42,791 nucleotides of DNA. It comes from Polyangium sp. 15x6 (GTDB lineage Bacteria > Myxococcota_A > Polyangia > Polyangiales > Polyangiaceae). Below are positions 1 to 42,791 of the stretch, one piece after another. The stretch covers positions 1-42,791 of the forward strand of contig NZ_JASBQE010000102.1 in NCBI RefSeq assembly GCF_029960785.1. The letters are read 5' to 3'. The notes below the pieces were generated by a model, which did no database searches, was not told the origin of the DNA, and saw nothing but the letters and a program-made list of their open reading frames with translations. The translations under genes and the position numbers were made by a program. Position 1 is the first letter of the stretch. Each line of letters opens with the position of its first letter.

Positions 1-1182
1 GAAGCCGCGCCGCCCGCGCCCGCCGCCCCCCAGGCCGCACGCGCCGCCGCGCCCAAGCCCCAGGGGCCCTCGCGCCGCGCCCGCACCGAGCCCGCGGCCA
101 CGGGACGCCCCGGACGGGTCGGGAACGGGAAGACGACGAAGACCGAGGTCGCGGCGCCCGAGAAGAAGCCCGAGCCGCCGCCGCGCGCCGATTCCGTCGG
201 CCCGCCGAACGACGGACGCCTCGAAGGCGGCATTCGGCTCGACACGAAGGACAAACCCTACCTGCGCGTCGTCCCGGCCTACAACTACAAGGACGTGGAC
301 ACCCGCTGGGGCCTGCCCGCGCTCGTCCACGCGCTCGATCGCGCGGCGAAGGCCGTGCACAAGAAGTACCCGGGCGCCGTCCTCGGCGTCGGGGATCTCT
401 CGCGCAAGAACGGCGGCGAGCTCGCGCATCACCACTCCCACGAGAGCGGGCGCGACGCGGATCTCGGGTTTTACCTGGTGAATGAAAAAGGAGAACCCGT
501 GCAGCGCCCCTCGTTCGTGAAGGTCGACGAGAAGCTCACGGCGAAGGGCGTGCCGGGCGCGCGCTTCGACGTCCCGCGGAACTGGCTCTTCTTGCAGAAC
601 CTCCTGCTCGATCGGCAGGCGCGCGTGAGCCACATCTTCGTGGCCGAGCCGATCAAGCACGCCCTGCTCGCGCACGCCCGCGCGCGCGGCGTCTCGCGGG
701 CCGTCTACGTGCGGGCCGCGCAGGTCATGATGCAGCCGACCGGGGGTTTGCCTCACGACGACCATTTCCACGTGCGTATCTCGTGCCCGCCCTCGATGAC
801 GAAGAGCTGCGTCGAGATCGCGAAGAACGCGCCGAGCAAGGCGCGGCAAAAGATCGCGAAGAAGGGCAAGCGCGGCGTGAAGACCCCGGAGCGCCGCGCG
901 GCGCCCCCGCCCGCAGCGCCGGCCCCGCGCCGCACGGCCGAGGTCCACCGCGACAATGGCGAGCGTTCGGGCGGCATTTATCTCTCGCGGGCCACGAAAG
1001 CGACGACGGGCCCGGACGTCCCGGTCTCCTTGTGGGCGCTCGCGGGCGCCTCGATCGGCCGCGACAACGCGGCGCGGACCGAAGAGGCGAAAAAGGACGA
1101 CGGGCGTGACGAGGCCGCCTCCGACGCGGCCGACGTGAAGGACGCCGTCGACGAGGAAGGCGCGCCGCGCATCACGCGGTGA
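1..1182 (+). CDS. mepA: Penicillin-insensitive murein endopeptidase (MepA/M74 family), 5'-truncated
   Basis: The reading frame is open from base 1, so the true start lies outside the window. MepA enzymes are periplasmic zinc metallopeptidases that cut D-Ala-mDAP cross-links in peptidoglycan. Visible family signatures are GVGDLSRKNGG followed by HHHSHESGRDADLGFY (zinc ligands H and D), and near the end of the domain DDHFHVRISC, supplying the last His ligand. Before the domain is a long Ala/Pro/Lys-rich stretch (bases 1-200), and after it a basic then acidic low-complexity tail of about 110 residues. Such flanks are not part of the usual roughly 270-residue enzyme and look like wall- or surface-spanning linkers. 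The lipoprotein gene at 1206 follows by 23 bp, so the two are probably co-transcribed. Family assignment is firm; exact bond specificity is inferred. Confidence 0.85.
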   Translation, partial: EAAPPAPAAPQAARAAAPKPQGPSRRARTEPAATGRPGRVGNGKTTKTEVAAPEKKPEPPPRADSVGPPNDGRLEGGIRLDTKDKPYLRVVPAYNYKDVDTRWGLPALVHALDRAAKAVHKKYPGAVLGVGDLSRKNGGELAHHHSHESGRDADLGFYLVNEKGEPVQRPSFVKVDEKLTAKGVPGARFDVPRNWLFLQNLLLDRQARVSHIFVAEPIKHALLAHARARGVSRAVYVRAAQVMMQPTGGLPHDDHFHVRISCPPSMTKSCVEIAKNAPSKARQKIAKKGKRGVKTPERRAAPPPAAPAPRRTAEVHRDNGERSGGIYLSRATKATTGPDVPVSLWALAGASIGRDNAARTEEAKKDDGRDEAASDAADVKDAVDEEGAPRITR

Positions 1183-1205
1183 TCTCGCGCCGAGGAGTTT
1201 TTCCC

Positions 1206-1742
1206 ATGCGACAAGGAATGTTCCTGGCCGCGACGGTGTGCGCGTTCGGCCTCGGGGCCGCGTGTTCGAGCACCGACGTGCAGCAGGGCGGCGGCGGCAA
1301 CGGTGGTCACGGCGGCAGCGGCGGTCAGGGCGGCGGCGGGCCGGCCATGAGCCTGCTCGCCGATGGCCTCGTGAGCAACGATTGCGCGCCGAACGACGGC
1401 CCCTGGCTCGTGTTCACCCTCGGGACCGCGTCGACGTGCGGGGAGGCGGCGGGCCCCGAGCCGCAGATCCACTTCGCGATCTACCCCGGCAACACGTCCA
1501 TGCTCGCGGCCGGACAATCGTGGACGTTCGACGCCGCCATGCCGACGAACGAGGTGCAGGCGTGGTGGTATGCGAATGGCGTCGGCGGGAACTCCGACGT
1601 GCCGAAGAGCGCCTCGGTCGAGGTCCTCTCGGTCGGGAGCGATACGGCGCAGGTGAAATACTCGTTCGTCACGCCAAACGGCGCGAGTCATGCAGGCCAG
1701 ATGGACGTCTCGATCTGCACCAGCATACCCATGTGCGGCTGA
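1206..1742 (+). CDS. Putative lipoprotein with Gly-rich linker
   Basis: A 178-residue protein of unknown function. The ATG at 1206 is preferred over an upstream GTG at 1179 because GAGGAG lies about 9 nt before it and because it gives a clean signal peptide with a lipobox (LGAAC, Cys about residue 18). The lipidated Cys is followed by a Gly/His/Ser-rich linker (residues about 27-45) and a soluble domain with three or four Cys that could form disulphides. This layout (lipobox, Gly-rich spacer, small beta-rich domain) is common among myxobacterial surface lipoproteins. It starts 23 bp after the murein endopeptidase gene. I do not recognise the domain. Confidence 0.75.
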   Translation: MRQGMFLAATVCAFGLGAACSSTDVQQGGGGNGGHGGSGGQGGGGPAMSLLADGLVSNDCAPNDGPWLVFTLGTASTCGEAAGPEPQIHFAIYPGNTSMLAAGQSWTFDAAMPTNEVQAWWYANGVGGNSDVPKSASVEVLSVGSDTAQVKYSFVTPNGASHAGQMDVSICTSIPMCG

Positions 1743-1826
1743 GCGCGGCGCCTCTGCGCGCGGAGCAACAAAGAGCGCTACATCGTTTACGCACCCACGT
1801 TTCGCCCAACTTTGCAAGAAGCCCTG

Positions 1827-1856
1827 TTGCGCCGAGCGGGCGGTCGCTGGTAGGTT
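1827..1856 (+). promoter_or_regulatory. Housekeeping-type promoter, probably leaderless
   Basis: TTGCGC (1827-1832), an 18-bp spacer and TAGGTT (1851-1856) stand 8 nt before the ATG at 1865, so transcription should begin at or next to the start codon. No Shine-Dalgarno sequence is present. The same two hexamers, 17 bp apart, precede the tRNA gene at 30923. Confidence 0.5.
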
Positions 1857-1864
1857 GACCGGTC

Positions 1865-2440
1865 ATGTCGCCGGGTCGACTCAGCCCATTTCCCAAGCGC
1901 AAGAGCAGCACGAAGATGCGGGCCCAAAGGTCGGGCTCGATCGCGCCGCCGCGCGCGAGCGTGCCGCCGCGCGCGAGTGTTCCCCCCCCGATGCTGGATC
2001 CGGCGAGCGAGCTCTTGGCCCTGCTCGCCGAGCTCTCGCCGCACGGCGTGGCCGCGCTCCTCGCGCATGCGCGCAAGCTGCGCGACGACGAGCGGCGCCG
2101 CGGCGCGGCCCCGCCGCTGATCGTTCTCTCCCCGCGTGATTTCGCCGTCCGCGTGATGCTTTTGGCGAACGAGCTGCTCCTCGGCCGAGACGACGGCAAG
2201 GTGTTCATCGCCGCGCTGTTCCGCTCGCTCGAAGAGCGTGGCGAGACGTCCGGGCTCGGGCTCGCGGAGTTCAAGAACCGGCTGCTCATGGCGCACCAGG
2301 CGGGGCTGCTCATGCTGAGCCGATTCGAGCTGGGCGAGCGCGCCGACGCCGCCACGATCACCGCCTCCGAGATTCGCCACCTCGGCGCCACGTTCCACCA
2401 CGTCCTCATACGGCGCCCCAAGTCGGAAGGATCGAAGTAA
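1865..2440 (+). CDS. Hypothetical protein
   Basis: A 191-residue soluble protein I do not recognise. Residues 1-42 are basic and low-complexity and include a tandem 15-bp repeat (PRASVP twice). The rest (from MLDPASELL) is a predicted helical domain: an LLALLAEL helix, a segment IVLSPRDFAVRVMLLANELLLGR, then KVFIAALFRSLE and a C-terminal part with a short beta-hairpin-like segment. A small winged-helix-like fold is possible but not supported by a clear motif. The ATG at 1865 is chosen because a promoter ends 8 nt upstream; internal ATGs at 1916 and 1991 are alternatives. The membrane-protein gene at 2453 follows closely. Confidence 0.6.
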   Translation: MSPGRLSPFPKRKSSTKMRAQRSGSIAPPRASVPPRASVPPPMLDPASELLALLAELSPHGVAALLAHARKLRDDERRRGAAPPLIVLSPRDFAVRVMLLANELLLGRDDGKVFIAALFRSLEERGETSGLGLAEFKNRLLMAHQAGLLMLSRFELGERADAATITASEIRHLGATFHHVLIRRPKSEGSK

Positions 2441-2452
2441 ACTCGGGCGGCA

Positions 2453-3199
2453 ATGGCGCGCCCCGTCGCGGAAGACAGCCCCGCTCCGCCGCCCGCCGCG
2501 CGCGCCGCGGCGCTCTTCGTGATCGGCTCGCTCGTCCTGTCTCTTTCGCTGATGGCCGCCGCGATGGCGCTCTATCCCGGCGGCACGTGGCTCGATCGTG
2601 CTTCCCCCGGGCACGACTTCTTCCGCAATTTCTTCTGCGATCTGACGGCCGATCGCGCCCTCAATGGGCAGACGAACCCCGGCGCTTCGTTCGGCAAGGC
2701 CGGGATGATCCTCCTGTCCGCGGGCACGCTGCCTTTCTGGTTCCTCGTCACGCGGCTCTTTCCGGAGCGAGCCCGGCTCGCGCTCGCCGTGCGTGGGTTC
2801 GGGCTCGCCTCGGCGCTCGCCGCGATTGCGGTGCCGCTCGCTCCGTCGCAGCGGTATGGCTCGCTCCACCCGCTGCTCATCTTCATCGCGGCTGTGCCCG
2901 GTCTCCTCGCGGGCGGCCTCGCCACGTTCGGGCTGCTCGCGACGAAACACGGGTCGCGCATGCCCGCGCGCCTCGCGGGATTGACGGCGGGCCTCGCGGC
3001 GCTCGACGGCGCGCTTTATGCGGCGCACGTCGCCTCGGGCGTGGAAATCACCTCGGCGCTGCTTCCCGCGCTGCAAAAGCTCGCCGCGCTCGCGCTCGTC
3101 GCCTGGATGGCCGGCACGGCCGCGCTCGCCGGTCTTCGCGAGAAAGGCACTTCCCAGCTCGTCGACGCGGTCCCCAGGAAAAACCAATCCTGCACGTGA
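2453..3199 (+). CDS. Multi-pass membrane protein, DUF998-like
   Basis: A 248-residue integral membrane protein with about six or seven hydrophobic segments: residues about 18-42 (LFVIGSLVLSLSLMAAAMAL), 80-100, 112-130, 140-165, 180-200 and 205-225. After the first segment it has YPGGTWLDR followed by a short loop with FFRNFFCDL, similar in layout to DUF998 membrane proteins, which have a YPGG-type motif at the same place. No catalytic motif is seen. It begins 12 bp after the hypothetical gene at 1865 and ends 36 bp from the convergent lipoprotein gene. Function unknown; the DUF998 relation is a pattern-level inference. Confidence 0.65.
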   Translation: MARPVAEDSPAPPPAARAAALFVIGSLVLSLSLMAAAMALYPGGTWLDRASPGHDFFRNFFCDLTADRALNGQTNPGASFGKAGMILLSAGTLPFWFLVTRLFPERARLALAVRGFGLASALAAIAVPLAPSQRYGSLHPLLIFIAAVPGLLAGGLATFGLLATKHGSRMPARLAGLTAGLAALDGALYAAHVASGVEITSALLPALQKLAALALVAWMAGTAALAGLREKGTSQLVDAVPRKNQSCT

Positions 3200-3235
3200 A
3201 GGGCGCCGGCCGTTGTCACGGCGCACGAAGGCGGA

Positions 3236-4471
3236 TCAATCGTCCACCGTGTCGCAAGTCACCTCCATCCATCCATACGGCAACGACCTCGCTCCGCCGG
3301 TGAAACGGAAGGGCCATTCGTGCGTCCCTTCCTTGCAGCTCACGTCCTCGAAAGAGCGGTCTGTCACGCAAAACCCGCTCGGACAGCCGGGACAATCGGG
3401 CGAGGTCCGGCAATCTTCGAGCGCTGCGCCCTCGTGCTGCACGACCTCGCAGCGCCGGAGCGTCTCGCCATTGCGCTCGACGAGCGCCTCCTTCCCGCCC
3501 GGATCCCGCCATCCATTCGCCGGATCGCATTGCTCGAGATCCGGCTGCTCGACGTGGATCTTGCACGCGGCCACGCCGCTCGTGTCGACCCGGATCGGTC
3601 GTTCGGTGCAGATCACCTGGCAATGGATGAACCCCGGGTGAAGGACGCCGTCCCAGGCACTCTCGTTGTCGCACGGCCATGCGTAGTCCGTCGAGCTGAC
3701 GAGATCCCCCCACGCTTCGAGGCGCGTATCGCCTTTCTCCCAGAGCTGACAGAAGGGTTCCCCCTCGTTCGACGGGATCACCATGACGACGCGCCTCGAC
3801 GGTTGCGAGAGCTCGTTCGGCAAAAGCTCCCCCGGGGGCACGACGTCCTCGTCGTCCCGCGTGCTCGCGACGAACAGCGTATGGAACGTGCCTTTGGCGA
3901 GCGACGCGACGAACGCCGTCTCCGCGTCGGTCGCGGGCGCCTGCAATCCCTTCATGAGATCCAGCGCGCGGCTCGCCGCGCGGAGCGGCCGGTATACCTC
4001 TCCAGGCATCGCGAGCCGCTGCTCCATGGCCTCGGCCGCGGCGGCCACAATAGCTTCGACCTCCTCCTCTTTGGATGTGATCGTCTTCCACGCGAGCGCC
4101 GGTCGATCGATGGGCGTGACGAGGGCGAGCTCCGTCGGCGCGCTCGGGCGCACGATGACCACGCGAACGTCGCCCGGGCGCCATTCCGCGGGATCCCGCG
4201 TCCCCGCGCAGCTCTCGCCTCGGTTCTGCACGACGGCGAGCAGGCCCGCGCGCAATGTCTGCGCCGCGCGCGCCCGAAGCGCAGCCGCCTCCGGGGTGTC
4301 CGCGTCGTCGACGACGAGCACGTACACGTTCGGCTCCCCCTTGCCGTAACGCCCTTCCAACGTAAAGGGCGCCGCCGTACTCGGCGTGAGCGGCACGGCC
4401 CCCGTCTCCTGACACGCCGCCGCCACGAGCCCCGCTGAAACGATGAGAAAGAGCTTCGATCCCCACTTCAT
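3236..4471 (-). CDS. Cys-rich putative lipoprotein
   Basis: A 411-residue lipoprotein. The start at 4471 (MKWGSKLF) gives a typical signal peptide with lipobox VAAAC; a longer open frame to 4588 adds no plausible signal. After the Cys comes a region beginning YVLVVDDADTPEAAALR that resembles a degenerate von Willebrand-A or alpha/beta domain without an intact DxSxS metal site. The C-terminal third has about ten Cys in pairs (CDPANGW, CRTSPDCPGCPSGFC), probably disulphide-bonded. A TTGACA-type promoter lies upstream at 4520-4548. Comparable large Cys-rich lipoproteins recur in myxobacteria without known function. It is convergent with the gene ending at 3199. Confidence 0.7.
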   Translation of the reverse strand: MKWGSKLFLIVSAGLVAAACQETGAVPLTPSTAAPFTLEGRYGKGEPNVYVLVVDDADTPEAAALRARAAQTLRAGLLAVVQNRGESCAGTRDPAEWRPGDVRVVIVRPSAPTELALVTPIDRPALAWKTITSKEEEVEAIVAAAAEAMEQRLAMPGEVYRPLRAASRALDLMKGLQAPATDAETAFVASLAKGTFHTLFVASTRDDEDVVPPGELLPNELSQPSRRVVMVIPSNEGEPFCQLWEKGDTRLEAWGDLVSSTDYAWPCDNESAWDGVLHPGFIHCQVICTERPIRVDTSGVAACKIHVEQPDLEQCDPANGWRDPGGKEALVERNGETLRRCEVVQHEGAALEDCRTSPDCPGCPSGFCVTDRSFEDVSCKEGTHEWPFRFTGGARSLPYGWMEVTCDTVDD

Positions 4472-4519
4472 GCCGGTCGCATCCGGCAAATGGCGTGCCC
4501 GTGCGCGAATGCCTACGCC

Positions 4520-4548
4520 TCTACCGATTTGTAATACATCAATGTCAA
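4520..4548 (-). promoter_or_regulatory. Sigma-70-type promoter for the Cys-rich lipoprotein
   Basis: On the minus strand TTGACA (4548-4543) is followed by a 17-bp spacer and GGTAGA (4525-4520). The spacer is strikingly A/T-rich for this genome. It would give a leader of about 40 nt for the gene starting at 4471. The -35 is a perfect consensus; the -10 is weak. Confidence 0.45.
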
Positions 4549-4591
4549 CGCGGAGGCACAGGAAGAGCCTACCTCGTTGGCAGTCCAATCA

Positions 4592-7549
4592 TCAACTGAG
4601 GAGCGCCATCAAATCGTCGCGCGTGATCGCCGCCGCCTGCGCCGCCTCGCCGAGGGCCGCGTCCGCCACGAGCCGCTTTTTCTCCTGCAGCGCGAGGATC
4701 CGCTCCTCCACCGTGTCCTTCGCCACGAGCCGGTACACGAAGACGGGTTTGTCCTGGCCGATGCGGTGCGCGCGGTCCGCGGCCTGGTCCTCGACGGCCG
4801 GGTTCCACCACGGATCCAGCAAGAACACGTGATCGGCCGCCGTCAAGTTGAGGCCCGTCCCGCCCGCCTTGAGCGAGAGCAGCATCACCGGCGGGCCTCC
4901 ATCGGCCTGGAATTCGTTCACCACGCCCGCGCGATCCACGGTCGAGCCGTCGAGCCGATTGAAGGAAATCCCCGCCTCGGCGAGGTGCGGCTCCACGAGG
5001 TCGAGCAGCGACGTCCATTGCGAGAAAACGAGCGCCTTGTGGCCATCCGCCGCCGCGTCGGAGAGCGCCTCGACGAGGGCCTCGACCTTGGACGAGCCCA
5101 AAGCCACCTGCCCGGGCACGAGCGCCGCGTGACAGGCGGCCTGGCGCAGCCGGAGCAGGGCTTCGAGCGCGGCGAGCACGCTGCCGCCCTCGGCGAGGCG
5201 CTTGACCACGTCACTGAGCGTCGCCGCGCGCACGGCGTCGTACACGGCGCGCTCCTTGTCGTCGAGCTCCACGCTGAGCACGCGGTCCGTGCGCGGCGGC
5301 AATTCGGGCGCGACCTCACGCTTCAATCGACGCAGGACGAACGGGCGAATGCGCTCGCGCAGCCGCTCGGCCGCGCCGGCGTGGCCGATCTCGATCGGCC
5401 CGGCATAACGCTCCTTGAAATCGCTCCGCCCGCCGAGCAGGCCGCGGTTCGCGAAATGCATCTGGCTCCAGAGCTCCTCCAGCCGGTTCTCCACGGGCGT
5501 ACCGCTGAGCGCCACCTTGAACTTTCCGCGCAGCGCATACGCGGCCCGCGCGACCTGGCTGTCGGGATTCTTGATGGCCTGGGCCTCGTCGAGGATGACC
5601 GTATCCCATTCGATGGCGGAGAGCGCGTCGATGTCGATGCGCAGCATCGAATACGTGGTGAGCGTGACGTCGGCCTTCGGATCGAGCACGCGCTTGGGCC
5701 CGTGGTAGAGGGCCGCGGAGAGGTTTGGCCGGAACTTCCGGATCTCGGCCTCCCAGTTGAAGAGTACGCTCTTCGGACAAACCACGAGCGCGCGGCCGCG
5801 CGTGGCCGCGAGCGCCTGCAAGGTTTTTCCGAGGCCCATGTCGTCCGCGAGGATCCCGCCGAGCCCCGTGTCCCGCAAGAACGAGAGCCAATCGACGCCG
5901 CGGCGCTGATACGAACGGAGCGTGGCGGCGAGGCCCGCGGGCAAGGGCGACTCGGGGATCCCGGAAAAACCTTCGAGCAAGGGGGCGAGCCGGGAAAAAC
6001 CCGGCGGGCGCGGAGCCTCGATCTCCTCGCAGAGGCGCGCGAGCGCAGGCAGGAGCGCGGGCGGAATGGTCTGGTCCTCGGTCTCCGCCCGCGCGGCGAG
6101 CAGATCGGCGACGCGATCGCCGAACCGCGAGAGCCAATCGGACGGCAGCGGCGCGAACCCGCCGCCTTCGAGCGGGACGATGTCGAGCCCGTCTTTCCAC
6201 GCGCGAATGACGGCCGCGCCGCTCGCGTGTTTCGTGGTCCCGCCCTCCTCGCCGTCCTCGGCGAAGGATTCGAAGACGACGTCGAAGCTGTCGCCCTGGA
6301 CGTCGAACCGCGGCACGAGCGGGCGCTTGCCGAAGAGCTCGCCGAGCGTCTCGCCCTGCTCGCCGCCGCGGAACCCCTTGAGCTTCTGCGCGAATCGTAA
6401 TGCGGCCTCGCCGTCGAGATCGACGCGCCGGCCGGGGATCAGATTGAGCTCGTCGCGGAGCCGCTCGATGAGCCTTCGCTCCTCGGCCTCGTCACGCACG
6501 GGCACGGTCCCGCCGAGGTGCACGAGCACATTCTGATCGACGCGCGCCTCCGGCGGATCCCCGTACACGAGCAGCGGCAGCACGGAGAGGGTATGCCCGG
6601 CCTGCGAGAGCTCGATCGAAATGCGCGGGCGGCTCTTCCGCGCGACGCCCGGCAGCCTGCGCGTGCGCACCACGAGGCGCGTGTGTTTGTCGAGGTCGGG
6701 GAGGATCTTCGTGACGAACGTGCCGAGCTCCTCTTTCGCGACGAGCCGCTCCATGGGGAGTTTTTCCCACGCGTCGCCCGTGATCGAGGTATCCCCGAGG
6801 GGCCGCAGGACGTCGCCCGTGCGCGCGGCGCCGCGGGCAATGACCTCGTCGACGGAGGGGTCTTTCTCGACACGCACGAGGACGCCGCCATTCTTGCCGT
6901 CGATCACGGCGGCCGAGGGACGCACGGCCTGCTTGCTCGTGCGGACGGGAAAACCGTCGAAAAGGACGCTCGGCGCATTCTCGAGGAGCGAAAAGAGCTC
7001 CCGCACGCGCGAGAGCGGGACGACGCCGCCCTTCCAGGTCGAGAACATCCGGTCGATCGTGATGTCCTCGTGCGTGGGCAAGACCGGCAGATCGCCGCGC
7101 GAGACGCGATTCGTGATCGATCCCTGGAAAGGCTCGCGGCGGCCGTCCGGAAAGACCACCGCGCGCTCCAGGAACAACGTGCCCGCGTCGCGGCTGAACT
7201 CGTATTCGAACTTGCCGAGCGCGGGCTTCGGCGCGGGCGCGGCGCGTGAGCCGACGTCCGTCCCGGTCGCGGGGGCCTGGCCCTCGGGGGATTGGGCGGC
7301 GACGATCACGGCGGCGGCGACGTGCTGGCAGGGATCGAATTTACCGCCGCAATCGCAGGTCCATTCCTCGTCCGCGACATACAGCGTGACCGTGGGCGCG
7401 ATGGCGACGCCGGGGACGCGGATGCGATAGGTGAGCTCGGTGGCGGTCCTCCTGTCGAGGATCACGGCGCCGTCGCGGGCCAGGTTGACGCCCTTCGACC
7501 AGAGACCGGGCGGGCAGGCTTTACGAACCGCCTGGAGGAGCGAGTCCAT
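4592..7549 (-). CDS. SNF2/RapA-family DNA-dependent ATPase with SWIM zinc finger
   Basis: A 985-residue Swi2/Snf2 ATPase. Residues 65-76 hold a SWIM zinc finger (CxCx6Cx[13 protein letters not shown]). Residues about 90-540 are the bacterial SNF2 N-terminal extension. The helicase core follows: Walker [10 protein letters not shown] about residue 570, the DEAQ box (LDEAQAIKN) about 654, LSGTP motif III, and in the second lobe HRIGQ motif VI about 930. All ATPase motifs are intact. Family members translocate on double-stranded DNA and remodel DNA-bound proteins such as stalled RNA polymerase; the exact role here is unknown. It is 48 bp downstream of the flavohemoprotein gene on the same strand, without an obvious Shine-Dalgarno. 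Confidence 0.9.
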
Positions 7550-7597
7550 GACGACGGGAGCGGTAGCACGGGACGACGCGCGTGTCGCCCCCTCGGG

Positions 7598-8914
7598 CTA
7601 GCCCACGTCGGCCTCGATCTCCGGTCCGTGAGGGCCGTAGCATTCGTAGTGGACGCGATCGGCCGCCACCCCGAGGAGGTGCAGCGCCCCGCGGATCCCG
7701 CGCATGAAGGGAATGGGGCCCGTGAAATAGAACTCGCAATCGGTTCCGGGGAGGTTCCGCCCGAGCGTGCCGAGGCCGAGCCGGCCGCGGGTCTCGTAAT
7801 CCCGCCCGAGCTCGTCCTCGGCCGAGGGCTGCGAATAGCAGCGGTGGAGCGTCACGTTCGGGTGGCGCTGCGCGAGCGCCTCGATCTCGCGCCGGAGCGG
7901 GTGGTGGCGCCCGTCGCGCATCATCTGGAAGAAGTGAATGGGCTGGTCGATGCCGCGATCGAGCGCGCTCTGGAAGAGGCTGAACACCGCGGTGATGCCG
8001 ATCCCCGCGCCGATGAAGACGAGCGGGCGCGGCGAATCGACGAGGGTGAACTCGCCGAACGGCGAGGAGACGTCGAGCACGTCCCCCTCCTGCACATGCT
8101 CGTGGAAAAACCGGGAGCAGACGCCGTCGGGGTTCCCCTTCGCGCCGAGCTCGCGCTTGATCGTGACCCGGAAATACCCCTTCCCCGGCGCCGTGGAGAG
8201 CGAGTAATTACGATACACGGTATTGCCGCCGCGGCGCGAAAATCCGGGCACCTCGACGCGGAACGTGACGTACTGGCCCGCCTCGTAATGCGGCACGGGC
8301 CCGCCATCCCTGGGCGAGAGGTAAAACGAGGCGGCGTCCTCCGATTCCTGGACCTTCCGCCGGACCACGAACGGCCGGAATCCCTCCCATCCGCCCGGCG
8401 TGCGGGCGTTTTTCTGCATGAGATCCCGCTCGACCTCGATGAAGAGATTCGCCAGGACGTCATACGCCTCCCGCCACGCGGCCATGATCTCGTCCGTCGC
8501 GACGTCGCCGAGGATGGCCTTCACCGAGGCGAGGAAGTATTGCCCGATGATCGGGTAATGCTCGGGCCGGATGTCGAGCGAGGCGTGCCGGTGTGCGATG
8601 CGCATCACCGTGGCCTTGACCGCGGGCAGGTCATCGAGGCTCGTCATGGAGCCATTGAGCACGTTCGTCAGCGCGGCGCCTCGGGCGCCCTCTTGGCCGA
8701 AGAAATCCCCCCGGAATGCCTCCTGCTGCGACCCGCGTGTCTTCTCCTCGCCCGTGCCCTGGTTGGCCGGGTTGAAGAGCAGTTCGAGCGCGGGGTGATC
8801 GTGGAGCAGGTTGCGGTAGAAATGGCGGATGATCGTCGCGCCATGCTCGGCGAGCACCGGGGCCGTCGCCTTCACGATCGCGACAGTCTCGGCCGAGAGG
8901 GTCTTCCTGCTCAT
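7598..8914 (-). CDS. hmp: Flavohemoprotein / nitric oxide dioxygenase
   Basis: A 438-residue flavohemoglobin that oxidises NO to nitrate using O2, haem, FAD and NAD(P)H. The globin domain (about 1-160) has the distal Tyr in HFYRNLL and the proximal His in RIAHRHASL. The FAD domain has YRNYSLS (RxYS motif), followed by GAGIGITAVFSL of the NAD(P)H domain and a C-terminal YFTGPIPFMRG. Typical Hmp is about 400 residues; the excess is mostly an insertion of about 20 residues between NPANQ and the LPAVKATV helix, in the globin CD/E region. A YCII-domain gene lies directly upstream (3-bp gap), so they are co-transcribed. No NsrR or NorR site was identified. Confidence 0.92.
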   Translation of the reverse strand: MSRKTLSAETVAIVKATAPVLAEHGATIIRHFYRNLLHDHPALELLFNPANQGTGEEKTRGSQQEAFRGDFFGQEGARGAALTNVLNGSMTSLDDLPAVKATVMRIAHRHASLDIRPEHYPIIGQYFLASVKAILGDVATDEIMAAWREAYDVLANLFIEVERDLMQKNARTPGGWEGFRPFVVRRKVQESEDAASFYLSPRDGGPVPHYEAGQYVTFRVEVPGFSRRGGNTVYRNYSLSTAPGKGYFRVTIKRELGAKGNPDGVCSRFFHEHVQEGDVLDVSSPFGEFTLVDSPRPLVFIGAGIGITAVFSLFQSALDRGIDQPIHFFQMMRDGRHHPLRREIEALAQRHPNVTLHRCYSQPSAEDELGRDYETRGRLGLGTLGRNLPGTDCEFYFTGPIPFMRGIRGALHLLGVAADRVHYECYGPHGPEIEADVG

Positions 8915-8917
8915 GTC

Positions 8918-9253
8918 TCAACCCAGAGCGCGCATGCCGGCGATGAAAAAGGGATGAAGCTCGGCCCGCATCAGGCCCTCGGACACGACCGGGTCGGCGT
9001 CGACGAGCGCGCGCGCACGAGCCTCGTCCGCGGCCTCGACGACGGCCAAGCCGAACGTCTCCGGGCCGGTCGTGAGCGTGCGGCCGACGAAGACGAGCAC
9101 GCCCCGCGCCTTCAATTCCTCGAGGTACGCGCCGTGCCGGCCGAGCGTGGCCATCTCAGTCTCCGTGGGGCCAGTTTGCAGGAGGTCCGGCCGCACGGCC
9201 CGGACGACGTATATCCACTTGTTCGTGGGCTGAGAAGCAGGTTGTTCACTCAT
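8918..9253 (-). CDS. YCII-domain protein
   Basis: A 111-residue alpha/beta protein of the YciI/YCII family (dimeric ferredoxin-like fold). The domain runs from KWIYVVRAVRPDLL through LGRHGAYLEELKARGVLVFVGR to ALVDADPVVSEGLMRAELHPF. Family members include chlorohydrolase-like and dehydrochlorinase-like enzymes as well as proteins with no known activity; a conserved His-Asp pair is often catalytic. Start at 9253 (MSEQPAS) is chosen; an in-frame ATG at 9274 would add seven residues. Neither has a strong Shine-Dalgarno. The stop is 3 bp from the hmp start, which suggests a role linked to NO or oxidative chemistry, though this is only from position. Confidence 0.75.
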   Translation of the reverse strand: MSEQPASQPTNKWIYVVRAVRPDLLQTGPTETEMATLGRHGAYLEELKARGVLVFVGRTLTTGPETFGLAVVEAADEARARALVDADPVVSEGLMRAELHPFFIAGMRALG

Positions 9254-9299
9254 GGGCTTCGCATCATGGTCCATCGCCGCGCGATAAATCCACTCGAAC

Positions 9300-9563
9300 C
9301 TACGTCCGTGTATGCCCGTCCTCGAGGATGGCCCGGAAGATCACCTCGGCGAGCCCCGCCGGGACACCGAGGCGCTCGGCGTAGACGCGACGATCCGCGA
9401 GGAGCTCCGTCTCGCGCGCCGGATCCACGCGAGGCAGGCCGAGCGCCCGCTTTTTCGCGAAGAGCGCGCCGACGAGCGCTCTCCGCCGCGCCACGAGATC
9501 GAGCAGCGCATGGTCGAGCTCGTCGAGAGCTCTGCGGGTCTCGCTGACTTCAGCCGGAGGCAT
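9300..9563 (-). CDS. Chorismate mutase type II (AroQ-class), small stand-alone
   Basis: An 87-residue all-helical protein matching the CM_2 pattern: RRALDELDHALLDLVARRRALV, then AKKRALGLPRVDPARETELL and a last helix with AEVIFRAILEDG. The key Arg, Lys and Asp/Glu residues of the AroQ active site (R in helix 1, K in AKKRALG, the D-x-x-R-E of DPARETELL) are present. It would convert chorismate to prephenate for Phe/Tyr synthesis. The ATG at 9563 is preferred to an upstream TTG at 9581. It lies 46 bp upstream of the YCII gene on the same strand, and back-to-back with the U32 gene at 9632. Because no other aromatic pathway gene is nearby, a chorismate-utilising role outside primary metabolism cannot be excluded. 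Confidence 0.8.
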   Translation of the reverse strand: MPPAEVSETRRALDELDHALLDLVARRRALVGALFAKKRALGLPRVDPARETELLADRRVYAERLGVPAGLAEVIFRAILEDGHTRT

Positions 9564-9631
9564 GGCGAGCCAAGCGTACAACCATGTACGACGCGTGCCA
9601 CCGCTTTCGGGTTGCGTTATAGGGTCCGACC

Positions 9632-12124
9632 ATGAGCACCCCTGCGCAGCCGAGGCGCCCCGAGATCCTCGCCCCCGCCGGCGACGAAGCCGCGCTCCGG
9701 GCCGCGGTGCTGGCCGGCGCGGACGCCGTTTATTTTGGACTCCAAGGTTTCAACGCCCGGGCGCGCGCGAAAAACTTCGACGCCGAAGGGCTCGCGCGGA
9801 CGATGGCGTTCCTGCACGAGCACGGCGTGCGCGGGTACGTCACGCTGAACACGCTGGTCTTCGACGAGGAGCTCGAGAACGTCGAGAACGCCGTGCGCGC
9901 CTGCGCGGAGGCGGGCGTGGACGCGGTGATCGTGCAGGATCTCGGGGTCGCGCGGCTCGTCGGGGCGATCGCGCCGGCGCTCCCGATCCACGCCTCGACG
10001 CAGATGACGTGCACCGACGCGGGGGCCGTGGAGCTCGCGCGAGAGCTCGGCGCGAGCCGCGTCATCCTGGCGCGCGAGCTGTCGGTCGACGACATCGCGG
10101 CGATCCGGCGCGCGACGGACGTGGAGATCGAGGTCTTCGTGCACGGCGCGCTCTGCATCGCGTATTCGGGGCAGTGCCTGACGAGCGAGGCCATCGGAGG
10201 TCGCAGCGCGAACCGCGGGGCGTGCGCGCAAGCATGCCGGCTGCCGTACGAGCTCGTCGTCGACGGGGAAAAGCGGGAGCTCGGGGATCACGCGTATCTC
10301 CTGTCGCCCGAGGATCTGGAGGCGAGCGCGCTCGTGCCGAAGCTCGCCGAGCTCGGCGTCTCGTCGCTCAAGATCGAGGGGCGGCTGAAGGGCCCCGACT
10401 ACGTGGCCGCGACGACGCGGCTCTACCGCGCGGCGCTCGAGGCGAGCAGCGCGGGCCCGAGCGAGGCGCTCGGTTCGATCCGAAAAACCGCGCTGCAAAC
10501 GTATTCGCGAGGTTCGGGCCCAGGCTTTCTCGCCGGCGTCGATCATCAGCGGCTCGTGGACGGGCGCGCTTGTGATCATCGAGGTTTGCCGGTGGGCGAG
10601 CTCCTCGGCACCACGCGCGCGCGAGGAAAAACGGTCCTGCGGCTCCGGCTCACGGAGGCGCTCTCGCGCGGCGACGGCGTGCTCGTGGAAGGAGGTTACG
10701 CGGGCACGGGCGAGATAGGCGGGCGCGTCTGGACGATCGCGAAGAACGGCGCGGACACGCCGCGCGCCGAGGCGGGCGAGGAGGTGTCCGTCTGGCTCGG
10801 GCCTGATTGTCGGGTCGACGTGGCGAAGCCGGGCCGGCGCGTGTGGAAGACGGACGATCCAGCGACGGAAAAGGCGATCCTCGCGGAGATCGAGCGATCG
10901 CCGCGGAAGGTGCCGCTCTCGATCCGCGTGTCGGGCGCGATCGGGGAGATGCCGCGGTTCGAGGCGTGGACGACGTCGGGGCTCCGCTCCGCGGTGACGG
11001 GCGACGCGCCGATCGGCGAGGCGCGGGGCGGCGCGGATGTCGCTGCCGTTCTGAAGGACAAACTCGGGCGGCTCGGCGATACGCCGTTCGAGATCGTGGA
11101 GCTCGAGGCGAATCTGCCCGCGGGCGTGATGATCCCGCCGTCGTCGCTGAACCGCGCGCGTCGCGCGCTCGTCGAGGGCCTCTTGGCGTCGGCCGCGCGG
11201 AAACTGGAGACGACGTCGGTGCATTTCCAGGACCTCGTGCGCGCGGCGAACCCGCCCGATCGGAGCCCGCCGCCGGCCGGTCTTTTCGTGCTCTGCCGGA
11301 CGGAGGCGCAAGCCGCGGCGGCGCTCGACGCAGGCGCGGACGGGGTCTACCTCGATTTCCTGGAGCTCGTGGGCACGGGCGCGGCCTTGCGCGCGCTGCG
11401 CGCGTCGCGGCCGAGCGTGACGATCGGCGTCGCGCCGCCGCGCATTCGCAAGCCGGGCGAGGAGAAGATCGACCGGTACCTGCTCTCGCTCGCGCCCGAT
11501 CTCTTGCTCGTGCGGGGGCTCGGCGCGCTGCGGGAGGACGCGGCGCTGTCGATCCCGCGGATCGGCGACTTTTCGCTGAACGTGACGAACCGATTGACGG
11601 CGGCGGAGGTGCTCTCGCACGGGCTCTCGGCGTTCACACCCTCGTTCGACCTCGACGCGGCGCAGCTCGAGCGCCTGCTCGATTCGCCGTTCGGTCCGTT
11701 CGCCGAGGTGGTCCTGCACCACCCGATGCCGCTCTTCCACATGGAGCATTGCGTTATCGCGGCGCTGCTCTCCACGGGGAAGGATTTTCGGGATTGCGGC
11801 AGGCCCTGCGAAAAACACAAGGTGTCTTTGCGGGATCGCGCCGGGATGGAGCACCCGGTGGAGGCGGACGTGGGCTGCCGGAACACGGTGTTCCACGCGG
11901 CGGCGCAGAGCGCGGCGAGCCTCGCGCCTGCGGCGACGCGAGGCGGCGTGCGGCGGTTCCGGATCGAGCTCGTGCGCGAGACGGCGGAGGACGTGGCGAA
12001 GATCGTCAGCACGTACCGGCGGCTGCTCGAAGGTAAGCTGCACGCGCCGGAGGTCTTCCGGGCACTCAGGACCGAGGGGGGATACGGCGTGGTGAAGGGA
12101 TCACTCCGGGTGCTCCCGGCGTGA
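9632..12124 (+). CDS. U32-family protein (RlhA-like, DUF3656-containing)
   Basis: An 830-residue member of the U32 ('peptidase U32/collagenase-like') family. The N-terminal domain starts PEILAPAGDEAALRAAVLAGADAVYFGL and includes HGALCIAYSGQC and GRSANRGACAQACR (about residues 170-200). A C-terminal U32-like repeat contains DCGRPCEKHK and GCRNTVFHA (about 720-752). The four to six conserved Cys fit the Fe-S or metal cluster of U32 proteins such as RlhA, TrhP and UbiU/V. E. coli RlhA, which makes 5-hydroxycytidine in 23S rRNA, also has a DUF3656 domain but is about 650 residues. So an RNA-hydroxylation role is likelier than proteolysis, though unproved. A TATAGG-type -10 is seen at 9618-9623. 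The short gene at 12147 follows. Confidence 0.85.
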   Translation: MSTPAQPRRPEILAPAGDEAALRAAVLAGADAVYFGLQGFNARARAKNFDAEGLARTMAFLHEHGVRGYVTLNTLVFDEELENVENAVRACAEAGVDAVIVQDLGVARLVGAIAPALPIHASTQMTCTDAGAVELARELGASRVILARELSVDDIAAIRRATDVEIEVFVHGALCIAYSGQCLTSEAIGGRSANRGACAQACRLPYELVVDGEKRELGDHAYLLSPEDLEASALVPKLAELGVSSLKIEGRLKGPDYVAATTRLYRAALEASSAGPSEALGSIRKTALQTYSRGSGPGFLAGVDHQRLVDGRACDHRGLPVGELLGTTRARGKTVLRLRLTEALSRGDGVLVEGGYAGTGEIGGRVWTIAKNGADTPRAEAGEEVSVWLGPDCRVDVAKPGRRVWKTDDPATEKAILAEIERSPRKVPLSIRVSGAIGEMPRFEAWTTSGLRSAVTGDAPIGEARGGADVAAVLKDKLGRLGDTPFEIVELEANLPAGVMIPPSSLNRARRALVEGLLASAARKLETTSVHFQDLVRAANPPDRSPPPAGLFVLCRTEAQAAAALDAGADGVYLDFLELVGTGAALRALRASRPSVTIGVAPPRIRKPGEEKIDRYLLSLAPDLLLVRGLGALREDAALSIPRIGDFSLNVTNRLTAAEVLSHGLSAFTPSFDLDAAQLERLLDSPFGPFAEVVLHHPMPLFHMEHCVIAALLSTGKDFRDCGRPCEKHKVSLRDRAGMEHPVEADVGCRNTVFHAAAQSAASLAPAATRGGVRRFRIELVRETAEDVAKIVSTYRRLLEGKLHAPEVFRALRTEGGYGVVKGSLRVLPA

Positions 12125-12146
12125 GGGAGGCCGAGAACGAGGGGCG

Positions 12147-12569
12147 ATGAAAAAGCGAGAGCCGCTTCACTTCGGAAAGCACACCCTCTATTTCGAAGAA
12201 CCCGGGATCGCCGTGCACATCTACCGGGGACCGATCACCGTGGAGGACATGCGTATCCTCGTCGATCTCCCCGACATGGATGAGCACGGGGGCAAATTTC
12301 AGCTCGCGCTCTTTCACATGCAGGAGTTCGGCGGGCTCGACGCCACCGCGCGCAAGATGGGCGCCGAGCGGCCGAGGCCGGCGGGCACGTATTACTCGGC
12401 CTACGTGGGCGCGACCTTCAAGATGCGCGTGGTCGTCTCGCTGTTCATGCGCGCGGCGAATTTCTTGCAGGGTCAAAAGAACGTCTCGGGCTTCTTCGAT
12501 GACCACGATTCGGCCAAAGCGTGGCTGATCGAGTGCCGAGAAAAGCACCTCGCCGTGGACAAAAAGTAG
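12147..12569 (+). CDS. SpoIIAA-like/STAS-type protein of unknown function
   Basis: A 140-residue protein: a strand pair (LYFEEPGIAVHIYRGPITVEDMRIL), a short helix, a strand with FQLALFHMQEFGGLDATARK and, near the C-terminus, FDDHDSAKAWLIECR. The order and the final 'D-x-x-x-AWL' helix match SpoIIAA-like (DUF3478/DUF7793-type) proteins, which have the STAS fold but lack the anti-anti-sigma phosphoserine. Here the position normally occupied by DSSG reads GGLDAT. A Shine-Dalgarno-like GAGGGGCG precedes the ATG. It sits 22 bp after the U32 gene and before a hairpin terminator at 12570. Function unknown. Confidence 0.6.
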   Translation: MKKREPLHFGKHTLYFEEPGIAVHIYRGPITVEDMRILVDLPDMDEHGGKFQLALFHMQEFGGLDATARKMGAERPRPAGTYYSAYVGATFKMRVVVSLFMRAANFLQGQKNVSGFFDDHDSAKAWLIECREKHLAVDKK

Positions 12570-12601
12570 ACCGGAGGCGCACGTCTCCGTGCACCTCCGG
12601 T
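12570..12601 (+). terminator. Strong hairpin terminator
   Basis: Directly after the stop codon at 12569, a 14-bp stem (arms 12570-12583 and 12588-12601, one C/A mismatch) encloses a 4-nt TCTC loop. There is no U-tract. It can act on both strands and separates the plus-strand pair from the minus-strand XRE gene. Confidence 0.65.
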
Positions 12602-12624
12602 CGAAAGCCCAAGGAAGTGGTGCG

Positions 12625-12664
12625 GCCCTGGAACACCCCGGGAGCGGGAGGGACGTCCCAGGGC
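12625..12664 (-). terminator. Stem-loop after XRE gene 1
   Basis: Arms GCCCTGG (12625-12631) and CCAGGGC (12658-12664) pair perfectly around a GC-rich loop that can itself fold. It lies 12 bp beyond the stop of the XRE gene at 12676 and may end its transcript. No U-tract. Confidence 0.4.
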
Positions 12665-12675
12665 GCAGGTATCGA

Positions 12676-13011
12676 TTACTTACGCGCGGCGACCTGCGCC
12701 TGGATCTGGCGGCGCAGCTTCCGCACCTCGGTCTGCGGGAGGTAGCGGAGCAATTCGGCGGTCTTGGCGCGCTCGTCCTCCTCGGCGAACGTGAGGAGGT
12801 ACATCGGAGGCACGCCGAAGCCCTCCGCGAGGCGCGCGATCGTCTGGATCGTGATCGCGGCGAGGCCGTGCTCGACGCTGGAGAGATGGCCCTTCGAGAG
12901 CGCGCTCGCGTCGGCGAGGGCGCCGAGGGACATGTTGCGCTCCTTGCGAAGCGCGCGAATACGGGTACCGACCTGGAGGGCAAACGGCTCGGGGGTGGAA
13001 CGTCGCGGCAT
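12676..13011 (-). CDS. XRE-family HTH regulator, copy 1
   Basis: A 111-residue DNA-binding protein. A lambda-repressor-type helix-turn-helix spans residues about 13-70: RIRALRKERNMSLGALADAS, ALSKGHLSSVEHGLAAITIQTIARLAEGFGV. After it comes PPMYLLTFAEEDERAKTAELL and a basic C-terminal helix (EVRKLRRQIQAQVAARK). The start at 13011 (MPRRSTPE) is chosen over a longer frame because it coincides exactly with the start of the paralogue at 13707 and the upstream codons are not conserved. There is no Shine-Dalgarno; instead a small GNRA hairpin lies 20 nt upstream. Two GGAC-N7-GTCC dyads upstream suggest autoregulation or regulation by the paralogue. No partner toxin or enzyme is adjacent. Confidence 0.85.
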   Translation of the reverse strand: MPRRSTPEPFALQVGTRIRALRKERNMSLGALADASALSKGHLSSVEHGLAAITIQTIARLAEGFGVPPMYLLTFAEEDERAKTAELLRYLPQTEVRKLRRQIQAQVAARK

Positions 13012-13030
13012 TTCGATATGGTTCTCGGTT

Positions 13031-13044
13031 CGCCCTCGCGGGCG
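13031..13044 (-). promoter_or_regulatory. GNRA-tetraloop hairpin in leader of XRE gene 1
   Basis: On the mRNA strand CGCCC-GCGA-GGGCG forms a perfect 5-bp stem with a GCGA loop, ending 20 nt before the start codon at 13011. The paralogue has the same hairpin at the same distance, with one C-to-U change that keeps a G-U pair. A translational control element is inferred. Confidence 0.45.
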
Positions 13045-13204
13045 ATCCGACCGGCCTCCTTCGCGCCGGGGAAAAACGGTTTCGTCTATCGTTTTCGGAA
13101 GCTCTCGTCGCCCCGCGTCGCGCTCTGTCGCGACCACCGCGGCGACCACGAAAACGAATATGCACCCATTCAGACGAACCTGCACGAAAAACCGAAAGTG
13201 GAGC

Positions 13205-13219
13205 GGACCGTCAATGTCC
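13205..13219. promoter_or_regulatory. GGAC-N7-GTCC dyad, site A of copy 1
   Basis: GGAC (13205-13208) and GTCC (13216-13219) with a 7-bp spacer, followed by TACC. It occupies the position equivalent to the near-perfect palindrome of copy 2. The left arm is shorter than in copy 2. Probable repressor or activator binding site. Confidence 0.5.
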
Positions 13220-13268
13220 TACCCAGCATGGCCCCTGCATCGGGGCCAGGGAAAACGACGGGCGCAAT

Positions 13269-13283
13269 GGACATTGTCTGTCC
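13269..13283. promoter_or_regulatory. GGAC-N7-GTCC dyad, site B of copy 1
   Basis: GGAC (13269-13272) and GTCC (13280-13283), 7-bp spacer, followed by TAGC as in copy 2. It lies exactly 64 bp from site A, the same spacing as in copy 2. Confidence 0.5.
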
Positions 13284-13311
13284 TAGCTTCTTTCGTGACG
13301 GACAAAAAAGC

Positions 13312-13358
13312 GAGAGCGCCGATCGGACCCGCCGATCAGCGCTCTCCAGGTAGTTTTT
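13312..13358 (-). terminator. Hairpin between the two XRE copies
   Basis: An inverted repeat, arms about 13312-13327 (GAGAGCGCCGATCGG) and 13332-13347 (CCGATCAGCGCTCTC), lies about 25 bp past the stop of the XRE gene at 13372. A run of five T follows on the plus strand (13354-13358). It probably ends the minus-strand transcript and insulates copy 1. Confidence 0.45.
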
Positions 13359-13371
13359 CTGTGGGATGCGA

Positions 13372-13707
13372 TTACTTGCGAGCGGCGACCTGCGCCTGGA
13401 TCTGGCGGCGCAGCTTCCTCACCTCGCTCTGGGGCAGGTAGCGGAGGAGCTCGGCCGCGTGGGCGCGCTCGTCCTCCGCCGCGAACGTGAGGAGGTACAT
13501 CGGAGGCACGCCGAAGCCCTGCGCGAGCCGGGCGATCGTGCCGATCGTGATCGCGGCGAGGCCATGCTCGACGCTCGAGAGGTGGCCCTTCGAGAGTTCG
13601 CTCGCGTCGGCGAGCGCCGCGAGCGACATGTTCATCTCGTAACGGAGCTCGCGGATACGGGCGCCAACCTGGAGTGCAAACGCATCGGGAGTGGAACGTC
13701 GGGGCAT
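13372..13707 (-). CDS. XRE-family HTH regulator, copy 2
   Basis: A 111-residue paralogue of the protein encoded at 12676-13011, with identical length and mostly identical sequence. The helix-turn-helix (RIRELRYEMNMSLAALADAS, ELSKGHLSSVEHGLAAITIGTIARLAQGFGV) and the C-terminal basic helix are almost unchanged. Substitutions cluster in helix 1 (LRKERN to LRYEMN), at ASALS/ASELS and in the linker (EEDERAKTA to AEDERAHAA). The recognition-helix segment KGHLSSVEHG is identical in both, so the two proteins should bind the same DNA sequence and could form heterodimers. Its control region carries a stronger palindrome than copy 1. Start chosen as for the paralogue. Confidence 0.85.
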   Translation of the reverse strand: MPRRSTPDAFALQVGARIRELRYEMNMSLAALADASELSKGHLSSVEHGLAAITIGTIARLAQGFGVPPMYLLTFAAEDERAHAAELLRYLPQSEVRKLRRQIQAQVAARK

Positions 13708-13726
13708 GTGGATGTGGTTCTCGGTT

Positions 13727-13740
13727 CGCCCTCGCGGACG
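13727..13740 (-). promoter_or_regulatory. GNRA-tetraloop hairpin in leader of XRE gene 2
   Basis: CGUCC-GCGA-GGGCG on the mRNA strand, one G-U pair, 20 nt before the start codon at 13707. It matches the hairpin of copy 1 in position, stem length and loop. Confidence 0.45.
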
Positions 13741-13899
13741 CGCCGACCGGCCTCCTTCTCGCCGGAATTCCAAGGGTCTTTATCGCTGGTGAAGCTCTCG
13801 ATCGTCCGGCCTCTCCGCGCTCACCGCGCTCTCCGCTCGGTACGACCAGGAGCGAATATGCACCGCATTGGACGAACCCGCACCGAAAAACGTGATCCG

Positions 13900-13922
13900 G
13901 GTAGGACAACAATTGTCCTACC
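13900..13922. promoter_or_regulatory. Perfect 10-bp inverted repeat, site A of copy 2
   Basis: Arms GGTAGGACAA (13900-13909) and TTGTCCTACC (13913-13922) are perfect complements around a 3-bp centre. The core is GGAC-N7-GTCC (13904-13918). It is the best palindrome in the region and a likely binding site for the XRE dimers. It is centred about 200 bp before the start codon at 13707. Confidence 0.65.
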
Positions 13923-13967
13923 AAGCACGGACGCGGCAGTGAGAGGAGGGAAAACGCGGCGGCGATA

Positions 13968-13982
13968 GGACGGGTTTTGTCC
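13968..13982. promoter_or_regulatory. GGAC-N7-GTCC dyad, site B of copy 2
   Basis: TAGGAC and GTCCTA arms (13966-13984) with a 7-bp spacer, 64 bp from site A. Same core and spacing as site B of copy 1. Confidence 0.55.
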
Positions 13983-13992
13983 TAGCTCGCGT

Positions 13993-14084
13993 TCATTTGC
14001 GGCGACGACGGACGATTGCGCCGAGCGCGAGGAAGCCCCACCCGGGGGAAGTTCGAGGTTGACAGCACGGCTGCTGCAGCCGCC
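13993..14084 (-). other. MYXO-CTERM-like tail sequence without an intact gene
   Basis: Downstream of the gene ending at 14112, the minus strand encodes GGCSS (14084-14070) and then, in another frame, PGWGFLALGAIVRRRRK and a stop (about 14049-13993). A Cys motif, a hydrophobic stretch and an Arg cluster at the end are the three parts of MYXO-CTERM sorting tags. They are separated from the upstream gene by its TGA and one frameshift, so this looks like a decayed tail. Otherwise the 119 bp between 13993 and 14111 hold no gene. Confidence 0.35.
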
Positions 14085-14111
14085 GACCTCGTTCACGCTG
14101 GGATGGAAGTT

Positions 14112-14744
14112 TCAATGGAGGACGATCGTGGGGCGCTCTTCGCCGGGCAGCCAGAGCTCGGAGATCGTCACGAACGTGTCCTCCCGCATGTACCAGCACT
14201 TCCAGCCGCAGGAGGCCCAGCTCACGAGGCTGATCACGCGCCGGTCGTCTTTGCGCACGGGGAAAACGATGTGCAGACCGTCGAACATCCGTTCGCTCTC
14301 CTTGCCGGTCTCGGGGTCCTTGTCCTTGCCCTTGACCTTGAAGTCGACGATCGAGACGTCCTTCTCGGAGCCGCCGACGACCCGGACCCCCTTGAATAGG
14401 GCGAGCGGATCCCGACAGGAGACACGGAGCCATTCGCGGACCGCGGACGCCGTGCAATGGTCGTGGGGCCGGAGGAGCTCGAGCGGCGTCGCCTTCCCCC
14501 ATTCCTCGGCCGTGGGTTTGTCGGATGGGGTCTCGGGCGGAGACCATTCCCCGAGCGAAGGCGCGCTCGGCTCCGCAGGCGCAGCGGCGGACGCGGAGGC
14601 GGGCGCGGGCGCAGCAGCGGACGCGGGCGCGGGCGCGGCCGGGGGCGCGGGGGCCTCCTCGGCCACGGCGAGCGAGAAGAACGCGAAGAGGAGCAGGAAC
14701 GGCGGCGCAAAGGCCACGGCGCGGCGCAGGTTCGAGGTGTTCAT
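14112..14744 (-). CDS. Periplasmic protein coupled to the di-haem peroxidase
   Basis: A 210-residue exported protein. A signal peptide (MNTSNLRRAVAFAPPFLLLFAFFSLAVA) is followed by an Ala/Pro/Ser-rich linker (residues about 29-68) and a domain of about 140 residues. That domain has four Cys (HDHCTASAVREWLRVSCRD and SWASCGWKCWY), probably two disulphides. I do not recognise the domain. The start ATG overlaps the stop of the upstream peroxidase gene by four bases (ATGA), so translation is coupled and the two probably act together in the periplasm. The protein ends at IVLH; a MYXO-CTERM-like sequence follows out of frame. Much longer open frames across this stretch are spurious. Confidence 0.75.
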   Translation of the reverse strand: MNTSNLRRAVAFAPPFLLLFAFFSLAVAEEAPAPPAAPAPASAAAPAPASASAAAPAEPSAPSLGEWSPPETPSDKPTAEEWGKATPLELLRPHDHCTASAVREWLRVSCRDPLALFKGVRVVGGSEKDVSIVDFKVKGKDKDPETGKESERMFDGLHIVFPVRKDDRRVISLVSWASCGWKCWYMREDTFVTISELWLPGEERPTIVLH

Positions 14745-16921
14745 AACGTCTTCAGGAAGGCGACGAGCGCCGCCCGATCCTCCTTGGAAAGATGATCCGT
14801 ATGGCCCATGCGCTTGCCATTCCGCTCGACGAGCTCCTCGAGCGTGGCCGCGCTGCCGTCGTGGTAATAAGGCGCGCTGCCGGCGAGGTAGAGCAGCGAG
14901 GGCGTCTTGAATTTCCAGTCGTCCTCCATCTCCGTGTCGAAGCGCGCCTTGTCGAACGCCCACGGCCCGAGCCCCACGAGAGCGCGGTTCGTGTAGTCGG
15001 TCTTCGGCACATGGCAGGTCGCGCAGCCGACGTTGGGGTCGTTGAAGACCTCCTCGCCGCGCTTCTCCTCGGCCGTCTTCTCGTGATTGTCGCGCGGAGG
15101 CGGGACGAGACCGTGGCGCGCGAAGGCGACGATGGCATCGGCGCGCGGGATCGTCTTGTCCGCGGAATAACTCAATGGCTCGCCGCCGAGCCAGCGGTGA
15201 AGGCCGAAGCCGATGATCACGCGGTGCTTCAGGTTCGGGCTCTCGCCCTTCCAGCCATAAGGTCCGAACGCGGCGGCGCGGCCCGCGAGCATCGGCGTCT
15301 GGCGCGGGACGCCCTTCACGAAGCCCTCGAACGCCTGCTTGTCCTCGAAGGCATGCATCACGTTGGGCTCGTACTTGCCCTTTTCCTCGTAGCTCTCCCG
15401 GATGTCCTCGTGCCACACGTGCCCGTCGTCGCGCCCCTCGGGATGGCAGCCGGCGCAGGCATACGAGCCGCTCATGAGCCAGTCGCGCGCATTGTAATAA
15501 AGCCGGCGGCCGATGGCGGCCTGCTCGGGCAAGGGATCCGGGCCGAGGGAGAAGATCGCGGGGGGCGAGGATTCGTAGGGAGCGCGCTTGTCGAAGGCGT
15601 CGAGCCGGACGATCGCGAGGTCGTGGCTCGATCGGCAGAACACGAAGGCGGTGCCCTCGTCCTCGGAGAGCGCGATTCCGGTGGGCGCGCCGCAGCGGGT
15701 GGCGCCGGGCTTGTCGTCCTCGGGATTGCCTCCGCCGAGGTCGTACTTGCGGAGGGCGCCGAGCGAGGGGTCGACCGAGAGCGCGTCGAGCTCGACGAGC
15801 ATGTCGGTGCCTTCGCTCGCCACGAGCAAGGTGCGGGTCTTCTTGCGATACACGACGGCGCGAGGCTGGACGAAAACCTCGCCGATCTGCGAAGGCGCCG
15901 GGCCCGTGAGGTGCGGGTCGGCTTCCTCGAACCCGAACTCGCCGAGGAGCTTCTGGAACGGCTTCGATTGCATGACGAACCAGCGAGGCGCGCGCACGGC
16001 GAGCGGGCTCTCGTCGGCAATCGAGAGGATGTCGACGGTGTTTTGCCCATTCCACGCGCTCTCGCCCATGGCCCCGAGCGCCTGGCGCGGGACGAAGAGG
16101 CGCGCGCCGTCAGGCGAGAGGACGGCCGAATACGCGAGTGTCGCGGCCTCGCGCCGCGCCGGATCGGGCGGGGTGCGCAAGGGGGCCGCCGGAAAGGGGA
16201 CGTCCTTGACGCGGGCCTGTCCCTCGACGGCGTCGATGCGCGAGAGCGTGGCGCGGGCGAGGTGCGTGACGTACGCGGTTTTCCCGTCCGGCAGGGCGAC
16301 GACGGCGCGCGGCTCGCGCGGGACGTCGAGGGTCCAGCGTTTCGTGAGGGTCTGGAGGTCGACGGCCGAGACCGCGTGGGTCCACGGGGACGTGACGAGC
16401 GCGGTGGATGCGTCGGGGGTGATCGCGAGGCCCCAGGCGTCGGCCGGGAGCTCGACGCGGCCCATCTCGACGAGGCCCGCCGCGGGGTCGGGGCGCATGA
16501 CGAGCAAGAGGCCCGGTCCTTCATAGGGCGACGCGAGATCGTCGGTCTTGCGAATGCCACGGACCGTGACGAGGACACGGTCGTCGAGGGCGAGGACGGC
16601 CGCCGGAGGCCCGGGCATCTTGACGGCGACGGGCGGGTTCTGGGCGTCGGCGGGGAGCGCGATGCGCCGGACGACCTGCTGGTCCTCGTCGGCGAGCCAG
16701 AGCGCAGGCTCGGAAGGCGATCGGACGAGCGCGCCGCCTTCGCGCACGAGTGGCGGCTTGCGCGCACGGGTAGGCTGCTGCTGCGCGCCCGGGGCCCCGT
16801 TCGAGGCGGCGGGCTGTGGGGTGGCGTCGGTCGGCGAGGTTTGCTCGCCGGATTTGCAGGCGGCGAGGGCCGCGAGCGAGGTGAGGCCAGCGAGGAAGAA
16901 GGTGGACGCGGTGGTTCGCAT
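14741..16921 (-). CDS. Lipoprotein with beta-propeller and di-haem cytochrome c peroxidase/MauG-like domain
   Basis: A 726-residue exported protein. The start at 16921 gives a signal peptide with lipobox LAALAAC (Cys22). Residues about 60-470 contain repeated blade-like segments (ALVRSPSEPALWLADEDQ, WGLAITPDASTALVTSPW, VALPDGKTAYVTHL, SAVLSPDGARLFVPR, GIALSEDEGTAFVFC) of a YncE/SMP-30-type propeller. The C-terminal part has two haem c sites, CAGCH (about 489) and CATCH (about 634). Their spacing fits bacterial di-haem peroxidase/MauG proteins, which reduce H2O2 or oxidise protein partners. The gene downstream overlaps it by ATGA. Propeller-plus-CCP proteins are known in myxobacteria and other deltaproteobacteria, usually of unknown substrate. 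Confidence 0.8.
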   Translation of the reverse strand: MRTTASTFFLAGLTSLAALAACKSGEQTSPTDATPQPAASNGAPGAQQQPTRARKPPLVREGGALVRSPSEPALWLADEDQQVVRRIALPADAQNPPVAVKMPGPPAAVLALDDRVLVTVRGIRKTDDLASPYEGPGLLLVMRPDPAAGLVEMGRVELPADAWGLAITPDASTALVTSPWTHAVSAVDLQTLTKRWTLDVPREPRAVVALPDGKTAYVTHLARATLSRIDAVEGQARVKDVPFPAAPLRTPPDPARREAATLAYSAVLSPDGARLFVPRQALGAMGESAWNGQNTVDILSIADESPLAVRAPRWFVMQSKPFQKLLGEFGFEEADPHLTGPAPSQIGEVFVQPRAVVYRKKTRTLLVASEGTDMLVELDALSVDPSLGALRKYDLGGGNPEDDKPGATRCGAPTGIALSEDEGTAFVFCRSSHDLAIVRLDAFDKRAPYESSPPAIFSLGPDPLPEQAAIGRRLYYNARDWLMSGSYACAGCHPEGRDDGHVWHEDIRESYEEKGKYEPNVMHAFEDKQAFEGFVKGVPRQTPMLAGRAAAFGPYGWKGESPNLKHRVIIGFGLHRWLGGEPLSYSADKTIPRADAIVAFARHGLVPPPRDNHEKTAEEKRGEEVFNDPNVGCATCHVPKTDYTNRALVGLGPWAFDKARFDTEMEDDWKFKTPSLLYLAGSAPYYHDGSAATLEELVERNGKRMGHTDHLSKEDRAALVAFLKTL

Positions 16922-17003
16922 CGGCGGGACCCGGGCTACGCTCCAGGATACCGCGACATTCCAGCCGAGGGCTACGGCCGGCCGCGCACGGAAAACGGGT
17001 TTG

Positions 17004-18413
17004 TCAGGGAGCTCCGCCCACGAGGATGGCGTGCGCGACGAATCCGAGGACGAATCCGACGCCGAGCGCGACGAGCCCGAACGCAAAGGCGGCGCGGCGC
17101 GGGACGGCGTCGGCCGGGATGACGACGGCAGGCGCGGGCCTCGGGGCGTGCGGCATTTCGCCGAAGCCGACGCCGGGAGGACGGCCGAGCGGCGGGGCGA
17201 CGGGCGGCGCAGCGACGGGCGGCGCGGCGACGGGCGGCGTGAAGATCACTTGCGGCGTGGCCGCAGGCGGCGCGACCGCGGGCACGCCGAACGCGGGCGA
17301 CGGGCGGCGGAGGGCCGCCGGAGGGCCCGGGTCGGGAATGTCGGAGACGGCCGGCATCGGCACGGTGAGCGCAGGGGACGGGCGGTGAATGGGGGCCGAA
17401 GGGCCGAGGCGCGAGGAGGCAGGAGGCGGAGCCGCGGCGGACGTGGCGTAGGGGAGTTGCGTGGGGGCCGTGCCGAGGAGCGAGGAGACGGGCGCCGCCT
17501 GCGTGGGAGCGTCGGTATCGGAGCTCTGCGGGCGCGCGAGCACGCGGGCCTCGGCGAGGTCCTTCAGCATGGGCTCGATACCCTCGTACCGCTCGGCGGG
17601 CCTGCGCTTGACGGCGCGCATGACGATCGCGGAGAGGCGCTCGGCCGCGAGGTCCTTGCGGGTGAGCGCGATGGGCGGGGCCTCGTCGCTGAGCTTCTGG
17701 CGCGCATAAGCGAGGTCGTCCTGCTCGCCGAAGACGTTTCGGCCCGAGGCGGCGCGGTAGAGGATCGTGCCGAGCGCGTAGACGTCGGCCGTGCCGCTGA
17801 CTTCGCGCGAGTTCAGGAATTGCTCGGGCGCCATGTACGGGATGGTGCCGACGGCCATGTCCGCGCGGGTGATGCCCGTGAGCGTCTCCTCCTTGCCGCG
17901 CTGGTCCTCGGCCGGATCGAGGAGGCGGGCGAGGCCGAAATCGATGAGCACGGCGCGCCGTTCGCCGCTCGGCAAGCGCCGCAGGATGACGTTCTCGGGT
18001 TTGACGTCGCGATGGATGATGCTGGCGCGGTGCAGGTCCGCGATGGCCCGCGCGACGCCCTCGCCGATGTCGAGGACCTCCTCGACGGAGAGCGTGCCCT
18101 GCTTTTCGAGCAGATCCGCGAGGGACATGCCCTCGACGTACTCCATGACGAGCAGGAGGCCGAACTCGGGATCGGTCGTCTGTTCGATGACGCGCGAGAC
18201 GTGGTCGCTCTCGATCTTGCCGAGGAGCAGCGCCTCGCGGCGAAAGCGCGTGACGAGGTGAGGATCCCGCGCGGCGTCGGGCAGGAGGCGCTTGATCGCG
18301 ACGAGCGCGCCCGAGACCTGCGCGCCGATCCACACCTCGCCCATACCGCCCTCGGCGATCTTGCGCTCGAGACGGTACTTGCCCCCAATCATCGCCCCCG
18401 GGACGAAGTCCAT
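17004..18413 (-). CDS. Hanks-type Ser/Thr protein kinase with Pro-rich tail and C-terminal TM helix
   Basis: A 469-residue eukaryote-like kinase. The kinase domain (residues about 12-275) has all expected motifs: the Gly loop AEGGMGEVW, Lys41 in VAIKR, HRDVKPEN about residue 131, DFGLARLL and GTIPYMAPEQ. Residues about 290-430 are a Pro/Ala-rich low-complexity linker with repeated PPVAAPPVA. A single hydrophobic segment near the C-terminus (FAFGLVALGVGFVLGFVA) is the likely membrane anchor, after which almost nothing remains, so no periplasmic sensor is present. A TAGCAT -10-like hexamer ends 8 nt before the ATG, with no Shine-Dalgarno, suggesting a leaderless transcript. Substrate unknown. 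Confidence 0.92.
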   Translation of the reverse strand: MDFVPGAMIGGKYRLERKIAEGGMGEVWIGAQVSGALVAIKRLLPDAARDPHLVTRFRREALLLGKIESDHVSRVIEQTTDPEFGLLLVMEYVEGMSLADLLEKQGTLSVEEVLDIGEGVARAIADLHRASIIHRDVKPENVILRRLPSGERRAVLIDFGLARLLDPAEDQRGKEETLTGITRADMAVGTIPYMAPEQFLNSREVSGTADVYALGTILYRAASGRNVFGEQDDLAYARQKLSDEAPPIALTRKDLAAERLSAIVMRAVKRRPAERYEGIEPMLKDLAEARVLARPQSSDTDAPTQAAPVSSLLGTAPTQLPYATSAAAPPPASSRLGPSAPIHRPSPALTVPMPAVSDIPDPGPPAALRRPSPAFGVPAVAPPAATPQVIFTPPVAAPPVAAPPVAPPLGRPPGVGFGEMPHAPRPAPAVVIPADAVPRRAAFAFGLVALGVGFVLGFVAHAILVGGAP

Positions 18414-18474
18414 CGGCCGCGATGCTAGCCGAGGTCAGGGGTGCAGCACGAGGAATCCGCGCTTTTTTCCGCCC

Positions 18475-19092
18475 CTAAGGCGCCGGGTTGTAATCGACCG
18501 TCAGGGAAAACGTGTCGACGCTGTCGACGACACAACCACGGCGCAGGCGAACGGCGAACGTGTAGAGGTTCGTCCCGCGCCGATACTGCGTGGGATCGAC
18601 GCCGAAGCGGAGGATGCCCGTGCCGCACTCGTTCGCGGGGAGCGCGAGCGGCGAGGTCGTGCAGGTGGTCGCCTTGTGCGCCGGGGTGTCGCAGCGCTCG
18701 AGCTCGAGCGCATACGCGCCGCGCGGCTCGAGGGGCACGCGGGACGCATACTCGGCGAACCACGTGACGCCGACGGCCTGGGAGATCTGGAAGTTCGGGT
18801 CCGGCGCGCTCACCCACGCGGCGCGCGCGAGCGGCTCGCCGTCGCCGAGGAGCGTGCCGCACGGATCGTTCGGGTCGACGGCGGCGCCCGATTCGAGGAT
18901 CGGACGGTCGTCGCATGCGCCCGCGTCGGATCCACCGTCGCGGCGATCGAAGTCACCCGACGCGCCGAGCGAGGGCCCCTCGCCTCGCATGCCGTCGTCG
19001 CGATCTCCTCGTTCCTGACAACCCGCGGCGGCGAGGAGCAGCAAAAGCGCAACCTGGGACAACATGAACGGCCGAAGCGTCGTCGATTGCAT
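18475..19092 (-). CDS. Putative lipoprotein
   Basis: A 205-residue lipoprotein. The ATG at 19092 is set by a strong GGAGGA Shine-Dalgarno 5 nt upstream. Lipobox LAAAGC gives Cys about residue 25. The linker is Asp/Gly-rich (residues 27-60). The folded part has about six Cys and a beta-rich pattern (FAVRLRRGCVVDSVDTFSLTVDY at the end) suggestive of an immunoglobulin-like fold, but no family is recognised. It diverges from the metalloprotease gene at 19205 and ends 61 bp from the convergently oriented end... of nothing: the kinase gene start at 18413 lies downstream on the same strand, with 61 bp between. Function unknown. Confidence 0.7.
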   Translation of the reverse strand: MQSTTLRPFMLSQVALLLLLAAAGCQERGDRDDGMRGEGPSLGASGDFDRRDGGSDAGACDDRPILESGAAVDPNDPCGTLLGDGEPLARAAWVSAPDPNFQISQAVGVTWFAEYASRVPLEPRGAYALELERCDTPAHKATTCTTSPLALPANECGTGILRFGVDPTQYRRGTNLYTFAVRLRRGCVVDSVDTFSLTVDYNPAP

Positions 19093-19168
19093 GGTGTCCT
19101 CCGGTCTCTGCAATCGAGATGCCCGAAAAACGACGGGGACAGACGTGTATGTCGCGCGACGCCGGGCG

Positions 19169-19196
19169 TTGACGGGGCGGATGCGCCTTCGATACT
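19169..19196 (+). promoter_or_regulatory. Promoter for metalloprotease gene, probably leaderless
   Basis: TTGACG (19169-19174), a 16-bp spacer and GATACT (19191-19196) precede the ATG at 19205 by 8 nt. An overlapping TACTTT hexamer two bases on is an alternative -10. This position argues against an earlier in-frame ATG at 19181, which would lie inside the promoter. Confidence 0.5.
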
Positions 19197-19204
19197 TTCG
19201 GAGG

Positions 19205-20824
19205 ATGTTCGGCGTGGGATCCGCACGTTCGGGAATTCGGCTGGCAGCGCTGTTCGTGCTGGGCGCGCTGCCCTTGGCAGGCTGCGGCAGCGACGAACCC
19301 GCGGTGAAGCCCGGGGGGACGGGCGAGCCGCCGCCCGAGAATCCCAGGCTCTCGGGGACGCTTCTGTACGAGACCGTCGCGTACGATCGCGCGGCGGACG
19401 GGCTCGACTATTCGAAGGTGGACCAGAAGCCGATCCGGGGCGCGCGCGTGGCGCTGCTCGACGCGGCGAACGAGACGGTCCTCGCCGAGACGACGTCCGA
19501 CGCGATGGGCCGGTACGGCTTCGACTGGAAGGGCACGGCGCAGGTGAAGGTGTGGGTCTACGCCGAGACGATGGAGCCCTCCATCCTCGTCGTGGACAAC
19601 ACGTCGAGCGACGCGACGTACGTGCTGGAGAGCGCGGAGGTGGTGGTCGAGGAGCCGACGTCACTCGACGTGGTGGCGACGACGGGGTGGACGGGGGTCT
19701 CCTACGGCAAACCGCGGCTCGCTGCGCCGTTTTCGGTGCTCGACGCGGCCTACACGGCGGCGCGGCGGTTCCTCGACGAGACGACGCCGCCGCCCGTGTT
19801 CCCGAAGCTCGAGATCAACTGGAGCGTGGACAATCGGCCCGAGGACGGGCTCGTCGTGTTCGGCCAGATCGGGACGTCGCACTGGGACGGCGATCAGATC
19901 TACGTGCTCGGCAAGGAGAACGTGGACACGGACGAGTTCGATACGCACGTGCTGGTGCACGAGTGGGGGCACTCGTTCGAGGAGCACATCACGCGCTCGG
20001 ATAGCTGGGGCGGGTCGCACGGCTACGGCGACGTGCTCGATCCGCGGCTCGCGTACAGCGAGGGGTTCTGCAACGCACTGTCGGCGATGATCCTCGATCC
20101 GGACACGGTCTACACGGACTCGATGGGGCCCGGGCAGAAGGACGGGTTCTCGGAGGACATCGAGCAGAACGACACGAGCCAGGGAGCGAAGCCCGGCTGG
20201 TACTCGGAGACGACGGTGCAGAACGTGGTGTTCGACGCGTACGACGGGTACGCCGAGGCGTTCGACGGCGTCGAGCTCGGGCTGCAAGGCGTCTACACGG
20301 TGCTGGTCGGCGATCTGAAGGCGACGCCGGCGATGGTGACGCTGTTTCCGTTCGTCACGGGGCTGAAGAGCGCGCATCCGGAGGCGGCGACGGCGATCGA
20401 CGCGCTGGTCGGGCATCACGGATCGGGCAGCTCGTTCGGGGTCGATCCGGTGGTGGACGCGTGGGGCACGGGCGAGACGCACGCGGCCGAGGATCCGGGG
20501 GCGCTGCCGGTGTTCGTGCCGGTCGCGGCGAACGAGTCGGTGACGCTGACGCTGGTCGGCGGGCTCGATCCGGCGCTGCTCGGGCAGAACCGGTTTCTGC
20601 GCGTGAAGGGTACGGGCGGGACGCTGAAGGTGAGCTCGAGCGCGACGAGCGACGTGGATCTCTACGTGTACCTGCGCGGCAAGGAGCTCGACAGCGCGGC
20701 GTCGGAGAGCGGCGACGAGACGGTGTCGTTTTCGACGGCCGCGGGCGAGGACTACGTGGTCAACGTGCAAGGCTACGGAGAAATTTCGGGGCCGTACGAA
20801 GTGAAGATCGAGGTCCTGCCATGA
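19205..20824 (+). CDS. Secreted zinc metalloprotease lipoprotein (HEWGH) with regulatory-like and PPC-like domains
   Basis: A 539-residue lipoprotein. With the start at 19205 the lipobox is LPLAGC (Cys27). Residues about 40-150 resemble a carboxypeptidase-regulatory/CnaB-like beta-sandwich (RLSGTLLYETVAYD, GARVALLDAANETVLAETTSDAMGRYGFDWKG). The catalytic part has HVLVHEWGHSFEEHI with HEWGH at residues 252-256, a HExxH zinc site with a following Glu likely in ASEGFCN-type position (YSEGFCNALS). The last 110 residues (LDPALLGQNRFLRVKG ... YVVNVQGYGEISGPY) look like a prepeptidase C-terminal (PPC) domain. The next lipoprotein gene overlaps its stop by ATGA. Probably a surface-attached protease; the substrate is unknown. 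Confidence 0.8.
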   Translation: MFGVGSARSGIRLAALFVLGALPLAGCGSDEPAVKPGGTGEPPPENPRLSGTLLYETVAYDRAADGLDYSKVDQKPIRGARVALLDAANETVLAETTSDAMGRYGFDWKGTAQVKVWVYAETMEPSILVVDNTSSDATYVLESAEVVVEEPTSLDVVATTGWTGVSYGKPRLAAPFSVLDAAYTAARRFLDETTPPPVFPKLEINWSVDNRPEDGLVVFGQIGTSHWDGDQIYVLGKENVDTDEFDTHVLVHEWGHSFEEHITRSDSWGGSHGYGDVLDPRLAYSEGFCNALSAMILDPDTVYTDSMGPGQKDGFSEDIEQNDTSQGAKPGWYSETTVQNVVFDAYDGYAEAFDGVELGLQGVYTVLVGDLKATPAMVTLFPFVTGLKSAHPEAATAIDALVGHHGSGSSFGVDPVVDAWGTGETHAAEDPGALPVFVPVAANESVTLTLVGGLDPALLGQNRFLRVKGTGGTLKVSSSATSDVDLYVYLRGKELDSAASESGDETVSFSTAAGEDYVVNVQGYGEISGPYEVKIEVLP

Positions 20825-21351
20825 AGAGAGGGAACGAGATGCGCGCTCTCTGGATGCTCGCTTGTGTCGTGGCCGCGTGCGGGACGGTGGAGCGGAAGGA
20901 GCCCGATCACGTCGGGCCCGATACGCCGAGCGCCGAGGCGAGCGCCGACGAGGGGGGCGAGGTGGGTACGCAGAAGCCAGGCGCGCCCGTGAAGGTGGAG
21001 GGGAGGCTCGCCACGTCGAGCGCGGTGCTGACGGTCGACTTCGAGGAGGCCGCGAGCGACGTGACCGTGGAGGTGTGGGGCGTGGACGGGCTCGTCGTGA
21101 CGAGCGCGAAGGAGCCGGTGCAGAACCGGCAGTTCGGCAAGGACGAGAAGGTGTCGGTGGAGGTGTCGTTCACGGCGCCGGCGACGCGGGCGGATCTCGC
21201 GGTGCGGGTGCGCGGGACGTTCGCGGGGCGGGTGCGGGAGCGGGTGCAGTCGTTCACGGTGAACGCGGGAGCGCCAAGCCTGACGCAGCCGCCGGGGGAG
21301 GTGCGTACGGGGCCGGATGGAAGGCCCGTGCGGGTGATGAGGCAGGAGTAA
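20821..21351 (+). CDS. Putative lipoprotein translationally coupled to the metalloprotease
   Basis: A 176-residue lipoprotein with lipobox VVAAC. The ATG at 20821 overlaps the protease stop by ATGA; an ATG at 20839 with GAGAGGG upstream is an alternative that shortens the signal peptide n-region. After an acidic Glu/Ser-rich spacer the domain (residues about 55-150) is a predicted beta-sandwich (SAVLTVDFEEAASDVTVEVWG, VSVEVSFTAPATRADLAVRVRG), with no Cys. Coupling with a secreted HEWGH protease suggests it is an inhibitor, chaperone or anchor for it, but this is only from context. I do not recognise the family. Confidence 0.7.
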   Translation: MKRGNEMRALWMLACVVAACGTVERKEPDHVGPDTPSAEASADEGGEVGTQKPGAPVKVEGRLATSSAVLTVDFEEAASDVTVEVWGVDGLVVTSAKEPVQNRQFGKDEKVSVEVSFTAPATRADLAVRVRGTFAGRVRERVQSFTVNAGAPSLTQPPGEVRTGPDGRPVRVMRQE

Positions 21352-21370
21352 CGGCGCAGGCAGGGGCGGT

Positions 21371-21489
21371 CCGGCTTCGACGGGGGTCGAGGGGGGGCGC
21401 GGGTACAGGGGGACCGGCTTCGACGGGGGTCGAGGTAGGCGCGGGTACAGGCGCTCCGGCTTCGACGGGGGTCGAGGGGGGGCGCGGGC
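21371..21489. repeat. Three tandem copies of a 42-43 bp repeat with internal dyad
   Basis: Copies begin at 21371, 21414 and 21456. Each opens with CCGGCTTCGACGGGGGTCGA, in which TCGAC and GTCGA form a short hairpin, and continues GG(T/G)...GGCGCGGGTACAGG; the last copy is cut short. It lies in the 156 bp between the convergent lipoprotein (ends 21351) and receptor-kinase (ends 21508) genes, so the hairpins may act as transcription terminators. It is not a CRISPR array: there are no unique spacers. Confidence 0.75.
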
Positions 21490-21507
21490 GGGTTCGTCGG
21501 GAGAACG

Positions 21508-24420
21508 TCAGCGATACCCGTACTTGCCGACCATGTCCGCGACCTCTTGCGCGGTCGGTCGCGCCGCCGGGTCCGGGTCCATGCAGCGCTCGAAGAGGAG
21601 CGCGAGCCCGCCCTGGAGGCCCTCGACGCGGCGCAGGCCCGCCGGGCGCGGGAGCGTTTGTCCCTGCATGCCGACGAAGATCGGCGGGACGTTGAAGGGG
21701 CGCTTGCCCGTGAGGATCTCGTAGGCGATGACGCCGAGGCTGAAGACGTCGGAGTGCGCCTTCCAGTGGCGTGAGCCCTGCGCGAGCTCCGGGCCCATGT
21801 AGGTCGGGGTGCCGACGAGGATGCCCGTGCGCGTGACCTCCTGCGGCGGCGGCGCGATGCTGCGGCGCGTGGACGGCGGCGTGTCGAGCTCGCGGGGCCG
21901 TTCAGAGGCGGGTGAGCGCTCCTGGACTTCGCCCGTGAGCGTGGAGATGCCGAAGTCGACGAGCTTGACCTGCGCATGGCCCTCGGCGTCCTCGGCGACC
22001 ATGACGTTGCCCGGCTTGAGGTCGCGGTGGATGACGCCCTGCGCGTGCACGGCCGCGAGGCCCGCGGCCATCTGACCGAGCACCGAGCAGCACCAGTCGA
22101 CGTCGCGGTAGCGCTCTTTGCAGCGATGGAGCGGCTTGCCCTTGCAGAGCTCCATGACGAGGTAGAGCAAGCCCTCGGGCGTGACGTCGACGTCGGCGAT
22201 CGAGGCGAGGTTCGGGTGGTCGAGGCGAGAGAGGATCTGCGCCTCGCGCACGAAGCGAGCCATCGCGAGCTTGTCGCTGCGGCTCGTGAGGACCTTCATG
22301 GCGAAGCGACGCGTGTCGCGGACGCGCTCGACCTCGTAGACGACGCCCATCGCGCCCTGGCCGAGCTCCTCGATGACGCGGTAGCGATCGGCGATGAGGG
22401 CGCCGATCTCGAAGCTCGGCGTGGCCGTGACGAGCTCGTCCTCGTCGACCTCGACGTCGGTGCGGAGCGAGGAGAGCAAGCTCGAGGTGTGCTGCTGGAT
22501 CTTGCGGCGGAGCTCCTCGTTCAGGACCTCGACTTCGGTCTTCTTGGCCTCGATGGTGCGGATCTTCTGCTGCACGTCGCGGCGCATCTGGTCGAGGCCA
22601 CGCGCGAGGTCCGCGAACTCGCTCTTCTCGTCGACGGGGATCGGGGTCTTGATGTCGCCGGAGGCGAGGCGCGCGGCAGCTTCGAGGAGCGCGGCCTGCT
22701 CGGCGATGCGCTTCTGGTGGAGCGAGCTCTCGAGCTCGGCGCGGACGGCGCGCGTGGAGACGATGTTGATGGAGAGCTTCTCGCCGAGGGCGTTGAGGAG
22801 CGAGAGGTCGGCGGCGTCGAAGTGGCGGCGCGATTCGTCGGTCTCCAGGTAGAGGACGCCGAGGAGCTCGTCGCGGACGAGGAGCGGCGCAGCCATGGCG
22901 CTGCGGCGCGTGCCTTCGATCTGCTTCCACACGCGCGCCTCGCGGCGCAGGCGGACCTGCTCGACGAGGTCGTCGAGGTTCGAGGCGAAGCCGGCGATGA
23001 CGGAGGCGAGCGGGATCTCCACGCCGCCGGCCTCGCGACCCGCGGCGACTTCGAGATCGGCGCCCTCGATCGCGCCTCCCTCGGGCGTGACGAAGAGGAG
23101 CGCCGCGCGCGCGCCGAGGAGGCGGATGATCTCGTCGAGCGCGACGCGAGCCTGGCCGCCACGATCGAGGACCTGCGCCGAGGCGAGGCTGAGCTCGAGG
23201 ACGCGCGAGTAGCGGCCCATGCGCTCGTGCACCTCGACGAAGCGGCGCGCGAGGATGATGCCGAGCGCGAGGGTGAAGGCGAAGGTGCCGACGTGCCCGA
23301 GCGAGACGTTGGCGCGCGGGACGAGGCCGATCGCCTTGAGCACGTCGTGCGAGGCCGCAGCAGCGGCCAGGATGAACCCGCCGGTGAAGATGCGCGCGTC
23401 GAGGTTGCCGCGCGTCGCGTTGAGGACCGCGCGGGCGGTCATCAGCACGACGGTGACGAGCAGGAGGATCTGGAACGGCAGCAGCGTGCGGAGGACGGGG
23501 ACGAGCCCGAGCGCGACGACGAGCGCGGAGCCGACGAAGTACGCGCCGTGGACCCACTGCAAGCCGCGGAGCAAGCGGAAGCGGCCCGGGCCGAAGACGT
23601 GCTCGAAGTACGAGGCGAAGAAGAGCGGCGTGAGGTAGAGGCTCGCGAGCTCGACGTGGATCCAGAAGAGCGGCGCGTCGAGGAGCAGGCCCCGGATGGG
23701 CGCGGCCGCGGGGAGGTAGATCCCGAGCGAGAGCGCGAGCAGGCCGTAGGCGAGGTTCGATTTGTCGCGACGCTCGGAGAGGTAGAGGCCGAGGACGAAG
23801 AGGCCCACGGACACGAGGAGGATGCCCATCGCGAGCGTGGGCAGGTCGGCGCGGACGGCTTCGAGCGCGAGGTCGGCGCGCGGGCCGAGCAGTACATCGC
23901 CGTAAGGGCCGATGTTGACGTGATCGGAGTAGACGCGGAGCGCGAGGGTCTTGCCCGTGAAGTTCGATCCGAGCGGGATGAAGTGGGGCTCGTAGCCCTG
24001 GAAGCGGAGCGCGCCGTCGCCCTCGAACGAGCCGAACCGGTAGACGAGCGCGCCGTCGACGTACGCCTCGACGAGCTGATCGACGCCGCCGAGGTAGAGG
24101 ACGGGCTCGCGCTCGATAGCGCCGACGAGGCGCGTGCGCATCCAGAGGAAGCGCTCGCCGCCGCGGCCCTCGGGCGCGGTCTTCGGCGGCAAGGCGCGCC
24201 AGCCGTCGTTCACGGCGGGCGTGGCCCAGACGAACGCGCCCGTGGGGTCCCGCGGCGAGTCGCCCCAGCGGTACTCCCACGCGCCCGGATACGCGTGGGC
24301 ATGCGCCTCGGTGGGGACGGGGGCAGGGACGTCCGCGCGCGTGATCGGCGAAGCCGAGAGCATCGCGAGGGCGAGCGTTCCGGCGGCGAACACGGCGCGC
24401 CGGAGCCGCGAACGGGGCAT
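21508..24420 (-). CDS. Receptor Ser/Thr kinase: 7TM-DISM, GAF and kinase domains
   Basis: A 970-residue membrane receptor kinase. Residues 1-30 are a signal peptide. Residues about 35-180 form a periplasmic 7TMR-DISMED-type jelly-roll (WEYRWGDSPRDPTGAFVWATP, PEGRGGERFLWMRTRLVG, HFIPLGSNFTGKTLALRVYSD). Residues about 190-390 are seven TM helices (7TM-DISM). Residues about 405-560 are a GAF domain (ARVALDEIIRLLGARAALLF, LLGVLYLETDESRRHFDAADLSLLNALGEKL). A HAMP-like coiled coil (about 570-640) leads to a kinase domain (about 675-955) with GQGAMGVVYE, FAMKVL (Lys about 709), HRDLKPGN (about 800), DFG and GTPTYMGPE. The output is thus a eukaryote-like kinase rather than the histidine kinase or GGDEF usual for 7TM-DISM. 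It is monocistronic. Confidence 0.88.
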   Translation of the reverse strand: MPRSRLRRAVFAAGTLALAMLSASPITRADVPAPVPTEAHAHAYPGAWEYRWGDSPRDPTGAFVWATPAVNDGWRALPPKTAPEGRGGERFLWMRTRLVGAIEREPVLYLGGVDQLVEAYVDGALVYRFGSFEGDGALRFQGYEPHFIPLGSNFTGKTLALRVYSDHVNIGPYGDVLLGPRADLALEAVRADLPTLAMGILLVSVGLFVLGLYLSERRDKSNLAYGLLALSLGIYLPAAAPIRGLLLDAPLFWIHVELASLYLTPLFFASYFEHVFGPGRFRLLRGLQWVHGAYFVGSALVVALGLVPVLRTLLPFQILLLVTVVLMTARAVLNATRGNLDARIFTGGFILAAAAASHDVLKAIGLVPRANVSLGHVGTFAFTLALGIILARRFVEVHERMGRYSRVLELSLASAQVLDRGGQARVALDEIIRLLGARAALLFVTPEGGAIEGADLEVAAGREAGGVEIPLASVIAGFASNLDDLVEQVRLRREARVWKQIEGTRRSAMAAPLLVRDELLGVLYLETDESRRHFDAADLSLLNALGEKLSINIVSTRAVRAELESSLHQKRIAEQAALLEAAARLASGDIKTPIPVDEKSEFADLARGLDQMRRDVQQKIRTIEAKKTEVEVLNEELRRKIQQHTSSLLSSLRTDVEVDEDELVTATPSFEIGALIADRYRVIEELGQGAMGVVYEVERVRDTRRFAMKVLTSRSDKLAMARFVREAQILSRLDHPNLASIADVDVTPEGLLYLVMELCKGKPLHRCKERYRDVDWCCSVLGQMAAGLAAVHAQGVIHRDLKPGNVMVAEDAEGHAQVKLVDFGISTLTGEVQERSPASERPRELDTPPSTRRSIAPPPQEVTRTGILVGTPTYMGPELAQGSRHWKAHSDVFSLGVIAYEILTGKRPFNVPPIFVGMQGQTLPRPAGLRRVEGLQGGLALLFERCMDPDPAARPTAQEVADMVGKYGYR

Positions 24421-24488
24421 CGCTTGATCTTGGTCCAGGGGTACCTCGGGGAAGCTGCGAGGATATCAGAGCTCGCGCCCCGGCGATC

Positions 24489-24836
24489 TCACCGCGCGCT
24501 CGCCTTCTTTTTCCCCTCGCCCACGGCCTTGCCCGCGATGCGCGCGCGGGCCGCGTGCACGAGCGGCTCGGCAGGCGTCAACGCATCGACGAGGTCGCCC
24601 GCGCGGAGCGCCGCCTCCTCGGCCCGCTTCCACGCGGCCGACGCGCCGATCGTGTTCGGACCGCTCCGCTGCGCGAGCTCGAGCGCCGACGCGAGGTCCC
24701 GGCCGACACGTTCGATGCGCTGGAGCTCGGCGCGGCCCGCCCCCGAGAGTTTGGCGGCCGCATACATTGCCCGCACGATGCCGATGAGGTCGCGCACGGC
24801 CGCCGCAGGAAAGGGGTCTTCACGCCCGGAGATCAC
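24489..24836 (-). CDS. Small helical hypothetical protein
   Basis: A 115-residue, largely helical, Ala-rich protein with a basic C-terminus (KAVGEGKKKASAR). It has no signal peptide or Cys, and no recognisable motif. The start is a GTG at 24836; a TACATT -10-like hexamer ends 7 nt upstream, but no -35 is seen. It is 68 bp upstream of the receptor kinase on the same strand. Codon use is normal for the window, so I accept it as a gene with moderate confidence. Confidence 0.5.
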   Translation of the reverse strand: MISGREDPFPAAAVRDLIGIVRAMYAAAKLSGAGRAELQRIERVGRDLASALELAQRSGPNTIGASAAWKRAEEAALRAGDLVDALTPAEPLVHAARARIAGKAVGEGKKKASAR

Positions 24837-24891
24837 CTGAACGAATGTATCGGATTCGTCTCGAAATGGCGAGCCGGCGTGTTTTCAGGGG

Positions 24892-26448
24892 TCACCGGAG
24901 AGAGCCGGTGGCCTCTTCCACGGCGCGGCGGAGGGCGCCCGAAAGGACGATGTCGCGGACGGCGGCAATGTCGCGATAGAGGGGGCGGTCCTCGTCGAGC
25001 GTGGGGGAGACGGCGCGGACGGTCGCGTGCGCTCGCTCGACGGCGGCCGAGGAGCGGAGGGGGCGGCGCTGATCGATGCCCTGGGCGGCCGTGAGGATCT
25101 CGATCGCGAGCGAGGTGCGGACGTTCTCGATGACCTGGGCGAGCTTGCGGGCGCTGACGCTGCCCATGCTGACGTGATCCTCGCGGCCGGCGCTCGAAGG
25201 GATCGAGTCGATGCTGGCCGGATGGCAGAGGACCTTGTTCTCGCTGACGAGCGAGGCGCTCGCGACCTGCGCGATCATGAAGCCGGAGTGCAGGCCGCTC
25301 TGCGGCGCGAGGAAGGGGGTGAGGCCGCTCGAGAGCGCGGGGTTGACGAGCTGCTCGACGCGGCGCTCGCTGATGTTCGCGAGCTCGGCCGCGGCCATGG
25401 CCGCGAGGTCGAGCGCGAGCGCGAGCGGCTGGCCGTGGAAGTTGCCGCCCGAGAGGAGGTCGGCGCCGCCGTCGTCGCGGAGGAAGACGGTGGGGTTGTC
25501 GGTGACGCTGTTGATCTCGCGGGTGAGGACGTCGGCAGCCCAGCCGAGGGCGTCACGCGAGGCGCCGTGGACCTGGGGCATGCAGCGGAGCGAGTAGGCG
25601 TCCTGCACGCGCGGGCAGTCGGCATGGCTCTGCATGATCTCGCTGTCGTCGAGCATCGCGCGGAGGTTTTCGGCGCACGCGGCCTGGCCCGGGTGCGGGC
25701 GGACGGCCATGAGGCGCTCGTCGAAGGGGCGCTTCGAGCCCTTGTTCGCCTCGAGGCTCATCGCGCCGGCGACGTCGGCGATCGTGCAGAGGGCGAGCGC
25801 GTCGCGCACGGCGAGCGCGCCGAGGGCGGCCATGTACTGCGTGCCGTTGATGAGCGCGAGGCCCTCCTTCGCCGCGAGGACCACGGGGCGGAGCTCGGCG
25901 CGCGCGAGAGCTTCCGCGCTCGTCATGCGCTGGCCGCGGAAGGAGGCCTCGCCTTCGCCCATGAGCGTGAGGGCGAGGTGCGCGAGCGGCGCGAGGTCGC
26001 CCGAGGCGCCGACCGAGCCTTGCGAGGGGATGCGCGGCGCGACGCCGGCGTTGAGCATGGCGAGGAGCAGATCGACGACCTCGGCGCGGACGCCCGAGTA
26101 GCCGAGCGCGACGACCTGCGCGCGAAGGACCATCATGGCGCGGACCTCGGGCTCGCCGAGATCCGGGCCGACGCCGGTCGCGTGGCTGCGAACGAGGTTC
26201 TTCTGCAAGGCGATGACGTCGCGCTCGGCGATACGCGTCTCGGCGAGCGCGCCGAAGCCGGTGTTGATGCCGTAGACGGCAGGCGCGGCGTCGCCGGCCT
26301 CGGCGATGGCGTCGACGGCGCGGCGCGAGGCGACGATGCGGGCGCGAGCCTCGGGGCAAAGGGCGACGGGGCGGCCGTGACGGCTGACGTCCTCGAGATC
26401 GGCGAGGGTGATCGGACGCCCAACGAGAAGAGGCGAAAGGGTGTGCAC
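24892..26448 (-). CDS. hutH: Histidine ammonia-lyase
   Basis: A 518-residue MIO-dependent ammonia-lyase that converts L-histidine to trans-urocanate. The MIO triad Ala-Ser-Gly is in [11 protein letters not shown] (about residues 142-152). [15 protein letters not shown] carries the catalytic Tyr. [11 protein letters not shown] carries the Ser-His pair typical of HAL rather than PAL/TAL, and [13 protein letters not shown] carries the base Glu-Asp. Length fits HutH (about 510). The GTG at 26448 is chosen; a second GTG is three codons upstream. TAACGT, 7 nt before the GTG, may be the -10 of a leaderless promoter. No hutU, hutI or hutG is adjacent, so it is separated from the rest of the histidine-degradation pathway. 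Confidence 0.93.
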
Positions 26449-26524
26449 GGGCGCCACGTTAGTACATCCCGCGCCGCGTGCCTCCGCGCGGGCGCACCTC
26501 ACGGAGGGACGGGCGAAAGCGGCT

Positions 26525-26552
26525 TTGACGGTCGGGGGCGATCGCCTAAGCT
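26525..26552 (+). promoter_or_regulatory. Promoter for Cys-rich lipoprotein, probably leaderless
   Basis: TTGACG (26525-26530), a 16-bp spacer and TAAGCT (26547-26552) precede the ATG at 26561 by 8 nt. No Shine-Dalgarno is present in the eight intervening bases. Confidence 0.5.
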
Positions 26553-26560
26553 CCGGCCCC

Positions 26561-26935
26561 ATGCAAACCCTCCGATGGTCTTTCGCTGCGCTCTTGCTCG
26601 GGTTGGTCGCGTGTGCCGGCTCCGCAGCCGAGGGGCCGGGGTCGACCGAGCCCGGCGCGATCCAGTCCGCTCCGAACGAGCCGCCGCCTCCTGCCGCGGA
26701 AGGCCCGATCACCTGCGGCCTGCCCGCGCCCGTGGTGAGCGAAGACCCGTGTACGAAGGACGCCGAGTGTGCGCCCGCGGAGCCTTGCCATGCGCACGCC
26801 TGTGTCGCCGTCGCCCACGCGAAGCCGCGCACGCCCGACACGGTCTGCTCCACGATGCTCGATTGCAAGAGCGTCGACGCGAACCCTTGCGTGTGTCACC
26901 AGGGCCGCTGCGCCCTCGTGCCGAAGCCCAACTGA
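26561..26935 (+). CDS. Small Cys-rich lipoprotein
   Basis: A 124-residue lipoprotein. The signal peptide [18 protein letters not shown] ends in the lipidated Cys18, followed by a Gly/Pro/Glu-rich spacer to about residue 50. The small domain has nine Cys in about 65 residues ([55 protein letters not shown]), giving several disulphides. This 'Cys-knot after lipobox' layout is frequent among myxobacterial surface lipoproteins. It is followed 12 bp later by the biotin carrier gene, but the two may not be functionally linked. Function unknown. Confidence 0.7.
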
Positions 26936-26947
26936 TCCACGATTGCC

Positions 26948-27451
26948 ATGCGGTACTTCGTCAAATTCCCTTCCGGTCGCGAGGTCCCCGTCGATCTGAC
27001 CGTGCTGCCCTCGGGCGAGATCCGCGCCGAGGTCGAGGGTCGATCGTTCGCGATCGACGCCTACGACCACCAGGGGGCGGTGCACCTCGACATCGGCGGA
27101 CGCTCGGTCGAGCTCTGGATGGAGGGCACGCCGCCCGAGGTCGGCGTCGTCACGTCGTCGCGGCGGTTTTACGCGCGCGTCGAGAACGAACGGCTGCGCG
27201 CGCTCTCGACCGTGCAAGGCGGCAAGAGCGGCGGCGGCGAGGGGCTCGTCACGTCGCCGATGCCCGGCCGCGTGCTCAAGGTGCTCGTGGCCGAGGGCGA
27301 CGAGATCCACGCGGGACGGCCGCTCGTCGTGGTCGAAGCGATGAAGATGGAGAACGAGCTCGCGTCCACGCGCGACGGTCGGGTGAAGAAGGTCTACGTG
27401 ACCGCTGGCGCGACCGTCGAAGGGGGTGCCAAGCTCGTCGAGATCGAATGA
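26948..27451 (+). CDS. Biotinyl-domain protein (BCCP-like carrier)
   Basis: A 167-residue protein. Residues about 95-167 form a biotinyl domain (LVTSPMPGRVLKVLVAEGDEIHAGRPLVVVEAMKMEN) with the biotinylation site Lys in EAMKMEN (about residue 133). The N-terminal 90 residues (FPSGREVPVDLTVLPSGEIRAEVEGRSFAIDAY) form a beta-rich region as in the carrier subunits of acyl-CoA or pyruvate carboxylases. The biotin carboxylase and carboxyltransferase partners are not next to it, so it must work with enzymes encoded elsewhere. The stop overlaps the next start by ATGA (27448-27451), so the PLP enzyme downstream is translationally coupled. Confidence 0.88.
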   Translation: MRYFVKFPSGREVPVDLTVLPSGEIRAEVEGRSFAIDAYDHQGAVHLDIGGRSVELWMEGTPPEVGVVTSSRRFYARVENERLRALSTVQGGKSGGGEGLVTSPMPGRVLKVLVAEGDEIHAGRPLVVVEAMKMENELASTRDGRVKKVYVTAGATVEGGAKLVEIE

Positions 27452-28464
27452 GTCTTCGAAAGCGCCTTCCGCTCGCTCACCTGCCAACCCCACTCCAGCG
27501 CCCGCGAAGGCTCGTCGTCGCGACGGGCATCGACCTCTGGGTCAAGCGCGACGACATGACCGGGGGCGCCGAGGCGGGCAACAAGATCCGCAAGCTCGAG
27601 TTCCTGCTCGGCGAGGCCCTCTCGCTCGAGTGCGACACGGTCATCACCTGCGGCGGGCTGCAATCGAACCACGCCCGCGCGACCGCGCTCGCAGCCGCCT
27701 CGCTCGGCCTGCGCGCCGTGCTCTTTTTGAGGACGAACGATCCCTCGCTCGATCCGTCCCGCGCGCCGCTCGAAGGCAACGTGCTGATCGATCGCCTCGC
27801 CGGCGCGGAGATCCGGCTCATCACGCCCGAGCAGTACCGGGATCGGGATCGCATCCTGGACGAGGCCGCCGAGGAGCTGCGGTCCGAGGGGCAGAAGCCG
27901 TACGTGATCCCCGAGGGAGGCTCGAACGGGCTCGGCGCGCTCGGGTACGTCGAGGCCATGGGCGAGGTGCGGCGTCAGCTCGATCTCGGGCTCGGCGGGG
28001 GCAAGCCGTTCGACGCGGTCGTGGTCGCGTGTGGATCGGGCGGCACGGCGGCGGGCGCGGCGCTCGGCGCGGCGTTCCACGGCGTGGCGAGCGAGGTGGT
28101 GGCCGTGGCGGTGTGCGACGACGCGCCCACGTTCCAGGCGCGGATCGAGGGCATCGTGCGAGAGGCACGCACGCTCGACCCGCGCCTGCCCGAGCCCGCG
28201 CGCGTGACGGTGGATGACGCTCACAAGGGCCCGGCCTACGCGGTGAGCACGCCCGAGCAGCGCCGGCTCATCGCGAGCGTGGCGGGTTTGTCCGGGATGG
28301 TGCTCGACCCGGTCTACACGGGCAAGGCGTTCTCGGCGCTGATGGATCTCGCGGGGGCGGGCGGGCCGCTCGCCGGCAAGCGGATCCTGTTCGTGCACAC
28401 GGGCGGGCTGCCGGGGCTCCTCGCGCAAGGAGCGACGTTCCAGGACGCGCTCGGTCTGGACTGA
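27448..28464 (+). CDS. dcyD: PLP-dependent D-cysteine desulfhydrase / ACC deaminase family
   Basis: A 338-residue fold-type II PLP enzyme. LWVKRDDMTGGAEAGNKIRKLEFLL carries the PLP-binding Lys (K46) and TCGGLQSNHAR the Asn/Ser phosphate-side contacts; GSGGTAAGAALGA is the Gly-rich phosphate loop. This combination is typical of D-cysteine desulfhydrase (DcyD) and the related ACC deaminase, which releases H2S, pyruvate and NH3 from D-Cys. Family is certain. D-Cys versus ACC (1-aminocyclopropane-1-carboxylate) specificity is inferred from the higher resemblance to DcyD. It overlaps the biotin carrier by ATGA, so they share a transcript. Confidence 0.85.
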   Translation: MSLRKRLPLAHLPTPLQRPRRLVVATGIDLWVKRDDMTGGAEAGNKIRKLEFLLGEALSLECDTVITCGGLQSNHARATALAAASLGLRAVLFLRTNDPSLDPSRAPLEGNVLIDRLAGAEIRLITPEQYRDRDRILDEAAEELRSEGQKPYVIPEGGSNGLGALGYVEAMGEVRRQLDLGLGGGKPFDAVVVACGSGGTAAGAALGAAFHGVASEVVAVAVCDDAPTFQARIEGIVREARTLDPRLPEPARVTVDDAHKGPAYAVSTPEQRRLIASVAGLSGMVLDPVYTGKAFSALMDLAGAGGPLAGKRILFVHTGGLPGLLAQGATFQDALGLD

Positions 28465-28501
28465 GCGACCCGTTTCACCTCCAACGAAGAGAAGCCGATC
28501 G

Positions 28502-29188
28502 ATGCTACCGCGTGTCCTCGAACCCGAGGTCATGGACACCCCCGAGGAGGCCCGTGACTACGACGCCATGGATCACGCCGCGGTGAACCGCGCGTTCTGC
28601 GAGGACATGCTCGCGGTCCTGTCGACCCCGGGACGCGTGCTCGACGTCGGCACGGGCACGGCGCGGATCCCGATCGAGCTCTGCGCGCTCTCGCCGAGCG
28701 CCGAGGTCGTGGCCATCGATCTCGCCGAGCACATGCTCGCGCTCGCCCGAGAGAACATCGAGCGCGCGGGACTCGCCTCCCGCGTGACCGTCGCGAAGAT
28801 CGACGCGAAGGCCCTGCCCTACCCCGACGGCTCCTTCGGCGCCGTCCTGTCGAACTCGATCGTGCACCACATCCCCGAGCCCGCGCAGGTCCTCGCCGAG
28901 ATGTGGCGCGTGACCTCCCGGGGCGGCCTGCTCTTCGTGCGTGATCTCCACCGGCCCGAGACCGAAGGCGAAATCGATCGCCTCGTCGCGCTCTACAGCG
29001 GCGAGCGTCCGGCCGATCCCGCGGCCGCGATCTCCTTTGATCACCAACGATCGCTCTTCCGCGCCTCGCTCGCCGCGGCGCTCACCGCCACCGAGATCGC
29101 CGCGTTCGTGGCGCCGCTCGGGATCCCCGCGTCGGCCGTGCGGATGACGAGCGATCGGCACTGGACGCTCTCCGCCGTCAAACGCTGA
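28502..29188 (+). CDS. Class I SAM-dependent methyltransferase
   Basis: A 228-residue methyltransferase. Motif I is VLDVGTGTARIPIEL (residues 47-60), followed by the acidic residue of motif II (VVAIDLAEHML), DAKALPYPDGSFGAVLSNSIVHHI and an MT11-type LAEMWRVTSRGGLLFVRDL. The substrate is unknown; the set resembles UbiE/ArsM-like small-molecule methyltransferases. It begins 37 bp after the desulfhydrase gene on the same strand, so may be its operon partner. It ends 30 bp from the convergent L,D-transpeptidase gene. Confidence 0.85.
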   Translation: MLPRVLEPEVMDTPEEARDYDAMDHAAVNRAFCEDMLAVLSTPGRVLDVGTGTARIPIELCALSPSAEVVAIDLAEHMLALARENIERAGLASRVTVAKIDAKALPYPDGSFGAVLSNSIVHHIPEPAQVLAEMWRVTSRGGLLFVRDLHRPETEGEIDRLVALYSGERPADPAAAISFDHQRSLFRASLAAALTATEIAAFVAPLGIPASAVRMTSDRHWTLSAVKR

Positions 29189-29218
29189 CGACGAAGAGCG
29201 CCCCGCGCGCTCGGCTTT

Positions 29219-30793
29219 TCAGGGGTGGATGTTCACCACGGTGCCTTCGCCCGTGGGTTCGCTCGCCTGCACGCCGTGCCAGTCCGTGGGCAGCGGCGGA
29301 TCGGTCCACATGAAGACGCGGCGCGCGTCGATCGGCGAGAGGTTGATGCAGCCGTGGCTCCTCGGCTTGCCGTACTCGTCGTGCCACGGCGCCGCGTGGA
29401 GCGCGTAGCCCGCCTCGAAGTACTGCACCCACGGCACGTCACGCAGCTCGAACTTGTTGCCGACCTCGTGCGAGTCCATCGTGGTCGTGACGTGCTTCTC
29501 GCGGATCTTGAAGGTGCCGCGCACGGTCGAGTACGTCTTCTTGGGGTCGCCGAGCCCGTCGCGGCCCGTCGCCACCGCCGTCGCGTAGACCGGCTTCGTC
29601 CCCTCGTACAGGATGAGGATCTGGCTCAGGATCGAGATGTCGATCCACTTCTTCGTCTTCGCCGCGAAGCTCGGGAGCTCCGACGGTTTGACCGCGATCG
29701 CCACGTCGCTGTCCTTGATCCACGTGCCGTCCTTGGCCTCGACGAGGCGCGTCTCGCCGATGCGCATGCTCTTGCCCGTGAGCTGGATGGGCGTGTGGAA
29801 CGCGAGCTTGCCCGCCTTCTCGAGCGAGCGCTTGCTCGTGTCGTACTTGTACGCGTCCGGCACGCGCACGAACGCGAGCGGAAGCTCCCAGCCCTTGCGC
29901 ATGTCGACGCCGTGGAACGTCGATCCCCGCGCGGGCTTGATCTTCGACGTCGGCACGAGGCGCGCGTCCGTGGTCATCGCGAAGCGCCGATCGTTGTCGC
30001 CGACGAACGTGCCGATGAGCGCGAGCCCCGCGTGCCGCGCGACGCGGTTCGTGATGATCGCGTAGTCGGGGACCTTGAACGACGAGATGTTCGGGATCTT
30101 GCGGCCGCCCTGGAAAAACCAGGGGATCGCGTCGTTCCCGTCGCCGCCGTAGAGCTCCTGATCCGAGAGGTCCGGCGGCTCGCTCGGCGGCTCGCCGATC
30201 GCGTTGCCCTCGGCGTCGAGCGGCACGTCGTTCGCGCCGACCTCGATCGCGTCCCACTTCTTCTGGAGGCGCTTGTAGCTCCGGAGGTGCTCCTTGAGCC
30301 GCATCTCGTACTGGAACTGCTCGGCCTTCGTCGCGGGCCGGTAGTAGTTCGGCGCGATCGCTCGTACGAACGCGTAGGGGTACGGCATCGGCTTCGAGAG
30401 GTCCGGCCGCTTCGTGAGCGCCCGCAAGATCGGGTGCTTCATGTCGATCGACGCGCTGCCCTCGGCGCAGATGTAGCCGGCCGGCAGGACGCGGTAATAC
30501 CCGCCCTGGCAGTCGTCGAACGCGGCGGGTTTCTCCCCGCGCACCGCGGTGGCGCCCGCGCGCAGGTAGCCGATCTTCGGCGACCTTCGATCAGGCTTCA
30601 GATAGATGGGCGCCGCCATCTCCACGGCGCCGATGCGGGGGCCGCCTTCCTTGGGGACCGTCGCCGGATCGGCCGCGACCTGCTCCGCAGGCGCGGACAA
30701 GCTGACGATGCCCTCGGGGGAGCCCTTGCCCTTGCACCCGGCGAGCGCAAGCACACCGAGGGCCAGGAGGGAGAGCCGCTTGCGTGCGTCCAT
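29219..30793 (-). CDS. L,D-transpeptidase (YkuD) lipoprotein
   Basis: A 524-residue exported protein. The start at 30793 (MDARKRLSLLALG) gives lipobox VLALAGC (Cys20); an upstream in-frame start adds 17 residues without a signal. Residues about 60-350 are an N-terminal region with a possible SH3-like fold. The YkuD catalytic domain (about 360-500) has HAAPWHDEYGKPRSHGCINL, with the catalytic Cys in SHGCINLSP (about residue 480). L,D-transpeptidases form 3-3 cross-links in peptidoglycan or attach lipoproteins to it. It is divergent from the tRNA gene; no -35/-10 pair is obvious upstream, though GGCATC ends 8 nt before the ATG. Confidence 0.88.
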   Translation of the reverse strand: MDARKRLSLLALGVLALAGCKGKGSPEGIVSLSAPAEQVAADPATVPKEGGPRIGAVEMAAPIYLKPDRRSPKIGYLRAGATAVRGEKPAAFDDCQGGYYRVLPAGYICAEGSASIDMKHPILRALTKRPDLSKPMPYPYAFVRAIAPNYYRPATKAEQFQYEMRLKEHLRSYKRLQKKWDAIEVGANDVPLDAEGNAIGEPPSEPPDLSDQELYGGDGNDAIPWFFQGGRKIPNISSFKVPDYAIITNRVARHAGLALIGTFVGDNDRRFAMTTDARLVPTSKIKPARGSTFHGVDMRKGWELPLAFVRVPDAYKYDTSKRSLEKAGKLAFHTPIQLTGKSMRIGETRLVEAKDGTWIKDSDVAIAVKPSELPSFAAKTKKWIDISILSQILILYEGTKPVYATAVATGRDGLGDPKKTYSTVRGTFKIREKHVTTTMDSHEVGNKFELRDVPWVQYFEAGYALHAAPWHDEYGKPRSHGCINLSPIDARRVFMWTDPPLPTDWHGVQASEPTGEGTVVNIHP

Positions 30794-30865
30794 GAGCCCC
30801 GGATGCCGGATGTCGGCCGAGAGGGCCAAGTTTTGAGACCGCACCCGAACGACGCTCGAAGGACT

Positions 30866-30894
30866 TGCGCAGGGGCAAACTTCCCGCTAGGTTG
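30866..30894 (+). promoter_or_regulatory. Promoter of the tRNA-Arg gene
   Basis: TTGCGC (30866-30871), a 17-bp spacer and TAGGTT (30889-30894), ending 28 nt before the mature tRNA 5' end. The two hexamers are identical to those before the gene at 1865. Confidence 0.6.
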
Positions 30895-30922
30895 CTGGCC
30901 CCCGCGTCCGAAAACGCGGCGT

Positions 30923-30996
30923 GCGCCACTAGCTCAGCTGGATAGAGCGTCGGCCTCCGGAGCCGAAGGCCAGTGGTTCGAATCCACTGTGGCGCG
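30923..30996 (+). tRNA. tRNA-Arg (anticodon CCG)
   Basis: All arms fold: acceptor GCGCCAC/GTGGCGC, D-arm GCTC-AGCTGGATA-GAGC, anticodon arm TCGGC-CTCCGGA-GCCGA with CCG at positions 34-36, and T-arm AGTGG-TTCGAAT-CCACT. CCG reads CGG (Arg) codons. The discriminator base is G. The 3' CCA is not encoded in the DNA, so it is added post-transcriptionally. The histidine kinase gene converges on it, ending 8 bp away. Confidence 0.97.
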
Positions 30997-31004
30997 CAGC
31001 GTTA

Positions 31005-32567
31005 TCACTGCATTTCGTTCATCGCCGCGAGGAGCGCGTCGGTACTCACAGGCTTGACGAGGTGGTGCGCGAAGCCCGCCTCGCTCGCGTGCTTGCGGTC
31101 CTCCTCCTGCCCGTACCCCGTCACCGCGAGCAGCCGCGGCGCCCGCGCCCCGAGCCGCTCGCGGATCCGCGTGGCGAGCTCGTAGCCGTCCATCACGGGC
31201 AGACCGATGTCGAGCACCGCGATGTCCGGCGCGAACGACTCGAGCATCGAGAGCGCTTGCGGCCCGTCGAAGGCCACGGCCACGGGCCAGCCCTGCGCGC
31301 GGATCACGTCCGCGAGCAGCGTCGCCGCGTCCTCGTTGTCGTCGACGACGAGCACGCGATGCGAGGGGAGCATCGCCGCAGGCGCGGGCGCCACCTCGAT
31401 CGCGGGCAGCGACGCGCGATCGAGCCAGGGCAATCGCACCTCGATCGTGCTCCCGTGACCTGCGCCGTCGCTGTGCGCCGACACCTCGCCGCCGTGCAGC
31501 GACACCAGGCTCTTGACGAGCGTGAGCCCGATGCCGAGCCCGCCCACGCTGCGCTCCATGCTCTGCGCGCCTTGCACGAACGGCTCGAACACCCGCGCGA
31601 GCAGCTCCGGGCTCATGCCCACGCCCGTGTCGCGCACCGTGGCCACGACCGTGCCGCCTCGCCGCTCGGCCGAGACTTCGACGATCCCGCCGAGCTCGGT
31701 GTACTTCGCCGCGTTCGTGAAGAGGTTCGTGAAGACCTGCGCGAGCCTGTCGGGATCTGCGTACACCGCGAGCCCGGTCCTCGGCACGTTCACGGTCACG
31801 TGGTGGCGACGTTTTTCGAGCAGCGGGCTCGCCATCTCGAGCGCGCGCGTGATGACCGGTTCGAGCTCGGTGGGTCGCTTCGACAGCGAAATGAGCCCAC
31901 GCGCGACGCGCGAGACGTCGAGCAGATCGTCGACCATCCGGCCGAGGTGATGCACTTGCCGCTCGATCACTTGCTCCGGACGGCCGAGCGCTCCGCCGCT
32001 GCGCATGCGGATGAGCTCGAGGGCCGTGACCATCGGGGCGAGCGGATTGCGGAGCTCGTGCCCGAGCATCGCCAGAAATCCGTCCTTCGCCTGGTTGGCG
32101 GTCTCGGCCTGGCTACGCAGCGCCTCCTCGCGCGCGCTCGATTCTTCGGCGCGTCGACGCGCGATGCGCTCGCTCTCGTGGGCCTCGCGCAGGTGCGCAA
32201 TCGCGACGTTGCGCTCGTTCGTGAGCCAGCTGATGAGCACGCCCATCAGGAGAAAAACGACGAGGCTCGTGACCTCTTCGACCGAACCACCAGCGGACGG
32301 GTAATCGTATCGAAGGAAAAACCAGGCAACGCTGGAGCCGCCGACGAGCGTGGTGAGCATTCCGGCACGGAATCCTCCATACCAGCCGCTCAACACCACG
32401 GCGGGGAACATCGTGATGAATGGGACCTCGTTGCCGACGACCGGCGTCAGCAATATGCGCGAACCTAGCCCGAGCCCGGCTGATAGCAGCGCCACCGCGT
32501 AACGTTTCCACACCGTACGTGTCAACGGCGCGTCCGAGCGGTTCAATGCCGTACCTCTGAGCTCCAC
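31005..32567 (-). CDS. Hybrid sensor histidine kinase with DUF4118 membrane domain and receiver
   Basis: A 520-residue hybrid kinase. Residues about 15-115 contain four hydrophobic segments matching DUF4118 (KdpD-like) membrane sensors. A coiled coil leads to HisKA (MLGHELRNPLAPM; phospho-His about 171), HATPase_c (NLFTNAAKYTE, DTGVGMSPELLARVFEPF, GGLGIGLTL) and a C-terminal receiver (VLVVDDNEDAATLL; phospho-Asp in AVLDIGLPVMDG, about 452). No downstream response regulator gene follows it, so output must go to a partner elsewhere. The start is a GTG at 32567 without an obvious Shine-Dalgarno. It is 176 bp downstream of the partner-switching operon on the same strand, so read-through is possible. 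Confidence 0.85.
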   Translation of the reverse strand: MELRGTALNRSDAPLTRTVWKRYAVALLSAGLGLGSRILLTPVVGNEVPFITMFPAVVLSGWYGGFRAGMLTTLVGGSSVAWFFLRYDYPSAGGSVEEVTSLVVFLLMGVLISWLTNERNVAIAHLREAHESERIARRRAEESSAREEALRSQAETANQAKDGFLAMLGHELRNPLAPMVTALELIRMRSGGALGRPEQVIERQVHHLGRMVDDLLDVSRVARGLISLSKRPTELEPVITRALEMASPLLEKRRHHVTVNVPRTGLAVYADPDRLAQVFTNLFTNAAKYTELGGIVEVSAERRGGTVVATVRDTGVGMSPELLARVFEPFVQGAQSMERSVGGLGIGLTLVKSLVSLHGGEVSAHSDGAGHGSTIEVRLPWLDRASLPAIEVAPAPAAMLPSHRVLVVDDNEDAATLLADVIRAQGWPVAVAFDGPQALSMLESFAPDIAVLDIGLPVMDGYELATRIRERLGARAPRLLAVTGYGQEEDRKHASEAGFAHHLVKPVSTDALLAAMNEMQ

Positions 32568-32743
32568 GATGATCAGGCGGTCGGAAAGAACGTACTACGA
32601 ATCTCGCGTCCGCGCGATTCTGGAGGAACGGCGGCCCGGCACGAGCAGGGATTCGGCGTGAGCTGGATGGAATGGAATTCCGTTTGAACAGAAACGGATG
32701 GCGGGGAGGCGGATGGGACGCTGCGTATCGAGCGGTCGGACGG

Positions 32744-33151
32744 TCAGGGCGCTTTGACGTCCTCGAAGTTCGTCCTCGCGGCAATGTGCTCCTCGCTCAG
32801 GTTGAGCAGGATGGGCAGGGTCTCGCATTGCCAGTCGTCGTCGGCGATACGACGCACGGTGACGCGGCCGGGGACGAGGTTGTAGACCGCGTCGACGATA
32901 TCCATGATGACGTAGAACCCGTTCGAGTTGCAGAAGCGCATCTTGACGAAGTCCATCGTCGTCTCGGTGACGGACTGCCGGGGGAGGACCTTCGCGAGCT
33001 CCTCGAGGTACGTGTGGAGGTAGCGGTAGGGGTTGTCCACCCGGATGACGCCCTCGAACGTCAGGATCAGGTGATGATCATCGAGCTTCGCGACCGAGTG
33101 GAACACGCTCAGGCCGCCGTCCATGATTTCACCGTAGGTGAGGACCTTCAT
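32744..33151 (-). CDS. STAS-type anti-anti-sigma-like protein (last gene of partner-switching operon)
   Basis: A 135-residue protein. The middle (residues 27-110) has the STAS order: strands (HHLILTFEGVIRVDN), helix and the switch segment FVKMRFCNSNGFYVIMD. SpoIIAA/RsbV have DSSG with the second Ser phosphorylated there; here it is N-S-N-G, so the usual phosphoserine position is Asn (77) with Ser76 next to it. It is related to the C-terminal domain of the gene at 34689. The start overlaps the ATPase gene stop by ATGA (33148-33151), so the two proteins are made together. They would be predicted to bind each other. Confidence 0.7.
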   Translation of the reverse strand: MKVLTYGEIMDGGLSVFHSVAKLDDHHLILTFEGVIRVDNPYRYLHTYLEELAKVLPRQSVTETTMDFVKMRFCNSNGFYVIMDIVDAVYNLVPGRVTVRRIADDDWQCETLPILLNLSEEHIAARTNFEDVKAP

Positions 33152-33654
33152 GCGAAACCTCTCATCGGGAATAGCGCTTTGACAACGAGGAACCCCTGCT
33201 CGTACTCGGCCGTGAGCTTGAACTTGCTCTCCGCAGTGAGCCGCATGAGGCCGAGGCCTCCCTTCGCCTTGTCGATACGCCGGCGATAGACCGTATCCGC
33301 GAGGAGCTTCCTCGGGTCCTCGGCGTTGGCGATGATGGTGAAGCGATCGCTCACGGCTTTGAACTCGTCTTCCGTGGCCGGATTCGCCACGGTGATCATG
33401 AGCTCATCGCCGTCGATCTTGAGGTCGACGCGCAATGCGCCGTCACGGATCGAGCAGTGCTCCATCACGTTGGTGACCAGCTCGATGACGACCACGTTCG
33501 CCTTCGAGCAGATCTGCCGCGGGTAAAACATCCCCAAAAGGTCGAAGAGAAAGTTCCCGAGCAGGCCTGCCACGTCTCCGGCCACGTGATCGAGCGGCGC
33601 GATGGAAATCGACGCTCCGACGGCCGTCTGCGTCCGGTTGCCCCCGGCGCTCAT
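33148..33654 (-). CDS. GHKL ATPase-like anti-sigma/serine-kinase family protein
   Basis: A 168-residue ATP-binding protein of the RsbW/SpoIIAB type. The N-box helix is VVVIELVTNVMEH (residues 54-66), the ADP-binding Asp is missing or altered (ITVANPATEDE), and a G-box KGGLGLMRL (131-139) is intact. Anti-sigma kinases of this fold phosphorylate the Ser of a STAS partner and hold a target when the partner is phosphorylated. The start ATG overlaps the phosphatase stop by ATGA (33651-33654), and its stop overlaps the next STAS gene in the same way. Kinase activity is inferred; the exact target is unknown. Confidence 0.75.
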   Translation of the reverse strand: MSAGGNRTQTAVGASISIAPLDHVAGDVAGLLGNFLFDLLGMFYPRQICSKANVVVIELVTNVMEHCSIRDGALRVDLKIDGDELMITVANPATEDEFKAVSDRFTIIANAEDPRKLLADTVYRRRIDKAKGGLGLMRLTAESKFKLTAEYEQGFLVVKALFPMRGFA

Positions 33655-34640
33655 TTAGCGCACCTTCGCATGATGAGGAGCGTGATGTCGTCGATGTCCT
33701 CGGCCCTGAAGGACGTATAGTCGTCTACACATCTCTTCAGGATATCCTGGACGGGTTCCTCGCTATGCCGCGCGATGATGTCGTTGAGACGTTGCACGGT
33801 ATAACCCTTTCCCTCTGCATCTAAAGCCTCGACCATACCGTCCGTGTACAGCGCCAGAACGTCTCCCTGCTCGAACGGCAGCTCGAACTCACGGAACGGC
33901 TTGGTCCTCAAACCGATGTAATTGCCCACCCTGTTGAACGTTCGCTGCATCCCGTGCCGGACCAGGAGCCCATATCCGCCACCAGAAACGTACCGGATGA
34001 ACCGATCGCTGAACACCACGAAGTTCACCGTGGCATACCGCCTCACTCCGCGGAGGAAGGCATACGATGCACGGTTGACCCAATCCACGATCGCGCTCGG
34101 GCTGTCGGAACGCCGCGTCGCATTCTCGATCTGTGCCTTCAAGAAGGACATGATGAGCGCCGACGATACCCCGTGACCGGAGATGTCGAACACGCTGACC
34201 GCAAAGCGTTCCCCGGGTAGCTGGGAAAAGTCGTAGTAATCTCCTCCAACCTCCGCGAGCTGCTTGTGGTAGATGGCGATTTCCAGCTCCGCGGAGAGCA
34301 TCGACGGGTCTGGCAAGAGCGCCTGCTGGATCCCTCGGGCGACCTCGAGGTCCTCGCTCACGATCCGGTTCTGAAGCTCGAGCTCGTTCTCGATGCGCGT
34401 CGCGTGCTCGAGCGTGAGCTCGTGCACAACGGACATCTCGTCGATGTCGGCCCGGAGACGCTCGCATTGCTCGACCAGGCCCCGACAGCGGGCAAGGAGC
34501 TCGAGAGCCCCACCCTCGCGTGCGAGCAAAGCCTTGCAAGCAGCGTCGTCCGATAGGAGCGCCTTGACGGCTTCGAGATCCGTCTGCTCCGACCGAGCTT
34601 CGGCCACCGGATCCGACGAGCTGTCCTTCGATGCGGTCAT
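33651..34640 (-). CDS. Soluble SpoIIE/RsbU-type PP2C phosphatase with coiled-coil N-terminus
   Basis: A 329-residue phosphatase. Residues about 20-105 are charged helical (coiled-coil, LVEQCERLRADIDEM ... TRIENELELQ) with no sensor domain. The catalytic domain has the metal Asp motifs EVGGDYYDF (129-137), FDISGHG (151-157), LYTDGMVEA and DIDDITLL. SpoIIE-type phosphatases remove phosphate from a STAS partner. The start at 34640 is 48 bp after the fused ATPase-STAS gene; its stop overlaps the next gene by ATGA. It is the second phosphatase of the operon. Confidence 0.88.
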   Translation of the reverse strand: MTASKDSSSDPVAEARSEQTDLEAVKALLSDDAACKALLAREGGALELLARCRGLVEQCERLRADIDEMSVVHELTLEHATRIENELELQNRIVSEDLEVARGIQQALLPDPSMLSAELEIAIYHKQLAEVGGDYYDFSQLPGERFAVSVFDISGHGVSSALIMSFLKAQIENATRRSDSPSAIVDWVNRASYAFLRGVRRYATVNFVVFSDRFIRYVSGGGYGLLVRHGMQRTFNRVGNYIGLRTKPFREFELPFEQGDVLALYTDGMVEALDAEGKGYTVQRLNDIIARHSEEPVQDILKRCVDDYTSFRAEDIDDITLLIMRRCAK

Positions 34641-34688
34641 CGTTCGAAGAAATCCTCCGCCGCGGGCGCCCTACGTTCCCCTCTCCTA

Positions 34689-35606
34689 TCAGTCACAGAA
34701 GATCATCTCGAAGTTCTGGTTGAACTTCTTGAGGTTCGGGAGCGACTTGCCCTGCCACGGAATCGCCTTCGAGCCCCGGACGACGAGCTGCACGTCACCC
34801 TTCTTCCGCATGGCGATCGCGAACTTGTAGAGCACGTTGATGCCAGAGCTGTTCAGGAAGTTCAGCGTGCGCATGTCGATCGTGATCGACTTCGCATTGC
34901 CCAGGAGAACCTTCTCGAGGAGATCCTCGATCGGCTGGTATTCCTGCGGCCCGCCGAGGCGCAAGATACCCTCGAAGTAGACCGTGACCTCCGCGGGGTC
35001 GTACCAGACTCGATAGTTTCCACCTTTGATTTCCATTCTGGCCCTTTCCTTCAAGATGGGCAGCCGCGCCATCGTCCTGATGCAAGTGTTCTGCGCTGAG
35101 ACCGGATCGAGCTTCCACCCCAGGCTCACGCCATAATCGCTCATGATGATGAGATACCCGAGCCCGGAGCCCGTCGCCTCGACGTCCTCCGCGTTGGCCT
35201 CGGCCTGGCGGCGCAAGAGCTCCCCCGGGTCCTCGCGCGAGAGCTCGAGCAGCTTCTCCCGCAACGGAGGCACCTCGCCATTGGCGATGTGGTTGCTCAC
35301 CAGGCACACCAGATCTTCCTTGCCAATCCCAACCGTGACGTTGATATCACCGCTGCGGTTGAACTTGACGGCGTTCTCCACGAGCTCGTTGAGCACGTAG
35401 CTCACCGCGCCGCTGACCTCCGCCCGGCTGATGAGCTTCCCGTCGTTGTCCGCGTCCGGAAAGAGCTCGGCGAAGTACTCCGCCATGAAGTTCGCCGTGA
35501 GGTTGCAGAGGCTCCACCGCACCGCGAACGAATCCGGGTACAGGGTCAACGACATGTGCTCGCTGAACGAGTCGTCCAGCGAATAGACGCCAATGATCTC
35601 ACTCAT
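34689..35606 (-). CDS. Fused GHKL ATPase-like and STAS protein (slr1658/slr1659-like)
   Basis: A 305-residue fusion. Residues 1-185 form a GHKL ATPase-like domain with N-box YVLNELVENAVKF (70-82) and G-box ATGSGLGYL (144-152); it resembles slr1658/DUF6272 regulators. Residues 191-305 form a STAS domain (MEIKGGNYRVWYDPAEV..., switch segment LNFLNSSGINVLYKF) that keeps the NSSG motif, the only clear phosphoserine among the STAS domains in the cluster. It resembles slr1659. Met191 is followed by the natural slr1659-type start and preceded by a Shine-Dalgarno-like AAGGAAAGG at 35039-35047, so a free STAS domain might also be made. It lies 22 bp downstream of the Cache-PP2C gene, in the same operon. 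Confidence 0.8.
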   Translation of the reverse strand: MSEIIGVYSLDDSFSEHMSLTLYPDSFAVRWSLCNLTANFMAEYFAELFPDADNDGKLISRAEVSGAVSYVLNELVENAVKFNRSGDINVTVGIGKEDLVCLVSNHIANGEVPPLREKLLELSREDPGELLRRQAEANAEDVEATGSGLGYLIIMSDYGVSLGWKLDPVSAQNTCIRTMARLPILKERARMEIKGGNYRVWYDPAEVTVYFEGILRLGGPQEYQPIEDLLEKVLLGNAKSITIDMRTLNFLNSSGINVLYKFAIAMRKKGDVQLVVRGSKAIPWQGKSLPNLKKFNQNFEMIFCD

Positions 35607-35628
35607 AGTGTTGCCGGTCTCCTACGCG

Positions 35629-38019
35629 TCATAGCCTCTTGATGACCAACACGGTGATGTCATCGTAGACCTTGTTGGTTCCGATGTGGTTCATCAGGTC
35701 TTCGATGATCGCGTCCTTGATCTCCTGCGACGTCTTCTTGTGGTTCTGAGAGACGATCTCGCATAGCCGCTCGACCCCGTACTGCGCCGTGTCGGTGCGC
35801 TCCGCCTCTGTCACCCCGTCCGTGAAGAGAACGACGACGTCCCCCGACTCCAAATCGATCTCGGTGTTGGACAGGAAATCCGTGATGTCCTCGTCCATGC
35901 CCACCGGGAGTCCGAGCCCGGTCGTGTCCACACGCTCGAGCTCGCCCGAGGCCTTCACGACGATGACCTCCTCGTGTTGCCCGGTGAGCCGGAGCTTGCC
36001 ATCGCTGTAGTCCATCAGCGACAGCGTGAGGTTCTTGTCCGAGCTGATGCGTTGAATGTTCTGGTAAATGACCTTGTTGACGATGCCGAGGAACCGCGTC
36101 GGATCGGTCTCGTTGCTGGCGAGCAGCGTCCGAACCGCGGTTTGCACCATCAGCATGAGCACGCCGCTCTCGAGGCCGTGCCCGGTCACGTCGCCGATGC
36201 CGATCTTGATGACGCCGTTGCCGCGGAGCACGTCGTAATAATCACCGCCGACCTCGTCCGCGGGCGACATGTACCCCGCGATGTCGAGGTCCTTGATCTC
36301 CTGCAGCTCCTGCGCGGGCGGGAGCACCATGAGCTGGAGCTGCCGCGCCACGTTGAGCTCCGCGCCGAGCCGCAGGTTCTCCTGCGCGAGCTGGGCGTTG
36401 AGGCTCATGATCTCCTTGTTCGCGTCCTCGAGCTCACCCGTGCGGGCCTTGACGAGCTCCTCGAGGTTGGTCGTATGGGCCTGGATCTCGGCGGCCATCT
36501 CGTTGAAGGCCCCCGTGAGCTGCCCGATCTCGTCCTCGCTCGTCACGGCCACGCGCACCGCGTAGTCGCCCTGGCGCATGCGCGTCGCGCCCTCGGACAG
36601 GGCCACGAGCGCGCCCGTCATCTTGCGGGAGACGAGGAAGACGCCCGCCATGAGCACCAGGATCGAGCCGATCGCGATGAACGCCTGGCTCGTCTGGATG
36701 CTCGTACGGCTCGCGTCGATCGCCGCCTGCGCCTTGGTCAACGAGGCGTAGATCTCGCCCTTCGGGACGACGAACCCGATCGTCCAGGTGTCTTCCACGA
36801 TCTTGTCGCCGCCGCCGCCCATGGAGAAGGGCGCGAGGCGCTGCAGGACGAGGAAGTGCGGGGCGCCCGCGATCTGCACGTTGTCGCGGTACTGGACCTT
36901 CTCGTCCTTGGGCAGCTCGATCGAGGCGATCTGCGTCTCTTTGCTGTCCTTGAGGACCCGCTTCAGGTACTCGAGCCCCTGGCGCTCCGCCTTCACCTGG
37001 AGGCCGAGCCGCTTCGCGCCGTCCTCGCTCACGGCGAGGACGTTGCCGTCGCCCTGCGTGAGGAACGCGAAGCCCGTCTCCTTCAGCTTCACATCCTGGA
37101 TGTACTTGACGATCTGCGTGAGCGTGAGATCGAGGCCGAGCGCCCCCGAGAGCGCCTTGCGGTCCTTGCTCCACACGGGGTGGAAGATCGTCATGATCTT
37201 CCCGCCGCCGCTCGCGTCGTCGTAGGGGGGCCAGAACGTGACCTGGGACTTGCGCTGCTCGAGGCCCCCAGGCTCCCGGAGCCACTCTTCCCAGCCCTGC
37301 CTCAGGCCCGTGTAGAAGAAGTCGTAGAAGTTCTTCTCGTTGTGGCCCGGCGAGGTCCGGTCGAACTCCGCGGCCATGTCGGCCCAGGGCGCGAGGCGCA
37401 CGTACGGATGTTTTGGAGGACCAACGAAATAGAGCTGGAGCTTGTCGGCGCCGCGCTTCTTGAACGACGGCATCACGACGTCGAGCAGGATCGTGCGATC
37501 GATGTCGCGCTGCGCCTCGGGCAAAAGGGCGCGCTTTTCCTTGTCGCCGAGGTACCCCCACGCCGCGACGGCCGTCGGCTCGTCGTTCTGGTTCTCGTAC
37601 CAGCCGCCCTTCTCGTGGAAGACGAGCTTGTCCTGGAGGAAAGGCAGCGTCTTTGCGTGGTCGTAGAGCGGCGTCAGGTCCTCGTCGTGGTCGACCATCG
37701 TCTGCACGATGTCGGCCAGGATCTCGAGGTCGGTGTAGGCGTGGGCGAGGGAGCTGTTCGTGTGCTGCGCGGTGTCGCGCAGGTGGTTCGTCAGATACTC
37801 GCGCGTCGCTTGGTCGAGGCCTTGCTCGATCTCGTCCGTGGCCTCCCGGCTGAGCTTGTGGATGCCCTGCCGCGCCACGAGGACGTTGAGGATCGCGCCG
37901 AGCAGCACGCTGACGCCCGTCACCAGGATGAACTTGGTGTTGAACTTGCTCATCCGTGCGAGCAGGCCAGTCGGCCGCACCCCCCCGTTTGTTCCACGCG
38001 CATCCGACGACACGTCCAC
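35629..38019 (-). CDS. Membrane receptor PP2C phosphatase (Cache-HAMP-SpoIIE), SiaA-like
   Basis: A 796-residue receptor. TM1 is about residues 30-50, then a large periplasmic dCache-like domain (about 55-440), TM2 about 446-464 (AIGSILVLMAGVFLV), HAMP (465-517), coiled coil, and a SpoIIE/PP2C domain (554-796) with DEVGGDYYD, IGDVTGHG, LFTDGVTEA and DDITVL (all four metal Asp positions intact). This is the layout of SiaA of Pseudomonas, an extracellular-signal-responsive phosphatase acting on a STAS protein. The GTG start at 38019 has GAGGAG 4 nt upstream; an ATG at 37953 is less likely. It is the first gene of the five-gene operon. Confidence 0.88.
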   Translation of the reverse strand: MDVSSDARGTNGGVRPTGLLARMSKFNTKFILVTGVSVLLGAILNVLVARQGIHKLSREATDEIEQGLDQATREYLTNHLRDTAQHTNSSLAHAYTDLEILADIVQTMVDHDEDLTPLYDHAKTLPFLQDKLVFHEKGGWYENQNDEPTAVAAWGYLGDKEKRALLPEAQRDIDRTILLDVVMPSFKKRGADKLQLYFVGPPKHPYVRLAPWADMAAEFDRTSPGHNEKNFYDFFYTGLRQGWEEWLREPGGLEQRKSQVTFWPPYDDASGGGKIMTIFHPVWSKDRKALSGALGLDLTLTQIVKYIQDVKLKETGFAFLTQGDGNVLAVSEDGAKRLGLQVKAERQGLEYLKRVLKDSKETQIASIELPKDEKVQYRDNVQIAGAPHFLVLQRLAPFSMGGGGDKIVEDTWTIGFVVPKGEIYASLTKAQAAIDASRTSIQTSQAFIAIGSILVLMAGVFLVSRKMTGALVALSEGATRMRQGDYAVRVAVTSEDEIGQLTGAFNEMAAEIQAHTTNLEELVKARTGELEDANKEIMSLNAQLAQENLRLGAELNVARQLQLMVLPPAQELQEIKDLDIAGYMSPADEVGGDYYDVLRGNGVIKIGIGDVTGHGLESGVLMLMVQTAVRTLLASNETDPTRFLGIVNKVIYQNIQRISSDKNLTLSLMDYSDGKLRLTGQHEEVIVVKASGELERVDTTGLGLPVGMDEDITDFLSNTEIDLESGDVVVLFTDGVTEAERTDTAQYGVERLCEIVSQNHKKTSQEIKDAIIEDLMNHIGTNKVYDDITVLVIKRL

Positions 38020-38216
38020 GCATCTCCTCGCAACGGCCTCGTGTGGCCCAGACAGCCTGCGACGCTAAACCGTCTACGCTCCGACCGCCACACCAAACAT
38101 CGAGGCGGAAGGGAGACGCCTCTACGCTCTTCGCTTCCTCTCCTGCCCCCGCCTCGTGATGCCTCCGCCAAAGAATCGACGGTTTACACCCGACGCGTGA
38201 ATTGTATTACCACTCG

Positions 38217-39452
38217 CTATGAAATACGGAAAGGTTTACGCCCGGAGCCCGCAAAGATGGGCCACATGGCAAAACCGTTGTCACGGGTAATGGCCTCGAT
38301 ATGCGCCGTGAGGCCGGCCGATACGTCCTCGTAGAGCTCGGGCTCGGCGTTCGCCGTCGCGGCCATCTGCTTCGCGGTGCGGAGCCAGCTCTCCACCACG
38401 CGGGCGAAGTCATGCGGCGCGGTGTTCATGTTCGTGATACCGAGGAGGCATATCTTGATGTCCTCGAGCCCCACCTCGTGCAGGATGGTCCGGGTCTTCA
38501 ACCCGATATCCAGATCCATACCGACCCGCCGGCAGAGCTCCAGGAAGCGAATGTACCCGTGGCGTATGACCTCCTCGTTCGGATAACCCGTCACGCCGGA
38601 CATCATCTCGTTCGTCAGGTAGATCCGACCCCCGGGACGGCAGATGCGATAGAGCTCGTTCACGATGTGATCGGGCTCGTGGAACACCTGCAGCGATAGC
38701 CGGCAAGAGACGAAGTCGAACGAGTTGTCCGGCAAGAGCAGCGCCGCCGCGTCGCCGTATTGATACTCGATGTTCTCGAGGCCGAAGTCCGAGACGAGTT
38801 GCCAAGCATACCGGAGGAACGGCTTCGAGTGGTCGACGCCGATGAGGTACTCCGGCCGGAAATCACTCTGCAAGAGGATCGCGAAATCCCCGAGGCCGCA
38901 GCAGATGTCGGCGATACGCAGCCCAGGACGAAGGCCATGCCAGGCGAGCTTCTCCCGCTCGTGCTCCCAGATGATCTTCTGCTGGGTGCGGAGGACGTTC
39001 ATGAAGTCGTCGTCCTCGATCACCTGCTGGATGGGATAGAAGGCCTTGTCGTAGACCTCGATCGTGACGAACGGGTAAAGCTCCGCGATCACCTGGAACT
39101 TGCGCACCGCCCAGGGAATGACGCTGGAGATGACGAACTTCACCCGGAGCCCGGGGCGCGTGTGCGCCACCCACCGCACGAAGCGGTTGAGCTCGAGGAA
39201 CGCCACGTTGTTCATGTACTTGAGGCGCTTCAAGTTCACGCACAACGTGCCGCGCGTCGTGCGCGCCGCTTGCTCGAGCGAGCTGCGCACCGAGGCCATC
39301 TCGTCGGCGACGAACGGCCGCAGCGTCCCCGTGAGCGTGACCTCCTGCTCCTCGTTGCCCGTCAGCCGCATGTTGAGGGCCACGGGCATGCATGAAGGAG
39401 GGACACCGGACGAGGGCGTACCCGAAGACGCAGGAGCGATGGAGTTGCTCAT
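38217..39452 (-). CDS. Fused STAS and SAM-dependent methyltransferase
   Basis: A 411-residue fusion. Residues about 28-135 are a STAS-like domain (VTLTGTLRPFVADEMASVR, LCVNLKRLKYMNNVAFLELNRF). At the phosphoserine position NNVA replaces NSSG, so it cannot be phosphorylated at the usual site. Residues about 176-285 are a class I methyltransferase: motif I IADICCGLGDFAILL, ...YLIGVDHSKPF, AALLLPDNSFDFVSCR, and RPGGRIYLTNEM. A further C-terminal region (about 290-411) has no known motif. The start ATG overlaps the previous stop by ATGA (39449-39452) with a strong GGGGAGGT Shine-Dalgarno. Substrate unknown. Confidence 0.85.
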   Translation of the reverse strand: MSNSIAPASSGTPSSGVPPSCMPVALNMRLTGNEEQEVTLTGTLRPFVADEMASVRSSLEQAARTTRGTLCVNLKRLKYMNNVAFLELNRFVRWVAHTRPGLRVKFVISSVIPWAVRKFQVIAELYPFVTIEVYDKAFYPIQQVIEDDDFMNVLRTQQKIIWEHEREKLAWHGLRPGLRIADICCGLGDFAILLQSDFRPEYLIGVDHSKPFLRYAWQLVSDFGLENIEYQYGDAAALLLPDNSFDFVSCRLSLQVFHEPDHIVNELYRICRPGGRIYLTNEMMSGVTGYPNEEVIRHGYIRFLELCRRVGMDLDIGLKTRTILHEVGLEDIKICLLGITNMNTAPHDFARVVESWLRTAKQMAATANAEPELYEDVSAGLTAHIEAITRDNGFAMWPIFAGSGRKPFRIS

Positions 39453-40006
39453 ACCTCCCCCATATCGTCGACCTCTGGCAGCTCCAGGAAGAGGCTCAGC
39501 CTGTCTTGACCAGGCGGCTCGGATATCGTGAGGGAGCAGGCGTATACCGCAGCGAGCTCCAGCAAACCAAGCATGGTATCCTCGCCATCCGCCGGATCCT
39601 CCAGCCGGGCGCGATACCAGCTCTTCAGATCGGGCTGGTTCACGATCTGCACGGCCATACGATAAAATACTCGATTCTGCTCGGTGACCGGAAGCGTGAT
39701 CTGCAGGATCACGTGTCGGCCCCGCCTGCGGAAGATGAGCTCGATCTGCCCCTCTACCGCGTGGTTGCGAAAGATGACCTCGAGCAGCTCGTTTATGAAC
39801 GTCGAAAGCAGCGTCGCATGCCGCTCGGGGTCCCCCTCGTTCGCGCTCACGTAACGCGCGAGGTAGTTCGCGAGCAGATGACAGTGCCCCCACTCCCGAG
39901 CAAAGCCGCCCACCGTAAAGCGAGCCGCCATGATCATCCTGTATCGGCTCGAGGCGAACTCGGCTTCCATGGGTGGAGCCGGTGTGATGGTCTTGACAAT
40001 CGACAT
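39449..40006 (-). CDS. Degenerate GHKL ATPase-like regulator (slr1658/DUF6272-like)
   Basis: A 185-residue protein resembling the N-terminal half of the gene at 34689. An N-box-like helix is STFINELLEVIFRNH (68-82), but the G-box equivalent is TMLGLLELA (144-152) in place of GSGLG, so ATP binding is doubtful. The start at 40006 is set by GAGGT Shine-Dalgarno 4 nt upstream. It overlaps the STAS-methyltransferase gene by ATGA, so the pair is co-translated. A sigma-54-like site lies about 140 bp upstream. It may be a binding partner rather than a kinase. Confidence 0.7.
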   Translation of the reverse strand: MSIVKTITPAPPMEAEFASSRYRMIMAARFTVGGFAREWGHCHLLANYLARYVSANEGDPERHATLLSTFINELLEVIFRNHAVEGQIELIFRRRGRHVILQITLPVTEQNRVFYRMAVQIVNQPDLKSWYRARLEDPADGEDTMLGLLELAAVYACSLTISEPPGQDRLSLFLELPEVDDMGEV

Positions 40007-40360
40007 CGGGACCTCGAAGGCGGCCGACCGTCGGCCTAGAAAGGCTAGCCGGTCCCGACGTCGACGTCGAGTGCCGTCTGTCCAACCGTGGTTACTCGCG
40101 ACGTGTCTCAACATGCTTCGCAAGCGGCCGTTCGCGCACGCGCGGGTAGCAGCTACCATGCCACCCCTATCACATTCCAGATCGTGGCTGTGAGTAAAGC
40201 ACGAAGCCCACGTTGGACGGCGGAGAACGGTAGAAGCAGAAAGCTCTTGTAGCGCAGTTCACCCGAAAGCCGGCGCCAAACCCCAAGGTTTGTCCGCGGC
40301 GAGACGAAACGAGCCTCGCATGCTAGGTTCGTCGCGGCTCGCCCGGCCGAAGGTGTTTAC
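40007..40360. promoter_or_regulatory. Divergent intergenic control region (354 bp)
   Basis: No gene is seen. The region holds a sigma-54-like site (40148-40163, minus), overlapping a 13-bp palindrome GGTAGC-A-GCTACC (40145-40157), a small hairpin CAAACC-CCAA-GGTTTG (40277-40292) and a TAGGTT hexamer (about 40323) before the plus-strand DUF72 gene. Confidence 0.4.
40148..40163 (-). promoter_or_regulatory. Sigma-54-type (-24/-12) promoter for the two-gene upstream part of the module
   Basis: The minus strand reads TGGCATG-GTAG-CTGCT. GG and GC are exactly 10 bp apart, as in TGGCACG-N4-TTGCW. The match is good at TGGCA and TGC; two positions differ. A start near 40137 would leave a leader of about 130 nt to the ATG at 40006. 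No enhancer site was identified. Confidence 0.4.
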
Positions 40361-41305
40361 ATGAAGCAGCTCGTGTTGTTCTCGGGCCGGCCGGAGCCCG
40401 AGCTCCCCGAGATCGAAGCGGACCGCGCGATCGCCGCGAAGCTCGACCCAACCGTTCTCCTCGGGACGTCCACATGGACGTTCCCGGGATGGCGAGGAAT
40501 TTTCTACCCCAAGGATATCCCCGAGCGGGAAATCACCACGCACGGGCTACGGCTCTACACGCGTAACCCACTGTTTCGCACCGTAGGGATCGATCGGAGC
40601 TACTACACGCCGCTCCGCGTCGAAGAGCTCGCGCGGTACCGCGACGATCTGCCCGACGGCTACGGCTGCGCGATGAAGGTGTGGAGCGGAATCGTGGCGC
40701 GAAGAGATCCGAGCACGAACCAACGCTCCCCCTGGTTCCTCGATCCGCGCGCGTTCGAGGAGCGCGTGCTCGCGCCGATCGAGAAGAGTTTTTCCCGGAA
40801 CGTAGGCGTGTTCTTGTTCGTGCTGTCGCCGATGCGCGCCGAGGATCGGATGGATGCCGAGGAGCTCGCCGAGCAGCTCGATCGGTTCTTCGAAGCCGCG
40901 CCGCGGTCGTTTCGTTACGCCGTGGAGCTCCGGAACCCAGAGCTGCTTTCGAGGGCGTACCTCGACGTGCTCGCGCGGCACGGGGTGACGCACGTGCTCG
41001 GGCTGTGGGAACGAATGCCCACGATCGGCCGGCAACTCGCGGTGCCGAAGATCCTGACGGCGCCGCTCGTCGTGTGCCGGTTGTCCATACGGCCCGGCGA
41101 GAGGTACGAGGAGCGGCGGCGGATCTGCGCGCCGTTCGACAAGATCGTGGCCACGGACGAGGAGACCCGCGCCGACGTCGCGCAAGTCGCGGCCCGATGC
41201 GCCCGCGAGGGGCGGAGCCTCATGGTGCTGGTGAACAACAAGGTGGAAGGATCAGCGCCGCTCACGGTGCGCGCGCTCGGACGACGGCTCGTGGCAGGCC
41301 GCTGA
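40361..41305 (+). CDS. DUF72 family protein (YecE-like)
   Basis: A 314-residue protein with the DUF72 TIM-barrel-like signature: GTSTWTFPGWRGIFYPKDIPER near the N-terminus (variant of GTSGWxYxxWxGxFYP), VELRNPELLSRAYLDVLARHGV in the middle and MVLVNNKVEGSAPLTV near the end (NNHxxGxAPxxA-like). DUF72 proteins are of uncertain function, sometimes linked to UV-damage-endonuclease-like folds. The N-terminal 30 residues are an extra, variable arm. The ATG at 40361 follows GTGTTTAC without a Shine-Dalgarno. A GC-rich hairpin and a structured element follow it. Confidence 0.82.
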   Translation: MKQLVLFSGRPEPELPEIEADRAIAAKLDPTVLLGTSTWTFPGWRGIFYPKDIPEREITTHGLRLYTRNPLFRTVGIDRSYYTPLRVEELARYRDDLPDGYGCAMKVWSGIVARRDPSTNQRSPWFLDPRAFEERVLAPIEKSFSRNVGVFLFVLSPMRAEDRMDAEELAEQLDRFFEAAPRSFRYAVELRNPELLSRAYLDVLARHGVTHVLGLWERMPTIGRQLAVPKILTAPLVVCRLSIRPGERYEERRRICAPFDKIVATDEETRADVAQVAARCAREGRSLMVLVNNKVEGSAPLTVRALGRRLVAGR

Positions 41306-41327
41306 GTCGTACGTCCCGATCGGAAGA

Positions 41328-41351
41328 AGGCGGCCCCCCGCGGGTCCGCCT
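41328..41351 (+). terminator. Hairpin downstream of the DUF72 gene
   Basis: Arms AGGCGG (41328-41333) and CCGCCT (41346-41351) enclose a GC-rich inner stem, 23 bp after the stop at 41305. A pyrimidine run TCTCCTCCTT follows. Confidence 0.45.
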
Positions 41352-41377
41352 CTCCTCCTTAATGATCAGGACTGCTC

Positions 41378-41516
41378 AGAGGGTGTTCTTGCATCGACCG
41401 CACCGCGGTCGATGCACCAGAGGTCCAGGGCTGTGCCCTGGTTCGGGTCCAGGGGCGAAGAGCCCCTGGTCGGGTCCGGGGTGAAACCCCGGCGCTACGC
41501 TGTGGCAGCACCCTCT
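41378..41516. ncRNA. Five-way-junction-like structured element between convergent genes
   Basis: Outer arms AGAGGGTG (41378-41385) and CACCCTCT (41509-41516) enclose four perfect hairpins. Stems: 41391-41401/41405-41415 (11 bp, loop ACC); 41425-41431/41435-41441 (7 bp, loop TGT); 41449-41456/41462-41469 (8 bp, loop GAAGA); 41476-41482/41486-41492 (7 bp, loop GAA). Spacers include repeated TCGGGTC. The right outer arm overlaps the last bases of the OMP gene. It may be a repeat element (REP-like), a bidirectional terminator or a structured RNA; strand unresolved. Confidence 0.5.
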
Positions 41517-42130
41517 CAGAAGCCGCCGCCGATCTGGGCGAGCAGGGACCAGGTGTCGGCGCCGGGCTCGTCGTTCACCGGCGTGATGGGCGAGCCCATG
41601 TTGTCGAAGAAGGCCGGGCGGTAGTTGAAGCGCGCGCCGACCTTGATGTTCTCGGTGAGCATACGGTCCGCGCCCACGCCGACGGGGACGACGAGCGTGA
41701 AATTGTCGCCGTAGTCGCCCGCGAAACCGGCGTAGCCGATGCCGCCGACGATGAAGGGCTGCAGCGGGAGGCGGTCCGCGTCGGCGAGGTTGTAACGGAC
41801 GCCGGCGTCGAGCGACGTCATCACGAGCTGGGTGCGTGTGTCGGCGCGGGTGTTGGTGCTGCCGAGGTAGTTGCCCTCGATCGCCCAGCGATCGTTGATG
41901 GCGCCGGTGACGCGCACGTTCCAGCCTGGGCCGAGGGCGCCGACGCCGCCCAGAAATCCGACGATGCCGGCGCCGCCTTCCACGGAGAACGACGTCGGCC
42001 TCGGGATCCCGCGGATGGCGGGCTGATCGGCAGGAGGCAGGCCTGCCCGGGTGTTCTGCGCGTGGGCCAACGACGGCGCTCCCAGTGCGGCGAAAGCCAC
42101 GAGGGCCGCCACGATTCGTCCGGTGGTCAT
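41516..42130 (-). CDS. Outer-membrane beta-barrel protein
   Basis: A 204-residue exported protein. The signal peptide (MTTGRIVAALVAFAALGAPSLAHAQ) is followed by about 180 residues with alternating hydrophobic beta-strands (SFSVEGGAGIVGFLGGVGAL, VRVTGAINDRWAIEGNYLG, LVMTSLDAGVRYNL, FIVGGIGYAGFAGDY, IKVGARFNYRPAFF) and a C-terminal aromatic residue (GGGF), typical of small 8-stranded OmpA/OmpX-like barrels. The ATG at 42130 has GGAGGA 6 nt upstream. No enzymatic motif is seen. It converges on the DUF72 gene across the structured element. Confidence 0.78.
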   Translation of the reverse strand: MTTGRIVAALVAFAALGAPSLAHAQNTRAGLPPADQPAIRGIPRPTSFSVEGGAGIVGFLGGVGALGPGWNVRVTGAINDRWAIEGNYLGSTNTRADTRTQLVMTSLDAGVRYNLADADRLPLQPFIVGGIGYAGFAGDYGDNFTLVVPVGVGADRMLTENIKVGARFNYRPAFFDNMGSPITPVNDEPGADTWSLLAQIGGGF

Positions 42131-42485
42131 TGCTTCCTCCTCAGCAAATGCTCGAGGTCCTTACCGAGAACGAGTCTCGCCTTGCGTGTGTCCCGGTGCA
42201 TGCTGCGGGCCATGAAGGCTGTGCAGGTCGGACCCGGCACGTCCAGACGGGCGGTCCGGACCCGAGGCATGCCGTGAGAGCGGACAGCAGCCACGCGAAG
42301 CGCGGCGTCACCCGGCGAAGGCAAGCGCGGAGGGCTGTCAAGCCTTTCTTGTTGCCGCCGCGGGCCCTTCGGGCGGAGAGTAGAGGAGCGACGCCGAAGG
42401 CTCGGGGAGGGGCGCGGATCCAGGGCAGCGGAACCGCGAGGGGGTGGCAGCCGTAGGTTTCGGTGCAAGCATCGAGGAGCAGACG
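42131..42485. other. Intergenic region, 355 bp, divergent promoters
   Basis: Between the OMP gene (minus) and the precursor gene (plus). It holds a 10-bp palindrome GGTCCGGACC (42253-42262) and the ECF-like promoter noted below. I see no coding frame with normal codon use and no RNA gene. Confidence 0.5.
42430..42457 (+). promoter_or_regulatory. Possible ECF-type promoter
   Basis: GGAACC (42430-42435), a 16-bp spacer and CGTAGG (42452-42457), 28 nt before the ATG at 42486. GGAAC-N16-CGT is the usual ECF sigma pattern. A TAGGTT hexamer overlaps the -10. Low certainty. Confidence 0.3.
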
Positions 42486-42791
42486 ATGAACGCAAAAAGC
42501 ATCTACGAAACCCTCGCGGCGCTCGGCGCGAGCGCGATGATCGCAGGTTGTGCCGGGACGCAGGAGCCCGTGAAGGCCGCCGAGGAGCCGCAAGCCGAGG
42601 CGCCCGCGCAGGCCGCGCCGGAAGAGAAGAAGGCCGAGTCGGCGGCGGGAACGGAGGCGGCAGGCGCGACGAACGCAGCCGCCGCGCCCGCGGAAGCCCC
42701 GGCAGCAGCGGCGACGCCCGCGCCCGCGGCGACGCCCGCCCCGGCGGCGACCCCGGCCCCGGCGACGACGGCGAAGGCCGCGCCGAAGCCC
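42486..42791 (+). CDS. Ala/Pro-rich lipoprotein-like precursor, 3'-truncated
   Basis: The first 102 codons of a gene that leaves the window. The N-terminus MNAKSIYETLAALGASAMIAGC is a signal peptide with a possible lipobox, followed by Glu/Ala then Ala/Pro repeats (ATPAP repeated). GAGGAG lies 6 nt before the ATG. Small exported proteins with this N-terminus ('LAALGASAM-A-GC') in myxobacteria often have C-terminal EGxCG repeats modified as metallophores (HvfA/bufferin-type, DUF2282). That part would be outside the window, so function is open. Confidence 0.6.
   Translation, partial: MNAKSIYETLAALGASAMIAGCAGTQEPVKAAEEPQAEAPAQAAPEEKKAESAAGTEAAGATNAAAAPAEAPAAAATPAPAATPAPAATPAPATTAKAAPKP

Follow-up and report, generated by a model that had tools for sequence, protein, structure and literature searches.

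A hairpin-array repeat of Polyangium sp. 15x6, probably a genus-restricted MITE, at stop codons between convergent genes

To judge from sequence comparison, the 137-bp hairpin array between two convergent genes of Polyangium sp. 15x6 is probably one copy of a MITE that is confined to the genus, owes its movement to an IS1031-like transposase of the IS5 family and is lodged between convergent genes at stop codons. It is short and non-coding, present in many copies, bounded by terminal inverted repeats (TIRs), flanked by a target duplication of fixed length and polymorphic as an insertion among relatives; the 3-bp duplication of a TNA target is, in addition, that of the IS1031 group. The window referred to below is the whole 42,791-nucleotide stretch of DNA analysed. 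In it the element occupies 41379-41515, with TCA at 41376-41378 and again at 41516-41518, and the span 41378-41516 proposed in an earlier note is thus the element together with one base of each copy of the duplication. The features are as follows.

40361..41305, plus strand: DUF72 protein gene (PF01904), the convergent neighbour
41376..41378: left copy of the target duplication, TCA, read from the sequence and repeated at 41516-41518
41379..41515, plus strand: mobile element, 137 bp, hairpins in the order A-B-C-D, with TIRs; missing at the orthologous site of all 5 relatives compared
41379-41386 / 41508-41515: terminal inverted repeats, identical with the 8-bp outer stem; innermost pair T-G
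41390..41416, plus strand: hairpin A, 12-bp stem and 3-nt loop, swapped for other palindromes in other copies
41425..41441, plus strand: hairpin B, 7-bp stem, one pair changed on both sides among copies
41449..41469, plus strand: hairpin C, 8-bp stem, three pairs changed on both sides
41476..41492, plus strand: hairpin D, 7-bp stem, the most constant module among copies that were selected by D
41516..41518, minus strand: right copy of the target duplication, TCA, which is the TGA stop of the minus-strand gene, read from the sequence
41516..42130, minus strand: outer membrane beta-barrel protein gene (PF13505), the gene whose stop codon was struck

The four hairpins and the closing 8-bp outer stem, which had been noticed from the sequence, are borne out at 41379-41515 by the sequence and by fold predictions far beyond those of shuffled sequences. 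For the RNA of 41370-41525 the predicted energy is -93.9 kcal/mol on the plus strand (z -5.72) and -95.2 kcal/mol on the minus strand (z -8.06), and the fold of 41379-41515 with DNA parameters has a z of -6.52; in each case 0 of 200 shuffles were equal. The plus-strand RNA fold adds a few pairs to the B and D stems and makes a small fifth hairpin of the sequence that starts CGCTACGC. Stem lengths of 7, 8 and 7 bp for B, C and D agree with the earlier reading, and hairpin A has 12 bp in the fold rather than the 11 that were then counted. A plain intrinsic terminator was rejected for its missing T tail, there being no GC stem with a T run on either strand of 41250-41650.

The repeat is abundant, as a BLASTN comparison with the rest of the genome, one of the checks proposed at the outset, makes plain. 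With a 156-nt region as query, its own genome (275 contigs, 13.38 Mb in all) gives at least 80 matches from 40 scored candidates out of 370; of these matches 40, the window copy counted, are about 100-156 nt long and 86-100% identical. At 151 places in that genome hairpin D is present with no more than one mismatch, and the reversed pattern is present at 0. The other check proposed, a covariance model (R1) of hairpins B-C-D built from 42 of 61 distinct sequences, finds at least 150 copies there, a lower bound because 150 is the number scored, and the stems covary. In a search of 59 relatives' genomes, each of the six that belong to the genus has at least 77-79 matches (79 candidates scored per genome), and one genome outside it, G028, has a single match with an E of 7e-4. 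In a search of 108 family genomes, those six have at least 43 each (43 of 43 candidates scored) and 1 of the 102 outside the genus has a single match, with an E of 4e-6; the G028 match is absent from this second search, in which fewer candidates per genome were scored. Twelve contigs of the draft (G000 C18, C36, C41, C57, C60, C73, C115, C144, C155, C173, C184 and C201) start inside or beside elements, so that copy number in the draft may be underestimated.

Mobility is seen at orthologous sites. At the window site both flanks match in relatives and the element is absent in 5 of 5, with a single TCAGAAGCC at that point. For 24 sites of the genome, with 1 to 5 orthologous regions each and 105 in all, comparison shows 26 regions with a copy in the same orientation, 4 with an oppositely oriented one, 14 with a variant that has another D hairpin, and 61 in which no copy was recognised. 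This last class, for which hairpin-D patterns within the final 420 nt were the criterion, is an upper bound because diverged or short copies can be missed; it includes one region with TIR-like ends only (L149) and one with another hairpin (L200). Two of the oppositely filled regions are composite (L193, L213) and two are clean single cases (L125, L137), and opposite filling of one spacer (L125 versus L014, L137 versus L007) implies separate insertions or an inversion. At the site orthologous to L017 the species differ in the A module and in single or double form, with similar D ends, and differing modules and forms at one site may, in our reading, reflect module exchange.

Other repeats share these spacers. 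The variant of the 14 regions belongs to a sister family (L154, L160, L161, L208, L209, L217) whose hairpin D is roughly CCTGGGGCAAAGCCCCAG, and which occupies the same orthologous spacers. A different multi-hairpin repeat ending in CATCGAGCGGTTGTCAAACCGATCGATGTTCTAG is nearly identical in L122 (G003) and L202 (G004), where it lies in the last 160 bases before the anchor, at sites orthologous to two unrelated copies of the Polyangium sp. 15x6 genome. Its final CTA is at the position of the genome's own stop TCA in L202, and about 20 nt from the stop in L122.

The ends of most hairpin-D copies are worn. An inverted end, GAGGGTGTTCCACAG, is seen in longer copies; it also encloses a 121-bp MITE whose interior is different, and two 147-bp copies in G005 with hairpins in the order D-C-B-A (L232, L234). 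With at most 2 mismatches per end, 28 elements among the loci in hand have it on both sides, of which 17 are the 121-bp type, with the same TIR and the other interior, and 3 carry hairpin D. Identical flanking 3-mers are present in 18 of the 28 and all are TNA (TCA 9, TGA 8, TAA 1), the perfect duplication being missing in the other 10; a flanking repeat of 4 or 5 bp is found in 0 of the 28. With up to 3 mismatches allowed, a looser earlier count had yielded 17 elements, and in 11 of these the flanking 3-mers were identical, being TGA or TCA in every case. The duplicated triplet is preceded by C in 16 of 18 cases and followed by G in 14 of 18. A 5-bp duplication of CTCAG, which the window copy by itself suggests, was considered and rejected: 4- and 5-bp repeats fail in 28 of 28, and C-TNA-G is the usual target context. 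Behind D, CACCCTCTCA is exact in 6 of 73 half-elements of the genome and has at most one mismatch in 12 of 73. The proposed link of B-C-D to these TIRs rests on the 3 elements, the window copy and such remnants, and the worn-ended copies would be old insertions of the same origin. At L228 (1515-1700, G005) a tandem repeat of GCGTAGATGGGGTTTGGGGCGTAGCTCGGCTTGCCGAGCGTAGCCCCAA directly adjoins a 121-bp MITE, and a stretch related to this repeat is present inside hairpin C of L040.

Stop codons are a recurrent neighbor of these ends. Of the 28 elements, 23 adjoin the stop codon of a long coding-like frame and 5, by the test used, do not. With three pairs among the 28 orthologous (L228/L271, L241/L277, L242/L269), the distinct sites number 25, and 20 of them adjoin a stop; the duplication is perfect at 16 sites, of which 15 adjoin a stop. 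Stop codons make up 32 of the 112 non-coding TNA sites of the window; at that rate the binomial chance is about 1e-7 for 20 of 25 sites and 8e-8 for 15 of 16. These tests use our own codon-usage gene calls, and the association describes where copies occur, rather than an enzyme preference, because loss of insertions upstream of genes pushes the same way. The broader set of hairpin-D copies is similarly placed. Where 600 nt are available on both sides, a converging stop is within 40 nt of D in 43 of 55 half-elements, within 60 nt of A in 19 of 55 and on both sides in 17 of 55; among control intervals shifted by 400-520 nt, 1 of 199 has a D-side converging stop and 0 of 199 have both. TAG cannot arise from TNA insertion, and 12 of the 43 D-side stops are TAG; TGA accounts for 29 of 43, as against 20 of 27 in ordinary use in the window, and is thus not enriched.

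A candidate for the mobilising enzyme is present in the genus. Members of one family searched for, IS5-family genes with DUF4096 (PF13340), give 15 matches spread over all six genus genomes. The frame at L259 matches the NF033580 IS5 family transposase model with 216.5 bits (cut-off 110) and has TAA|GAGGGTGTTCATCAGGA at its upstream end; at L256, where the gene is split over two frames, it is the downstream end that mirrors this sequence, with TTA; at L266, where the gene is also broken, the end is TCA|GAGGATGTTCATCA. In two of these three the first ten bases of the IS end are those of the MITE. No IS with both ends matching was found among the 15 loci, the second end having been sought, and not found, at L259, L256 and L266. 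A TIR starting GAG, a mark of the IS1031 group, is shared by the element. Within the IS5 family, IS1031 members favour TNA targets and generate a 3-bp repeat, TGA in the instance given (PMC12016507). An IS5-family transposase would accordingly be a fitting mover of the element.

The steps envisaged are simple. The ends, an imperfect inverted repeat GAGGGTGTTC(CACAG), would most likely be cut and joined by an IS5-family DDE transposase of an IS1031-like group, and insertion at a TNA trinucleotide would give the 3-bp duplication. Among TNA triplets TGA and TAA are stops, and TCA and TTA are stops on the opposite strand. Duplication of such a triplet would rebuild the stop before the element and leave the protein unchanged, and with the stop rebuilt and the protein intact, copies could persist between convergent genes, just behind the stops, in a spacer that would have no promoter to break. 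Stop regeneration together with a promoterless spacer would explain both place and copy number without any function. The element is, then, likely to be carried by the genome without harm, and its hairpin interior is unusually elaborate. This amounts to a simple, testable rule, that a mobile element can spare its host when a 3-bp target duplication regenerates the stop, and the matched filled and empty sites of six related genomes are a natural set for the effects of hairpin arrays on convergent transcripts.

Known systems provide partial parallels. With the IS1031 group and its MITEs the element shares the 3-bp TNA duplication (available part of PMC12016507) and a nearly identical end in IS5-family genes of the genus; it differs in that the window-type element has no transposase, a four-hairpin interior and copies concentrated on stop codons. 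The RUP, BOX and SPRITE repeats of pneumococcus are likewise small TIR elements mostly in spacers. RUP has been assigned to IS630-Spn1 by TIR likeness and a TA target (portion of PMC2229807 available), and SPRITE is enriched near gene 3′ ends (portion of PMC3049150 available); they are unlike the present element in that, in these portions, the target is TA or a duplication is not established, and duplication of a stop codon is not described. MITEAba12 is of similar size and has a TIR in common with a resident IS, and is unlike it in having 9-bp duplications, with no such hairpin array described in the part of the source at hand (PMC6382973). In the titles and abstract openings of open-licence literature on MITEs and transposons at stop codons, REPs in myxobacteria or Sorangium, Polyangium repeats, and IS1031 and TNA, no description was found of a MITE that duplicates stop codons, or of the present element.

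Comparison of the interiors brings in the question of function. The set consists of 73 half-elements of the genome with a readable flank, every one chosen by hairpin D; 67 served as references (L033, L040, L079 and any whose upstream flank was too short being excluded), 65 of the 67 form set A1 (L022 and a single half of L064 were dropped as well), and 61 are distinct (L022, L033, L040 and duplicates excluded), of which 42 were used in set A2. The modules follow in the order A, B, C, D, and the end behind D resembles CGCTACGC, with an exact match in 30 of 73. Hairpin D and the linkers are near-constant among copies, D partly because copies were picked by it, and the recurring linker pointed out in the earlier note is real, TCGGGT-type linkers being found again in other copies. 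Hairpin A is replaced wholesale by other palindromes. Stems B and C vary on both sides and stem D is without variation. Over 42 copies, 99.2% of pairing cells are paired (94.1 in shuffles), and the covariation score, from 37 cells with changes on both sides in stems B and C, is 0.124 as against 0.036 in shuffles, with 0 of 500 reaching it; the cells are not independent events because the copies are paralogous. Neither the pairs with two-sided change (4; reached by 287 of 500 shuffles) nor the further pair types (7; reached by 149 of 500) are unusually numerous. Larger elements consist of two half-elements inverted around a spacer (L061-L064, L066). At L065 (1050-1440, G000:C206) four tandem units of about 86 bp, each hairpin A with spacer and part of B, adjoin one full half-element.

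It is possible, though doubtful, that such elements have become domesticated 3′-end cassettes, their hairpins kept for ending, insulating or stabilising convergent transcripts, a reading that is compatible with a MITE origin. The two-sided changes in stems B and C, with a covariation score that no shuffle reaches, are what would be expected of it, as is the tight location behind converging stops, and the hairpin interior would on that account have been kept by selection rather than mutation bias. Any activity of the hairpins might lie in stopping transcripts by Rho or pausing, in shielding 3′ ends or in the transposition itself. Against this, the T-rich tail is absent by the intrinsic-terminator scan, two-sided pairs and pair types do not exceed shuffles, quasi-palindrome correction and gene conversion also yield matched stem changes, and the constancy of D is partly selection of copies. 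Moreover, 61 of 105 orthologous regions lack a recognised copy, which implies that few sites need the cassette. A bolder extension, and on the sequence evidence an unlikely one, is that a TNA-targeting transposon lineage acted as a ‘stop-codon lander’, duplicating the stop at each insertion and leaving behind the gene a hairpin cassette that was then kept and remodelled by module exchange, and would now be fencing off convergent transcription genome-wide in one myxobacterium-like genus.

Kinship with REPs and BIMEs, that is GTAG-tagged hairpins moved by a RAYT (a Y1 tyrosine transposase) and arranged in inverted pairs, is quite improbable. Some likeness is undeniable: hairpin D has GTAG at its foot in 33 of 73 half-elements, inverted pairs of half-elements exist, and the convergent spacers are shared, REPs being found mainly between unidirectional and convergent genes according to the accessible part of PMC3733652. 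However, GTAG is missing from 40 of 73, so that there is no constant tag, no RAYT was found in the Polyangium sp. 15x6 genome, and the window-type element has TIRs with a 3-bp duplication. The genome's one Y1_Tnp match spans 59 of the 121 positions of the model, and the surrounding 3,174 bases contain no hairpin D and no TIR (at most 3 mismatches). A RAYT-driven REP was therefore rejected as a candidate, for want of a repeat near the partial Y1 match and of a constant GTAG. Hence of the ‘mobile REP-like repeat’ suggested in the earlier note, ‘mobile repeat’ holds, given the many copies, the covariation and the empty orthologous sites, and ‘REP-like’ in the strict sense is not supported. A structured RNA, the other suggestion in that note, is a possibility on the covariation of the stems, though Rfam has no match to the element. 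At L081 (about 1459-2049, G000:C74) there is a partial match to an IS200-type transposase, the rest of the frame being unrelated.

A free-standing structured small RNA is a highly improbable reading in spite of the strong fold and the covariation, as 41250-41650 has no promoter-like site (sigma-70 consensus being the sole pattern scored), hairpin A differs wholesale among copies, a copy is missing at many orthologous sites, and the element has no Rfam family above the gathering score, the single Rfam match in the window being a tRNA elsewhere; a known RNA family was rejected on that last result.

The preferred reading remains that of a MITE moved by an IS1031-like transposase. Elsewhere in the window are two direct copies of 300 bp, 12673-12972 and 13369-13668, which are 86% identical and sit on adjacent minus-strand frames by the codon-usage gene calls.
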